Assembly: GCA_964017185.1 (NCBI GenBank)
Contig: OZ024882.1
Span: 44,065,431-44,129,430, forward strand
Source of the DNA: Rugalucina vietnamica
Lineage: Eukaryota; Mollusca; Bivalvia; Lucinida; Lucinidae
Direction of reading: 5' to 3'
Length of the DNA: 64,000 nucleotides
The notes below the pieces were generated by a model. It did not search any database. It worked only from the letters and a program-made list of their open reading frames with translations, and was not told where the DNA came from. The position numbers and the translations under genes are program-made. Within the stretch, counting starts at the first letter, position 1. Every line of letters begins with the position of its first letter. Below, one piece after another: positions 1-64,000 of the stretch.

Positions 1-436
1 ATCGAGACTATCTCGGAAAATCATTTGCGTTATGATTTTTTTTTTATAATTTTAACACGTGCTAAAAGTATGGAATGCAAAATATAAATCAATTATTCAC
101 TATCTTAATTAATTAACAAGCATTCTGCTTTTCGGTAATGATTTTCAATGTAATTTGTTTACAAGGTGTGGAAATTATGTTCTGCAAATGATGTATTTTG
201 CCATATTATGATTCAATATTTTTTTAACTTTCAAGTTTGTTATTTGTTTTGCATTTTGTAAATAAATGTATAGTTTCAAACACATCCTTTGATATATTTC
301 CAATATTTTCATCGAATAAAAAAATGAAGTTATTTTAAACTATGGATATTTCTCATTTTCAAAAGTCGATAACTTTTGAAAAAGCGTTGTTACCCTTACA
401 AATTTGTGATTTGTGTACGACTTTGTACATTTCCAT

Positions 437-437
437 G

Positions 438-476
<39 letters not shown>
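437..476. repeat. Poly(A) homopolymer tract
   Basis: An uninterrupted run of about 39 A. It abuts the 3' end of the SINE that lies on the opposite strand. The right arm lacks a tract of this length at the matching place. Confidence 0.9.
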
Positions 477-478
<2 letters not shown>

Positions 479-496
479 AGTAGTAAAGGTGTGTGT

Positions 497-752
497 CAGT
501 TTTACGTCCCTTTCTTCAAGACCATTTCAGTTCATGTGGGACGGGCCAATCAGTAGGTAGGGCGAAAACAGGATAACCCCGAGAAAAACCACATGTCATA
601 CCCTCAAACAGAACTTGGCTTTTGTCACATGTGCTCCGCAATGGGCTCGTACCCCCACCAGACACTGCGATGAAATGATCGAATGATTAACATGATTAAG
701 CGCGGTAATGAAATATCAGCGCTCTTAACCACTCAGACACGGGAGCTGCTAA
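497..752 (-). mobile_element. tRNA-headed SINE, degraded
   Basis: Read on the minus strand, the head near 752-600 has an A-box-like block (GAGTGGTTAAGAGCGC) of tRNA-Leu/Ser type, then an interrupted middle and a mutated B box. The 3' end carries the AAAGGGACGTAAAACTGA block shared with the copies at 22386 and 28555. It is the mirror partner of the better-kept copy at 22386-22650, so it was in place before the duplication. Confidence 0.75.
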
Positions 753-1035
753 AACAGTACGGAGAGTCGTTAAATGTACATATATATGTGATAAGTGATT
801 GTGATTGTTTTACATAGAAATTACTTTTGTTGAGACTACAGCTGTATATATCGAGATTTTAAGTGTTTATTTGTTGATATGTTTGGTTTTATTTAGTTTT
901 TAGATTTCATATGTATATTCATACTTAGCCAGATATATTTTGCTAAACCATCTCCCGGATTACACGTAAATCATCATGATATTTATTTATTTGGAAACAG
1001 TTTTACAGCTTATTGGGTTATGTCTACGCGGTTAA

Positions 1036-1261
1036 TTATCCTAGCCACACTGTAAATGGATCAGCCTCACAGAGGCAGGTGACCAGTACCCAATGTAAAT
1101 TCCTTTGTCCACTGACTGACATAAGCGCTGTTTGAATCTGGGTAAGAGGAAACTGCCGATGAAATACGTGTATGTTCATGACCAAATCTGTATGTCCGAC
1201 ATGTGACGGAATGTGTAATAATGGCGGTAATATCTCGCATTTTGGAAACATGCCCGTGCAA
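1036..1261 (-). pseudogene. Open-frame relic mirrored in both arms
   Basis: Two overlapping minus-strand frames together match the single frame at 21892-22113 on the right arm. Shared words are ITHSVT, TYRFGHE, SSYPDSN and, after a one-base shift near TKEF/QRNLHW, VTCLCEA and PFTVWLG. The family is not recognised. It may be a decayed exon or chance coding inside a repeat. Confidence 0.3.
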
Positions 1262-1468
1262 TATAAGAGATTTCAGGTAAAATGTAAGTTTTCAGTTGAA
1301 AGTTTTTATCTGTTTTAATTGATTGCTCAAACCACAGATTGTGGGATTGTGGGTACACGTGAGTACCAACAAAGAATGTTTTGGATTAGAAATAAGAAAA
1401 AATGCATTTCTCTTTTTAACTATAACCCAGTTTAACTATATAAAAGTGAATGGACATGTTAGCGAAAT
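1240..1468 (+). mobile_element. Family A MITE, degraded copy
   Basis: Terminal block resembling GGAAACATGCCCGTGCAATA, then the CAGATTGTGGG and GGGTACACG core and an AATAAGAAAAAAT block. The palindromic centre has largely been lost. Its mirror partner is 21698-21915. Confidence 0.65.
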
Positions 1469-1914
1469 AGTATAGAATCAGACACGCTACTAAGCGAGTT
1501 CTTGCACCCAAACAATTTTAATATTGTGTTAACTACACTCTGATACAGAATTCTAGATTTGCAAAATTTCTATCAAAAGTTACATATTCAAACATGTTTG
1601 TGCAATAGTTATATTACGGAGAAAATAGCGTGTTTTATATATTATAGAGAATTCACGAGACCTGATAAACTACTTTATTTTGTATCTTGAACACTTTTAG
1701 AACTTGTTCGTTGATGTTATTACATGGCAAACTGTTATAAGACATTTTAGGGAAGAAACAAAATGTGCCTTACGCTTTTATAGAAAAATGAAACTTTAGT
1801 GTAATGAACCTGACAAGTTAATCTTTAATTTTCATTTCATTGTCGTGTAAATTTCCATATCACATTACAACAAAATGCCCATAATAAATAAACAACAAAA
1901 TGCCGTTATAAATT

Positions 1915-2125
1915 GTAAAAGTTGAAAATTTTCAGTAGAACTTTTCTGATATTTATCTTATGTTTGCTAAAACATAGATTGTGGATACACGTGAGGCGGT
2001 TCTAACGAAACCCGCAATCTATGTTTTGGAGCAAAAGTAAGAAAAATAGGTATACCCCTGTATACCCCAGTTTTGCTACACAAAAGTGGAGTATATGGGG
2101 GTATATATTACACCAAAATTTTATC
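1915..2125 (+). mobile_element. Family A MITE, partial
   Basis: Contains GAAAATTTTCAGTAGAA, AAAACATAGATTGTGG, a shortened palindromic centre around GAGGCGGTTCTAACG, then GGTATACCCCTGTATACCCC and a TTTTGCTAC block. It lies in the 0.8 kb found only in the left arm. Confidence 0.8.
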
Positions 2126-2227
2126 CTGATGAGATTAATTTGATAATTATTAATGTACGAACAAATCATACACTAAATAGATACCGGGTTCATGAATTCG
2201 CTCCTTTATACCACAGTTTAACTATAA

Positions 2228-2452
2228 GCATCAGGAAACATGTCCGTGAAATGTGTACTCCCTAAAACCCCACTTTTATATAGAAAAATTGTGGTATGCA
2301 GGGGTATACCTATTTTTTTTTTATTTTTGTTCCAAACCATGGATTGTGGATACGTGTGTCCACAATTTATGTTTTGAGGGGGAAAATGTCAAAACTTATC
2401 TACCGAAGAAAGTTCAATTTTAACAACTTAAGAAAAATCTGTTTATCATATG
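2228..2452 (-). mobile_element. Family A MITE, inverted
   Basis: Starts with CATCAGGAAACATGTCCGTG, then the CCCCACTTTTATATAG and GGGGTATACCTATTTTT blocks, then a collapsed core (ATTGTGGATACGTGTGTCCACAAT) in which the GC-rich centre is deleted. Confidence 0.8.
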
Positions 2453-2591
2453 ACGTCACTGTGTTCCAGTGGATGTAATGAAAAGTGTTATGGCCATACT
2501 TGTATTAACACTTTTGCGGGAATACGACGTCCGTAACAACAATGCAAATTTTCATTGAAAATATGTCCACTTTGAAGGCGTTAAAATCCTA

Positions 2592-2665
2592 TTGTTCGTG
2601 GTCATTTCATATGCAATTTATTAAACTCGCCAAAGGCTTGTTTAATACATTTCATATGAAATGAC
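2592..2665. repeat. Long hairpin
   Basis: GTGGTCATTTCATATG near 2598 pairs with CATATGAAATGACCAC near 2655. The arms continue through ATTTATTAAAC and GTTTAATACAT around a short loop, about 30 bp per arm. The right arm keeps only a remnant near 21355-21395. Confidence 0.75.
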
Positions 2666-3853
2666 CACTCGTGTAAGATCCTCTATATATTACATGGGTG
2701 AGTTTTCGTAATTTAAACGTGGACTGTAAGGGTGCAAATTGACTGGGTTCATGTATTCTCCACTTGAATCACATTAGTTATGGTTTGTTAGTATATGTGA
2801 GGTGTAAACGTAATAAATTTGTCGGAACATTACATGTTCTGTCAACTGGTTCATATCGAAATTGCAAACCTTTTAAGGAAACCAAATTGTACGCCATTAA
2901 AATAATGAAACAATACGTGGGTTGTCAATAAATTATTACAATGTTTTATAATTGTAATCAGTTGACTAACATTTAAGGCTTCAGGGTGCAATATATATAG
3001 TTATATGTAAATGTATGGTTTAAATCGTGATGTAGTTATCATAAATCCTTATCCATGTCATATTTCATTTTCTGTTAACTCAAAACGCCATGATGATTTT
3101 AAAGTTGGATAGTGTTGTAAATATAAATACACCACTTACACGTGCTGTATTGCTAGATAAGTCAGATCTAGTTTAAAGCAACAATATAACTTTGACCCGT
3201 TTGATATAAAGCTCTGCAATAGTATTAAGCTAGCAAGACCATATTTGTTTACTTTAGTAAGGTCAGAGAGAAACGATGGATAATTACTGCTTCCAGTCCG
3301 AGATTTTGCAACCGTTGTTATTTAAAACCTGGTCAGCAGACGTTTTTCTGCATTAGCCATACACGCTATCGCAGATCTTATTTGGTGAAAGAAATAAGTG
3401 TAAAGTACGTAATGGACAAAAAAAAACGTGTTGTAGAATTTCTACAGAATGAGATTCAGTTTTTTTCTACGTTTTGTTAAGCAATTCATGGTTAAGGCAT
3501 AAAGCCTACACTGAAATAATCTGATGCAAAACTCTTCCCAGTTACACATAACGTCCCGATCTGACCATAGCCGTCGAATTGGACATTTACCTAAAGTCAA
3601 ACAAATAAGGCATTGTATTGTATATGTAACTTGACGATTCATGCAGTACCGGTACATTGTTTACCAGGCAGCATGTACGCCACACCACAGGCGTACCATA
3701 TTGTAGACGTTATCGAACGGCACGATAGTGTCAAGTTATCGTAAACATCAACTTGGAAGGGATGTTTGAACTTTTAAACTTGTGAAATTATTTGTTATGT
3801 TAGAAGTGTTAGGTGAACAATTCGTTTGATGTTGTTATTATGCTAGAGGGTTA

Positions 3854-4230
3854 TGCACCAGTCATTTGTATCCCCGTTTCCCCTAGGGCCGGGGAATAGC
3901 GGGGCTTTTAACTTTTAAATTTTTAAAGCTCCTGTAAAATCCCGGCACTGCGAGTCTCGGCAGTATAGGGGATGTGCCGGGTGTTTAATTTCCCGCCAAT
4001 ACACAGTCAAATCCATTCAAATTAGCTATTTCCATCCCATATTTCAATTTCATCAGAACAACTACCATTTGGTGTTCCTCATTATTGTCACTCTCCGGGG
4101 AGCCGGGGATTTTAACAGGGATTTTACCACAAATCTGAACCCATCAGATGTTAAATTCTGGCACTTTAGCCCCACTGTGTCCTTGCTATCCCCGGCTCTA
4201 GGTGGACCGGGGATACAAATGACTGGTGTA
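3854..4230. mobile_element. PIF/Harbinger-like MITE (left-arm copy)
   Basis: Terminal inverted repeats TGCACCAGTCATTTGTATCC and its reverse complement (last base pair mutated), flanked by TTA on both sides (3851-3853 and 4231-4233). Three-base TWA duplications are the hallmark of PIF/Harbinger. The interior is rich in CCGGGG words and has no coding frame. The same insertion is present in the other arm. Confidence 0.75.
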
Positions 4231-4717
4231 TTATATGAGTGAAGGACTGTATATGTATTCAGAGTCTATCAATAGGTAAATAAAGTGCTCAAAATATTTA
4301 TAGGAACACTTCATTTTTTTCTATACATGATTGTATGGTTTGGATCAAAAATAAGAACAATACCGTATTCTTTCTAATTATCGCACAGTGCGTTTATCCT
4401 TTCAAAATTCAAAGTTAGGGTAACAAAATGTCGTTCTCATAAGCGCACACTACCAACCAAAAACAAGACATTAGCTGATAAAATAAAATGTCAATATAAT
4501 CCATCATAACGTCATTTAAGTACCCCAATCGTTTCAAAATAGTATTTGACCATTTAAGGTTAAGATTTAATGCGATTATCAAGGTGTTTCTGTATAAAAA
4601 TTGTGTAAAATACCGAATATGCTAGTCGAGAAGTGTGTGCTTATGCACATATTTTTTTTTTCGGAAACGAATGGGGGTGCGCTTAATGAAGCATGTGCAC
4701 TAATTAGAACGAATGCG

Positions 4718-4782
4718 GTAGGTATACCCCTGTAAACTCTAGTTTTACTATATATAAAGGGATATACATTTCATAGACATGT
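4718..4782 (+). mobile_element. Family A MITE, half element
   Basis: Only the GTATACCCCTGTAAACTCTAG to GACATGTTTTCTTGATG end is present. It is followed directly by a family B element. The mirror partner is 18735-18812. Confidence 0.7.
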
Positions 4783-4789
4783 TTTCTTG

Positions 4790-4980
4790 ATGTCACAAAC
4801 CGGACTGTACAGCCACAGAAGATAGCTAGAAGCTTGAAAATTCGGATGTAAGAAGAAGAGGAATAGTACTTTCCGAGTAGGGAAAACAAAGGCGCTGATC
4901 ATCTTCTCGGTGATCGCGAAGCTTATCTGTGTCTTTGTTTGAGCCTGTTAAAATTGTTGGTTTTCTCATGAGGCGGCTCA
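4790..4980. mobile_element. Family B MITE, one end missing
   Basis: Carries CACAAACCGG, TAGAAGCTTGAAAATTCGG, AAACAAAGGCGCTGATCA and an intact right terminus TTTTCTCATGAGGCGGCTCA. The mirror partner is 18556-18750. Confidence 0.8.
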
Positions 4981-5239
4981 ATAATATTTGAAAGCATGTT
5001 AATATACAGTTCTGCTGATAATGCTAAATAACGTTTTTGTGCAATCATGTACGTTATTAAATATATGACAATCAGATATGTGATTACAAAGTGTTATATT
5101 TGTTACATTGGTTAAGTTTTGTAAAATAAAATTAAAAATTTCTGAATGTGTTTAAGCCTTTATTTCATCCCGACCATGGTTTTTATAATGTGGAATGTGT
5201 CGCTGATTCATGATGAAACCAATGCCTTTTCAACACGAA

Positions 5240-5475
5240 CATTACGAAAATTTGCCAATGCAATACACAGAGATTTTTTGAGCTTTAAAAATTGAAAAAA
5301 AAAATCAGGTGAAAAAATTTGATATTTTCTTATTTTTTGCTTAAAGCATAGATTGTGAGTACTCGTTCGAACCGCCTCTCGGTTCGAACGAGTACTTACA
5401 ATCTATGTTTTGGACCAAACTATAAGAAAAATAGATATACATGTACCCCTGCATACCCAAGTTTTACTGTATACA
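5240..5475 (+). mobile_element. Family A MITE with palindromic core
   Basis: From CATTACGAAAATTTGCCAAT through an AT-rich segment to a clean palindrome around 5350-5408 (GTGAGTACTCGTTCGAACCG and its complement), then ACCCCTGCATACCCAAG. The right arm keeps only half of this copy and is joined there to the rest of the outer arm, which marks a deletion or insertion junction. Confidence 0.85.
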
Positions 5476-5479
5476 AGAA

Positions 5480-6955
5480 AAGATATGACACAAGTGTCAT
5501 ATCAATAGCCTCAATTTTCTATCGCAGTCAATAATATATCTGCTTTTGCAAAAGTTTTTTATAAGCAAATATACAAGAAATTTTATTGAAATCTGACAAA
5601 AACACGTAATCTACAGCCTTTTCCCTGCACTTCCGAACCGAGTGCGGGGCAAAGGTCAACGTCTCTATATGACGTTACTTGACATTTTAAGCCGCCAGCG
5701 CGTTATACATTTGTTTCAGGGTGTTTTTTGTGACAAAAGATCCTTGGCTATCAACATTTTTATGTCTGTGTATCCAGCTGTCAAATGCAGATACGCCGTA
5801 CTAATTCTCGCAAAATTGTTCGTCCACCTGTTGAACATGTGTAACAGCATGACAGGTGATCTTCCGTTTATCATCATAGGTGGACCTCTGAGCAGCTAAA
5901 AATCGTCTGTGCCACAACTACTGTGAACTAAATAGTAACTGACAGACCGATGACGTTTCTGTTGTTTGTAACATTTTCATCGTATCTGTGGGTGATTTCC
6001 TTAACGAAACATACAATCGGCGTCGGCTGTTCTCCGACGTCAAATTACGCCATTATTTCAAACAGATTTTTCGGTCTGCTTCTGAGTTTTTTCCACATAA
6101 ATCAAACAACACTGCCGCCAAGTCGGAATCTTTCTGAAACTGAAGTCAGTGTTATATGGTTTTAGGACGAAATATTTTAATGTTATAACATATTTAAGTG
6201 CCGTTTGACAGGGAAAAAACACAATATGAAAATCGTCACATTTTGTTGACGTTTTGGCACCTGTCCCGTGTGGCCCTACGTACGCTTAAGTAGAAAATAT
6301 GTCATATTTAACGTGTTGATACTTCAAATTGAAACAAATTCCTCAAATATGCTCATAAGATATTGCTGCTTATATTTATACAAAAACAAAAAAACTTAAA
6401 CAACATCGCTTTACTTTTCCTGCTAGCCAAGGTGTCCACAAACATCGTACATGTGCGTTCTGTACGCTTGGTGTACGTTAAAGTATTTTAAGCATGCAGC
6501 ATGCTTAAAGCTCGACGTGTCTCGGGTATGTGTCTTATACGAATAAGTTCAACACGCGTTACATTAAACGTTTGATACGCGCCTATACTGTATTGTGTGC
6601 TTAACATAACTGTACAAAAGTACATGCAATCCAAAATTTTCAGCATGCTGAGATTATTATACGACCTGTACACACCTTAGACACACGCTAATCATTTGTG
6701 ACTGCTAATTTCACCATAGAGACTATGGGCCCCCCCTCCCATTGGGGCCTAAAAATAGATATAGGCTACTTGTGCCTCCAGGTAAAGCTAAATACATTGC
6801 TGACTGACCGTCTGATTACTGGTTAACCGCGCTTGTCTGAGCCTGCCGAGGAAACATTTCAAGTCAAACCATCCATACGTATAAGTCTTTTGGGTCTTAG
6901 TTGGATAGTTATATTTCAAGCACTTGTTGGATGTGATGACATGCTCATTTTGGGT
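5480..6955. other. Unassigned stretch, left side only
   Basis: No counterpart in the right arm. Two short frames (5642-5899 and 5950-6165, plus strand) are hydrophobic, but neither shows a start context, splice signals or a recognised family, so no gene is called. Near 6728-6733 there is a C6 run. Confidence 0.4.
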
Positions 6956-6959
6956 AAAA

Positions 6960-7045
6960 GTCCTGTAAAATGGAGGCAACATCCTAACATGACCTTAGCT
7001 GTTGACTGGGACGTAAATCATCAATTCAAACAAACAAATCACGCC
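6960..7045 (+). mobile_element. SINE 3' tail
   Basis: CATGACCTTAGCTGTTGACT, GGGACGTAAATCA and a CAAACAAACAAAT tail. The same 3' block recurs at 34508-34618 and 43365-43493 on the minus strand, so this is a SINE family with a simple-repeat tail. A tRNA head is not clear upstream. Confidence 0.6.
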
Positions 7046-7712
7046 AAAAGGTTGCAAAAGTGGTCTGAGATTTCTCCATACTTCCATGTTGTGGTTTTAC
7101 TAGATTCTAGTAATTGATTAGCCATAAGTCCTATACTATAGGTAATTAAAGTTTAAGAAGCAAATTTTCTTTTCATACGCCAGGATCGCGTTTGTCTTGT
7201 ACGTTAATGTGCGACTGACTTTTCAAGATTGACGTGTATGTATGGGTATGGGTATATGCTTAGAGGATATTTTACTTTTTTGAATTGAATACCAAATGTA
7301 CGTATTTAATCGAGTGTGTTGATTTTGTACATTTTCCCATTGAAGAGGCAGGCGGTGAAAATGCAAAACAAAAAAAAATATTGAAAACACAAATATTTTT
7401 GGTACACTCTTCCTTACGTTCTAAATAAAAAAATTAAGAACATGAACACCAATACTTTGTTATTTCTTAAATAACTGAGTTAAAGACAGATGTTAGAATT
7501 TCTGACGTGAAACACTTTTTAATGACGTCAAGTGAATGGAAACGTCAGAAGTTATCAGAAATTTACAGTTAAAATATCGGCTTATATCAATCACTTGTGA
7601 AAATCATCAGATATCTCAACATACACTTTACATAATTTACAACTATGTAATATATTTATCTTTTTTTGCCAATGAAGATACGGTTAAACATCATTTCAAA
7701 ATTCAATATTAA
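7045..7712. other. AT-rich stretch, nothing identified
   Basis: No coding frame of note, repeat border or RNA gene seen. Poly-A and short AT runs only. Confidence 0.5.
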
Positions 7713-7922
7713 TGAGCCGCGACGCGAGAAAACCTGTCTTCGGGGTTTCAAACCAGGTCTGACACAAACCGACATGTACAGTCCCAGAAGCAGCATAGAA
7801 GCTTGAAATTTCGGATTTAATAAGAAGAGAAAGTGTACTATCCGTGTAGCGAAAACTGCGAAGCTGATCTGCGCCTTTGTTTTCACATAGGCAAAAGTCC
7901 GGTTTTCTCATGACGCGGCTCA
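7713..7922. mobile_element. Family B MITE, both ends present
   Basis: TGAGCCGCGACGCGAGAAAA at the left and the matching TTTTCTCATGACGCGGCTCA at the right. The interior carries the ACACAAACCG, GAAGCTTGAAATTTCGG and AAGCTGATCTGCGC blocks. The central palindrome is collapsed to one half. Confidence 0.85.
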
Positions 7923-8085
7923 TTTGATAATGCAACATTCATCTGTCTGGGCCTACCAGTTATCGCCAGTACTGAACAACTTTTTTCAGCGTACTGCTAA
8001 TAGACTCCATAAAAAGGACCAAGACCACAATTAATTTTTATCGCACCTGCTTATAGCAGGGTGCGATATAGGAGTTCAAATTTCT

Positions 8086-8162
8086 GTCCGTCCGTCCGTC
8101 CGTCCGTCCGTACGTTCGTTCGTTCGTCCGTTCGTTCGTTCGTTCGTTCGTTCGTTCGTCCG
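8086..8162. repeat. GTCC/GTTC tetranucleotide microsatellite
   Basis: About 19 units, first GTCC and then mainly GTTC. It lies inside the pearl/HINE-like element. Confidence 0.95.
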
Positions 8163-8163
8163 T

Positions 8164-9530
8164 CAACATTTACGTCGAAGTTTAGTTTTCTCGACATCAG
8201 AGATAGCTGCGAGTCTGAAACCTTGCACAGTAATTGTCCCTGACATACCGTTCAAGCACGCACCTTAACCTGGTGCGCTTGACCTATATTTCACGGTTCA
8301 CTGACTTTGAAAATTTTTACGTCGAAGTTTTGTCAACATTTACGTCGAAGTTTGGTTTTCTCGCCATCAGAGATAGCTGCGAGTCTGAAACCTTGCATAG
8401 TAATTGTCCTTGACATACCCTTCAAGCACGCACCTTAACCCAGTGCCCTTGACCTATATTTCACGGTCCACTGACTTTGAAAATTTTTACGTCGAAGTTT
8501 GGTTTTCTCGCCATCAGAGATAGCTGCGAGTCTGAAACCTTGCATAGTAATTGTCCTTGACATACCCTTCAAGCACGCACCTTAACCTGGTGCCCTTGAC
8601 CTATATTTCACGGTTCACTGACTTTGAAAATTTTTACGTCGAAGTTTTGTCAACATTTACGTCGAAGTTTGGTTTTCTCGCCATCAGAGATAGCTGCGAG
8701 TCTGAAACCTTGCATAGTAATTGTCATTGACATACCCTTCAAGCACGCACCTTAACCCAGTGCCCTTGACCTATATTTCACGGTCCACTGACTTTGAAAA
8801 TTTTTACGTCGAAGTTTGGTTTTCTCGCCATCAGAGATAGCTGCGAGTCTGAAACCTTGCATAGTAATTGTCCTTGACATACCCTTCAAGCACGCACCTT
8901 AACCCAGTGCCCTTGACCTATATTTCACGGTCCACTGACTTTGAAAATTTTTACGTCGAAGTTTGGTTTTCTCGACATCAGAGATAGCTGCGAGTCTGAA
9001 ACCTTGCATAGTAATTGTCCTTGACATACCCTTCAAGCACGCACCTTAACCCAGTGCCCTTGACCTATATTTCACGGTCCACTGACTTTGAAAATTTTTA
9101 CGTCGAAGTTTGGTTTTCTCGACATCAGAGATAGCTGCGAGTCTGAAACCTTGCATAGTAATTGTCCTTGACATACCCTTCAAGCACGCACCTTAACGTG
9201 GTGCCCTTGACCTATATTTCATGGTCCACAGACTTTGAAGATTTTTACGTCAAAGTTTGGTTTTCTCGACATCAGAGATAGCTGCAAGTCTGAAACCTTG
9301 CATAGTAATTGTCCTTGACATACCGTTCAAGCACGCACCTTAACGTGGTGCCCTTGACCTATATTTCATGGTCCACTGACTTTGAAAATTTTTACGTCAA
9401 AGTTTTGTTTTCTCGACATCAGAGATAGCTGCGAGTCTGAAACCTTGCATAGTAATTGTCCTTGACATGCCCTTCAAGCAAGTACCTTGACCCGGTGCCC
9501 TTGAACTATATTTCACGGTCTATTGACTTT
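8164..9530 (+). repeat. Tandem array, unit about 147 bp
   Basis: Each unit runs from ACGTCGAAGTTTGG through CATCAGAGATAGCTGC and CATAGTAATTGTC to TGACTTTGAAAATTTTT. Two units carry an extra GTCAACATTTACGTCGAAG, giving a local higher-order pattern. The last units are the most diverged. Confidence 0.95.
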
Positions 9531-9579
9531 GCCCGATGCAGGTGCGATATCGACCTCCGCGGAGTTCTTGTACTATATA

Positions 9580-10080
9580 GTTTAATCATTTGTTTTGCCT
9601 CCTACCCTCTTTACTGACATTGCTGGCTTTGTTCTGAAGCTTTTCTCCAAGTCTACACTGTATGCCAGTACTTTTAATCAAGATTAAAATATGGGTTGAC
9701 CGGCTCGTTTGGGAGGTATCTGCCAATTTCTATACATACCGGTGTCTTCGACAATTATCCGCCTGCCCAGGAGCAACCGCATAAGGGGTGGTTCAGTTGG
9801 CAGTTAAATACCTGAAATTACCAGATATCTCCACCAATTTAACATTTCCTGAAAGCTTAGACAGCAATCTAACCAAACTGACATCAAAAGCAGCAATTCG
9901 ACATGATTTGTCAAGTTTACACCCCAATAAATAGGGGAACTATTTTGTGTGTAAGTATATCCGTGTCGTGTTCTACCATTCAAGGGAAGTAATTGTGTCC
10001 TGATTCCAAAAGGGAGAATAAAAACGAAATGAAGAAAGAAAAGAAACTTATTATGATAACAAAAAATAAAATAAAAAAAA
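9580..10080. other. Intergenic stretch, nothing identified
   Basis: No gene, hairpin or family member seen apart from the SINE body that starts near 10080. Confidence 0.45.
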
Positions 10081-10083
10081 ATG

Positions 10084-10168
10084 AATAGCGGATTCGCGGC
10101 GAGATTCGAACCTGTAAGAGTCTGATTAGAAGACCGATGCTTAACACACTGAGCTAATGGGGCCGACA
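10084..10168 (-). mobile_element. tRNA-Arg-like SINE head
   Basis: On the minus strand: CCCCATTAGCTCAGTGTGTT, an anticodon-loop-like CTTCTAA and a B box GGTTCGAATCTCG. The anticodon stem has mismatches and the acceptor stem is poor, so this is a tRNA-derived SINE head or tRNA pseudogene rather than a working tRNA gene. Confidence 0.6.
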
Positions 10169-10169
10169 G

Positions 10170-10784
10170 ACTTTTAACGGCATTACTCATGTTATTATTG
10201 ATATTTATGGTCTATAAATAATAATTTAAAAATAGTTACCATTATCGGCTGGTTTCCCGTTATCAGGTTTATGTTATATGTAAATATATTCGGAATAGGA
10301 ACCAGTGCCATGCTTAATTGATACCGAATCATTTTCCCGCCCTTGATTACTAGAAGAGAAAAGAGAATCAGGCTATCTCGGCTTCATTCGTACCTTCAAG
10401 GTTATCATAAAAAAAACTATTGAAGTGACCACGGCAGTGTAGCGCTAAATACAAACCGCGATGAACTATTATTATTATGAAGAACAGACAGGCACTACAA
10501 ACATAATCGATGATAGAAATCATGTCTTAAGCATGTCGTTTATAGATTAGAAACCGAAATAACAATTTGTATCGAAATAATTGGGGACGAATATGCCTAA
10601 GGCTTGCAAAGACCGCAGACTGATGACCGCCGACCGAATCACTACCCATGGCCTCTAAGCATTCTTTTTAATTTGAAACGTTAGTAACTTTCAAATTTTT
10701 AAGTGTCCCAGGTGACAAAACAATCGATTTACGTTTTGTATGTCTACAGCTTTACATCCTAAAATAATCATATTGACGAATAAA
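10170..10784. other. Stretch without identified content
   Basis: Unique to the left side. No coding frame, repeat family or RNA gene seen. Confidence 0.4.
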
Positions 10785-10867
10785 CAATCTTTTAAAACCG
10801 GATTTCTTTTTTTCTCGGATGGATATCTATATGGGCCTTTTCCATTACAGTTATAGCTATAGAATAA

Positions 10868-10945
10868 TACATTGAAGGGTTGAGGCTATAAAAATGGGGT
10901 TTAATGGGGTATTCAGTGTACGGACATGTTATCCTTATGAACAAC
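10868..10945 (+). mobile_element. Family A MITE, half element
   Basis: AAAAATGGGGTTTAATGGGG and GTACGGACATGTTATCCT only. Mirror partner of the half element at 18219-18342. Confidence 0.6.
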
Positions 10946-10977
10946 AGTCTGTCGAAATCTACTTTGGTGTAGTATTG

Positions 10978-11335
10978 AAGGTAAAAGCAGGCGATGATCA
11001 GGAAATGGCGCAATCAGAAAGAAATACCCACTTCAAAACCAGAGGTGGGAAAATAAATTAACAAAGAGGTATTTATACTAAGAAAACATATCGCAAGCCG
11101 AGAGATCAGCTATTTCCCAATCGGCGGTCACTCAGTTACATGCAAAATGTATGAAAACATACATAAGGTGCAACATAAAATTAAAAACCAAAACATAAAG
11201 CAATTAGAACCACCACAGAAATATCGCCTTGGAGCGATCAGTAATATAAAATTATTGGCGGGCTTAAACCAGTTTTACAGGATCCTAACCTCACCCTCAG
11301 CTTCTGTACCGTAGTGGTTCACAACATTTAGTTAG
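10978..11335 (-). mobile_element. Family C repeat
   Basis: From GAAGGTAAAAGCAGGCGATG to CTTCTGTACCGTAGTGGTTC, the inverted form of the 52374-52712 copy. Mirror partner is 17821-18178. Confidence 0.75.
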
Positions 11336-11409
11336 TTGTGAATCTCTAACTAGCCATCTCATGACGCTACTTGTTTAACTGGCGACGACAATTAAGGATT
11401 GAAATTCAG

Positions 11410-11525
11410 ATTTTAGCTTTCACTGGATGATGAAAAACATAAGGCTGTTTTAATGTCTCTGAAGCCCGAAGGCCTTCTCGGAGACATTAAAACAGCTAAA
11501 GTTTTTCTTCATCCAGTGAACTTTA
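11410..11525. repeat. Long foldback hairpin
   Basis: TTTCACTGGATGATGAAAAA pairs with TTTTTCTTCATCCAGTGAA, and GCTGTTTTAATGTCTC pairs with GAGACATTAAAACAGC, around a GAAGCCCGAAGGCCTTC centre. Arms are about 50 bp. The mirror copy is 17672-17790. Confidence 0.85.
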
Positions 11526-12750
11526 ACATCTGAATATAAATACTTATATTTACATTTTATATTATCAATCAAGAATCAGATTTTTAAATGCGCATATCAT
11601 CGCCCATTTTCATGTAATTTAATATTGAATCCGACTTAACGTAATTTTGGAACAGCCAAAACGTATGCTTTTCGCGCCTAACTTCATGGCGATACGCGAC
11701 AGACGTCACGCCAACAAGAGTAAACAAACAACTTCACTGGCGGGTTTTGACGTCGCTCCGCCCATAGGCGTGGTCTCTAGATCACATGACTTAATGGTTT
11801 TCATTGGATAATGAAGAACATCAAGAAAGTAACTTTCATCTGGGGCGATTGCAATAAAATATAAATATACGGGAATTAATAGCAGTGGCAACACGCTTTC
11901 ATTTGAGGCCAAGTTTGCCTATGCACTTTATCACCAAATTCAGTTTGATGCACCGGAGTATCATTAGGTGTCAGCATGGATTTGGTTGCAAGATGTTCCG
12001 AAAATATCCATATTCATCTTTTCCCAAATTCAACATGTCATAGAAAGGTCAACGCCATCCAAGAACCCGCTATGACCCTAGGCCAGATGCTACCTACATG
12101 TATCTTAAGATTTGTAAAGTTATTCAATGTATTTCTGAGCATGACAACCGTTTTTAGAATATGATCGAGACGTCACATGAAAAGGAACTTTCCTTCGTAA
12201 CACCCAGGGACACTCCACATGGAACAGCTTACATCTGCAAAGCAATGTTAGATAATTTATCCACCTGAACTACAGTTGAACAAAGCCAATATCTCAGATA
12301 CCGAAGCCCCCTATTTAGAGTTACATCTTTCTGTTGCAAATGGATTTGTTTCTTCTAAAATTTATTATAAGCGCGATGACTTTGATTTTGATAAAGTAAA
12401 TTTTCCGTTTTTCGATGGTGACGTCCCTCGTCGTGCTTCTTATAGTGTATACATTTCGCAACTTATTAGGTTTGCTAGAGTCTGAAATCATGTTACAAAC
12501 TTCAACATTCGAAATACATGTAAATGTTTACCAGCCAAACTTCTCCAATAGGGCTACCGGTACCATAAACTTCGAAAAACATTTTCTAAATGGTTGGTTA
12601 ATAGCTTAATGTCTGAGATCCACACCTGAAGTCAGGACGGACAGTATTTTTCTAACCACAATACGTTACTAACCACAATACGATACTCGAGGTTGCAGGT
12701 TACCTGTACCAAGTGCAAATTGTAGTCACCATGAACTAACGAATCAGCAG

Positions 12751-12783
<33 letters not shown>
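12751..12783. repeat. Poly(A) tract
   Basis: About 32 consecutive A. No matching tract in the right inner arm. Confidence 0.9.
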
Positions 12784-12786
<3 letters not shown>

Positions 12787-13100
12787 GACCAAATCTTAAC
12801 CCATATTTGACGATTGGACTGTCCCGTTCTTATCATTTGGATGAGTCCACTTTCATTTTAGGGGCGTTAGGAGCTTCTTGTCTGTTGCTTGGCCCATTGT
12901 GGTCCAACTGGTGTTTTCCTTTTGCTCCGGAGTTAATAAGTTATTCGGCGCCCAGGATCTCCATCGTCGGGCAGCTTACTGAATCTGTTGAGTCCTCGTT
13001 TTTTATTCATCAGGATGTTTATCATGATTTATCTGTTTGTTCTTGATGACTAATTGACAAGTTAGAGGTTCACCACGAAGACCGAAGAACTAACTAAATG

Positions 13101-13560
13101 TTATGAACCACTGCAGAAGCTGAGGGTAAGGTTATGGCCATGTAAATTCGATTTAAGCCCACCAGTAATTACTGATCGTTCCAAGGCGATACTTCTGTGG
13201 TGGTTCTTTCGTTTTATGTCTTGGTGTTTTAAATCTTTGTGCTGTTTGCGCCTTGTGTATGTTTTTTTTATACTTTTAGTTAAGTTTAGGTAACTGAGTG
13301 GCCACCTATTGGGAAAATAGCTGCTTATTCGGCTTACGATATGTTTTCATGGTACCTGATTGTTAATTTTAATTAGTTTTTTTTTCTATCTCGGTTTTTG
13401 GAGTGGGGATCTTTTTCTGATTGCGACTTTTCCTGATCTTTGCCTTCTTGTACCTTTCTCTGTGCAAGCAGAATAGCCCAAGATGAGACGCTGCGTTCTG
13501 TGGCGTCACATCTGGGTCTATACGTTTTGCCTATGTCCTACAAAAAGGACGCCAAGTAAT
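13101..13560 (+). mobile_element. Family C repeat with 3' hairpin
   Basis: Core from TTATGAACCACTGCAGAAGC to TGTACCTTTCTC at 13460. It is followed by an imperfect hairpin (GCAAGCAGAATAGCCC and complement, 13465-13535). A related hairpin follows the truncated copy near 15395-15465, so the hairpin may be part of a longer form. Confidence 0.7.
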
Positions 13561-13979
13561 ATGAATTAATGAAGACACATGCCGGCCATGTGGATCAATC
13601 GGACATCCGCTTCGTTACGAGTTTTGCACGTTCAGAAAGCGATCGCGATCGGTCAAACGTCTCATTACGTTGGTTACTTACAATAAATATTATCATTGTT
13701 ATTACTATGCTTCTATCAGATAAATGGCATCATTTTGTGAGACTGAAATTTAGGAATAAGCTAATCATCTTGCTCTTCGTACCAATGTCTATACATGTAG
13801 TAAATAATACACAATGACCAAAAACAAAGGGTTTATCACGCTAGTTTAGTAACTTTATGAAATGGCAAGGATCTACCAAGTCATTCCATCAGTTTACGGT
13901 CCGAACCTCATGAACCCGTTTCTTTTTTCGTCACTGGGTTGTTGTTTTCTTTATGATGCAACGGACCTCGACAAATTTC

Positions 13980-13980
<1 letters not shown>

Positions 13981-14019
<39 letters not shown>
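13981..14019. repeat. Poly(A) tract
   Basis: About 39 consecutive A. Confidence 0.9.
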
Positions 14020-14021
<2 letters not shown>

Positions 14022-14209
14022 CGGTGTGAGGAGATATGCTTTCCGCAAACTTGTTTATTCGGTCAACAGTTCAAAAATACTTCACAGAAGGACTTCCACC
14101 ATGGAAGTACATTTTCTTGATATTTTATATTTTTCTTATCCATGGTTTCGTCTACATGTACATAAAGTTGCATATCATTGGTGGAGATTTTCGTCACCAA
14201 ACGTCACTA

Positions 14210-14485
14210 CATTACGAAAACTTGCCCATGCGATATATAGAGATTTTTGAGCTTTAAAAATTGAAAATTTTCAACTGGAAAATTTTGATATTTTTCTTAT
14301 TTTTGTCAAACAAAGATTGTGGGTACACGTTAGAACCGCCTCACCGAGGCGGTTCTAACGGGTACCCACAATCTATGTTTTGGAGCAAAAATAAGAAAAA
14401 CAGGTATACCCCTGCATACCCCAGTTTTGCTATATAAAAGTGGGGTTCAAGGGGGTTCACATTATATGGACATGTTTTCATGATG
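14210..14485 (+). mobile_element. Family A MITE, near full length
   Basis: Runs from CATTACGAAAACTTGCCCAT to GGACATGTTTTCATGATG. The core near 14318-14374 is a palindrome (AGAACCGCCTCACCGAGGCG and onward). It is a good reference copy: the outer ends read as imperfect inverted repeats, CATTACGAAAAC against CATCATGAAAAC. Confidence 0.9.
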
Positions 14486-14581
14486 AAAAATGATGTCACA
14501 AGCTCGTTTCTTTTTGGTGCGATTAACATGATCACAACGCTTTTCTTAGATTAGTAGCTAGATAAAAAAAAGACTATTTGT

Positions 14582-14722
14582 GACTTCGCATGAGAAAACC
14601 AACAACTTGGGTTTCCGACCTGGTCCGACACAAACCGGTCTGTCCAGCTACAGAAGGTGACTAGAAGTTTGAAATTTCGGATTTAAGAAGAAGAGAGATT
14701 GTACTATACGTGTAGCGAAATC
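14582..14722. mobile_element. Family B MITE, right part missing
   Basis: Starts at GCATGAGAAAACCAACAAC and runs to CGTGTAGCGAAATC, where it breaks off. Confidence 0.7.
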
Positions 14723-15018
14723 TTTGGAATGAAATAATGACTTAACAGTTGATAACAATAGATCCTTATTTCACAAAAACAAAACAAAACAAATATAACA
14801 TTATGTACATGTAAATGCAAATATAACACTATATGTACATGTAAATACACAATAGCGTATACAGATTGTCATATATAAATAAATATAAAGTAAGGGTGCA
14901 TATTGCGCATGTAATTTTCACTCAAAAAAATTCATTTAAGTATGATTAAGTAAGTTAACACGCTTGTACATGTACATACATGAGGCATTTATTCAAGAAT
15001 GGTATCATAAGTATACAC

Positions 15019-15220
15019 GAGCCGCGTCATGAAAAAACCAACATTTTGCATATGCGCAAACAAACGCACAGTTACTGCGATCAGCACTTTTGTTTTCGCA
15101 ACAGTACAATTTCTCTACTTTCTAAATCCCAAATTTCCAGCGTCTAACATCTTCTGTGCTTGTGAAGCTCAGTTTTTGTCGAACCTGTTCAGAAACATTT
15201 GTTTTCTCATGGCGCGGCTC
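15019..15220. mobile_element. Family B MITE, both ends present
   Basis: GAGCCGCGTCATGAAAAAAC at the left and GTTTTCTCATGGCGCGGCTC at the right, about 200 bp with a diverged interior. Confidence 0.8.
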
Positions 15221-15299
15221 ACATGAAAATCTTCATAAAACGCATTTTCTTACCCTATAACATGTATATATAAACAATCATACAGGGGAGAGAACCTGA

Positions 15300-15500
15300 T
15301 TTTCCCTCCTTTATCATTTGGGTGAGTCCACTTTCATTTTTAGGGGCGTCAGGAGTGTTTTTTTTATTTTATTCAATTTTTCGATGAACATTCTCTAAGC
15401 AAACAGAATAGCCCCAGATGGAACGCCGCGTTCTGCGGTGTCACATCTGGAACTATTCTGTTTGCCTATGTCCCATAAAAGGGACGCCAGGCTTAAATGA
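15300..15500 (+). mobile_element. Family C-related fragment with hairpin
   Basis: TTATCATTTGGGTGAGTCCA matches 12832-12852, then a jump to a strong hairpin. AGCAAACAGAATAG near 15397 pairs with CTATTCTGTTTGC near 15461, with CCAGATG and CATCTGG inside. The middle of the element is deleted. Confidence 0.6.
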
Positions 15501-15802
15501 GTTTAAACGTTAAAAGGTAAAAAATGAAATTAAAGGCCAAAAACTTGCAAAACTATTTCGAGATTCATTTTCTAGAAACCAAAGATAGTAAGTACCTAAC
15601 AATTGTTCATTTTGTAATACTTGTAACGGAACACATCTGGCCCATAAATCATTGAGCAGGTACCATACGTTTTGTGATTATGCATGCATAAGACAGAAAC
15701 CCGTTGTGTACATGTTTCGCTATTTTTCCATATATACAAACTTCGATTAAATGTAGAGATGGGACAAAAACTAGATTAATAATATATAATAACTGGCGGG
15801 CT

Positions 15803-16130
15803 TAAATCGATTTTACATGGCCATAACCTCACCCTTAGCTTCTGCAGTTCATAACATTTAGTTAGTTCTTCGGTCCTCGTGATGAATTTCTATCTAGTAA
15901 ATGAGTCATCAAGAACAAACAGTTTATAAATCATGATAAACATCCTGATGAATCAAAAAACAGAACTCAACAGATTCAGTAAGTAAGCTGCCCTACGATG
16001 GAGATCCCTGGGCGCCGAATAACTTACTAACTCCGGAGCAAAAGAAAAAACACCAGTTGGACCCCGGTGGGCCAAGCAACAGACAAGAAGCTCCGGGCCC
16101 AACCAGCTAAAATGAATAGCTTTAAGTCGG
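15803..16130 (-). mobile_element. Family C-related segment, mirror of 12800-13120
   Basis: Contains CTTCTGCAGTTCATAACATT, GAGATCCCTGGGCGCCGAAT and CAACAGACAAGAAGCTCC, the inverse of the sequence that precedes the family C core at 12820-13110. Confidence 0.7.
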
Positions 16131-16794
16131 GGCCATCATAGAGTCTGACGCACGACCCACCGGGGTGCAATTAAAGAAGGCAGCATAGTTATCAACCATA
16201 ATTGGGTTAAAAATTATACATGCACACTGTCGCATAACTTTCAAGTTATAACCTATACGTCTGTAACGTGTAATGATTTTTCTGAACTGAAAAGAAAAAT
16301 CCTTACTTCCTATCAGTTTCTTAAATTTGTAAACCAAGTCACCATAAAATTCTGGTTCTGAAAGGCCCTCACCTAAAAGCGCCTTTAATCCAACATTATA
16401 TTTGGAAATCTATTCATATTGTCTACGATAAAATCTAGAAAATGTTTTTCGAAGTTTATGGTACCGGTAGCCCTGTTGGAGAAGTTTGGCCGGTAAACAT
16501 TTATTTCAAATGTTGAAGTATGAAACATGATTGCAGACTCTAGCAAACCTAATAAGTTGCGAAATGTATACACCATAAGAAGCACGACGAGGAACGTCAC
16601 CATCCAAAAACGGAAAATCTATATATCAAAATCAAAGTCATCGCGCTTATCATAAATTTTAGAAGAAACGAATCCATTTGCAACAGAAAGATGTAAATCT
16701 AAAAAAGGGGCTTCGGTATCTGAGATATTGGCTTTGTTCAACTATAGTTCAGCTGGATAAATTTGATCAAGTTTGTTTTGTTGCTGTAACCCTC

Positions 16795-16935
16795 GTCGAG
16801 GCGGTTCTAACGTGTACAGGTCTACAGTTTATGTGTTGGATAAAAATATATGTAGGTATACCCCTGTACACTCCAGTTTTACTGTATAAAAGTGGAGTAT
16901 ATTTGGGTGTGCATTACACAGATATGTTATCCGGA
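16795..16935 (+). mobile_element. Family A MITE, half element
   Basis: Begins at the broken core GTCGAGGCGGTTCTAACGTG and runs through GGTATACCCCTGTACACTCC to ATTACACAGATATGTTATCC. There is no counterpart in the left inner arm, so it seems to have arrived after the duplication or been lost there. Confidence 0.75.
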
Positions 16936-17384
16936 CGCACATTGAAATTATCTAAAATTGCTTTGCAGATGTAAGCTATTCCATGTGGAGTGTCCGTGGG
17001 TGTTACGAAGGAATGTTCCTTTTCATGTGACGTCTCGATCACATTCTAAAAATGGTTGTCATGCTCAGACGTACATGAACAACTTTACAAATTTTAAGAT
17101 ACATGTAAGTAGCATCTGGCCACGGGTCATAGTGGGTTCTTGGATGGCATTGGCTTTTCTATTGCATGTTGAATTAGGGAAAAGATGAATATGGGTATTT
17201 TCGGAACATCTTGCAACCAAATCCATTCTGACACTTTATGATACTCCGGTGCATCAAACTGAAATTTGGCGATAAAGTGCAAAGGTAAACTTGGCCTCAA
17301 ATGAAAGCGTGTTGCCACTGTTATGAATTCCCGTATATTTATATTTTTATATGTCCTAGATGAAAGTATCTTTCTTGATGTTCT

Positions 17385-17540
17385 TCATTATCCAATGAAA
17401 ACCGTTAAGTCACGTGATCTAGAGGCCACGCCAATGGGCGGGGCGACGTCAAAACCAGCCAGTGACGTTGTTTGTTTACTCTTATTGACTTTACGTCAGT
17501 CGCGTATCGCCATGAAGTTAGGCGCGAAAATTTGACGTTT
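17385..17540. promoter_or_regulatory. Promoter-like motif island
   Basis: Within about 150 bp lie: ATCCAATGA (CCAAT box), GTCACGTGAT (E-box), GCCAATGGGCGGGGC (CCAAT fused to a GC box), GCGACGTCA, GTGACGTTG and TTACGTCAG (three CRE-like sites), TTGTTTACTC (forkhead type) and GGCGCGAAAAT (E2F type). No gene is seen within 1 kb on either side. The left arm (11640-11810) shows the same layout with several sites broken. Function is inferred from motif density only. Confidence 0.4.
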
Positions 17541-17671
17541 TGGCTGTTCCAAAATTACGTTAAGTCGGATTCAATATTAAATAACATGGCAATGGGCGGT
17601 GATATGCGCAATTAAAAATCTGATATTTGATTGATAATATAAAATGTAAATATAAGTACCTATTGAAATTC

Positions 17672-17790
17672 AGATTTTAATTTTCACTGGATGATGAAAA
17701 ACATAAGCTGTTTTAATGTCTTCGAGAAGCCCTTCGGGCTTAAGAGACATTAAAACAGCCTTATGTTTTATTATCCAGTGAAAGCTAGAG
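17672..17790. repeat. Long foldback hairpin, mirror of 11410-11525
   Basis: CACTGGATGATGAAAAACAT at the left pairs with ATGTTTTATTATCCAGTG at the right, and GCTGTTTTAATGTCT pairs with AGACATTAAAACAGC. Confidence 0.85.
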
Positions 17791-17820
17791 ATGGCTAGTT
17801 AGAGATTCACAACTAACTAA

Positions 17821-18178
17821 ATATTGTGAACCACTACGGTACAGAAGCTGAGGGTGCGGTTAGGATCCTGTAAAACTGGTTTAAGTCCGCCAATAATTTT
17901 ATATTAAGTGATCGTTCCAAGGCGATATCTCTGTGGTGGTTCTAATTGCTTTATGGTTTTGTGTTGAATTTTATGTTGCACCTTATGTATGTTTTCATAC
18001 ATTTAGTTAAAATTGGGTAACTGAGTAACCGCCGATTGGGAAATAGCTGATCTCTCGGCTTACGATAGGTTTTCTTAGTGCAAATACCTCATTGTTAATT
18101 TGTTCCCACCTCTGGTTTTGAAGTGGGAATTTGTTTCTGATTGCGCCATTTCCTAAACATTGCCTGCTTTTACCTTCA
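17821..18178 (+). mobile_element. Family C repeat
   Basis: GTGAACCACTACGGTACAGA to TGCCTGCTTTTACCTTC. Mirror partner of 10978-11335. Confidence 0.75.
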
Positions 18179-18218
18179 ATACTTAACCAAAGTAGATTTC
18201 GACAGACTATTGTTCATC

Positions 18219-18342
18219 AGCATAAGATGTCCGTGCATTGAATACCCCTTTAAACCCCACTTTTTATACAGTAAAACTTGGGTATGCAGGGGTATATCAT
18301 TTTTTCTTATTTTTTGCTTCAAAACATAGATTGTGAGTACTC
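18219..18342 (-). mobile_element. Family A MITE, half element at the arm junction
   Basis: From CATAAGATGTCCGTGCATTG through GGGTATGCAGGGGTATATC to GAGTACTCGTTCGG, where the palindromic core stops and the outer arm begins. The inner and outer arms are joined through this broken copy. Confidence 0.75.
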
Positions 18343-18555
18343 GTTCGGAATGAAATAAAGGCTTAAACACATTCAGAAATTTTTAATTTTATTTTACAAA
18401 ACTTAACCAATGTAACAAATATAACACTTTGTAATCACATTATTATCTGATTATCATATATTTAATAACGTACATGATTGCACAAAAACTTTATTTAGCA
18501 TTATCAGCAGAACTGTACATTCACATGCATAATACTGTTTTCTTTCAAATATTAT

Positions 18556-18750
18556 TGAGCCGCCTCATGAGAAAACCAACAATTTAAACAGGCGCAAACA
18601 AAGACACAGGCCGGCCTCGCGGTCACCGAGAAGCTGATCAGCGCCTTTGTTTTCCGTACTCGGAAAGTACAATTCCTCTTCTTCTTAAATCCGAATTGTC
18701 AAGCTTCTAGCTGTCTTCTGTGGCTGTACAGTCCGGTTTGTGACATCAAG
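18556..18750. mobile_element. Family B MITE, one end missing
   Basis: TGAGCCGCCTCATGAGAAAA start, GCGCCTTTGTTTTCC interior. It lacks the far terminus, just like its mirror partner 4790-4980, so the truncation predates the duplication. Confidence 0.8.
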
Positions 18751-18812
18751 AAAACATGTCTATGAAATGTTTAACCCTTTATATATAGTAAAACTGAAGT
18801 TACAGGGGTATA
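18735..18812 (-). mobile_element. Family A MITE, half element
   Basis: CATCAAGAAAACATGTCTATG to ACAGGGGTATACCTACC. Mirror partner of 4718-4782. Confidence 0.7.
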
Positions 18813-19335
18813 CCTACCGTATTCGTTCTAAATAGCCCCCAGACTCCATTAAGCGCCCACCCCATTCGTTTCCGAAAAAACGTGCATTTATGCACACACT
18901 TCTCGACTAGAATATTGGTATTTCACTCAATTTTTATACAAAAACACTTTGTTAATCGCATTAAATCTTATCCTGGTCAAATACTATTTTGAAAAGATTG
19001 AGATACTTAAATGTCATTTTCATGGAGTATTTGACATGTTTATTTTATCAGTTAATGTCTGGTTTTTGGTTGGTAGTGTGTGCTTAATAGAACGATATTT
19101 TGTTACCCTAACTTTGATTTATTTTGAAAGGTTAAACGCACTGTGCGATAATTAGAACGAATACGGTATTGTTCTTATTTTTGATTCAAACCATACAATC
19201 ATGTTCATTGTGGTTACTCGTTACATTAAGTTACAATATATAGAAAAAAATGAAGTGTTCCTATAAATATATCTACCTCATATTCAAAAAACATCGAACA
19301 CATCTGAATACATATACAGTGCTTAACTCATATAA

Positions 19336-19806
19336 TGCACCAGTCATTTGTATCCCCGGCCAACCTAGGGCCGCGGATAGCGGGGACACAGCGGGGCTAA
19401 AGTGCCAGGATTTAACCTCTGATGAGTCCCGGCAGTGCAGGGGATGTGCCGCGGTTTTAATTTCCCGCCAATACACAGTCAAATCCATTCAAATTAGCTA
19501 TTATTTGCATTTTAACAAATTAATTACATTAATGGTCCTTTTTTATTTGCAAATGAACCCGTACATTTACAAAATGTACATGCAGAAATTCAAACACATA
19601 TCCCATATTTCAATTTCATCAGAACAACTCACAATTGTTGTTACACATTATTGTCACCCTCCGGGGAGCCGGGGCTTTTAGCAGGGATTTTACCACAAAT
19701 TTGAATGCGCAGGGCCGGGCTTTTACCGGGGCTTTAAAAATTGAAAGGTTAAACGTCCCACTATTTCCAGGCCCTATGGGAACCGGGGATACAAATGACT
19801 GGTGCA
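19336..19806. mobile_element. PIF/Harbinger-like MITE (right-arm copy)
   Basis: Terminal inverted repeats TGCACCAGTCATTTGTATCC with TAA flanks at 19333-19335 and 19807-19809, the complement of the TTA flanks of the left copy. It contains about 90 bp (around 19500-19590) absent from the left copy. Confidence 0.8.
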
Positions 19807-20207
19807 TAAGCCTCTAGCATAATAACAACATCAAACGAATTGTACACCTAACACTTCTAATATAACCAATACATTTACAAGTCTAAAAGTCCAAACATCC
19901 CCTTCAAGTTGATGTTTACGATAACTTGACACTATCGTGCCGTTCGATAACGTCTACAATATGGTACACCTGTGGTGTGGCGTACATGCTGCCTGGTAAA
20001 CAATGTACCGGTACTGCATGATTCGTCAAGTTACACATACAAGTTTAACTTTCCCACGTTCATGGCTTCTAAGCGGTTAATCAGTAATCAGGTGGCCGGT
20101 CATTCGGTAAAACAGCTTCACCTGGAGACACAAGCAGCCCAAAGCCCATCTATTTCTCACAGCTCAAATGGGCTGGGGCATTGTAAGGGAGCATTGTAAT
20201 TCTGTGC

Positions 20208-20481
20208 CCAGGAAAACATGTCCATGAAAAGTATACGCCCTTGAACCCCACTTTTATATAGAAAAACACTATAGGGTTTGCAGGGGTATACCTATTTTCT
20301 TATTTTTGCTTCAAAACATAGATTGGTTCGTTAGAACCGCCTCAGCGAGGCGGTTCTAACATGAACACACAATCTATGTCTTGAGCAAAAATAAGAAAAA
20401 TATCAAACATTTTCTACTGAAACCTTTCAATTTTTACAACTTAAAAAACCGCTGTATATTTTATGGGCATGTTATCGTAAT
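20208..20481 (-). mobile_element. Family A MITE, near full length
   Basis: CAGGAAAACATGTCCATGAA at the left, palindromic core around 20330-20362 (AACCGCCTCAGCGAGGCGGTT), and GGGCATGTTATCGTAAT at the right. Confidence 0.9.
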
Positions 20482-21697
20482 AACTGTGAAGAGCTTTGCT
20501 TCAGATTATTTCCTTGAAGGCTTTATAACTTAACCATGGATTGCTTAACGAAACGTAGAAAAAACTGAATCTCAATCTGTAGAAATTCTACAACACGGTT
20601 TTTTGTCCATTACGTATTTTATACTTATTTCTGTCACCAAATCAGATCTGCAATTCCATTGAATAACGGGTATCGCTAATGCAGTAAAACGTCTGCTGTT
20701 TATAAATTACAACGGTTGAACAATCTCGGACTTGAAGCAGTAATTTACCATCGTACCAAAGTAAACAAATATGGTCTTGCTAGCTTAATACTATTGCAGA
20801 GCTCTATATCAAACAGGCCAAAATTATATTGATGCTTTAAACTAGATCTGTCTTATCAGCAATACAGCACTTGTAAGTGGTGTATTTATATTTACAACAC
20901 TATCCAAGTTTAGAATTTTCATGGCGTTTTGATTTAACAGAAAATGACATATGACATGGAAAAGGATTTTTGATAATCACGATTTAAACCATACATTTAC
21001 ATATAACTATATATAATTATATATATTGTACCCTGAAGCCTTAAATGTTAGTCAACTGATAACAATTATAAAACATTGTGAAAATTTACTGACAACCCAC
21101 GTATTTTTTTCATTATCTTAATGACGTACAATTTGGTTTCCTTAAAAGGTTTGCAATTCCGATATGAACCAGTTGACATAACATGTAACGTTTCGACAAA
21201 TGTATTACATTTACACCATACATATACTAACAAAGTTTAACCATAACTAATGTGATTTAAGTGGAGTATACATGAACACAGTCAATGTGCACCTCTTACA
21301 GTCCACGTTTACATTACGAAAACTCGCCCATGTAATATATAGAGGATCTATAGAGTGGTCATTTTATATGTAATATATTAAACGAGCCTTTGGCGAGTTT
21401 TCTAGAAAAGCGTAAGACACATTTTGTTTCTTCCCTAAAATGTTTTATAACAGTTTACCATGTAATAACATCAACGGACATGTTCTTGAAGTGTTCAAGA
21501 TACAAAATAAAGTGGGTTATCAGGTCTCATGAATTCTCTTGTTTAAAATCCCGTAATATAAAAAAAACATGTTTGAATATGTAACTTTCGATAAAAATTT
21601 TGCAATCTATAATTATGTATCACAATGTAGTTAACACAATATTAAAAATTGTTTGGTCGCGAGAACTTGCTTGGTAGCGTGTCTGATTCTATACTAT

Positions 21698-21915
21698 TTC
21701 GCTAACATGTCCACCCACTTTTATATAGTTAAACTGGATAATAGTTAAAAAGAGAAATGCATTTTTTTCTTATTTCTAATCCAAAGCATTCTTTTCGGGT
21801 ACTTACATGTACCCACAATCTGTGTTTTGAGCATTCAATTAAAACAGATAAAAACTTATAAATGAAACATTTTACCTAAAATTCTCTTATATTGCACGGG
21901 CATGTTTTCGTAATG
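21698..21915 (-). mobile_element. Family A MITE, core degraded
   Basis: GCTAACATGTCCACCC to CACGGGCATGTTTTCGTAATG, with TACCCACAATCTGTGTTTTG inside. Mirror partner of 1240-1468. Confidence 0.7.
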
Positions 21916-22113
21916 CCAAATATTACCGCCCTCATTCCACATTCCGTCACATTTCGGACATACAGATTTGGTCATGAAAATAGTTTATCGGTAATTTCCT
22001 CTTACCCAGATTCAAACAGCACTTATGTCAGTCAGTGGGAAAAAAGGAATGTACATTGGGTACTGGTTACCTGCATCTGTGAGGCTGGTCCATTTACAGT
22101 GTGGCTAGGATAA
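21892..22113 (+). pseudogene. Open frame mirrored in the left arm
   Basis: A 73-codon frame opening inside the MITE end. It keeps NITALIPHSVTFRTYRFGHE, SSYPDSNSTYVSQW and CICEAGPFTVWLG without the frameshift seen at 1036-1261. No signal peptide, splice sites or recognised domain are seen. It could be an exon relic. Confidence 0.3.
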
Positions 22114-22385
22114 CTGATCGCGGAGACAACCTGATTATCTGTAAAATTGTTTCCAAATAAGTAAATGACATGCTGATTTACGTGTTATCCGTGAGATGGA
22201 TTAGCAAAATTTATCTGGCAAAGTATGGATATACATATGAAATCTCCAAAAATTAATAAAACCAAATCTCAACAAATAAACACTTTGAATCTTGATATAT
22301 ATACATGTACAACTGTAGTATTAAGAAAAGTAATTTCTATAATGTAAAAAAATAACAATCAGATATCACGTATGTACTGTTTTAG

Positions 22386-22650
22386 GCAGCCCCCGTGGTC
22401 GAGTAGTTAAGAGCGCTGATATTTCATTTCCGCGCTTAATCATTCGATCAACACACCGCTGTGTCTGGTGTGGGTTCGAGCCGCACACGGGGCACATGTG
22501 AGACAAGCCAATTTCTGCGCATGCGGAAGTGCTAAGTGTTTTGTTGTTTTTTTCTCGGACTTATCGCATTTTCGCAATCCTACTGACTGGCCCGTCTCAT
22601 ATGAGCTGACATAATCTTGAAAGGGACGTAAAACTGAATAAAAATGAAAA
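22386..22650 (+). mobile_element. tRNA-headed SINE, best copy
   Basis: Head: GCCCCCGTGGTCGAGTAGTT (A box), long middle, GTGGGTTCGAGCCGCAC (B box), closing CGGGGC that can pair with the 5' GCCCCCG. Body, then GTCTCATATGAGCTGACATA and CTTGAAAGGGACGTAAAACT, ending in an A-rich tail. The head resembles tRNA-Leu/Ser. It is the mirror partner of 497-752. Confidence 0.85.
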
Positions 22651-23109
22651 CAATACAGCTTTTGTTGTACACAAACCTTTGATTTTAAGCTTTTTCAGAT
22701 GGAAAGTTACATAACCACACACAAACAAGTATGGGTAACAACGCTTTTCTAAAAGTTATCGACTTCAAAATGAGAAATATCTATTGTTTGAAATAATTTG
22801 AATTTCTTATTGGATGAAAAGATGGGAAATATTTCAAAGGAATGTGCTTGAAATGGTACATATATTTACAAAATGCAAAATAAATAACAAACTTGAAAGT
22901 TAAAGTGTACATGTATACATAAATTGGGCAAAATACATTGTTTGCAGAATATAAGTTTTCATACCTTGTAAACAAATAAGTCTATTAATTAGTCTACATT
23001 AGTATACTACATTAAAATCATTACCGAAAAGCAGAATGCTTCTTAATTAAGGTAGTTTACAATTGATTTATATTTTGCATTTCCCTACTTTTTAGCACGG
23101 GTTAAAATA

Positions 23110-23645
23110 AACTGAGTATCACAGCCAACGCAACTCGTCATTAAACTTAAGATAATTTTTTGTGGTTTTAAATGTATATATTGGTAACACGACAACTCGC
23201 CGACGGACAACTGACGGAATAACAACTAGGTGACAAAAACTCACGGACAGAAAAAAAAAAAACTCGCATACAAACCAACTGATCGACAACGACGTATATA
23301 TTAGTAGATTTATCCGAATTTCCCAATATATATAGTCAGACTATTTTCAAAGGTGACCTATAAAAATCAGCCGTCAGACTTTTTACTGCGTAAAACTGGG
23401 GAAGGGAAAAAAGAAGGAAATCAGCGATTTTGACAAATTTCATGCTAAAAGTGCAATCCACTCTAATCTAAAGCAGCAAAACACATTCAATAGTGAATTC
23501 TCCATAGCCGCAATACATTTTATTCAATAAGGCTAGATTGCCATACACTCATCGGACGACATCCCAAGATTTGAAATGAGTGAATTGTTGCGTTGGCTGT
23601 GGAACTCAGTTATTAACGTTTCATAAAACAAATGATTTTCCGAGA
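23110..23645. other. Unique stretch, nothing identified
   Basis: Short words such as ACAACTCGCCGACGGACAAC and a second CAACT-rich block occur near 23185-23240. No gene or family member seen. Confidence 0.4.
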
Positions 23646-23647
23646 AA

Positions 23648-24015
23648 GGTACAAGTAGGCAAAGATCAGGAAAAGGCGCAATCAGAAAGAGACTCCCACT
23701 CCAAAAACCGAGGCGGGAAAAAAACAAACTAACAATCAGGCACTTATACCATGAAACATATCGTAAGCCGAATGAGCAGCTATTTTCCCAATAGGTGGCC
23801 ACTCAGTAACCTTAACTTAATTAAAAATATGAAAACATACATAAGGCGCCAACAGCACAAACAATTTTAAACACCAAGACATAAAACAAAAAGAACCACC
23901 ACAGAAGTATCGCCTTGGAACGATCAGTAACACAAAGTTACTGGCGGGCTTAAACCGGTTTTATAGGATCCTAACCTCACCCTCAGCTTCTGCAGTGGTT
24001 CATAACATTTAGTAA
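23648..24015 (-). mobile_element. Family C repeat
   Basis: AAAGGTACAAGTAGGCAAAG to CTTCTGCAGTGGTTCATAAC. The frame at 23533-23802 is a by-product of this repeat and also appears in the copies at 48038 and 52578. Confidence 0.85.
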
Positions 24016-24524
24016 GTTCTTCGGTCCTCGTGGTGAATCTCTAACTAGTCAATGAATCATCAAGAACAAACAAATAAATCATGATAAACAGTCTCGATAT
24101 CACTTCTTGTTCTGACCCTTTCTGTCTATGGACAGGTCTATGGTTCATTAAAATATTAATTATATACTTGTATCGTAGTAATAATTCATTTTCCAGTACC
24201 TTTATCATAAATGATAGCATTCCATTGTTTCTCTGTAACATTAAGGTTAAACAAAAATAGACAATACCCATACAAAACCGTAATAAAACATATTGTATAC
24301 TAAAATGATTCTATCGCTACTACCTCTAAGTACATAATATGACCACTGTATGAAGAAAAAACTCAAACATGCACAACGTACCTACATCTTCATTTTCAAG
24401 TTACACTTCCCCTTTAGGGACATAATCGAAATCATATCAAACTTAGGGAGTGACAATAATTCTTATATTTGTTATTTAACATAAAGGTCACACTTTAGTC
24501 AATAACAGCTTGTTTTTCACTGGA

Positions 24525-24612
24525 CTAGTCAGCCATCAAAGAACTGACAAACACATGCGAACCTATTCAAGAAATAATATTGGTCTTTCTCATTAGTGAG
24601 AGACGAACGACC
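24525..24612 (+). mobile_element. RTE-like LINE, 88-bp 3' end
   Basis: CTAGTCAGCCATCAAAGAAC to GTGAGAGACGAACGACC. It matches the last bases of the LINEs at 37197-38954 and 55911-60658 and keeps the terminal hairpin. This is a strongly 5'-truncated insertion. Confidence 0.85.
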
Positions 24613-24619
24613 ACATGTA

Positions 24620-25610
24620 TGAACCTAACCCCTTCCTAACTAATTTTGGTTTCCGGGAAATTGAATTTGGTATTGGATGTTTTTCCAGCCCACTCCATCA
24701 ACATATAATGGACGCTGCCTAATTCATGTTTTTTTTTCTCTTCTTATTATAGTTACTATTCGTCTATATGTGTACTCAAACAGGTTAACCAGAGGTTTAA
24801 CATGCAGCAAACAAATCACTGCGTCTTCTATCTTGCTCTCACTATCTCTCCCTCACTGTCTCTCACCTTTTTACGAGCGCCACATGCGCCGTAGCTGAGC
24901 CTACTTGTTATGGCATTTTCTTTATAGTTGCTGGGTTTTACATGTTGCACTAGAGATCATATCTCAAAAACAAATACTAATAAGCCCACCATGTGGTCAG
25001 CAGACAGCCGAATATAGAATAGTATCATGACTTATTATTGTTTATGATCTAGAGATCACATTGTCTATGTTTTTGTCCATTTTTGTTTTGAATTATTATT
25101 AAGTTTGATCTCACTGCTTTTCGTGATTGGAACATCTCTGTTCAAAAGTAGCCGTTTAACATATTGCAGAAAATTCGCTTTTGTTGAAGCATAGGATTAA
25201 AAACAAAAGTACTGAAATCCTCGAAAAACTAAACCTTTAATTTGAGCCTAGTATGTGCACAATAATATTGAATCTTCTTTTATTGCCTCCGAAATATTAA
25301 TTTAATTGGTTATAAAAGCGTTTGCTTGTCAGTAGGCCCTATGCCCACTTTCAGATGGTTGATGTCAGCTTTTTTGTCAGCAGTCACTCTACTACTTTTC
25401 TCGACGACAAGATTCTGTAAAGAGCACATCAAGACAAATGTTCTTGGATATTTAACGCCAAAACCAATATTTAAGTTTGGTAACTAGCCAATAGGCATGT
25501 TGTGCCAGATGCACTCGTAAAAAGCATGTTGTGCGCAAAAGCGTAAAATTTTCACGTGTTGAGATGTTCCAATCCGTCCAAAAACAGTTCGCGTATAGTT
25601 TAGAATACGC
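24620..25610. other. 3' flank of the GPCR gene
   Basis: No repeat family recognised. A TTTATT at 25279-25284 (AATAAA on the minus strand) is the nearest clear polyadenylation hexamer downstream of the GPCR stop, about 335 bp away. CT-rich patches lie near 24830-24870. Confidence 0.4.
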
Positions 25611-25617
25611 ATGTATT

Positions 25618-26850
25618 TCACTCGTCAGTAGGCGTAGCCTGATTTAGGTCAGTGTCAGGGTGGCTAGCACTACAACAGCAACCAAAGAGACGCAGCAGCT
25701 GCTCTCTGAACTCTGCGTTGCTTAAGTAGAAAGCTATGTTTATCGAGTGGTTGATCTGACAGGCTGCCACAAGGATCAGTAGCATGATCTGATTTGAGGC
25801 ATTGCCATCATTCCCACCCATACGCAAAACCGCGTTTACTACTGTAGGCACACCAACGAGTATGATGTAAGCTACGGCAATGCCGATCAGCATTGCCGTT
25901 GTGCGGATCAGTCGGGCAGCATCCTCTTTGGTTGCCTGACGGGCTCTTATAGCCTGTCGTTGACTGATTTTGAATATGATGACAGGGGTGAGAGACAGCA
26001 ATACCACCAAAGGTATAGCAGTGATTAGAGCAATCATCATAAAACGAAGGCTGATGTGAGCCAATGTTGTATGTGCACTGGCGTCAAGTTTGCAGATGCC
26101 ATCCTCGATTTCCGAGTACTGGCTTGAGGCTACGACACCAGCAAAGATTGCGACACCACCACATACACACAGTGATATGATTCTGGCATTTCTAGACACA
26201 ACACGTTTGTACTGTAGAGGATACTTGACTGCTATGAACCTATCAATGCATATCAATGCAGTGATATAGGCAGCATTGGTTTTCATAATCAAGTCAACGG
26301 CCATAAAGACGGTACAGCCTATGTCCGCCATTGCCCTTGCGTCAAAATTAAAAACCATTGGTGAAGGCAGCAAATGAAAGGAGTTGGTTACCAAAACTCC
26401 AATGTTGGTGATTGCGAGAACTACTACCAACAGAGTGTGTGTCTTCAACTCTTTGGCAGATCGCAGCATTACAATGACTCCTGCTGTGTTGCCAAACAGA
26501 CCAAACGCCAAGAACAAGGCATTTATCCCAAGCATTGAGTAAGTCAGCACAGGGGATGAAATTTGATCATTGGTGCTGAGCGCATTTCTACTTACGTTAC
26601 GTAAGTAAATGGACGAGATGTTGAGGCCAGTGTCATTTGTTAAGACGTCATTGTCTGTCCAGGTCTCTGGCGTTGTGTAGGCTGTTGTTTGTCCTACTCC
26701 ATCTTCACTTGTCAAGTTCTCCGGTGAGATGTAGGCAGTTGTGAGTTCTACTCCATTCTCACTTGTCCAGTTCTTTGACCAGGTTACGTTAGGAGGAAAA
26801 TTCATTCCGTTTGTTACTGGCCACGATGTATTGGTTGTTGACATATGCAT
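25618..26850 (-). CDS. Rhodopsin-family (class A) G-protein-coupled receptor
   Basis: A 410-residue single coding exon for a plasma-membrane receptor. The N-terminus (1-100) has seven N-glycosylation sequons (N7, N21, N27, N45, N72, N77, N85) and a tandem 18-residue repeat at 30-65 (SENGVELTTAY, then SEDGVGQTTAY). Seven membrane segments are visible: about 105-129 (GN at 120-121), 138-160, 176-207 (C179, DRF at 203-205), 223-243, 264-292 (P280), 316-340 (P335) and 353-377 (NIAFY for NPxxY). C253 can pair with C179. The tail has CCC at 391-393, a likely palmitoylation site. Variant motifs: DRF for DRY, LAITN for LAxxD, no tryptophan in TM6. The ligand is unknown; an orphan peptide-type receptor is plausible. 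A splice acceptor (TTTATTTATAG) ends 4 bp before the ATG, so the 5' UTR is split. Confidence 0.93.
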   Translation of the reverse strand: MHMSTTNTSWPVTNGMNFPPNVTWSKNWTSENGVELTTAYISPENLTSEDGVGQTTAYTTPETWTDNDVLTNDTGLNISSIYLRNVSRNALSTNDQISSPVLTYSMLGINALFLAFGLFGNTAGVIVMLRSAKELKTHTLLVVVLAITNIGVLVTNSFHLLPSPMVFNFDARAMADIGCTVFMAVDLIMKTNAAYITALICIDRFIAVKYPLQYKRVVSRNARIISLCVCGGVAIFAGVVASSQYSEIEDGICKLDASAHTTLAHISLRFMMIALITAIPLVVLLSLTPVIIFKISQRQAIRARQATKEDAARLIRTTAMLIGIAVAYIILVGVPTVVNAVLRMGGNDGNASNQIMLLILVAACQINHSINIAFYLSNAEFREQLLRLFGCCCSASHPDTDLNQATPTDE

Positions 26851-26865
26851 TCTCCTATAAATAAA
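26851..26865 (-). promoter_or_regulatory. Splice acceptor just upstream of the GPCR start
   Basis: On the minus strand TTTTATTTATAG is followed by GAGA and the start codon. It supports at least one non-coding 5' exon at higher coordinates. Confidence 0.6.
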
Positions 26866-26914
26866 ATCATGAAAAAAATAACAGTTCTTATTTACAAGTT
26901 ATCATATTGTTATA

Positions 26915-27150
26915 TGAGCCGCCGCATGGGAAATCCAACAATCTGCATAGGCAAAAACAAAGGCACAAATCAGCTTGGAGTTCGCAGAAACTGCGAAGCT
27001 GATCAGCGCCTATGTTTTCGCTCCTCGGATAGTACAGTTCCTCTCCTACTTAAATCAGAAATTTCAAGCTTCTAGTGCATTTCTGTGACTGTACAGGTCG
27101 GCTTGTGTCGGACCTGTTCGGAAACCACATTGTTGGTTTTCCCACGAGGT
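26915..27150. mobile_element. Family B MITE in the presumed GPCR 5' intron
   Basis: TGAGCCGCCGCATGGGAAAT to GTTGGTTTTCCCACGAGG. It keeps GCGAAGCTGATCAGCGCC. The outermost right bases have been lost. Confidence 0.85.
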
Positions 27151-27432
27151 GCATGCAATGGTTGCCCGCCGAGAAATCTCGGTTGAGCAGTGTCCAAGTC
27201 AATCGGATGGAAAAGGAGAGGACGCAGATTAGATCCATAGCTTGTTCAATATGTCGGACTACCATAGGGCCTTGCATATTAACAGTACCTTAAACCCAGC
27301 AATAACCAACTATTATTATTTGGCAAATGTGATTAGACCGTTACCAATTATTGATCATGTTTGAATCGTGGTTCAAATCTATGAAACAATGACACCATCA
27401 AATTAAACCACATATTATATATAAATACTCAC

Positions 27433-27510
27433 TAGATTCTGAGTTTGGTCTCCCTTTTGTCTGGTGACATTTCATCTGGCGATCTTTTATCGATCCTTGT
27501 ACTGGTTAAA
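27433..27510 (-). other. Candidate 5' UTR exon of the GPCR gene
   Basis: 78 bp between an acceptor (CTTCTATTTCAG) and a donor (GTGAGTATTT). Joined to the GPCR exon, its longest frame closes at the junction (TA then G), and a short upstream ORF starting at ATGTCACCAGAC ends there too. It therefore cannot extend the receptor. It shares AAAAGGGAGACCAAA and surrounding sequence with the exon at 32616-32753. Confidence 0.45.
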
Positions 27511-27551
27511 CTGAAATAGAAGCTAGTGTTAGGTCAAAGAATGTTATTATG

Positions 27552-27788
27552 TGAGCCGCCACATGGGAAAACCAACAATCTGCCTAGGCGAAAACAAAGG
27601 CGCAGATCAGCTTCGCGGTAACCGCGAAGCTGATCAGCGCCTTTGTTTACGCTACTCGGATAGTACAATTCCTCTTCTACTTAAATCAGAAAATTCAGGC
27701 TTCTAGCTCTTTTCTGTGACTGTACAGCCCGGTTTTGTGTCGGACCTGTTCGGAAACCACATTGTTGGTTTTCCCACGAGGCGGCTTA
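27552..27788. mobile_element. Family B MITE, full length
   Basis: TGAGCCGCCACATGGGAAAA to TTTTCCCACGAGGCGGCTTA. It has an almost perfect inner palindrome at 27598-27643 (GGCGCAGATCAGCTTCGCGG and complement). This is the best reference copy of the family. Confidence 0.92.
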
Positions 27789-28019
27789 TATTCAATGATC
27801 TTACAACACTCACCCTCAACAATGAGAAGTAAGTGTGCGATAAATCCTTGTAGTACGCGTAAATGTTTCGTATATGAAGTAAAATATTTGGGTTACAAAT
27901 GAACTTTTGGGAAACAGATGCTCATTCCTCTTTGTGTCAGTATTTATTTGTAATTTGACTAGCAAACAGTACTACGTTAAGGGTCATCTTCTTAACAATG
28001 GTTTAATTATTGACCCCGT

Positions 28020-28212
28020 TTAGGCATGTTGTCTTTGATTTATTCTTCCCTTGTGCAAAATTTTGAATTTGCAGTAATACTTTTCTGGCAATCGTCGCCG
28101 GTTTATAAAGCATCACTGATTAGGGTTCATTACCCGAAGTTGCGCAATATAACCCATACTATCTCCCTTTGAATATCTCCGTTTTCACTGCTTCCAAAGG
28201 ATCAAACATTTT
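28020..28212 (-). mobile_element. Family D repeat, partial
   Basis: CCCCGTTTAGGCA, GTAATGAACCC-type block inverted (GGGTTCATTACCCGAAG), and ACTGCTTCCAAAGGATCAAAC at the end. Inverse of 31893-32070. Confidence 0.7.
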
Positions 28213-28554
28213 TTTTTTTTATATTTGTTTTAAAATAGATTTTTGTCGCCTTCAAAGTGGACAATTTACATTGTTGTTACGGGCGTCGTCTATGACGTTA
28301 ATGCACGAGAGGTCATAACACTTTTAATGACATGACCTTATCCACTGGAAAACAGCGACGTCCGATGAAAAACGATTTATCATTAGATTCCGATTCCGTC
28401 CTTATAATGAACATCTCTTTGCGCAGATTTGCAACGAAGAGGATCCGCGATCCAGCCTCACGCCCAGAACACTGCTTTCAAAAAGGCTTTACTGATGAAA
28501 ACGATTAAGTCAGTATTATGAACAAAGAGGTGTGCCAGTTGTTTTTCTCGGAAT

Positions 28555-28655
28555 CCTACCGTTGTCGCTTACTTACTGATTTGCCCGTCTCATATGAGCT
28601 GAATTAATCTTGAAAGGGACGTAAAACTTAATTAAATAAATAAATAAATAAAAAC
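28555..28655 (+). mobile_element. SINE 3' fragment with AAAT tail
   Basis: GCCCGTCTCATATGAGCTGA and TCTTGAAAGGGACGTAAAAC, then a short (AAAT)n run. It matches the last third of 22386-22650. Confidence 0.75.
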
Positions 28656-28668
28656 TAAATATACTTAC

Positions 28669-28743
28669 CAAAGTACCGTCTATAGCCGTCTATAATCTCT
28701 GGAAGCCTTATCGATACATCTACCTTCGTCTTGAACGTTTTGA
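28669..28743 (-). other. Candidate upstream exon
   Basis: 75 bp with a long polypyrimidine acceptor (a T15 run, then ATCTAG) and a strong donor GTAAGTATAT. One frame stays open (KTFKTKVDVSIRL and onward) but has no partner in the next candidate exon. A non-coding 5' exon of the GPCR transcript is the simpler reading. Confidence 0.4.
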
Positions 28744-29029
28744 CTAGATAAAAAAAAAAAAAAAAGATCACCAATTAATTCGGAAAGGGTGATATGATAT
28801 CGTTTGAGATGATCAAGAAATTCATGTTTTAGCGGACAAGGGAAACACTTTCGCTTGCTTAACACAAGTGCTTGCTTAATAGATGGGATATTCAGACATG
28901 AGCGTGTGCTTCCTATATGTAACCATGTTACTTAGATATAAATAAAAACACTGATCTGTTTACAAAATGTTAAAACCTTGAAGAACTGAAAATAGATACA
29001 GCCGTAGTGCAAAAATCTTTTTGGACAGG

Positions 29030-29230
29030 TGTTAGTATATTATCACGTGTAATGTATAGCCCCTTGAACCCCACTTTTATATAACAAATCTGGGGCGGTT
29101 CTAACGTGTACCCACAATCTATGTTTTGAGCAAAAATAAGAAAAATATCATTTTTTTTTCAGCCAAAATTTTTCAATTTTGAAACCTTAAAAATTATCTG
29201 TTTATTGCATAGGGAAGTTTTCGTAATGTC
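29030..29230. mobile_element. Family A MITE, core half deleted
   Basis: CCTTGAACCCCACTTTTATA and an abrupt jump at 29097 to GGCGGTTCTAACGTGTACCC, then the other end TAGGGAAGTTTTCGTAATG. One arm of the palindrome is gone. Confidence 0.8.
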
Positions 29231-29261
29231 CTTAGGTCAATGAGAAAGCCTATTTTTTGTT

Positions 29262-29424
29262 GATGAATATGAATATTTACCATGATGAATATGAATATTT
29301 ACCATGATGAATATGAATATTTACCATGATGAATATGAAAATTTACCATAATGAATATGAGTATTTACCATGATGAATATGAATATTTACATGATATGGA
29401 TGATGAATATGAATATTTACCATG
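29262..29424 (+). repeat. 22-bp minisatellite
   Basis: About seven copies of GATGAATATGAATATTTACCAT. The last two are interrupted by GATATG. Confidence 0.95.
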
Positions 29425-29547
29425 ATATACATTATGTAAGATTTTGGTTTTAATTCATCTGATTGAAAAGAAAACTAAACGGATATACCTGACACAAAAA
29501 TGATAAAAGTAAAGATAAAATCTCTTTGAAAAGATGTTGCAATTTAC

Positions 29548-29826
29548 ATCAGGAAAACATGTCCGTGTAATGTATACCCACTTGAACCCCCATTTTTATA
29601 TAGCAAAAATGGGGTATGCAGTGGTACACCTATTTTTCTTATTTTTGCTCCAAAACATAAATTATGGGTACTCGTTAGAACCGTCTCGCCGAGGCGGTCC
29701 TAACATGTAACCACAATCAATGTTTTGAGCAAAAAAAAATGGAAATTTCAAGATGATTCTGATGAAATTTTCATTTTTTCCTACTGAAAAAAATCACTGT
29801 ATATTGCATGGGCATGTTTTCTTAAC
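29548..29826 (-). mobile_element. Family A MITE, near full length
   Basis: CATCAGGAAAACATGTCCGT to GGGCATGTTTTCTTAACGG, core AACCGTCTCGCCGAGGCGG at 29679-29698. Confidence 0.9.
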
Positions 29827-30599
29827 GGTAAAAATGGGGGAAATCAGTAATTTGTTTTTCAAATCAAATACATATGTATTGTCGGCATCTGTTATAATCG
29901 AATATGATGCGATCATAACAGATAAATAAAATAAACTTCGCTACATGAATATGTAATTTGGTTTAAACAATATTTATTTGAAATCGAGTATGCAACTATA
30001 TACAATGAACATGATGGTTAATTTTACACATTATACATGATGATTTAAACATAAGCCTAAGGCTTGTAGAGATCGTTTCCGCAAATATTTGGTAGAACTA
30101 CAAAAAAAAATAAAGTTAGTGTTATTGAGGCAACATATAGAAGGCGAATTTAATACAGTTAAGGCTTTAGTCCGGTATATCATGATAAGTTTACTACTGT
30201 CTATTTACCATTTTCAAGAAACTGCATTTTTCAAACTCTCACTTTTCTGAAAGATCTCGAGAAAACTATTACAACGTCACCATTTTGCAATCCAAAAGTG
30301 TTAAAACGTGTCACAAAAGTTTAAACAAAATCGGTTAACATGTAAAAGTTTTATGGAATATGGCCTTTTCCACTGGAAAAATGTCAGCAAGGGAAGAAAC
30401 TGTTTTCTCGAAAACAAAAAATCTAAATTTGTTTATTTTTCATTTAAAATGAATCAAACCAAAACAAAATTGTGTTGTATGCACAGCTGAGCACCAAACT
30501 TTTATCTTTTTCCACAGATTCCCTTGATGTTTAATCTAAACTTAAGGTGTTCGGGTTACCTCCCTTGCACATGCAAAATGCCTATTCAAAATATTTTTG

Positions 30600-30769
30600 G
30601 GAGATTGTGGGTACTCGTTAGAACCGCCTCGGCGAGGCGGTTCTAACTTGTACCCACAATCTATGTTTTGAGCAAAAATAAGAAAAATAACAAAATTTTT
30701 CAGTTGAAAATTTTCAATTTTTAAAGCTCAAAAAATCTCTGTTTACTGCATGGGCAAGTTTTCGTAATG
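30600..30769 (-). mobile_element. Family A MITE with intact palindrome, one end lost
   Basis: The palindrome at 30602-30660 is almost perfect (GATTGTGGGTACTCGTTAGA and complement, centre CCTCGGCGAGG). It runs on to GGGCAAGTTTTCGTAATGG. The left end is replaced by unrelated sequence exactly at the palindrome. Confidence 0.9.
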
Positions 30770-30951
30770 GTAAATTATTTCAAATAATTCAGATTTCATC
30801 ATTTTCTATAAACCATGTCAGTATCAAAGAGTCACCTCCTTTAGAGAGAGATATTTCATTACATGTACATTTACGAAGAGCCACACACGTCTTTATCAAA
30901 GCTTTAATACTTGTATAATTTCTACCTGTATAAAGAAAAATGACAATTTAA

Positions 30952-31128
30952 CTAAGAAGACCGGTTCTTCTTGAAACATTCTTGTTTGGTACATTTAATC
31001 AGACTGTTTTTGCACAAACTCTCAGCTTTAGAGGGCTCAGCAACACGCTTATCAGCAACTGCCAAGTTACTTCTTGGTTTGATTCCGTTGTCATCAGTGT
31101 TGCATGCTGGGTAAATTTCAGAAAAACA
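30952..31128 (-). CDS. Possible terminal exon of a small unknown gene
   Basis: 58 codons and a stop. The frame is entered in phase 0 from an acceptor-like AAGGTTATAG and ends SLCKNSLIKCTKQECFKKNR plus SS. It is rich in Lys, Asn and Ser with a Cys-x5-Cys-x4-Cys tail. It could join in frame to the exon at 32616-32753. No family is recognised, and the acceptor has a weak pyrimidine tract. Confidence 0.3.
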   Translation of the reverse strand, partial: CFSEIYPACNTDDNGIKPRSNLAVADKRVAEPSKAESLCKNSLIKCTKQECFKKNRSS

Positions 31129-31451
31129 CTATAACCTTTAGTTAAACATGATCTCAAGCTTCATATTTCACTCCTACATCCATCGCCAGTTTTCAGAGTT
31201 TTTTGCTGTTTTTTTTTCTAATCTTTAAGGCTGTCACAATAAATTCTTATAAAGAAGATAATTGCTTTACAGCATTAAGAAAACAAAATAAAGTGCTTGA
31301 CTCTGGCCACCTGTTTGTTTCAAGAATTAGGTGAAATTATGCCATTAACTTCTATTTACTCTTTGTCTCAAACAATAGACAATGGATACAGTGTCTGATC
31401 AGACTAAATGACGACATTCATTCATCAGGATAGCAGGACTGTGTACATTAT

Positions 31452-31686
31452 CCATTGCGAAATCTTGCCCATGCAATGAACAGAGATGTTTTAAGCTGTA
31501 AAAAATCAAAATTTCTGTAGAAAATTGTTGATATATTTCTTATTTTGGCTCAAAACGTAGATAGTACCCACAATCTATGTTTTGGAGCAAAAATAAGAAA
31601 AAAAAAGTGTACCACTGCATACCCCAGTTTTGCTAATAAAAGTAGGGTTAAAGGGGTATTCAATACACGGACTTGTTATCCTGATG
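31452..31686 (+). mobile_element. Family A MITE, half core
   Basis: CATTGCGAAATCTTGCCCAT to GGACTTGTTATCCTGATG. The core palindrome is reduced to TAGATAGTACCCACAATC. Confidence 0.85.
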
Positions 31687-31892
31687 TAACACTTAACCTC
31701 AATAGACGTACAGCCTGGGCCAAAAATTACAATCCTCCCTTAAAGTTAAGGAAGACCTTAGTTAAGGTGGCAAATTTTAGCATCCAGAAAGATGCATCTA
31801 AATTTTAATGAAATCAAACTTATCGGTTTGATTATGTAAATGACATTTAGTTTTACACACCTGTATATTTTCGTGAAAAAAAAAAATAAGGT

Positions 31893-32254
31893 TTGATCCT
31901 TTGGAAGCAGTAAAACATTCAAAGGGAGAGAGTATGGACTATATTGCGCAATTTCGGGTAATGAACCCTCGTCAGTAGCCCTTTTAAAACTGGCAACGAA
32001 AGCCAGACTATTGTACTGCAATTTCGAAATTTTCACGAGAAGTCTAAATCGAAGACACTTTCCTAAACGGGGCCAAATTATTCAAACATTGCTTAGAAGT
32101 ATGTTTCTAAACGTGAGTGTTTTGAACACTCTGAATATTTTTACTGATCTCAAAGGACAGAAATAAAATATAATCTGCACTATGGATGATGTACGGGGAG
32201 ACTTTTTACGGCCGCCACACGGCACAACACCAGCTGCAGTAATAGCAAAAAATA
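31893..32254 (+). mobile_element. Family D repeat, longest copy
   Basis: GATCCTTTGGAAGCAGTAAA, TATTGCGCAATTTCGGGTAA, CATTGCTTAGAAGTATGTTT, AATCTGCACTATGGATGATG and CCAGCTGCAGTAATA in order. It is followed eight bases later by a second, truncated start of the same element (32262-32322), a head-to-tail arrangement. Confidence 0.75.
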
Positions 32255-32261
32255 TAACGGT

Positions 32262-32322
32262 TTGATCCTTTGGAAGCAGTAAAACATTCAAAGGGAGAGA
32301 GTATGGACTATATTGCGCAATT
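32262..32322 (+). mobile_element. Family D repeat, truncated second unit
   Basis: Repeats the first 60 bases of 31893-32254 almost exactly, then breaks off after GCGCAATTTC. Confidence 0.75.
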
Positions 32323-32615
32323 TCAATTATTGATTTTAACGGTAAAATTTGTCACCTTAACTAAGGTAGGCCTTAACTTTAAGGAAGCATTGTAATTCAG
32401 GGCCCAGGTGTATACATTGTATATAATATCTACTTTAAAACATAGATTTGTGGGGTTTTGATAGCACTGCCTCTCATTGATGGATCCACAATTTATATTT
32501 TCATCAAAAATGAGACAAAAATAACTGCAAGTATTTAATTTCTCAGCTGTGTTAGAACAATCTATATAACATTGGTGTGCTTTCGTGTTGTATGAACGAA
32601 CGTACATGTACTTAC

Positions 32616-32753
32616 ATGTACCAGGGTCTTGGGTAGATCTTTAGTCTCCCTTTTATCTTTTTGCCTTTTGTTTCTCCGATCGAGTGCTGGTACGGGTTCA
32701 ACTGGAATGCAGTCTATTGGAACAGCTCGATCGATGTGCTTGGAGCCAACAGC
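32616..32753 (-). CDS. Possible internal exon of a small unknown gene
   Basis: 138 bp, 46 codons, phase 0 at both ends, between an acceptor (GGGTGTTTCAG) and a strong donor (GTAAGTAC). It reads AVGSKHIDRAVPIDCIPVEP then a basic, charged stretch with RRNKRQKDKRETK. Its second half resembles the candidate exon at 27433-27510, so one may be a duplicate of the other. No family is recognised. Confidence 0.4.
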
Positions 32754-33120
32754 CTGAAACACCCGCCATATCAGTGAGAAGAATATTTGTAAAAAATCCT
32801 GGTAGCTCTAGTACACATATCATATACACACTGCTCCTAGGCAAGTTAACAAGAGGACGCATATTTCTCCTCCCGTCGCTGGTCCTCTTCTTGAACCAGC
32901 AGGCGAGGAGGAATCACTGATCATTTAGAGGATTGATCGCTTCAAATATAAGGTATCAGACCAAGCAATACATGTTTTAGTTGATACTAATTATAGATTA
33001 TAAGGAAAAATGACATTCGCCAATATTTTGCAAAGTCAAAAGTAACAAAATACAAAGTAAAAAGTACGCAAGGACCAGAGAGGGGGCACTCAGCGTCAAT
33101 ACTTTGCCCAATGGCATAGA

Positions 33121-33342
33121 CATCAGGATAACCTGTCCATGTAATATCTACCCCCTTACATGTATATCACACTTTCATATAGCAAAACTGTGGTATGCAG
33201 GGGTGTACCTATTTTTTCTTACTTTTGCTTCACAATCTATGTTTTGTGCAAAAATAAGGAAAATATCAACAATTTTCTGATGGAATTTTAAATTTTGCAG
33301 CTGAAAAAAATTCTGTATATTGCATGGACAGGCTATCTTAAT
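33121..33342 (-). mobile_element. Family A MITE, core mostly deleted
   Basis: CATCAGGATAACCTGTCCAT to GGACAGGCTATCTTAATGG. Only CACAATCTATGTTTTG remains of the palindrome. Confidence 0.85.
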
Positions 33343-33454
33343 GGCGTCATCAGCGAGAGCAGCCTTCCTCAAAGCTTGTTAACTGGTTACCTTAACAATA
33401 AAATATACTTATTTGCAAAAGAAACGCGAAAAAAATATTTCATTTCTACTGAAA

Positions 33455-33885
33455 ATATAATCTGCACTATGGATGATGTACGGGGGACATTTTAGGGCCG
33501 CCACACGGCACTACACCAGCTGCAGTAATACATGTAACAAAAAAAAAAACAACAAAACATATAACTGAGATCGTGAAAGAGCAGAGAACATATTAATGAG
33601 AGATTGGATGGGCCATACCGCGGTTTCGGCTACTTAAGCCTCTTCAGTGTCCCTATAAGATTTGGCAACATGAAGCCAAAGATAATTACTGAAATTTGCA
33701 TATTTTAACATAATAAACAATACAAAGACTGGTATTATCCAAATGGGGCCAAATATATTAAACGAAGGCTAGAAAATGAATCTAAACCGATAATATTTTT
33801 CTGATTGCTCAAAATACCCTCGCCGATCTCAAAGGACCAAAAGGAAAATATAATCTGCACTATGGATAATGTACGGAGAGACGTT
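33455..33885 (+). mobile_element. Family D repeat pieces
   Basis: AATATAATCTGCACTATGGATG at 33456, GGCCGCCACACGGCACTACA, then a second block ending AATCTGCACTATGGATAATG near 33874. Both match the 3' half of 31893-32254. Confidence 0.65.
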
Positions 33886-34334
33886 TTTTAAAGCCCGAAC
33901 ACATAAAAAGTGCAGATTTATACCTCATGGTTCATCGAGTCAATGTCTATTGTTAGTTATTTGTTATAGTCAGTCAGATGCAAGTGCTCTGGTGTTGACT
34001 TCCACAGACTCTATATACATGTACGTCATCGACACAAATCTACATAATTATATCAAGTGTGGAAGGTTGTGGCGCCCGATATTCTTTCCTGTTTGAATGC
34101 ATAAAGTATAGAGATACATGCATAACGCCTGTCAGTTAGATTTTACAGGAGCCAAAATTACTCATTATATTGATGATCCCTACTGGTGAGAGGGTATTAC
34201 GACATTTTAACGAGTGCCGCATTGTTTTGTTTATTTGCACGAACGGTCGTGCGTGCGTCGCAAATCGCTCATATTGTAGGTTGCCCAGACTGTTTTCGGT
34301 CACAGAATTGCGATAGTATACGACAGTTAGGTCT

Positions 34335-35048
34335 CGGTCACACTCGCAATTACATGTACATATAGTTGCGGATGGCATTTTTGAACTTTTGGGCGGGGCT
34401 TAAATTATTCATGCATCGCAATTACCTATGAATGCGGTTAGTTACAGGTATTAAAGGATTGAAACAGATGGCCATTTAAAGATAATCTTAAATATATTTG
34501 CATGATATACATGTAGTTTGTTTGTTTGTATTGAGGCTTAACGTCCCAGTCAACATTTTTCAGTCGTGTCGGGACGGAGCCAGCGCTGCCTGGGCCTAAC
34601 CAGTAATGTAGGGCGTTAATGACACAACACGGTGACGCTAGTGGGATACGCAATAACAAGTTACTGAAGGCCATACCAATACGATACGCACAAATACGGA
34701 CGATTGCGGATAAGATACGATTCATTACAGATATGACGGATAGATACCGAAGACCTATCCGCAGGATCCGTGTGTGATAGTGGACTGTACGTTGACCAAA
34801 AGCAGTGGTTGCTGACGCCATAGTGAACGACTGTATAAGCAAGTAGCCAGCAACATCCGTATCATATCCGTAACTATCTCTACCATGCAAATACATGTAA
34901 AATTATAATTAAGAGGTATCCATTTTCATCCTTTAGTACCAGTATTTAACCGCATTCATAGTTTAAAGTGATGCATAAATTATTTAAGCCCACGCCCAAA
35001 AATTCATCCGCAACCATACGTAATTGCCTTACACAAACGTCGAACGAC
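34335..35048. mobile_element. DNA transposon-like element with long terminal inverted repeats
   Basis: About 110 bp at 34342-34460 pair with 34925-35045. Shared words are TTGCGGATG, TTTTTGGGCG, GGCTTAAAT, ATGCAT and ATGAATGCGGTTA. The interior is about 460 bp with no transposase, and part of it is a SINE tail. The family is unknown and target duplications were not clear. Confidence 0.65.
34508..34618 (-). mobile_element. SINE 3' tail
   Basis: On the minus strand GGCCCAGGCAGCGCTGGC, TGTTGACTGGGACGTTAAGC and a (CAAA)n tail. It is inserted in the element at 34335-35048. Confidence 0.65.
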
Positions 35049-35163
35049 TGTGTCTTGACTTAATTCGCAAAACAGTTGAAAAGCTGTGGCATGCCAGGGA
35101 GAACGTTGTTTTAAGGACAACACACCTTTGAAATTGCTCGTACAGTGATATTTTTCTTAGAAT

Positions 35164-35416
35164 CATCACGAAAACATGCCCGTGTAATGTCTACCCCTTG
35201 AACCCCACTTTTATATATTTTACCAAAACTCGGGTATGCAGGGGTATACCTATTTTTCTTATTTTTGCTCCAAAATATAAAATGTAGAATGTGGGTACTC
35301 GTTAGAACCACCTTGAGCAAATATAAGAAAAAAAAATCAAAAATTTTCAGCTGAAAATTTTCAATTTTTAAAGCTAAAAAAATCTCTGTTTATTGCATGG
35401 GCAAGTTTTCGTAATG
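35164..35416 (-). mobile_element. Family A MITE, half core
   Basis: CATCACGAAAACATGCCCGT to GGGCAAGTTTTCGTAATG. The core stops at CTCGTTAGAACCACCTTGAG. Confidence 0.85.
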
Positions 35417-35504
35417 ATCAATATGGACTTGTCTTCTTGACCATTCAGTAATCATTGTCGTTGACAGTTCACCAAGTTGTCCACTTCGTTAATAGTTGAT
35501 TATA

Positions 35505-35815
35505 CATTATGAAAACATGCCCATGCAATATACAGAGATTTTTCTCTTGGTCATCTCATTAATGCATACATGTCCGTCTTTTAGTGAATTTGAAAATATG
35601 AATATTTTCAGTAGAAACATTTTGATATTTTTGTTTATTTTTGCTCAAAACATAGATTGTGGGTACACGTTAGAAACTGTTCTAAAGAGTACCCACAATC
35701 TATGTTTTAGAGCAAAAATAAGAAAAATAGTTATACCCCTGCATACCCCAGTTTTGCTATATAAAAGTGGGGTTCATGGGGTAAACATTACACGGACATG
35801 TTATAAGAAGTCTTT
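35505..35815 (+). mobile_element. Family A MITE, short core
   Basis: CATTATGAAAACATGCCCAT to CACGGACATGTTATAAG. The centre is shortened to GTTAGAAACTGTTCTAAAG, so the GC-rich middle is missing. Confidence 0.85.
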
Positions 35816-35819
35816 AGCG

Positions 35820-37190
35820 TTGATTAAATGTGTCAGGAAAATAGACATTTGTCTAGCCAGTGTTACTGGCGGCATAATTTCGATTAGGTTTCTGGGAGAG
35901 TCAAAGTGTAACTTGACAGTCAGTGTTACATGTAATCAAATGAATGTTATTTTGAATGCTATTATACCAAGTTGTGAATGTAATTTGGCAGTGTGACTGA
36001 CAAACAAAGTTATTACGATAATTCGATACAATTTCTGATTGAGCCTATAAGACAAAACATTCACATACGGCCGATCCCCTTTCGTCTGAATTGTTTCACT
36101 GCTTCCAAAGGGTCTATTTTTATACTTTTATTTGTTACATTTATTTCTACGCTGGTGTTGGCCGTGTGACATCAATAAAAGTTTCTCTATATATCAACCA
36201 ATAATGCAAATTATAATCTTTTGTTAGGTCCTTGGAAGTCGTTTTGAAGTTTCTGAGAGTATAGGGAGATTCATAATATCTGTCACACTTTCAAACATGT
36301 AATAATAAGTCTTATTAGCTACCAAATACCTTCACATATTTTATATCACATTAAAGGTTTGCTTAATGTACATGTATGATGTTAAGTTTTTTTAAATACT
36401 TGCATGCTAAACAATAATATAGTTAAAACGTTTTAAATTGACAGGTTTGACAAATGCGTTATTTTACGTCCATCTAATGTTTTGTGACGTCTCATTCAAT
36501 CATGATTATGAACGATTGATTTCACTGATATACCTGTACACAATTTTACATGCTTCAATGAATAGCATGTTTCCACTCTCAAAATATGGCTTAGCTAAAT
36601 ATGTATATACAGAGAAAACTGTGTTGTCAGTAACGTTGACAAGCTCGATTTCTATCATACCCTGTTGCTTACCTTAGATGTCCCCTTTATTTAATTTGCA
36701 AAGTCAGCTTCTTTCTAATTTTGAAAAGAAACTCCACCAGTTGCCCATTTTGACAGAGTTGGCCTTTTTCGTATATTAACATCATTTTGTAATAACCCGA
36801 TAAATGATAAAATCCGTGCTTTGATTAATAGCGCTTTCTGATAGATGTTGGTCCTAATGACAAATATCCGAAGAAAAAATCAAAATTCAGCCACAGTCTC
36901 GAGAAATAACATGCCAAATATTCATTACTTTGAGATTTCCCCCTTTCACTTAAAATAAGAACGAAAATCGGTGTATGTACACTCTGGCAAAACCACATGC
37001 GATATTTCAATCTTTTTGTTGGACATGTTAGGTTTTATTCACAGTTATGTGACTGGTGACCTTTTCTTTTTCTAGATAAAGGTCATAGAAAAAGGTCATT
37101 CCAAAATAAAACATGTGTATCTGGATATGCCTTGTCCAGATATGCAAAGACTGTTTCGGTAGACGGAGCGGAAGAAATCATCTGATTCAA
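35820..37190. other. Stretch without identified content
   Basis: A Cys-containing frame continues to 35996 from the MITE but has no start or splice support. No family or gene is recognised beyond that. The stretch is AT-rich. Confidence 0.4.
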
Positions 37191-37196
37191 CGGTTC

Positions 37197-38954
37197 AGAA
37201 AGCGATACAGCAACATGTTGTTGAACATGCAGAGCGTGATAAGGCACTAAAGATATTACGGTCATCCACTGCATGCAAACGCAACCCCAGACGTCATGAC
37301 CTGTGACTTGCCTCTTGGCAAAGTTGGGTAAGGACGAGCGAGTGAGGTTGACCGCTGCGCACCTCTTCTTCACTATAATCCAATTTCATAGCGCACGTCA
37401 TCTTATTTCTCAACACACAATCATTGTTGGGAAGATAATGGCAAAAATTCTGTTCAACCACCTGAATATTCATCTTGATCAGAAGGGCCTTATCTCAGAA
37501 AGTTAATGTGGATTCAGAAAAGACATAATCTTCACAGCAAGACAGCTTCAGGAGAAATGCCAAGAACAGAATTTAGATCTATACATTATGTTTGTCGACC
37601 TCACCAAAGCTTTGGACACAGTTAGTAGTGATGGACTCTAGAAAATCATTGCCAAGTTTGGCTGTCCACCCAGCAGATTTATAGCAATAGTGCGGCAATT
37701 TCATGTTGGCATACAGGCACGTGTGCAAAACTATGAAAATTTCTCTGAACCCTTTGAGGTAACGAATGGGGTCAAACAGGGTTGTGGTATGGCACCAACA
37801 CTGTTTAGCATGATGTTTTCTGCCATGCTCATGGATGCATTTTAGGACAATGACACTGGTTTTCCAATCAGGTACCGTTTTGATGGCAATATATTCAACC
37901 TTAGAAGGTTGCAAGCCAAAACTTAGGTGCAGACTGGTGTGTTAGATGAGCTCCTCCGTGCAGATAATATGGATAAGAATGCCAGCTCAGAGGCTAAAAT
38001 GCAAAGAACCATGGACCAAGTCTCACGGTCATGGGATAACTATGACCTCACAATCAGCACAAAAAGAGGCTGTACACCAACCAGCTCCTGGAAAACCGTA
38101 CAATGAACCAACCATCACTGTGAATGGACAAAAACTGAAAGTTGTTGATAAAAAATTCACCTACCTGGGAAGCACTCTTTCCAAAAAGCAGTGCACATTA
38201 ATTATGAGGTCACTGCCAGAATTGCAAAATCCAGTGTGGCATTCGGACGACTCCATGCAAATGTCTGGGAGCGCTATGGAAAGCTTGACACCAAGCTGAA
38301 AGTCTACAAGGCTGTGGTACTGCCAACCATCTATATGCATGTGTGACCTGTCTGGACAGTAAACCAGCGTCATGCAAAGAGACTTAACCATTTTCACTTC
38401 AGCTGTTTGAGAAAGCTATTAAAATCAAGTGGCAAGACAAGATTCAATAAACGGAGGTCCTGAAGAAAGCAGGGATGCAAAGCATGCATACTGTCTAAAA
38501 GCTAGCACAGCTAAGGTGGACTGACCATGTTATAAGAATGCCCAATGAGCGACTTCCAAAGAAAGTCTTCTATGAAGAACTACAAGAGGGAACACGCTCT
38601 CAAGGTAGCCAGTAGAAACTCTACAAAGACACCATCAAAGCCTCTTTGAAGGATTTTGACATACCAATTGGGTCTTGGGAACAGACTGCACAGGAGCGAT
38701 CAAAGTGGTGAGGTATCATCAACAAAGGAACAACTCTCCTTGAAAAAAAAAGAGAATCCGTGAAGCTGAAAGAAAGCGCAGAGAACGCAAAGCCAATGCC
38801 AATGGGTCACCAGCTGAGTCCATGACATTGATGTGCTCTACTTGCAACCGTCAGTTTAGAGCTAGAAATTGCGCCTAGTCAGCCATCAAAGAACTCACCA
38901 AAACCCATTCAAGAAATAATGATGGTCTTTCTCATTAGTGAGAGACGAACGACC
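37197..38954 (+). mobile_element. RTE-like LINE, internally deleted and decayed
   Basis: The 5' end (AGAAAGCGATACAGCAACAT) and the 3' end (GAGAGACGAACGACC) are both present. About 2 kb is missing, from the 5' UTR near 37415 straight to the reverse-transcriptase block AAGATAATGGCAAAAATTCT. The RT frame is broken by many stops and shifts (ACTTAGGTG at 37920, TAA at 37502). Recognisable pieces include the FVDLTKA motif and GKPYNEPTITVNGQKL. The nuclease domain is absent. Confidence 0.9.
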
Positions 38955-38959
38955 ATGAC

Positions 38960-39580
38960 TGGTTATTTTAATACCAAACTATCAAGGGGTTTTGGACTAT
39001 AACTATTTATACAGTCCCAATTGGATTTTACAAGTTTTTATACTGACTAAACGTTTGCCGCCGAGCATATTTTCATTCAATATACCCTCAAAGAAATTGC
39101 AAACTATCGAACAAAGCTTGACGTTGCTATATAGCCAAGTATGGACCTCATAAACGATATTTACATGTACGTATGGACAGTTTGTTAGGTATTTGAGCAA
39201 TTTTATTTAAAATCTAACTGGTAAATATAATAAACATTGTATTATGGTACCAATCAAACTATTCTATATAAACTATAATAATACATGTACCGCAGGAACA
39301 AATCTATTTATGATTGAAAATGTAACAAATATTATGAACCGCTCTGCATAATAATGCTCAAAATTACCAACTTAATCAAATTTCTAACGCACACAAGAAG
39401 ATGCTAAACACAATTTACACGATGTTTACATGTTACATATTTTAAGATAGACATTAAATATGTTTTATACTATTTTAAAATGGGGCAGGCATTTTAAATA
39501 AGAAGGAATATATTTTAAAATACAATATGTATTTCACGTATTTAGTCCAGCAGGAAATCAATTTGACTTGGTAATGAGGT
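38960..39580. other. AT-rich stretch
   Basis: TTTTAAAATA words recur at 39465-39530. No gene or family member seen. Confidence 0.45.
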
Positions 39581-39650
39581 ATAAAGTTTTTTTCTTTACT
39601 GATTCGTGTTGGTTAGGCATTGTCTTCAAAGAATCCAACTGTAGCAGGGC
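39580..39650. repeat. Left end of an inverted pair around 39.6-45.4 kb
   Basis: GGTAATGAGGTATAAAGTTT, TTTTTCTT and GGCATTGTCTTCAAAGAATC are the reverse complement of 45361-45440, about 80 percent identical by eye. On the respective strands both read as KKKTLYLIT peptides, possibly a shared relic frame. Confidence 0.65.
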
Positions 39651-40263
39651 GGATATGTGAAATGATTGTGCACTTTTTGATAAAAGCATGAAACTTGGTA
39701 CATGACTATATCTATAATTATAAGATTTTTTGAGGGTCAGTGCCACGTGAAATTCGCCCTGTGACGGCCGCCATCTTGAATTTCAAAATGGCGGCTTTTT
39801 CCCATATACAGCCTTTACAGTTAGTTGTCAGTTTACAGTGTTGCTTTCTTTAAAAGTTTTAAAACCCCAAAATTCAATAAATGAAAATTTCAAGATATCA
39901 AATTATGAAAATAAACTCGTAATTTTCAAAGATGGCGGCTATTTTCAAAATGGCCGCCATTAATTTACCTGAAATTTAGTACACACAGTACTGAAAGTGT
40001 GATAAAACATGCTGTTTCGATCAGAATGAAGAATTTGCATTGATGAAATGTTCTCAAGCACATAACACCACAAATGCAAGTTACATTTTAGTTTGTATTA
40101 GGCAAATTATCTTTTTACTAATGATGGCATCCAAAATGGCTACCAAAGTAGGAAAGTATTAACATATTCTTTTTTTTTCTTTCATTTTTACATGTTGTTT
40201 TTCAAAGTTCTTATGATTAAAATTATTTAACATGTATTTGTTTAGTGTATCTAAGTTTTAGTC

Positions 40264-40264
<1 letters not shown>

Positions 40265-40317
<53 letters not shown>
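40265..40317. repeat. (ATC)n microsatellite
   Basis: About 17 perfect units. Confidence 0.95.
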
Positions 40318-40425
40318 GATGTCCATTTTTGTCGTCTTTTGTCCTCTACCGAGAATTGTACTTGTCTGACAAGTTATCTTCCTAGACGACTTCTACACTG
40401 TGAATGATTCTGAGGATCAGCATTG

Positions 40426-40687
40426 CATGAAGAAAACATGGCCATGAAAAGTATACACCCTCATACCCCACTTTTATAAAGCAAAACTGGGGTTTACAGG
40501 GGTAAACCTATTTTTCTTTTTTTTGTGGGTACTCATTAGAACCACCTCGGCGAGGCGGTTTTAATGTGTACCCACAATAAATACTTTGAGCAAACATTTT
40601 AAAATTATCAGAACTCTTCCAATGATTTTTTTAATATTCAATGCCGACAGAATTCTCTGTTTATTGTATGGGCAAATTTTCGTAATA
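40426..40687 (-). mobile_element. Family A MITE, near full length
   Basis: CATGAAGAAAACATGGCCAT to GGGCAAATTTTCGTAATA, core AACCACCTCGGCGAGGCGG at 40541-40559. Confidence 0.9.
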
Positions 40688-40779
40688 GCCCTTCCCAAGC
40701 TCCGTTCTCATATCAAACAACATTTTATCCCATGGTTTCGTTACCAGTCTCTTTTGTGCAACTACGTTTAGCTTGTTTA

Positions 40780-41235
40780 GCAATCTGACCATTGTTGTGC
40801 TCTACATGCTACATTTAGCATTATACGGGTAATCAAATTCATTTTACCGTTTGTCAGAAGCAGCAGAAAATGTTGGTGAAGAGGGTAAGCAATTGGCAAA
40901 ATTTGCCGAAAGCTTATTGTAACAACCAGTTTTGACAAATGGGCCATATTCACAACAAGCAGAAAGATGTCTACTAGATAACAGACTTTTGGAACTACTT
41001 CAATAATTTCATTATCAACTTCAAGCTTCTTCACCATTTGTCCATCAATAGGACGTTTCTTTCCTAGACATCAGCGTGCTATTGGCAGAGCCCTTGTGAA
41101 CATCCACTAAGACACCAAAGTCCTCAGTGTACCCCATACCAACTCTAACTTTGCTTCTCACATCCCAATACATGTACATGGATTGGACAAGAGGCACTAG
41201 CCTCTCATCATTTCCTAGTTTTCACAGTGTCTACC
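40780..41235 (-). pseudogene. Reverse-transcriptase relic of a non-LTR retrotransposon
   Basis: Two minus-strand pieces. Upstream (41235-41040): LVQSMYMYWDVRSKVRVGMG, TEDFGVLVDVHKGSA, matching the RT segment before the catalytic YxDD box with its VHQGS turn. Downstream (41037-40790): KKLEVDNEIIEVVPKVCYL, then FRQILPI, LTNGKMNLITR and LNVACR, matching the segment after the RT palm. The catalytic box between them is deleted. It differs from the RTE-like LINE at 56 kb. It is non-functional. Confidence 0.6.
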
Positions 41236-41799
41236 AGATGAAATCCAATTTGACGCAATTAAATGTTTTTCTGCAGGTCAAATGAGGCCATGTAGAGAAG
41301 CTTATTATCAGCCGAGTGATTCTCTAAAAATAAAAACTGCATCTGTACACCTTGTCATCATTGGGGAATTTGAGAAAATCAAGATGGCGTCCAAAAGGTC
41401 TTTCAGAAATTCAAAGCTTTGATATAATAGTACTTTTCGCCCCGTAAATGAATCAAAAATGCATTTTTCCTTCACATATTGCACACAGCAACTTATCTGA
41501 CCGTAGTCATTCTGAATATACTGGTATATCAACGATGGTGTCCAAGAAGGCTGCCAGAATATAGATTTTCGTTAATTTTAACAGTTTTGACAATGTATTT
41601 AGCATATCAACATACATTGTTTTGTATAAAAACTGTACACATTCACATATCTGATTGTGTCATAATTTCACAGATTTGTCGTTGAATCACGATGTTTAAG
41701 ATGGCTGCCACAATATGGTTCTTATTTGATTGCCAATAGTTTTCAAAGATGGCTGCCAGAATATTGATTTTCAGTGATATTGTTCATAGCAATTATGGA

Positions 41800-42870
41800 G
41801 ACATTAATTATCTCAAAACATTTCATTTTGGGCGTTTAAGCAGAGATCCAATTGTATATCTTTCTTGCAAAGTGGGATATAAAGAATTCTCATAAATATG
41901 ATTTTTCGAAATCGATTTTTCGAACGAAAATTTCATTGATGCATAGAACAAAATCAGGTTCGTATGGTTGAGTAAGTAGTATAAGTTCGCTTTCAAACGA
42001 CGGCGGTCGTCAAACCGGGAAGGTATTTGTCCCCAGCACGACGTCGAACCGTTCCTTTGGCTACAACACGTCAATGTCATAAATATAGTTAATTCGTGAC
42101 ATATATGACTTGCGATGTACTTTCATTGAACCCTACAATTCAAAAAGACAACAAACAATGCCAATTAAAGTGTTAATGATATGCCATTTAGGTACGTCAG
42201 TATGATACTGTTCATGTGTTTCTAAAATCATCACAACCAATAACACTCACAGTAGGCTGCTCATGCCATACCTGACACTTAATAGCTAATATCGATGGGT
42301 GCATGGCACGCGTTAACAGTATGAATGAAATAAGTAATTTATTTGATTTCCTTATAACTCGTTTTCCATAGAGTGTCGGGACTTAACTACTTTTTAGTGA
42401 TAAAATAAATGTAGGCTTCACCACATGTTTTCAGTCTAAGCTGAAACATGTATGGCTCTTGAGTAGAACGTTTTGTGCAATGTATAACATGAGGGTAGTC
42501 TGGTTTTTGATAGCGAATGGTCAACAGCATACTGTTCTTTAATGATAATTTTAAAACGGTTTGCGTCAGTAACACCATACACAGTTCGACGCTTAAATGA
42601 AGCCAGTTAGCTTCACGAACTGCCATCAAAGTCATTTAATTAATATAACCTAGTGGTAAACAAGTTGAAAATATCTTGATAAATGTATTATTAGCTATAT
42701 TCGAATTTGTAAAACAAGAACATACACTGACCGGCTGCCATAATGTGGAAAGTCTGTGATGTTTAATAGTTTTGACAATAGGGAGATTATGGACTCGTCA
42801 GATATAAGTACTTCTCAGCCATTACATAGAAAAACGTGTCCAAGAAGGTGCATGGTTAAAAACAAAACAT
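41800..42870. other. Stretch without identified content
   Basis: No convincing frame, repeat border or RNA gene seen. A GC-richer patch lies at 41995-42060. Confidence 0.4.
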
Positions 42871-43364
42871 GATTAACCTCCGTCCCGTGCCAGACCTGCG
42901 TTAGAATTGACCGGTCGCCCCCCCTCTTGCGGAACCATTAAACCCTGGTCGAATAGAGGAGCGGCTCGTTTGCCATGAGCGGCGACCCGTGTCGTTTGGA
43001 TTAAGGGATCCTGGTGATTGAGTGTGTTTGCTGTGCTGACATTAATTGTTGGCATGCAAAACATCACTCTGGCCCTGATTTCGGCTAGTCGGGAGGCTAT
43101 GTGGACTCGGGTATGGTCAATCGGCTTTGTCACGCCAAGCCCTAGGAATACCTTTTGCTTTCTCTTACTGTCTTTCAGTATCGTCCCTGATACCTACCAT
43201 ATGCCCATAAGCGTCTTTCTATCTTTATCATTCCTAGAAGGTGGCGGCTCAACGGGTGAATCGTGTAAGCAGTATATCTCTGTGTATTTCTAACACTTTT
43301 GAGTTGGAAAGCCACTTACTTTATGTGTTCGCTTGTAGGGCTAAATGGAGGGCGGAGAGCATTT

Positions 43365-43493
43365 GAGATGAATCAACAGCTAAGGTCATATGGAGATGGG
43401 ACCTCGGTTTATAGTCCCATTCGACGGACTGGAGAACCTGCGACCCCTGGTTTACAAGGCGAGTGGCATAACCACTGCACCACGAAGGCTTCT
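43365..43493 (-). mobile_element. tRNA-Thr-headed SINE inside LINE ORF1
   Basis: On the minus strand CCTTCGTGGTGCAGTGGTTA (A box), the anticodon loop CTTGTAA (TGT, Thr) and a mutated B box GCAGGTTCTCCAGTC. The body ends ATGACCTTAGCTGTTGATTC, the same 3' block as at 6960-7045. Confidence 0.75.
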
Positions 43494-43506
43494 CAAACGG
43501 TGCAGA

Positions 43507-44192
43507 AGAGAAACACTGCAGTGATGATCGCAACTTTGAGAAAGCAGCAAAGTGCGTCAACTGCAGTGGCCCACACTCAACTTTTTCACATGACTGCCCG
43601 ACTTGGCACAACGAAAAGAAGCTCCTTAAGATAAAATATACAAGAAATCTGCTCTTCTTCGAAGCGCGAAAAAGTTGTAGAACAGCAATCGTCCATGACA
43701 AACAAGAACTATGTCAACATCATAAAAAGTGCTGGCACACAAGTCAAACTAGTTGATGCCATGACGCAAACTGATGAAACATACGACGTTCAGATTAAAA
43801 AAAATTAAGGAGGCGATGTCCCTTCTGGTACCAACCAGACTGCAGGAGGTAAAGTATCCCCTGCACTAGCAGGAGGTAATCCTCCCCCTGTGCAAAGCAC
43901 TCCGTAGAGTAAAACTGCAGAAGGTAAGCCTCTAGCTGCAGGGGGTAAACCTTCAGCTGCAGGAGGAAAGCCTCTTTCACCATCAAAACCTCACTCAGCA
44001 AAGGACAAACAGAAGCTTCTGTCCGATAAAATACCTAAAGGGGCTGATGACCCCTTTAGAATTGAGAATTACTATGACTGTCTTGGTGAGGGCATGGAAG
44101 AGGATATCACTCCTCCTAGTCCTCGCAAAGTGCATCTTCCAAGAATTACCAATACTGAATGTAGGTTCCTGTCTGAAAGGTCAAGTTCTTAA
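43507..44192 (+). pseudogene. LINE ORF1 remnant (zinc-knuckle protein)
   Basis: The frame starts EEKHCSDDRNFEKAAKC, then the knuckle CVNCSGPHSTFSHDC (Cx2Cx3Hx5C), typical of the nucleic-acid-binding ORF1 of Jockey/CR1 elements. A frameshift near 43660 moves it to REKVVEQQSS to a stop at 43808. A further shift leads into a low-complexity part with AGGK repeats (43840-43975, one in-frame TAG at 43906) and a tail ending LSERSSS. It is not functional as it stands. Confidence 0.75.
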
Positions 44193-44215
44193 TTCTCTGA
44201 AAATTATTTAATGGA

Positions 44216-44506
44216 AAGAATAAACAAAGAATTGCATGTATACAGTGGAATTGTCGAGGAATTAAACCACGTTATGATGAATTGATGTTACTCTTAACTC
44301 TGCTAGGACCATCTGTTTTCTGTCTTCGAGAAACTTTTCTGAAAACTGACGACAACTTTACTTTCAAAGGCTTTAATGTTTACAATCACATCCACTGTGA
44401 TTGTGCCAGAGCTTCTGGTGGAAGTTCTATTCTAGTAAAGTCTTCTTTACCTCAACGTGAAATTAAGTTAAAAGCAAATTTACAAGCTAAAGCTGTTTCT
44501 GTGGTA
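44216..44506 (+). pseudogene. LINE ORF2 5' end (AP-endonuclease domain)
   Basis: Reads IACIQWNCRGIKPRYDELML, then FCLRETFLKTDDNF, GFNVYNHI and ASGGSSILVKS. WNCRG carries the catalytic Asn, LRET is the variant of the usual LQET with the catalytic Glu, and GGSSILVK is the third block. The remaining nuclease and all RT motifs are absent because the element is cut at 44506. Confidence 0.8.
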
Positions 44507-44556
44507 GACCTCGTCGGAAACCCCGAAGACTGTTTTTTTTCTCACGTCGCGGCTCA
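44507..44556. mobile_element. Family B MITE fragment
   Basis: GACCTCGTCGGAAACCCCGA to TTTTTCTCACGTCGCGGCTC, the last 50 bp of the element, placed exactly where LINE ORF2 stops. Confidence 0.75.
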
Positions 44557-44964
44557 ATTATAGTTGAGTTTTGAGTCAAACCACTTAGTGGACAGGAAAC
44601 CAGACCCTTTATTTTAACTTTCAGTAGATGCATCTGGTCTGGTAAGAATATATAACAATTCATACACTGCATTACTTATTAATATGGAAACCTGGACATT
44701 ATAAACCATATAAGTACCCACTGTGTGCTTAGTATTCCCCGACTTGTCATTTCATCTTCAGTAATACAATATTAGAACTGTGAACATATAGTCTTCTGTG
44801 CTAAATCTGTACTTTTCATTACATATTGAGATGCAGCAAAGCTATTATTTTCATTAAAATATAGGCAAAGCACTTGTTAATGGACTTAAAAGATATATGG
44901 CATCATCATACCTAGGCATTTTTTGCCAATTTTGCACAGACATGAAAACTAAAGAAATATCGCA

Positions 44965-45325
44965 TATTTCTGGCAGCCATTTTGGATGCCACCTAGAAAC
45001 ATCATATGTTTACAGCTTTCTTAAAAGGAATTAAGCTTCACCTTCAATTGTCCCCCATTATTAATTTCATTAAAAATAAAGACAACAATACTTTTAGGTC
45101 ATTGTTATTAATGATTTGGTTGAATAATATATTTCTGGCGGCCATTTTGGATGCCATCTTGAAAAGATTGATGTTTACAGCTTTCTTACAAAGAGCGAAG
45201 CTTTCTTTTTAATTATCAGTCATTATTTGATGACCAAATAAGCACAGAAGTACTCTTAAATCATAATAACTAAAATTATAGTTGAAATCCATATATTTGG
45301 CAGACATATTGGACGCCAACTTGAA
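44965..45325. repeat. Field of ATGGCGGCC-like motifs (right part, inverted)
   Basis: GGCAGCCATTTTGGATGCCA (44973), GGCGGCCATTTTGGATGCCA (45138) and GGCAGACATATTGGACGCCA (45300) are spaced about 165 bp apart. Orientation is opposite to the left field. Confidence 0.7.
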
Positions 45326-45360
45326 TTTCTCAAAACCCCCAATGATGACAAAGTGTCATC

Positions 45361-45440
45361 AGTCAGATTCTTGAAAGACAATGCCTATAGTACAGGAATC
45401 CATCAAGAAAAAAACTTTATACCTGATTACCAGGTCCAGT
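45361..45440. repeat. Right end of the inverted pair
   Basis: GATTCTTGAAAGACAATGCC to TATACCTGATTACCAG, the inverse of 39580-39650. Confidence 0.65.
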
Positions 45441-45837
45441 GAAAATATCCCATATTCCTGCCGGACTAATTCCGCGCCATACCTCCATAAGAATATTTTA
45501 TTAATGTTTTTATGTATCTTTATTCAAAAATGTTTGTTTGCACAAAAGTATTTCAAAATATATTCTGGAGTATATATTAAATAAGGTATAATTGTCAAAC
45601 GTAATGATAATGCACTTACCTCAACTAGTATTGTTTGTAAAAACTCCCTCCTCTAACTTTACATCGTCACTACCAGAAAATAATAACGACTTTTTGTCGT
45701 CTTTGTCGTGGCTGCACTGCAATTTAATGAACTATATTAAGCTTTGACCATGTGACAGACTAATATGAGCCATGTCTTATTACATCTGATTATCGTACAA
45801 GCGCAGCTGATACGCGCCCAACACTTTTCGCCAAGGA

Positions 45838-46075
45838 CTTCCTTTGGAAGCAATAAAACATTCAAAGGGAGATAGTATGGACTATATTGCGCAATTTCGG
45901 ATAATGATCCCTCGTCAGTAGCCCTTCTTAAACCGGCAACGAAAGCCAGACTATTGTGCTGCAATTTCGAGAATTTATGTTAGAAGTCTTTATCAAAGAC
46001 ACATGAATTTAATAAGCGAGGTCAAATAATTAAAACATTGCTTAGAAGTATGTTTCTAAAACCCTCCCCATGCAA
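45838..46075 (+). mobile_element. Family D repeat, 5' part
   Basis: CTTCCTTTGGAAGCAATAAA, TATTGCGCAATTTCGGATAA, CATTGCTTAGAAGTATGTTT. Confidence 0.75.
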
Positions 46076-46554
46076 TTTCGAATATCTAATATAAATAAAA
46101 TTGAGTATCTAATTTTGTGAGTGTGCATCCCAATTAAGTCCATCTTTGTGATCGAAGCCTCATAGATAGATTAAATGATGACGTGGATTTCCCACCAAGT
46201 GCACTGGAACATTTTTTTCAAGTCTTTGAGTTAGAATACTAAATTTTGCCCCCCCCCCCAAAAAAAAAAATAAATAAATAAAATAATTTTTACAAATACA
46301 TGTAGTAATCTAAGGACAAGCGGAAAGTCCCTTCTTAAAATTTCTCGTTGACAATGAATCGAGGCACTAACAAAGACAGCCAGGGTCCTCTACGAATAAA
46401 CAATCAGCTAAAAACGTGAACCAACGACTGAAACGAAATCCAGATGATGTGACATAGAATGCCGCTTTCAAATATGGATTAGTGAAAATACCACAGAACC
46501 ACCGCATTAGAACAACAAGCACTGAACAAGGCACCGATATGGCAAGCCAAATGC

Positions 46555-46680
46555 ACATTAATTCTTTAAAGCAAGGTTTGAACTTCAAACTGTGGGTTTG
46601 AAAACCTTAAACCAAGGTTTGAAATCCTAAACCACGGTTTACAATTCAAACTGCACATTGGTTCTTCAAACCGGGGTAGG
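46555..46680. repeat. Array of short AAACC/GGTTT palindromes
   Basis: Alternating GGTTTGAA, TTCAAAC and AAACCAAGGTTT or AAACCACGGTTT words, about eight in 110 bp, spaced 12-20 bp. They form several possible small hairpins. Role unknown. Confidence 0.6.
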
Positions 46681-46746
46681 GCTAAGGAAATGCCTCGCCG
46701 CGTGGACCTAGAAATCCTCGTTGCGTAGTGGCTAAGTCACTTGCCT

Positions 46747-47021
46747 CATCAGGAAAACAAGTCCGTGCAATACATGTATATACCCTATTTAACCCCACTT
46801 TTATAAAGTAAAACTGGGGTTTGCAGGGGTATACCTATTTTATCTTATTTTTGCTCCAAAACATAGATTGTGGGTACTCGTTAGAACGGTTCTAACGTGT
46901 ACACACAGTCTATGGTTTGAGCAAAAATGAGAAAAATATCAACATTTTTCAGCTGAATGTTTCCAATTTTTAAAGCTCAAACATTTTCTATATATTGCAC
47001 GGGCAAGTTTTTTTCGTAATG
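46747..47021 (-). mobile_element. Family A MITE, short core
   Basis: CATCAGGAAAACAAGTCCGT to GGGCAAGTTTTTTTCGTAAT. The centre is CGTTAGAACGGTTCTAACG, so the GGCGAGG middle is missing but the palindrome is still perfect. Confidence 0.9.
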
Positions 47022-47394
47022 TATAAACTTGGAGCCATATGTGCCATCCGAGGCCTTTACAGTCTACCAGACAAGACTTTAAAGCCAGGTCCCGTCTTCA
47101 TTTGACCTAGTAAGCTGTTGGTGGTACGATTAACTCCAAATCAACCAAGCCATAGATATTGATATTCATTTTCTAGTACATAAAACAGCAAATGTTAGTT
47201 TGGCGTGAAGTAATTTTTACTACGTCATAGCATCATCACAAAAAAAACTTAAAATTAACTAAAGTATGATTTTTTACATGTATAGCACAACGACTCTAAT
47301 TAGCGGCTTAATAAAGGAAGTTATTATTGTTTTATGTGTTGAAATTGAATTTTTGGTGCTGCTAGCAGCTTGTGTGTTTTCATATTTTGGTTAA

Positions 47395-47565
47395 GTTTGG
47401 GTGGCTGAGTGGCCACCTATTGGGATGATAGTTGCTCAATCGGCTTACGATATGTTTTACTATAAGTACCTGATTGTTGATTTAGTTTTTTCCCACCTCG
47501 GTTTTCGGAGTGGGACTTTCTTTCTGATTGCGCAATTTCCTGATCATTGCCTACTTTAATCTTAA
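47395..47565 (+). mobile_element. Family C repeat, 3' part
   Basis: GTTTGGGTGGCTGAGTGGCC to GATCATTGCCTACTTTAATC. Confidence 0.75.
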
Positions 47566-47935
47566 TAAAGGAATTTCAAAAGTAGTGCCTTAGTTTAGCT
47601 ACTGACCTAATAAAGGTCACCTATAATGACTTAATAAAGACCGCGTGTTTGTTTTGTTTTATGCACCAAAAAAAAGCGCGCTAGCGAAGTTTATGGAACG
47701 CCAAAGCTGTCTGATGGTAAGGAATGAAAATATTTGATTCATCATCGTCATTATATCCTGCTCACATTTGATTATATGTTGTATAGTGTGCATTATATAA
47801 TGAGAAAAGTCCATTATATGCTGGACCAGGTTCTTTATATTATGAAAATTTTCATTATATGATGAGTAAACATCTTTATTTTATGGTAGACTTACATTAT
47901 ATGATGAGTAAACATCTTTATATTATGGTAGACTT

Positions 47936-48197
47936 CTGTGGTGGTTCTTTTTGTTTTGTGTCTTGGTGTATAACATTTTTTGTGCTGTTGGCGCCTTATG
48001 TGTGTTTTCGTATTTTTGGTTAAGTTAAGGTAACTGAGTGGCCACCTATTGGGAAAATAGCTGCTCATTCGGCTTGCGGTGTGTTTCATGGTATAAGTAC
48101 CTGATTGTTGGTTTGGTTTTTTCCCACCTCGGTTTTTGGAGTGGGAATCTTTTTCTGATTGCGCCTTTTCCTGATCTTTGCCTACTTGTACCTTTTT
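47936..48197 (+). mobile_element. Family C repeat, 3' part, inside the foldback arm
   Basis: CTTCTGTGGTGGTTCTTTTT to CCTACTTGTACCTTTTTT. Flanked by the phased TTATATG sequence on both sides, so it inserted into an existing arm. Confidence 0.85.
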
Positions 48198-48456
48198 TTA
48201 CATTATACGCTGATACAACCTCATTATATTACGTATGCTCCTCATTATATTATGGGCAATTGTGTTTATATGCATCAAGTTGATTATATGGTTCGATAAC
48301 TTCAATATATGCACAAACTTCATTATATGCGCAAACTTCATTATATGATGTGACAACTACATTATATGATGTGGACGATTTTGCGAGAAGTAGAATGACA
48401 TTGACACCGTTAAGAGAGTTATTGTACATGCCGGGACTACCGGACATACTGCTGAT

Positions 48457-48574
<118 letters not shown>

Positions 48575-48658
48575 ATCATGATAATGATCGATCATCACCA
48601 TCATCATCATGATCGTCATTATGATCTATCATCATCAATATCGATCATCATCAATATC

Positions 48659-48703
<45 letters not shown>

Positions 48704-49117
48704 GATCGAACATCATGATCATGATCATTATCATTATGATCGAACATCATCATCATCATGATCGATCATCATAATCGATCATCATCATCATCGATCATCA
48801 CCATGACGATCGATCATCATCATGATTTGGTTGGATATGAACGCTACACAAGGGGGTGCCAATTTGCATCCGGGAGCAGATTTGAACCCGGGTGTATTTT
48901 TGCACCCGGGTGCACATACTGCACATAAACACGGATGCACAGGAGCTCGTGAAGGCAGTCAAACAGCATTTCTTATTTTCTAGCTAGGTATTGATCTAAT
49001 TCTGGTCAAACGTATTTGTAACCAGGATATACACATCAGCTTTAATCATGTTAAGTTTCAGCCAAATCCGGTTCCTAAGTAAGGAGTTAGCTCACCTTCC
49101 TAAAAGTTTCATCATTT

Positions 49118-50232
49118 TTATACCCCGCCACTTAAAAAAGTGCGGGGTATTATGTTATACCCTCCAAAAAAAATTTGCGTTCGAGTGTCCGTCCGTCCGT
49201 CTGTCCGTCCGTCCGTCTGTCTGTCCGTCCGTCCGTCCGTCAGCGTTTCGTTTCCGGGCTCTATCTTGAGCATTTATCGACCGATTATCTTCAAACTTTG
49301 TATAGGAGTTCATATCAGGAAGGAGTGGTCTGGGATTGAAGATGGGTAATTTTCGTCAAATAAGAACAGAGTTATGGCCCTTGATTTACGTTAAAATTTC
49401 GTTTCCTGGCTCTATCTTGAGTATTTATTGACCGATTTTCTTCAAACTTTGTATAGGAGTTCATACTATGAAGGAGTGGTCTTGGATTGAAGATGGGTAA
49501 TTTTCGTCAAATAAGTACAGAGTTATGGCCCTTGATTTACGTTAAAATTTTGTTTCCGGGCTCTATCTTGAGCATTTATTAACCGATTTTCTTCAAACTT
49601 TGTATAGGAGTTCATATTAAGAAGGAGTGGTCTGGGATTGAAGATGGGTAAATTTCGTCTAATATGTACAGAGTTATGGCCCTTGATTTACGTTAAAATT
49701 TTGTTTCCGGGCTCTATCTTTAATATTTATTGATCGATTTTCTTCAAACTTTGTATAGGAGTTCATACCAGGAAGGAGTGATTTGGGATTGAAGATGGGT
49801 AAATTTTGTCGAATAAGTACAGAGTTATGGCCCTTGATTTACGTTAAAATTTTGTTTCAGGACTCTATCTTGAGCATTTATTGACTTATTTTCTTCAAAC
49901 TTTGTACATGTATAGGAGTTCATATCAGGAAGGAGAGTTTGGGATTGAAAATGAATAAATTGCGTTAAATAAGTACAGAGTTATGGCCCATAATTTACAT
50001 TAAAATTTCGTTTCCTACCTCCGTTTTGTGCATTTATCAACCAATTTTCTTCAAACTTTGTATAAAAGTTCAAATCAGGAAGTAGTGGTTTGGGATTGAA
50101 GATGGGTAAATTTTATCAATGTATACAGAGTTATGGTCCTTCATTTATGACAAAATTTTGTTCTGCTCTTTATCTTGAGAATTTATTGACAAACATTTTT
50201 GCTAAATTAAATTTGCGTGGCGGGGTATCATG
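49118..50232 (+). mobile_element. Second pearl/HINE-like element
   Basis: Same design as 8038-9575 with unrelated sequence: 5' hairpin (ATACCCCGCCACTT and AAGTGCGGGGTAT) at 49121-49151; GTCC/GTCT microsatellite at 49187-49242; about 6.5 tandem units of about 155 bp at 49243-50215 (each with CTTCAAACTTTGTATAGGAG and ACAGAGTTATGGCCCTTGAT); and the inverse of the 5' end (GTGGCGGGGTAT) at 50218-50229. It sits near the centre of the foldback element. Confidence 0.75.
49243..50215 (+). repeat. Tandem array, unit about 155 bp
   Basis: Units run from TTACGTTAAAATTTTGTTTC through TCTATCTTGAGCATTTAT to AGAGTTATGGCCC. The last unit is the most diverged. Confidence 0.93.
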
Positions 50233-50399
50233 CATGCCTGCAGCGCTTTTATTCAAGTTGAAATAGTGTTTCAGATATAACAGAACTCTGTGGCATAGAA
50301 TGATAAAAAGGTATATATTTTCCGCACCTGTTTAACCTATAAAGTTTGGAAAAAGTGAAACAAAGCGAAGAGTACAACTTTGACAAAACACCTCTGAAA

Positions 50400-50887
50400 A
50401 CTGGTGAAACAAAAATTTGCACGATCGATCATCATCGTCGAAACTTCAATATATGCACAAACCGGTCATCATGATCGATCATCATCATAATCGATCCTCA
50501 TCATGATCGATCATAATGATTGGTCATCATCACCATATCGATCATTCTCATGATCAATCATCATCATGATCGATCATCATCATCATGATCGATCATCATG
50601 ATCGATCGATCATCGCCCTTAGCGATCATCATGATCGATCAACAACGATCATCATCATGATCGATCATCATCATAATCATCATGATCGATCTTGATTATC
50701 GATGATGATCGATCATGATTATCATTTTGATGATTATGATCGATCATGATGATCGATCATGATGAACGATCATGATGATGCTCGATCATGATGATGATGA
50801 TTGATCATGATGATGATGATGATCATGAAGATCGATCATGATGATCTATCATGATGATCGATCATGATTATGATCGATCATGATGAT

Positions 50888-50966
<79 letters not shown>

Positions 50967-51441
50967 GTAGATAGATAGATAGAATCAGCAGTATGTCCGG
51001 TAGTCCCGGGATGTATACAATAACTCTCTAAACGGTGTCAATGTAATTCGTCTTCTCGCAAAATCGTCCACATCATATAATGTAGTTGTCTCATCATATA
51101 ATGAAGTTTGCGCATAATCAACTTGATGCATATAAAGACAATAACCCATAATATAATGCGAAACATACATAATATAATGAGGTTGTATCAGCATATAATA
51201 TAAGTCTACCATAATATACGTCATATAATAATTATATGTAAGTCTACCATAATATAAAGATGTTTACTCATCATATAATGAAAATTTTCATAATAGAAAG
51301 AACCTGGTCCAGCATATAATGGACTTTTTCTCATTACATAATGCACACTAAACAACATATAATCAAATGTGAGCAGGACATAATGACAATGATGAATCAA
51401 ATGTTTTTATTCCTTACCATCAGACAGCTTTGGCGTTCCAT
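50400..51441. repeat. Right arm of the foldback element
   Basis: GATC/ATC-rich zone, (TAGA)n, then CAGTATGTCCGGTAGTCCCG and phased CATATAAT words, ending TTTGGCGTTCCA. It lacks the family C insertion of the left arm. Confidence 0.85.
50890..50990. repeat. (TAGA)n microsatellite
   Basis: About 25 units with one GTA interruption. Mirror of 48457-48574. Confidence 0.95.
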
Positions 51442-51927
51442 AGTAATTAATTTTAGTGACGTTTTGTGACGTCATTCGCCGTGTGTGTTATGCAGCGTTA
51501 CGAAGATGAAACAATGGACAAGCAAATATAAATAATCAACAAAATGTACCGCCATGGTGGCAAAATTTGAGGAGTCCTTCTGCGGAGTGATTACTGAGCT
51601 GTTGACTAAATAAACATTTTGCGGAAAGCAAATGTCCTCACCTCGAGTGAGATGTTAGGCGAAAATTGTCATTGTCGTTTGTTTCGTAACATTATAAAAT
51701 AGATAACAACCTAATGATCAAAGAACCTCGCCATTTCATCAGTATACTAACCCTAGATAAACCCGTTTATATTTGGTAATGTGTAGTTATTTTCTATAAA
51801 ACAAAGAAGAGAACTCACTGGCAATAGAAACTAGACCATGTAAGATTAGAATATTTTGGTGAGTCAAAAGAAAATGGTGGTAATTCAATAAAAAGTCGCA
51901 ACACTATGGTTTACATCAATTTCTATT

Positions 51928-51933
51928 TTTATT
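51928..51933 (-). terminator. Polyadenylation signal of the lectin gene
   Basis: AATAAA on the minus strand, about 8 bp past the lectin stop codon. A second AATAAA overlaps the last coding codons near 51946. The AT-rich sequence follows. Confidence 0.55.
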
Positions 51934-51940
51934 TAAGTTA

Positions 51941-52134
51941 TCAAAGTTTATTGCTCCCTATGGGAAATTCACACACCCAACCGTATCTACTCTTTACAAG
52001 CCCACCAAGGGTTGAGTCACAGGTATAGTCGTGCCAATATCCTGAGTCCCCGTGGTCCATTATCGCACAGTCTTCCCACCCATATACCATGCCTGGTTGG
52101 TCCGTAGCCCAGTTGGTATAAGTTGTTGGTTCAC
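51941..52134 (-). CDS. Lectin exon 4 (C-terminal half of the domain)
   Basis: Acceptor ATGATTATTACAG. Encodes EPTTYTNWATDQPGM to the stop, with C131, C147, C163 and the WHD motif. Enters in phase 1. Confidence 0.95.
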
Positions 52135-52169
52135 CTGTAATAATCATTATTTGATATGCTGTGCATTAT

Positions 52170-52233
<64 letters not shown>

Positions 52234-52244
52234 TAATAATAATA

Positions 52245-52286
<42 letters not shown>

Positions 52287-55200
52287 GGATTATTATTTTC
52301 GGACGAAGTTGCATTCTGTTTTGTCATGTATATAATCCAAATCCATATTAATTTGCTGGTTTCACGTTTTCCGTTATGAACCACTGCAGAAGCTGAGGGT
52401 GAGGTTAGGTACCTGTAAAACCGATTTAAGCCTGCCAGTAACTTTGTGTTACTGGTCGTTCCAAGTCGATACTTCTGTGGTGGTTCTTTTTGTTTTATTT
52501 CTTGGTGTTTAAAATTTTTTTGTGCTGTTGGCGCCTTAAATATGTTTTCATATTTTTAGTTAAGTTAAGGTAACTGAGTGGCCACCTATTGGGAAAATAG
52601 CTGCTCATTCGGCTTACGATATGTTTCATGGTATAAGTACCTGATTGTTAGTTTGTTTTTTTCCAACCTCGGTTGGGAATCTTTTCCTGATCTTTGCCTA
52701 CTTGTACCTTTCCATTTATCAATATTGGAAATCCAGGTAACCAATAAAATCCCCTCAGTTAGCCATTGGTCAATACTGGACACACCTTCAAATATTGACC
52801 AATGACTAACTGAGGGGGTATTACTGGTTACCTGGTTTTCTATAATTGATTATTTGTAAGCTGGAAACCAGCAATTAATGTAGATATAATGTATTCTTAA
52901 TTAACGTTTGGCTTATTGCATTGATATAGCAATGTACATTGATACATGTAATAATGCGAATCTTAAGCTGCCACATATATGCACCCGTAAAAATCGGAAA
53001 CTGATATTAACTGATATAACTACTTACATCAATGAGGACCAATAATGGGTACCTACATCTAGTCATACCAGGCGTATCTTACGTGTTTTGAGAAAAAAGT
53101 AGACGTCTTTTTATTTTGTACGGTTTAAGAAAACTCTTTGCATTTGAGCCGCCTCGTGGGAAAACCAACAATGTGGTTTCCGATCAGGTCTGACACAAAC
53201 CGGCCTGTACACGCACAGAAAAGAGCTAGAAGCTTGAAATTTCGGATTTAAGTAGAAGAGGAATAGTACTATCCGAGTAGCGAAAACAAAGGCGCTGATC
53301 AGCTTCGCGGTTACCGCGAAGCTGATCTGCGTCTTTGTTTTCGCCTATGCAGATTGTTGGTTTTCCCATGAGGCGGCTCATTTCATGATCGTGTTTTCTT
53401 AATACATACCAGAAGCCCACTGCCACTTCCCCTCCTGATCCCCATCTCCGTCAGAGTAACCGATCCAGACATCTTGAAGTTTGTTTAGGAGCTGAAATTG
53501 AAACATTTTAGGGTCAGGCGAGCGTTTAGGAGCTGAAATTGAATCATAATAGGATCAGGTGAGAGTTGAGGAGCTGTGATGTAATAATGCCAGGTTCAGA
53601 TGAGAGTTGAGGAGCTGTAATGTAATAATGCCAGGTTCAGATGAGAGTTCAGGAGCTCTAATGTAATACTGCCAGGTTCAGATGAGAGTTGAGGAGCTGT
53701 AATGTAATAATGCCAGGTTCAGATGAGAGTTAATAATGCCAGGTTCAGATGAGAGTTGAGGAGCTGTAATGTAATAATGCCAGGTTCAGATGAGAGTTGA
53801 GGAGCTGTAATGTAATAATGCCAGGTTCAGATGAGAGTTGAGGAGATGTAATGTAATAATGCCAGGTTCATATGAGAGTTGAGGAGCTGTGATGTAATGA
53901 TGTCAGGTTCAGATGAGAGTTGAGGAACTGTAATGTAATAATGCCAGGTTCAGATGAGAGTTGAGGAGCTGTAATGTAATAATGCCAGGCTCAGATGAGA
54001 GTTGAGGAGCTGTAATGTATTAATGCCAGGTTCAGATGAGAGTTGAGGAGCTGTGATGTAATGATGCCAGGTTCAGATGAGAGTTGAGGGGCTGTAATGT
54101 AATAATGCCAGATTCAGATGAGAGTTGAGGAGCTGTAATGTAATAATGCCAGGTTCAGATGAGAGTTGAGGAGGTGTAATGTAATAATGCCAGGTTCAGA
54201 TGAGAGTTGAGCAGCTGTAATGTAATAATGCCAGGTTCAGATGAGAGTTGAGGAGCTGTGATGTAATAATGCCAGGTTCAGATGAGAGTTGAGGAGCTGT
54301 AATGTAATAATGCCAGATTCAGATGAGAGTTGAGGAGCTGTAATGTAATAATGCCAGGTTCAGATGAGTGTTGAGGAGGTGTAATATGAGAGTTGAGGAG
54401 GTGTAATGTAATAATGCCAGGTTCAGATGAGAGTTGAGGAGCTGTGATGTACATGTAATAATGCCAGGTTCAGACGAGAGTTAAGGAGCTGTAATTTAAT
54501 AATGCCAGGTTCAGATGAGAGTTAAGGAGCTGTATTGTAATGTAATAATGCCAGGTTCCAGATGAGAGTTAAGGAACTGTATTGTAATAATGCCAGGTTC
54601 AGATGTGAGTTAAGGAGCTGTATTGTAATAATGCCAGGTTCAGATGTGAGTTAAGGAGCTGTATTGTAATAATACCAGGTTCAGATGAGAGTTGAGGAGC
54701 TGTGATGTAATAATGTCAGGTTCAGATGAGAGTTGAGGAGCTGTAATTTAATAATGCCAGGTTCAGCTCCATTCTACCAACCACTAGAATGCCATGATAC
54801 TCAAAATGGGATTGAAGGCATAACCACTCAAGTAAACAGCCAACTTGAGGGAAATGTTGTTTAAACTTAAACGCCTTAAATGTTCACCCATTTAACTGAT
54901 TACATTGTCAACACTGTTTGTGGTACTGGAAATTAAAGTACTCGTATCTATCAGTTTCTCGTCTCTGAATACGTGCTAATAAAAAGCAACATTTTTTGTT
55001 TCGAAAGGGTTTAGCCGTTTGTTTCGATCGCTCAGTTGACGCAAATAACAACCGAGGCTACATATTGTCTGTCAAGAAGCAACATTAGGTGTAAAATTAT
55101 CCTATATCACCCTTGATTAAAATCATGTTATCAGGAAAAGAAAACATGAATTACTAATTAATTATATAATATCTAGTGCTTGATTAATTATTAATAAATG

Positions 55201-58200
55201 AAATGTTACAGATTGCGAGGTACATGGCATGCCAATAGAAATGAATGGACTACTAGTCTCGGTGATAACACACGTGTAAATGATATCAAATTTCGGTTTT
55301 GAATATAGATAGTGCAAAAACCGGTGACTCGACCGAGAATGAGTCCTTTAGACGAAAAAACAAGTGGGATTGAGACTGCTAGTCTCCACAAAATCTAAAA
55401 ATGACGATGACAAAAGCTCTGAGTTCGACAAACGGTTACTAGACCGAGGGGATGTGCCGTGCCAAGGGAAACCTTTGTTTGTGGTTAGACACGAAAAGAT
55501 CTGGCAGGTCCACGAGAAAGGCAGGAAGATTAAAAAAAGGTTAAAGTAGACAATCATCAGGAAATGGCGCAATCAGAAATAAATTCCCACTCAACAAACC
55601 GAGGGGTGGGGAAAAAACGAGGATAATGTATACTGTAAATTATTTCACAAATTACTTACACAAACGGCACCAGAAATTTTTCGAACTTAGGATTGGTCCG
55701 AAATGTTAAATTTCTAAAACGTCACTAAAATGTACGAAAATGATAGCTTGCACGGAGTTTGCCTCTCGGGTTTTTATCAAAACAGCGCAAGGGTTATTAC
55801 CTTAGCTCATCAGAACAGCGCAAACTATGCTCATCGATACAGCGCAACATATTTGGGCAATTATCCAATTGTTATCGTAATCACTAGTGATTTTCTACGT
55901 GAGCGCGTCTGATAGTTCGTCTCTCACTAATGAGAAAGACCATCATTATTTCTTGAATAGTGCTGATGTGTGTTGGTGAGTTCTTTGATGGCTGACTAGG
56001 CCAATTCTGGCTCTAATCTGTCGGTTGCAAGTAGAGCAAGTCAATGTCATAGAGTCTGATGGTGGCACATTTGTTTTGGCTTTGCGCTCTCTTCGCTTTC
56101 TTTCAGCTTCACAGATTCTCTTCTTTTCAGAAAGAGCTGCTCCTTTGTTGATGAGACCTCACCACTTTGATCGCTCCTGTGCAGTCTGTTCCCAGGACCC
56201 CATTGGTATTTCGAAATCCTTCAGAGAGGCTTTGAGGGTGTCTTTGTAGCGTTTCTTCTGGCCACCTTGAGAGCGCTTTCCCTCCTGTAGTTCTCCATAG
56301 AAAACTTTCTTTGGAAGTCGCGCATCAGGCATTCTTATAACATGGCCAGTCCATCTTAGCTGTGCTAGCTTTAAGACTGTATGCATGCTTTGCATCCCTG
56401 CTTTCATCAGGACCTCTGTGTCTGGAATCTTGTCCTGCCACTTGATTTTTAACAACTTTCTCAAACAGCTTAAGTGGAAATGGTTAAGTCTCTTTGCATG
56501 GCGTTGGTATACTGTCCAGGTCTCACATGCATACAAGAGGGTTGGCAGTACCACAGCCTTGTAGACTTTCAGCTTGGTGTCAAGCTTGATTCCATTTCGC
56601 TCCCAGACATTTGCACGGAGTCGTCCGAATGCCACACTAGCCTTTGCAATTCTGGCAGTGATCTCATCATCAATATGCACTGCTCTGGAGAGAGTGCTTC
56701 CCAGGTAGGTGAACTTGTCAACAACTTTCAGTTTTTGCCCATTCACAGTGATGGTTGGTTCATTATATGGCTTTCCGGGCGCTGGTTGGTGTACAACCTC
56801 TGTCTTTTTTGTGCTGATTGTGAGATCATAGTTATCACATGACTGTGAGACTTGATCCATGGCTCTTTGCATTTTTGCCTCTGTGCTGGCATTCTTATCC
56901 ATATCATCTGCATAGAGGAGCTCATCTAGCACATCAGTCTGGACCTTAGTTTTGGCTTGCAACCTTCTGAGGTTGAATATGTTGCCATCAAAACGGTACC
57001 TGATTGGAAAACCAGTGTCACTGTCCTGAAAAGCATCCATAAGCATGGCAGAAAACATCATGCTGAACAGTGTTGGTGCCAGAACACAGCCTTGTTTGAC
57101 CCCATTTGTTACTTCAAATGGTTCAGAGAACTCTCCATCATTTTGCACACGTGCCTGCATGCCATCATGAAACTGCCGCGCCATTGCTATGAATCTGGGT
57201 GGACAGCCAAACTTGGCCATGATTTTCCAGAGTCTATCACGACTAACAGTGTCAAAAGCTTTGGTGAGGTCAACAAACGTCATGTATAGATCTACATTCT
57301 GTTCTTGGCATTTCTCCTGAAGCTGTCTTGCTGTGAATATCATGTCTATTGTCCCTCTGTCTTTTCTGAATCCACATTGACTTTCTGGGATAAGTCCCGT
57401 CTGATCAAGATGAACATTCAGACGATTCAACAGAATTTTTGCAAGTATCTTCCCAGCAATTGATAGGAGGGAGATGCCTCTGTGATTGTCACAGACTTGA
57501 GGATTTCCTTTCCGCTTGTATAGGTGGATTATGGATGCATCCTTAAATTCTTGTGGGATAGCCTCCTTTCTCCACATACAGTGAAACAACTCTGTCAGTT
57601 TCTCTGCCATGGGTAGCCCCCCAGCCTTGTAAATTTCGGCAGGAATTGCATCTGCACCTGGGGCTTTGCCAGATGATAGTTGTTGAACTGCTTTTCTTGT
57701 TTCCGTAACGGTAGGAAACAGACCTGGGTTAATCTTAATCGTTAATCATGACTACTTTTATTCGATTGAAATTTTTATCAATCGAAAATTATTCTTTAAT
57801 CGTAGATTTTTGCGATTAAAATTAATCTTATTCTTATTCGAATACTTTTCAAAATGCCTGTAATCGTGATTGATTTTATGATTAAATTTCGATTACATTC
57901 CAAGACGTGCTGAAAATTCTTTTTCTGAAAAAAAAGAGAGTAAAAGAAAGAAAGTAAATTAAATAAATTAATATCTAAAATTATGTTCACAACAAGAATT
58001 CTGTGATTTTCAAGAATTTTAATATATCAAATGGGAATTCTGATAAGGTAACAGATCAGACTGTGCAGAGTGCCATTATTTTTGGCTTTTATCTCTAAAT
58101 GTGAAGAAAAAAAAAAAGAAAAAAAAAAACAAACAAAAAAACAGCATTTTCTATATGAAAATGACATGGGCACATCATAAGGATGCATACTGGTCAACAA

Positions 58201-61200
58201 ATTTAACATTTTTATATTTTTCTTGTCCGCTTTGTGTATTTTTTATCGAAATTCTGGCATTTTCCATATCATTTCAGAACTCTTCTTAGAACACTCCTTT
58301 TTTGCTTACAGTTCTTTGACCTATGATCATGCTTAGAAACATACGGTATTACCTCATTCTAAATGTTTTGAAACCTATTGCAAAAGTTAAAACCTATTGT
58401 TACCTGGTTGTTCACACCTTTACAGGTTAACTTATAAACATGTGTCATATGTAGTAGTCATATGGTTTGTGGTGTCAAAACACTCTAGAACAAGTTAGTG
58501 ACAATATACAAAGGATTAACAGAATCAATCTATAGAGAGACCATGACAGAATCAACAACTTTGAGAGTCATATTACAAAATTGATGACAAAATGACTGCA
58601 ACATTCAAATCAAGTAACATTTTTGTCCAATTTGGAGTTGTTTGCCAAATTATAAACACACACGCAGCATCATGAGACCTAAAATTATGTTTATGATTCA
58701 CTGTTTTGTAAAGACTACAATCTGAAGATAAAGTGCCCAATAAACCAAGAGGATTCCTATATGCCAACATAATACCATATACAGTTAAATCATAACTGCG
58801 TAATTCAAGACTGGCTGGATTATAAATGCAAAACTAATCGATTGATTATTCGATTACTTTTGCAAATCAATTGTAATTGTAATCGATTACATTGTGGAAA
58901 AAAATATTTTTAATTGTAATCGTTAATCGTAAGATTGAAAGTAATTGTAATCGTTAGTGATTAACTTTGAAAGTAATCGATAACAGGTCTGGTAGGAAAT
59001 TCATCTAACAGAACATTGCACTCTATCTGTGGAAGTCTGTCGATTGCATCCTCATTGATGCTTGATGGTCGATTAAGCACACTATTGAAGTGTTCTGCCC
59101 ACCTTTCCAAGATAGCTTCTTTATCTGTGAGAAGAGTGTTTCCATCTGCACTGAGCAATGTGGTGGCTCCAGAACTCTTTGGACCATAAATGGTTTTCAG
59201 TGCATCATGAAATTTCTTCATGTCCTTTCTATCCGCAAAAGACTGAATTTCTTCTGTTTTCTTCCTCAGCCAGGAATCTTGCATGTCCCTAAGCTTGGTC
59301 TGGACTGTCTTACAAATGTTGCTGTAGGCTGCTTTCTTTGATACTGAGCTAGTATCATCTTGATGTGCCTTGTACAATCGGTGCTTTTCTTCAAGAAGCC
59401 TCTGAATTTCGTCATCATTCTCATCAAACCAGTCTTGATGTTTGCGAGATGGATGGCCTAAGGTGCTTGCAGCTGAAGAAAGAACTGTTTTATGGAAAAC
59501 TGTCCAGTTTTCTTCGGGGTCCTCTGAACTGAGATTCATTGCATCCAGTTGGTTGCAAATGTCTGTTAAGAAATCTTGTCTCATGCTGTCTTTATTCAGC
59601 TTTGAGACATCCAGTCTCTTAAGAGCTTTCTTGCCTTGAGGTCGCCTCGCAGGCTGTATTCTTAGGTTGAGTTTGCTGAAAACCAGTCTATGATCTGTCC
59701 AGCAGTCTGCACCACACATAGTCTTTGTCACTTTAACATCCTGCCTGTCTGTTCTCCGCACTATGACATAGTCTATGAGATGCCAGTGTTTGGAACGGGG
59801 ATGCATCCAGGATGTTTTGTTCCTATTAGGTAGACGGAAGACTGTGTTGGTGATTAGAAGGTCATGTTCAGCACACTTCCTGAGAAGCAAGAGACCATTG
59901 CTGTTGCACTTTCCAACCCCTTCTGGACCTATAACTCCTTCCCAGGTCTGGTGGTCTGTACCCACTCTGGCATTAAAGTCGCCAAGAAGGATAAGCTTGT
60001 CTGTGCGGGGTGTTGCAGAAATAACATTGTCTAGGTCATCATAGAACTTGTCTTTGACCTCATCTGGATTGGTCATTGTGGGTGCATAAGCACTGACAAT
60101 AGTTGCATGTTTATTGCCTGACAGAGGAAGTCTCAATGTCATTAGACGGTCATTAATGCCTTTTGGCAATCCTGACAGCTTACCAACAAGTTCTGTTTTG
60201 ATGGCAAAGCCAACTGCTTCACGCCTCTCTTCACTTTTGCGTCCACTCCAGAAGAAGGTGTATCCAGCACCAACTTCTTTGATCTCCCCAACATCTGCGA
60301 ACCGAGTCTCACTCAATGCAGCTATCTGTATATCATACCTCCCAAGTTCTCTGCCCACAAGGGCCGTTCTACGCTGTGGTCTATCTGACCCAGCATTGTC
60401 CATTAAAGTACGCACAATCCATGCGCCAATCCGTAAGGGAAATTGAGAAATAAGATGACATGCGCTATGAAATCGGATTATAGTGAGGAAGAGGTACGCA
60501 ACGTCAACCTCACTCTCTAGTCCTCGCCCAGCTGCGCCCAGAGGCAAGACACAGGTCAAGACGTCTGGAGTTGGGTTTGGATGCAGTGGATGACCGTAAC
60601 ATCTTTAGTGCCTTGTCACGCTCTGCATGTTCCACAACATGTTGCTGTATCGCTTTCTGTGAGCGCGTCTACCTGAGTGGTGAAAAACTAAGCTTGGTGG
60701 CTTGATGGCTTGGTGACCCATGGTGTCACTTGGCTTATATCCTTCACTGCGCATCTAACAGTGCAAGCTTGCAGATTTTTTTTTAAAATCATTGAGCCAA
60801 TGATGCCCCCTCCCATGAACTTGTACACTAAAAGGACAATCTGACATTTTATGTGTACATGTACATACATGAGATTTTAAAACATCAACACAAATATCCT
60901 GCTCAACTTCCACCTCCCCGCGGTGAGCAGGGGGCAATGGATAATACAGAAACATACAGACAGTTTCTATATTTTTTCTCTATAATACGGCTAATGAATA
61001 ATCAAGCTAATTTTAATGAATAAATGATAGAGGATAAAGAGTTAACCAGAAATAACTTTTATTGATCAGTGAATACAGGACCCCCATCAAGACAGACACC
61101 AAACTATGCATTGTTCAACAGGTTTGTGAAAAATACCTCCAAAACCCCACTTTTACATACTAAATCTTTGGTATACTGGGATATACAGTTTTTTTTTATT

Positions 61201-62718
61201 TTTGTTAAAAAACACAGATTGGGGGCATTCGCTAGCTACTAGAAACCACATCGCTCTAACATACAGATATGAGCAACGTTATTAAAATATCAACTTTTTT
61301 TCCATTGAAATTTTTTAATTTTGCATCTTTAAAATCTCTGTGTATTGCATGGGGATATTTTCAGAATAATAGCATTGAACTAACCTGTAGACCTCTGAAC
61401 ACATCAGCCTGTTCTGATGCACTGTTGATCGACACAAGGTAACCTCCCCTTATTTTACAGTTTGAATCCGCATAGTTCCAGCTTTCTGTGTGATCAAGAT
61501 GGTATTCGTAACAGCTCGCGCCGAACTGCATAAGGTTCTGGTTTCTCGGTAGATTTGGTGGACATCGGTCGAGACTGGCGATAGCTTGAACAGGAAATAA
61601 AAATGCAGTGTTAATACAAAATGTTTATCGTAAAAATGTAAGTACGAGGGACGTTTAAATTGTTCGTGGAAAAGTGCTGCCAATTTGTTAATTTTCATGG
61701 GAAATTCACGATCTCTGTGCATGTTATAACATAATGTTAACATATGCACAAAATTAAAAAAAAATCGAATGAAAATTAAGCATTAAATCGTGTGCGTACA
61801 TGTATATAGGATTACAACAGTAAAACTGGCGCAACGTCGTAACAACGTCATGCTATATGCATCCATCCCTTTTGTTTCTAGCTCTTAATCATTTTAGAGT
61901 CCATCTGGCACACATGTACGACATCTGGTTGTCTACCGTGGCGAATTTTGTCGAAACTACAGCTCGTTATATTGTGTTATTCATTCACAAATTCTACACT
62001 TTTATGTCACGACGATCATTTTCGACATTATGACGTTATTTGACGTTACACTGCCTGGGTCGACATGGACGCTTTTCTGGCCATCTAGAAATCATGTACA
62101 CTAATTGTAGATTGCCGTTTTCGTAATTTCCATGTCGCCATATGCGTTTCCTGCTCTAAGCGGCGCTTCATTCTATAAATACCAAAACATAATGTTTGAA
62201 GACCGTTGTTTCCAGCGCATTGTAGGCATGCTTAATAAACATTATGGCCGCATTACGCCTAAATGACGTCACACACAAGATGTCATGCGCTTACCGCCAA
62301 CATATTGAACTTTACTCATACAGAGTTTGGTGAAAATAACACGATAAACTATCAAATTCAACGGCATTATTAAACATCGACTTTTTGTCAGCTTTAAGAT
62401 GGTCAAAAATGGACCGGTAAATGTGATGGTTTCCATAGCAACCACTTTAAAATTGTATGCATGCCCGAGCAGCAAAATGTTCTGTTTATGTACAAATTAT
62501 GTTTGTCTATATAATTGTACGAATTTAATTCAGCTGATTTACAAAGTAAGACCATGACGGTACTTTTCCGCGAAGACCCTTCGTAATATAGATGCAAATC
62601 GGTGTAAATGTGCAGACAACCCACAAAACACAAAAATACAAACATGCAAACATGAGAAAAAAGAGAACACATTACCACATCCTATAAACGACGACAGCAA
62701 AATGAAAGTAAAGGCCAT
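51941..62718 (-). CDS. Secreted C-type lectin, four exons (172 residues)
   Basis: Coding exons 62718-62676, 61584-61385, 53491-53410 and 52134-51941 join to 519 bp with intron phases 1, 0, 1 and all GT/AG borders. Residues 1-15 are a signal peptide. The rest is one long-form C-type lectin domain with six cysteines: C22-C39 (N-terminal hairpin), C57-C163 and C131-C147. Family marks: WNYADSNC at 50-57, VWIG at 89-92, a DGDGD run at 95-99, EPT at 110-112 where EPN or QPD is usual, WHD at 142-144 where WND is usual, and WVCE near the end. It would act outside the cell in glycan recognition or innate defence, but the changed calcium-site residues leave sugar binding open. The start has a good context (A at -3, G at +4). 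Introns 2 and 3 are full of mobile DNA. Confidence 0.93.
52172..52286. repeat. (AAT)n running into (ATT)n
   Basis: About 24 AAT units switch at 52246 to about 13 ATT units, so the tract is self-complementary. It lies about 40 bp into intron 3, near the acceptor of exon 4. Confidence 0.95.
52374..52712 (+). mobile_element. Family C repeat, reference copy, in lectin intron 3
   Basis: TTATGAACCACTGCAGAAGC to CCTACTTGTACCTTTCC, about 340 bp. The internal GGTTTTTGGAGTGG block is shortened here. Confidence 0.85.
52717..52850. repeat. 62-bp-arm hairpin in lectin intron 3
   Basis: CCAGGTAACCAATAAAATCC and CCTCAGTTAGCCATTGGTCA pair with TGACCAATGACTAACTGAGG and GTTACCTGG around a loop of about 12 bases. 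Mismatches are few. It abuts the family C copy. It may be a small foldback MITE. Confidence 0.85.
53145..53380. mobile_element. Family B MITE, full length, in lectin intron 3
   Basis: TGAGCCGCCTCGTGGGAAAA to TTTTCCCATGAGGCGGCTCA, inner palindrome around GCTTCGCGGTTACCGCGAAGC. It ends only about 20 bp downstream of the exon 3 donor. ATTT occurs on both sides, a possible target duplication. Confidence 0.93.
53410..53491 (-). CDS. Lectin exon 3
   Basis: 82 bp between acceptor GTTTCAATTTCAG and donor GTATGTATT. Encodes LLNKLQDVWIGYSDGDGD and QEGKWQWASG, the WIG core of the fold. Phase 0 in, phase 1 out. Its first bases (CTCCTAAAC) are also the start of each unit of the adjoining minisatellite. 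Confidence 0.95.
53492..54775 (-). repeat. 41-bp minisatellite made of the exon 3 splice-acceptor region
   Basis: About 30 units of CTCCTCAACTCTCATCTGAA plus CCTGGCATTATTACATTACAG (minus strand). The unit touching exon 3 is the working acceptor with its branch-like CTGAC 22 bases before the AG. The next unit keeps TTTCAATTTCAG, and units further away have drifted to ATTACATTACAG. One local deletion lies near 53725 and one near 54385. Confidence 0.9.
54780..55540. other. Lectin intron 2, unassigned part
   Basis: No repeat family recognised. AT-rich around 55130-55205. The short frame at 55364-55549 has no support as a gene. Confidence 0.4.
55548..55612 (-). mobile_element. Family C fragment
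   Basis: CAATCATCAGGAAATGGCGC and AAACCGAGGGGTGGG, the inverse of the family C 3' part. Confidence 0.65.
55915..55945 (-). other. LINE 3' terminal hairpin
   Basis: GTCTTTCTCATTAGTGAGAGAC folds into a stem with a TTAG loop. It is identical in all three LINE 3' ends of the window and may be the site recognised by the reverse transcriptase. Confidence 0.6.
55946..56158 (-). pseudogene. LINE ORF2 C-terminal zinc finger beyond an in-frame TGA
   Basis: After the TGA that ends the RT frame, the same frame stays open for about 70 codons to a TAA: GLINKGAALSEKKRICEAER and onward, then a C2H2 finger CSTCNRQIRARIGLVSHQRTH (Cx2Cx12Hx3H). RTE-type ORFs often end in such a finger. The TGA replaces what would be an Arg codon. 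Confidence 0.7.
56156..57718 (-). pseudogene. LINE ORF2, reverse-transcriptase part
   Basis: From the hAT insertion (codons for FPT shared by the target duplication) to the TGA, about 520 codons without another stop. RT marks in order: SSGKAPGADAIPAEIYKAGG, ASIIHLYKRKG, RGISLLSIAGKILAKILLNR, QCGFRKDRGTIDMIF, FVDLTKAFDTVSR, GVKQGCVLAPTLF, LLYADDM (catalytic YADD) and the thumb FTYLGST. The palm looks intact. The part is cut off from its nuclease half by the insertion. Confidence 0.9.
57719..58991. mobile_element. hAT-like non-autonomous DNA transposon inside the LINE
   Basis: 1273 bp with terminal inverted repeats CAGACCTG and CAGGTCTG, flanked by GTAGGAAA at 57711-57718 and 58992-58999. An eight-base duplication and CAG ends point to hAT. 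Both ends carry TAATCGATTA-like words (57734-57850, 58840-58985). No transposase frame is seen. Removing it with one flank copy restores the LINE reading frame. Confidence 0.9.
58992..60559 (-). pseudogene. LINE ORF2, endonuclease part
   Basis: About 520 codons open from the ATG at 60559 to the insertion point. Apurinic-endonuclease-type marks: RIGAWIVRTL (the usual WNVRTL has Asn, here Ile, a likely loss of a catalytic residue), ALSETR (Glu), LLGDFNARVG (Asp and Asn), HLIDYV and CWTDHRLV (Asp-His pair). After the nuclease, a linker with coiled character runs to LNRPSSINEDAIDRL. The preceding 100 bp is the 5' leader. Confidence 0.9.
60671..61115. other. Lectin intron 2, unassigned part
   Basis: No family recognised. 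Contains GCTTGGTGGCTTGATGGCTT and an AT-rich segment. Confidence 0.4.
61120..61372 (-). mobile_element. Family A MITE, diverged, next to the exon 2 donor
   Basis: CCAAAACCCCACTTTTACAT, GGTATACTGGGATATACAG, AAACACAGATTGGGGGCATT, TGCATGGGGATATTTTCAGA. The core is lost. Its end is about 12 bp from the lectin exon 2 splice donor at 61384. Confidence 0.7.
61385..61584 (-). CDS. Lectin exon 2
   Basis: 200 bp between acceptor TTTATTTCCTGTTCAAG and donor GTTAGTTC. Encodes IASLDRCPPNLPRN to SEQADVFRGLQ, the N-terminal half of the lectin domain with C22, C39 and C57. Confidence 0.95.
61590..62670. other. Lectin intron 1
   Basis: About 1.09 kb, the only lectin intron with no recognised mobile element. 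Short frames at 62269-62475 and 62403-62678 are not supported as genes. Confidence 0.5.
62676..62718 (-). CDS. Lectin exon 1 (signal peptide)
   Basis: 43 bp: MAFTFILLSSFIGC plus one base, donor GTAATGTG. Hydrophobic core FTFILLSSFIG. Start context AAACGATGG. Confidence 0.88.
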
Positions 62719-62756
62719 CGTTTGTGATGCCTAGTAGGTCAGTCGCTAAACTCTTA

Positions 62757-62768
62757 AGAACCGGTTCT
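62757..62768. promoter_or_regulatory. Perfect palindrome AGAACCGGTTCT near the lectin start
   Basis: Centre is AACCGGTT, the Grainyhead-type consensus, about 40 bp upstream of the ATG. GATA-type TTATC words lie close by. It may be in the 5' UTR or core promoter. Regulation is inferred only from the motif. Confidence 0.35.
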
Positions 62769-62964
62769 GATAAGTTGGAAATCTACATGTACGTGTAGGT
62801 TGTTTGAGGTCAATTGTAATTTGATCGCTGAAGATAACCTAGTATATTCAGAGTCATTCTAAAAATTAGTTTCCGCGCTAATTTTTTGTTTTGTTACTTA
62901 AAAGCTTTGCAATGGAAAGCTTTGGTCATGCCAGGGTGTCACATTCATTTCATTGGTCCTCTTT

Positions 62965-63710
62965 CAACATTGAATCTCATTACATCCCAGTAGTGTCTAT
63001 TATACTATTTAAAAGTAATAATCGAATGCACAGCCCAGATACCTGTCAACATGGAATTTCATTATACATTTATCCCAGTAATTTCCATTATACTGAAGTA
63101 ATAAACATAAAAAGGCACGGAAATTGTAAAATTAAATTCAATTTCCCACCCCAGACACCTGCTAACATGGAATTTCATTATGCATTTATCCTAGTAATTT
63201 CCATTATACTAAAGTAAAAATAAAAGGCACAGAATTGAAAATCCCAGCCCAGATACCTGCTAACATGGAATTTCAATATACATTTATCCCAGTAGTGTCC
63301 ATTAGACTAAAGTAAAAATAAAAGGCACAGAAATTGTAAGATCAAATTCAAAATCACAGCCCAGATACCTGCTAACATGGAATCTAATTATGCATTTATC
63401 TCAGTAGTGTCCATTAGACTAAAGTAAAAATAAAAGGCACAGAAATTGTAAAATGAAATTCAAAATCACAGCCCAGATACCTGCTAACATGGAATCTCAT
63501 TATGCATTTATCCCAGTAGTGTCCATTAGACTAAAGTAAAAATAAAAGGCACAGAAATTGTAAGATCAAATTCAAAATCACAGCCCAGATACCTGCTAAC
63601 ATGAAATCTCATTATGCATTTATCCCAGTAGTGTCCATTAGACTAAAATAAAATAAAAGGCACAGAAATTGTAAAATCAAATTCAAACTTCCAGCCCAGA
63701 TACCAGACGG
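62965..63710 (+). repeat. Tandem array, unit about 112 bp, upstream of the lectin
   Basis: About 6.5 units with CAGCCCAGATACCTGCTAAC, ATGCATTTATCCCAGTAGTG and TAAAAATAAAAGGCACAGAA. The spacing of the CCCAGATACC word is 111-118 bp with one 97-bp unit. Units at the left end are most diverged. Confidence 0.93.
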
Positions 63711-63806
63711 GAAAAACTGCCATAAAACTTACAACATGGATGCCGAACAAGATGACTAGTTATTTCCCAACAAAGAAGTCGGCTAGCAACAACCAAAACA
63801 CAAAAG

Positions 63807-64000
63807 TCATTACGAAAACACGACCATGCAATCATTACGAAAACTTGCCCATGCAATATACACAGAATTTTTTCAGTTCAAAAATCGAAAATTTTCATCA
63901 GAAAAATCTTGTTATTTTTCTTATTTTTGCTCAAAACATAGATTGTGGGTACACGTTAGAACCGCCTCGGCGAGGCGGTTCTAACGAGTACCCACAATCT
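63807..64000 (+). mobile_element. Family A MITE cut by the window end, with a doubled terminus
   Basis: The 25-bp terminus occurs twice in tandem (CATTACGAAAACACGACCAT, then CATTACGAAAACTTGCCCAT). It runs to an intact palindromic core at 63940-64000 (AACCGCCTCGGCGAGGCGG). Confidence 0.92.

What the first reader, a model, noticed from the sequence alone, without database searches (positions are those of the whole stretch)
53410..54775. Minisatellite built from the lectin's own 3' splice site: about 30 tandem acceptor-like units
On the gene strand the 41-bp unit begins with the first bases of exon 3 (CTCCTNAAC) and ends in a CAG acceptor. The exon-adjacent unit is the working acceptor, including a branch-like CTGAC 22 bases upstream of AG. 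The next unit still has TTTCAATTTCAG, and farther units drift to ATTACATTACAG. This suggests repeated duplication of the intron-exon border away from the exon. Each unit offers a decoy branch point and AG. Using the neighbouring AG would add 41 bp and run into a stop within 16 codons, giving a truncated secreted product, so copy number could tune splicing of an immune-type lectin.
Basis: partly seen in the sequence, partly recalled or inferred. Interest (0 to 1): 0.82.

Follow-up and report, generated by a model that had tools for sequence, protein, structure and literature searches.

The report
Minisatellite copied from lectin splice border
In this animal genome a C-type lectin gene carries about thirty tandem copies of its own intron-exon border just upstream of exon 3, a real but already described kind of repeat (called mirages in amphioxus) that most likely spreads by slippage and is tolerated rather than used as a splicing switch.

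Summary
On the minus strand 30 units (26 of 41 bp) run from 54740 to 53492, after a partial copy at 54766-54741. The last unit ends in the predicted exon 3 acceptor, and the exon's first 9 nt continue the repeat. The 20-nt border TTCAATTTCAG|CTCCTAAAC occurs twice on that strand, 41 bp apart. In the 1.09-Gb genome all 27 pattern matches lie in this array. The gene is an intact predicted four-exon, 172-aa secreted C-type lectin. Six of eight paralog genes examined keep the same intron; none of the six has an array across the border.

This fits minisatellites duplicating intron-exon borders, called 'mirages' in amphioxus, where splicing appeared undisturbed. IFI6 is a donor-side precedent. So it is a new member of a known kind, probably in a mollusc (weak inference).

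The regulatory reading is untested: there is no RNA. Decoys are plausible but weak; none of 26 outscores the working acceptor. All 30 registers stop early, 75 nt or more before the exon 3 donor, so decay is likelier than a secreted fragment. Most likely: slippage-born, nearly neutral, with minor unproductive use of the neighbouring AG.

The parts
62676..62718 (-). predicted coding exon 1 of the lectin: ATG and signal-peptide-like MAFTFILLSSFIGC
   Evidence: Spliced translation gives an intact 172-aa protein; sequence read. No RNA.
61385..61584 (-). predicted exon 2 of the lectin (200 nt)
   Evidence: own-genome protein match
56159..60604 (-). non-LTR retrotransposon remnant inside intron 2 (two ORFs: 58961-60604 endonuclease, 56159-57745 reverse transcriptase)
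   Evidence: Pfam RVT_1 2e-33; Exo_endo_phos 2.5e-07
54741..54766 (-). partial far-end copy of the 41-bp unit
53492..54740 (-). minisatellite, 30 units of about 41 bp in the register of the intron-exon border
   Evidence: only locus found in the genome
53533..53573 (-). unit 29: intermediate copy, ends in a near-identical copy of the working acceptor (AG at 53534-53533)
53492..53532 (-). unit 30: predicted working acceptor unit with CTGAC branch-like site and AG at 53493-53492
   Evidence: frame and paralogs
53410..53491 (-). predicted exon 3 (82 nt); its first 9 nt continue the repeat
51940..52134 (-). predicted exon 4 of the lectin, up to and just past the stop codon
   Evidence: own-genome protein match

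Best explanation
It is a 'mirage'-type minisatellite. A short segment holding the last about 32 nt of intron 2 and at least the first 9 nt of exon 3 was tandemly duplicated, by slippage or unequal exchange (inferred), and expanded upstream into the intron to about 30 copies. The copy beside the exon kept the working acceptor because it must be used, while interior copies homogenised and drifted from TTTCAATTTCAG to ATTACATTACAG (gradient shown; cause inferred). The lectin is normally spliced at 53493-53492 (inferred). Occasional use of the near-identical AG at 53534-53533 would add 41 nt, shift the frame and give a transcript expected to be degraded. The array is therefore nearly neutral, with perhaps a small cost to lectin output.
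For: Units, register and gradient. Only locus found in the genome. Intact lectin frame. Same intron position and phase, read by eye, in 6 of 8 paralog genes examined, none of the six with an array across the border. The final G of the unit varies in 3 of 24 full-length interior units, against a column mean of 0.83, and is one of the 4 most variable of 41 columns. The working acceptor (1.90) scores above all 26 AG-bearing decoys. All 30 upstream registers, 4 of them without an AG, meet a stop within 41 codons, 75 to 1271 nt before the exon 3 donor. Amphioxus mirages are reported to leave splicing undisturbed (passages read).
Against: No RNA was available, so normal splicing is inferred. 18 of 26 decoys score at or above the gene's own exon 4 acceptor (-0.87), and the working acceptor is not outstanding (5.7% of the 3277 AGs scored on that strand of the window do as well). 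12 of 14 paralog acceptors score higher than it. The A of the AG varies in 0 of 24 units, though 22 of 41 columns in all do not vary. A paralog's exon 3 acceptor reads TCATTACAG, close to the array's ACATTACAG. Direction of growth is not proven, since edge copies of any array diverge.
Confidence: 0.78

Rival explanations
1. The order was reversed: an unrelated intronic minisatellite grew up to the exon, and the acceptor and first codons of exon 3 were taken over from its last unit.
For: Exon 3 is two or three codons shorter before the conserved VWIG than in the six paralogs, and its first codons (LLN) differ from all six, though three share the second L. The divergence of units 29-30 can be an ordinary edge effect.
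Against: Intron position and phase are the same in the six paralogs. Only 9 nt of exon continue the repeat. At the far end units 1-4 stay 93-95% like the consensus while unit 30 falls to 68%. The array sequence was found nowhere else in the genome.
Confidence: 0.12
2. Regulatory decoy array: competing acceptors divert a copy-number-dependent share of transcripts into unproductive splicing, tuning lectin output between individuals.
For: The neighbouring AG has an almost identical context. 18 of 26 decoys score no worse than the gene's exon 4 acceptor. All registers give early stops. A loose branch motif is present in 30 of 30 units. Human IFI6 is reported to use repeat units as splice donors.
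Against: 4 of 30 units have lost the AG. No sign of conservation of decoy signals beyond the rest of the unit. No ortholog could be examined. Amphioxus counterparts are reported to splice normally.
Confidence: 0.07
3. Repressor platform: the CU-rich part of each unit (14 of the first 17 consensus bases are pyrimidines; CTCTC in 26 of 30 units) binds a PTB-like protein and promotes skipping of exon 3, which shifts the frame.
For: Pyrimidine content 63% and motif counts; exon 3 is 82 nt, not a multiple of 3.
Against: No binding or expression data; the motif is part of the duplicated unit and needs no selection. PTB preference is recalled, not tested.
Confidence: 0.03

Closest known systems
Mirages: minisatellite-like repeats spanning intron-exon boundaries in amphioxus Adh3, globins BflGb6 and BflGb9, and TnC; PGBD5 repeats are likened to them (PMC3087553 and PMC3902484, passages read; the Adh paper, PMC117041, is not held)
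   Same: Tandem repeat of an intron-exon boundary, acceptor side in BflGb6; many units hold splice signals; homogenised interior and distinct edge units; unit size within the 10-72 bp given for Adh3.
   Different: Different host (probably a mollusc), 30 units against 3 or 6 in BflGb6, only 9 nt of exon continuing the repeat, a C-type lectin gene. Length polymorphism, somatic instability and RT-PCR were not testable here.
Human IFI6 (6-16) minisatellite supplying several splice donors (Turri et al. 1995: title only, in reference lists; use of repeat units as donors from the introduction passage of PMC4526556)
   Same: Tandem units at an exon border each offer a splice site in an immune-related gene.
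   Different: Donor side, with use of repeat units as alternative sites reported; here acceptor side, no evidence of use, and frame-breaking registers.
Intron gain by tandem genomic duplication (PMC4974935, listing and start of abstract only)
   Same: Tandem duplication can create extra splice signals (general knowledge).
   Different: Here six paralogs share intron 2 without the array; the array lengthens an existing intron.

Membership tests
mirage-type minisatellite | tandem repeat whose unit contains an intron-exon boundary of its gene | tested here: met
   20-nt border TTCAATTTCAG|CTCCTAAAC present twice, 41 bp apart, in register with the 30 units; the exon border itself is predicted
mirage-type minisatellite | interior units homogenised, a boundary unit excluded from homogenisation | tested here: met
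   full-length interior units 90-100% like the consensus; units 29 and 30 at 78% and 68%
mirage-type minisatellite | normal splicing despite duplicated splice signals | not testable with these tools
   no RNA data
mirage-type minisatellite | length instability between alleles or tissues | not testable with these tools
   one assembled copy only
C-type lectin gene | Lectin_C domain in an intact reading frame | tested here: met
   PF00059 7.1e-17, 62.5 bits against a cut-off of 22.6; intact spliced frame
regulated splice-site minisatellite (IFI6-like) | repeat units used as alternative splice sites in mRNA | not testable with these tools
   no RNA; sequence alone gives plausible but weak decoys
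intron gained by tandem duplication | the intron is absent from close relatives and made of the repeat | tested here: not met
   intron at the same position and phase in 6 of 8 paralog genes examined, without the array. Other, mostly more distant matches span this point in one frame, so the intron is not universal in the family.

The most novel reading that the evidence does not exclude
The array is a length-variable splicing rheostat: more acceptor copies divert more pre-mRNA into degraded frames, so individuals differ in secreted lectin dose through array length.
Probability: 0.06. Interest if true: 0.7.

Novelty: new member of a known kind. Interest (0 to 1): 0.34.

Why it matters
It extends intron-exon-border minisatellites, which the papers found here describe in amphioxus, to what is probably another animal group and to an immune-type gene. 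It also offers a clean natural test of how the spliceosome chooses among many near-copies of one acceptor.

Tried and rejected
Intron gain through the repeat (the model proposed for amphioxus globins) was considered and rejected for this intron: six paralogs share it without the array. A dispersed or transposon origin of the unit was rejected: a whole-array search found only this locus, and a 30-nt pattern with up to 3 mismatches matched 27 times, all inside it; the tool warns that DNA searches skip very common words. RNA families at the gathering threshold and tRNAs: none in the window. Exon 2 acceptors of paralogs were listed but left out of the score comparison because their exon starts were ambiguous. 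The splice matrix was recalled, not species-trained. An inverted-repeat listing of the gene region (25 of 44 pairs shown) gave nothing bearing on the array. My notebook entry calls a long mitochondrial frame cox2; Pfam did not bear that out, and the report follows.

Literature searches used: 8 of 10. 'mirage' + 'minisatellite' + 'amphioxus' gave 2 papers, with 'splice' in place of 'amphioxus' 3. A mollusc-oriented search held 72 papers, 12 listed, with no such case among those 12 titles. Papers not held are not excluded. Turri 1995 and Canestro 2002 are not held.

Full report
What is there. On the minus strand the window holds a predicted four-exon secreted C-type lectin gene: exon 1 at 62718-62676, exon 2 at 61584-61385, exon 3 at 53491-53410, exon 4 at 52134-51940. 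Joined, they give an intact 172-residue protein with a signal-peptide-like start and a Lectin_C domain at 7.1e-17. Exon limits come from frame, GT/AG and paralogs; there is no RNA. Intron 2 is 7,893 nt. It contains two ORFs of a non-LTR retrotransposon (RVT_1 2e-33; endonuclease 2.5e-07) and, at its 3' end, the array.

The array. Thirty units run from 54740 to 53492, after a partial copy at 54766-54741; 26 of 30 are exactly 41 bp. Unit 30 ends in the acceptor of exon 3, and exon 3 starts with nine nucleotides that continue the repeat. The 20-nt border TTCAATTTCAG|CTCCTAAAC is present exactly twice on this strand of the window, 41 bp apart. Unit 29 is intermediate: 34/41 to unit 30 and 32/41 to the interior consensus, while unit 30 is 28/41 to the consensus; 1 of 5000 shuffles of unit 30 did as well. 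Full-length interior units are 90-100% like the consensus. Three limits apply: the outer end is 54766; 4 of 30 units lack the AG; and the working site's CTGAY is kept at its place only in units 29 and 30, although some loose YTNAY motif is present in 30 of 30 units.

Where it came from. A search of the 1.09-Gb genome with the array found only this place, and a 30-nt unit pattern with up to three mismatches found 27 matches, all inside it. The lectin has many relatives in the genome (102 exon-level matches, a lower bound). I examined eight paralog genes. Six (L032, two in L033, L034, L035, L036) have an intron at the same position and phase before the VWIG motif, as I read it by eye; two (L037) lack it. 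Other, mostly weaker matches also run across this point in one frame, so the intron is a feature of part of the family. None of the six has a tandem array across the border. TRF was run on 33 of 37 loci then held (4 showing the window's own gene were dropped; several of the 33 overlap). One paralog, L035, has a 19-bp, 2.7-copy repeat ending a few bases inside the same intron. The intron is thus most simply older than the array, and the array grew in this gene. Growth away from the exon is the simplest reading of the gradient. It is not proven, because edge copies of any array diverge, and slippage between two pre-existing short direct repeats would look the same.

Does it work as a splicing device? 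With a recalled acceptor matrix the working site scores 1.90. None of 26 AG-bearing decoys reaches that; 18 of 26 score at least as high as the gene's own exon 4 acceptor at -0.87. The working site is itself unremarkable: 5.7% of 3277 AGs on that strand of the window score as high, and 12 of 14 paralog acceptors (6 of exon 3, 8 of exon 4, picked by frame; range -1.58 to 5.62) score higher. Decoys are thus plausible but weak. The final G of the unit varies in 3 of 24 full-length interior units, above the column mean of 0.83; only 4 of 41 columns vary that much. The A before it varies in none, like 21 other columns. I see no sign that decoys are maintained. All 30 upstream registers, 4 of which have no AG, stop within 41 codons, 75 to 1271 nt upstream of the exon 3 donor. 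By the usual 50-nt rule (recalled) such transcripts would be degraded, so a secreted truncated lectin is unlikely. Early stops in every register are also what a 41-bp unit, read in all three frames in turn, would give by itself.

What is known. Amphioxus genes carry minisatellite-like repeats that duplicate intron-exon boundaries, called mirages. In globin BflGb6 the 3' end of an intron and the start of exon 2 are repeated 6 or 3 times in two haplotypes. Interior units are homogenised and boundary units are excluded. Adh3 data and globin RT-PCR suggest regular splicing (PMC3087553, passages read; PMC3902484, passage read). On the donor side, human IFI6 is reported to use repeat units as splice donors (PMC4526556 introduction passage; title of Turri et al. 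in reference lists). The present array meets the anatomical features of a mirage and differs in copy number, in how much exon is included and in host.

Host. The genome has 47 contigs. A 30,680-bp contig is mitochondrial. Its COX1 frame holds 9 TGA. In the 20,000 bases examined, COX1, COX2, COX3 and one NADH dehydrogenase frame are all on one strand, while long frames at L039:3659-4945 and L040:480-1001, which begin alike, match no Pfam family. From general knowledge, a large one-strand mitochondrial genome with extra frames suggests a bivalve mollusc and not an amphioxus. This is a weak inference, not an identification.

How surprising. The window has 19 separate TRF arrays of period 10 or more, some of them simple repeats read at a longer period. 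At such density some arrays in a genome of this size should overlap exon borders by chance, and any that does must look like this one (inference, not tested genome-wide). The finding is real, tidy and useful as a test case, but of a known kind.

Noticed in passing
L019:1755-3339 (C17): Another C-type lectin-like gene has a 43-nt stretch of its coding exon repeated downstream (35 of 43 identical; score 46 against a maximum of 27 in 2000 shuffles), followed by a 75-bp, about 18-copy minisatellite. Similarity of the unit itself to the exon did not exceed shuffles (22 against a maximum of 26).
   Followed up: partly
L035:1636-1686 (C8): A paralog has a 19-bp, 2.7-copy tandem repeat forming the pyrimidine-rich stretch right before its exon 3, at the same intron as the window's array.
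   Followed up: partly
window 63233-63704: A 112-bp, 4.2-copy array lies about 500 bp upstream of the lectin's first coding exon.
   Followed up: no
window 25618-26898 (-): A rhodopsin-family GPCR in a single open frame of 426 codons (7tm_1 1.9e-17).
   Followed up: partly
window 53140-53385: Intron 3 begins with a fold-back element: a 31-nt end TGAGCCGCCTC...ACAATCTG recurs inverted with 29 of 31 identical, around a palindromic centre read; it looks like a small DNA transposon relic.
   Followed up: partly
window 52708-52860: A second inverted repeat in intron 3: 73-nt arms, 81% complementary, 7 nt apart.
   Followed up: no
L039:3659-4945 and L040:480-1001 (C47): The 30,680-bp mitochondrial contig has a 429-codon frame without a Pfam match, whose beginning recurs in a second, shorter frame.
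   Followed up: partly
L037 (C2): Two tandem lectin paralogs lack the exon 2/3 intron that six other paralogs have: loss or gain within the family.
   Followed up: partly
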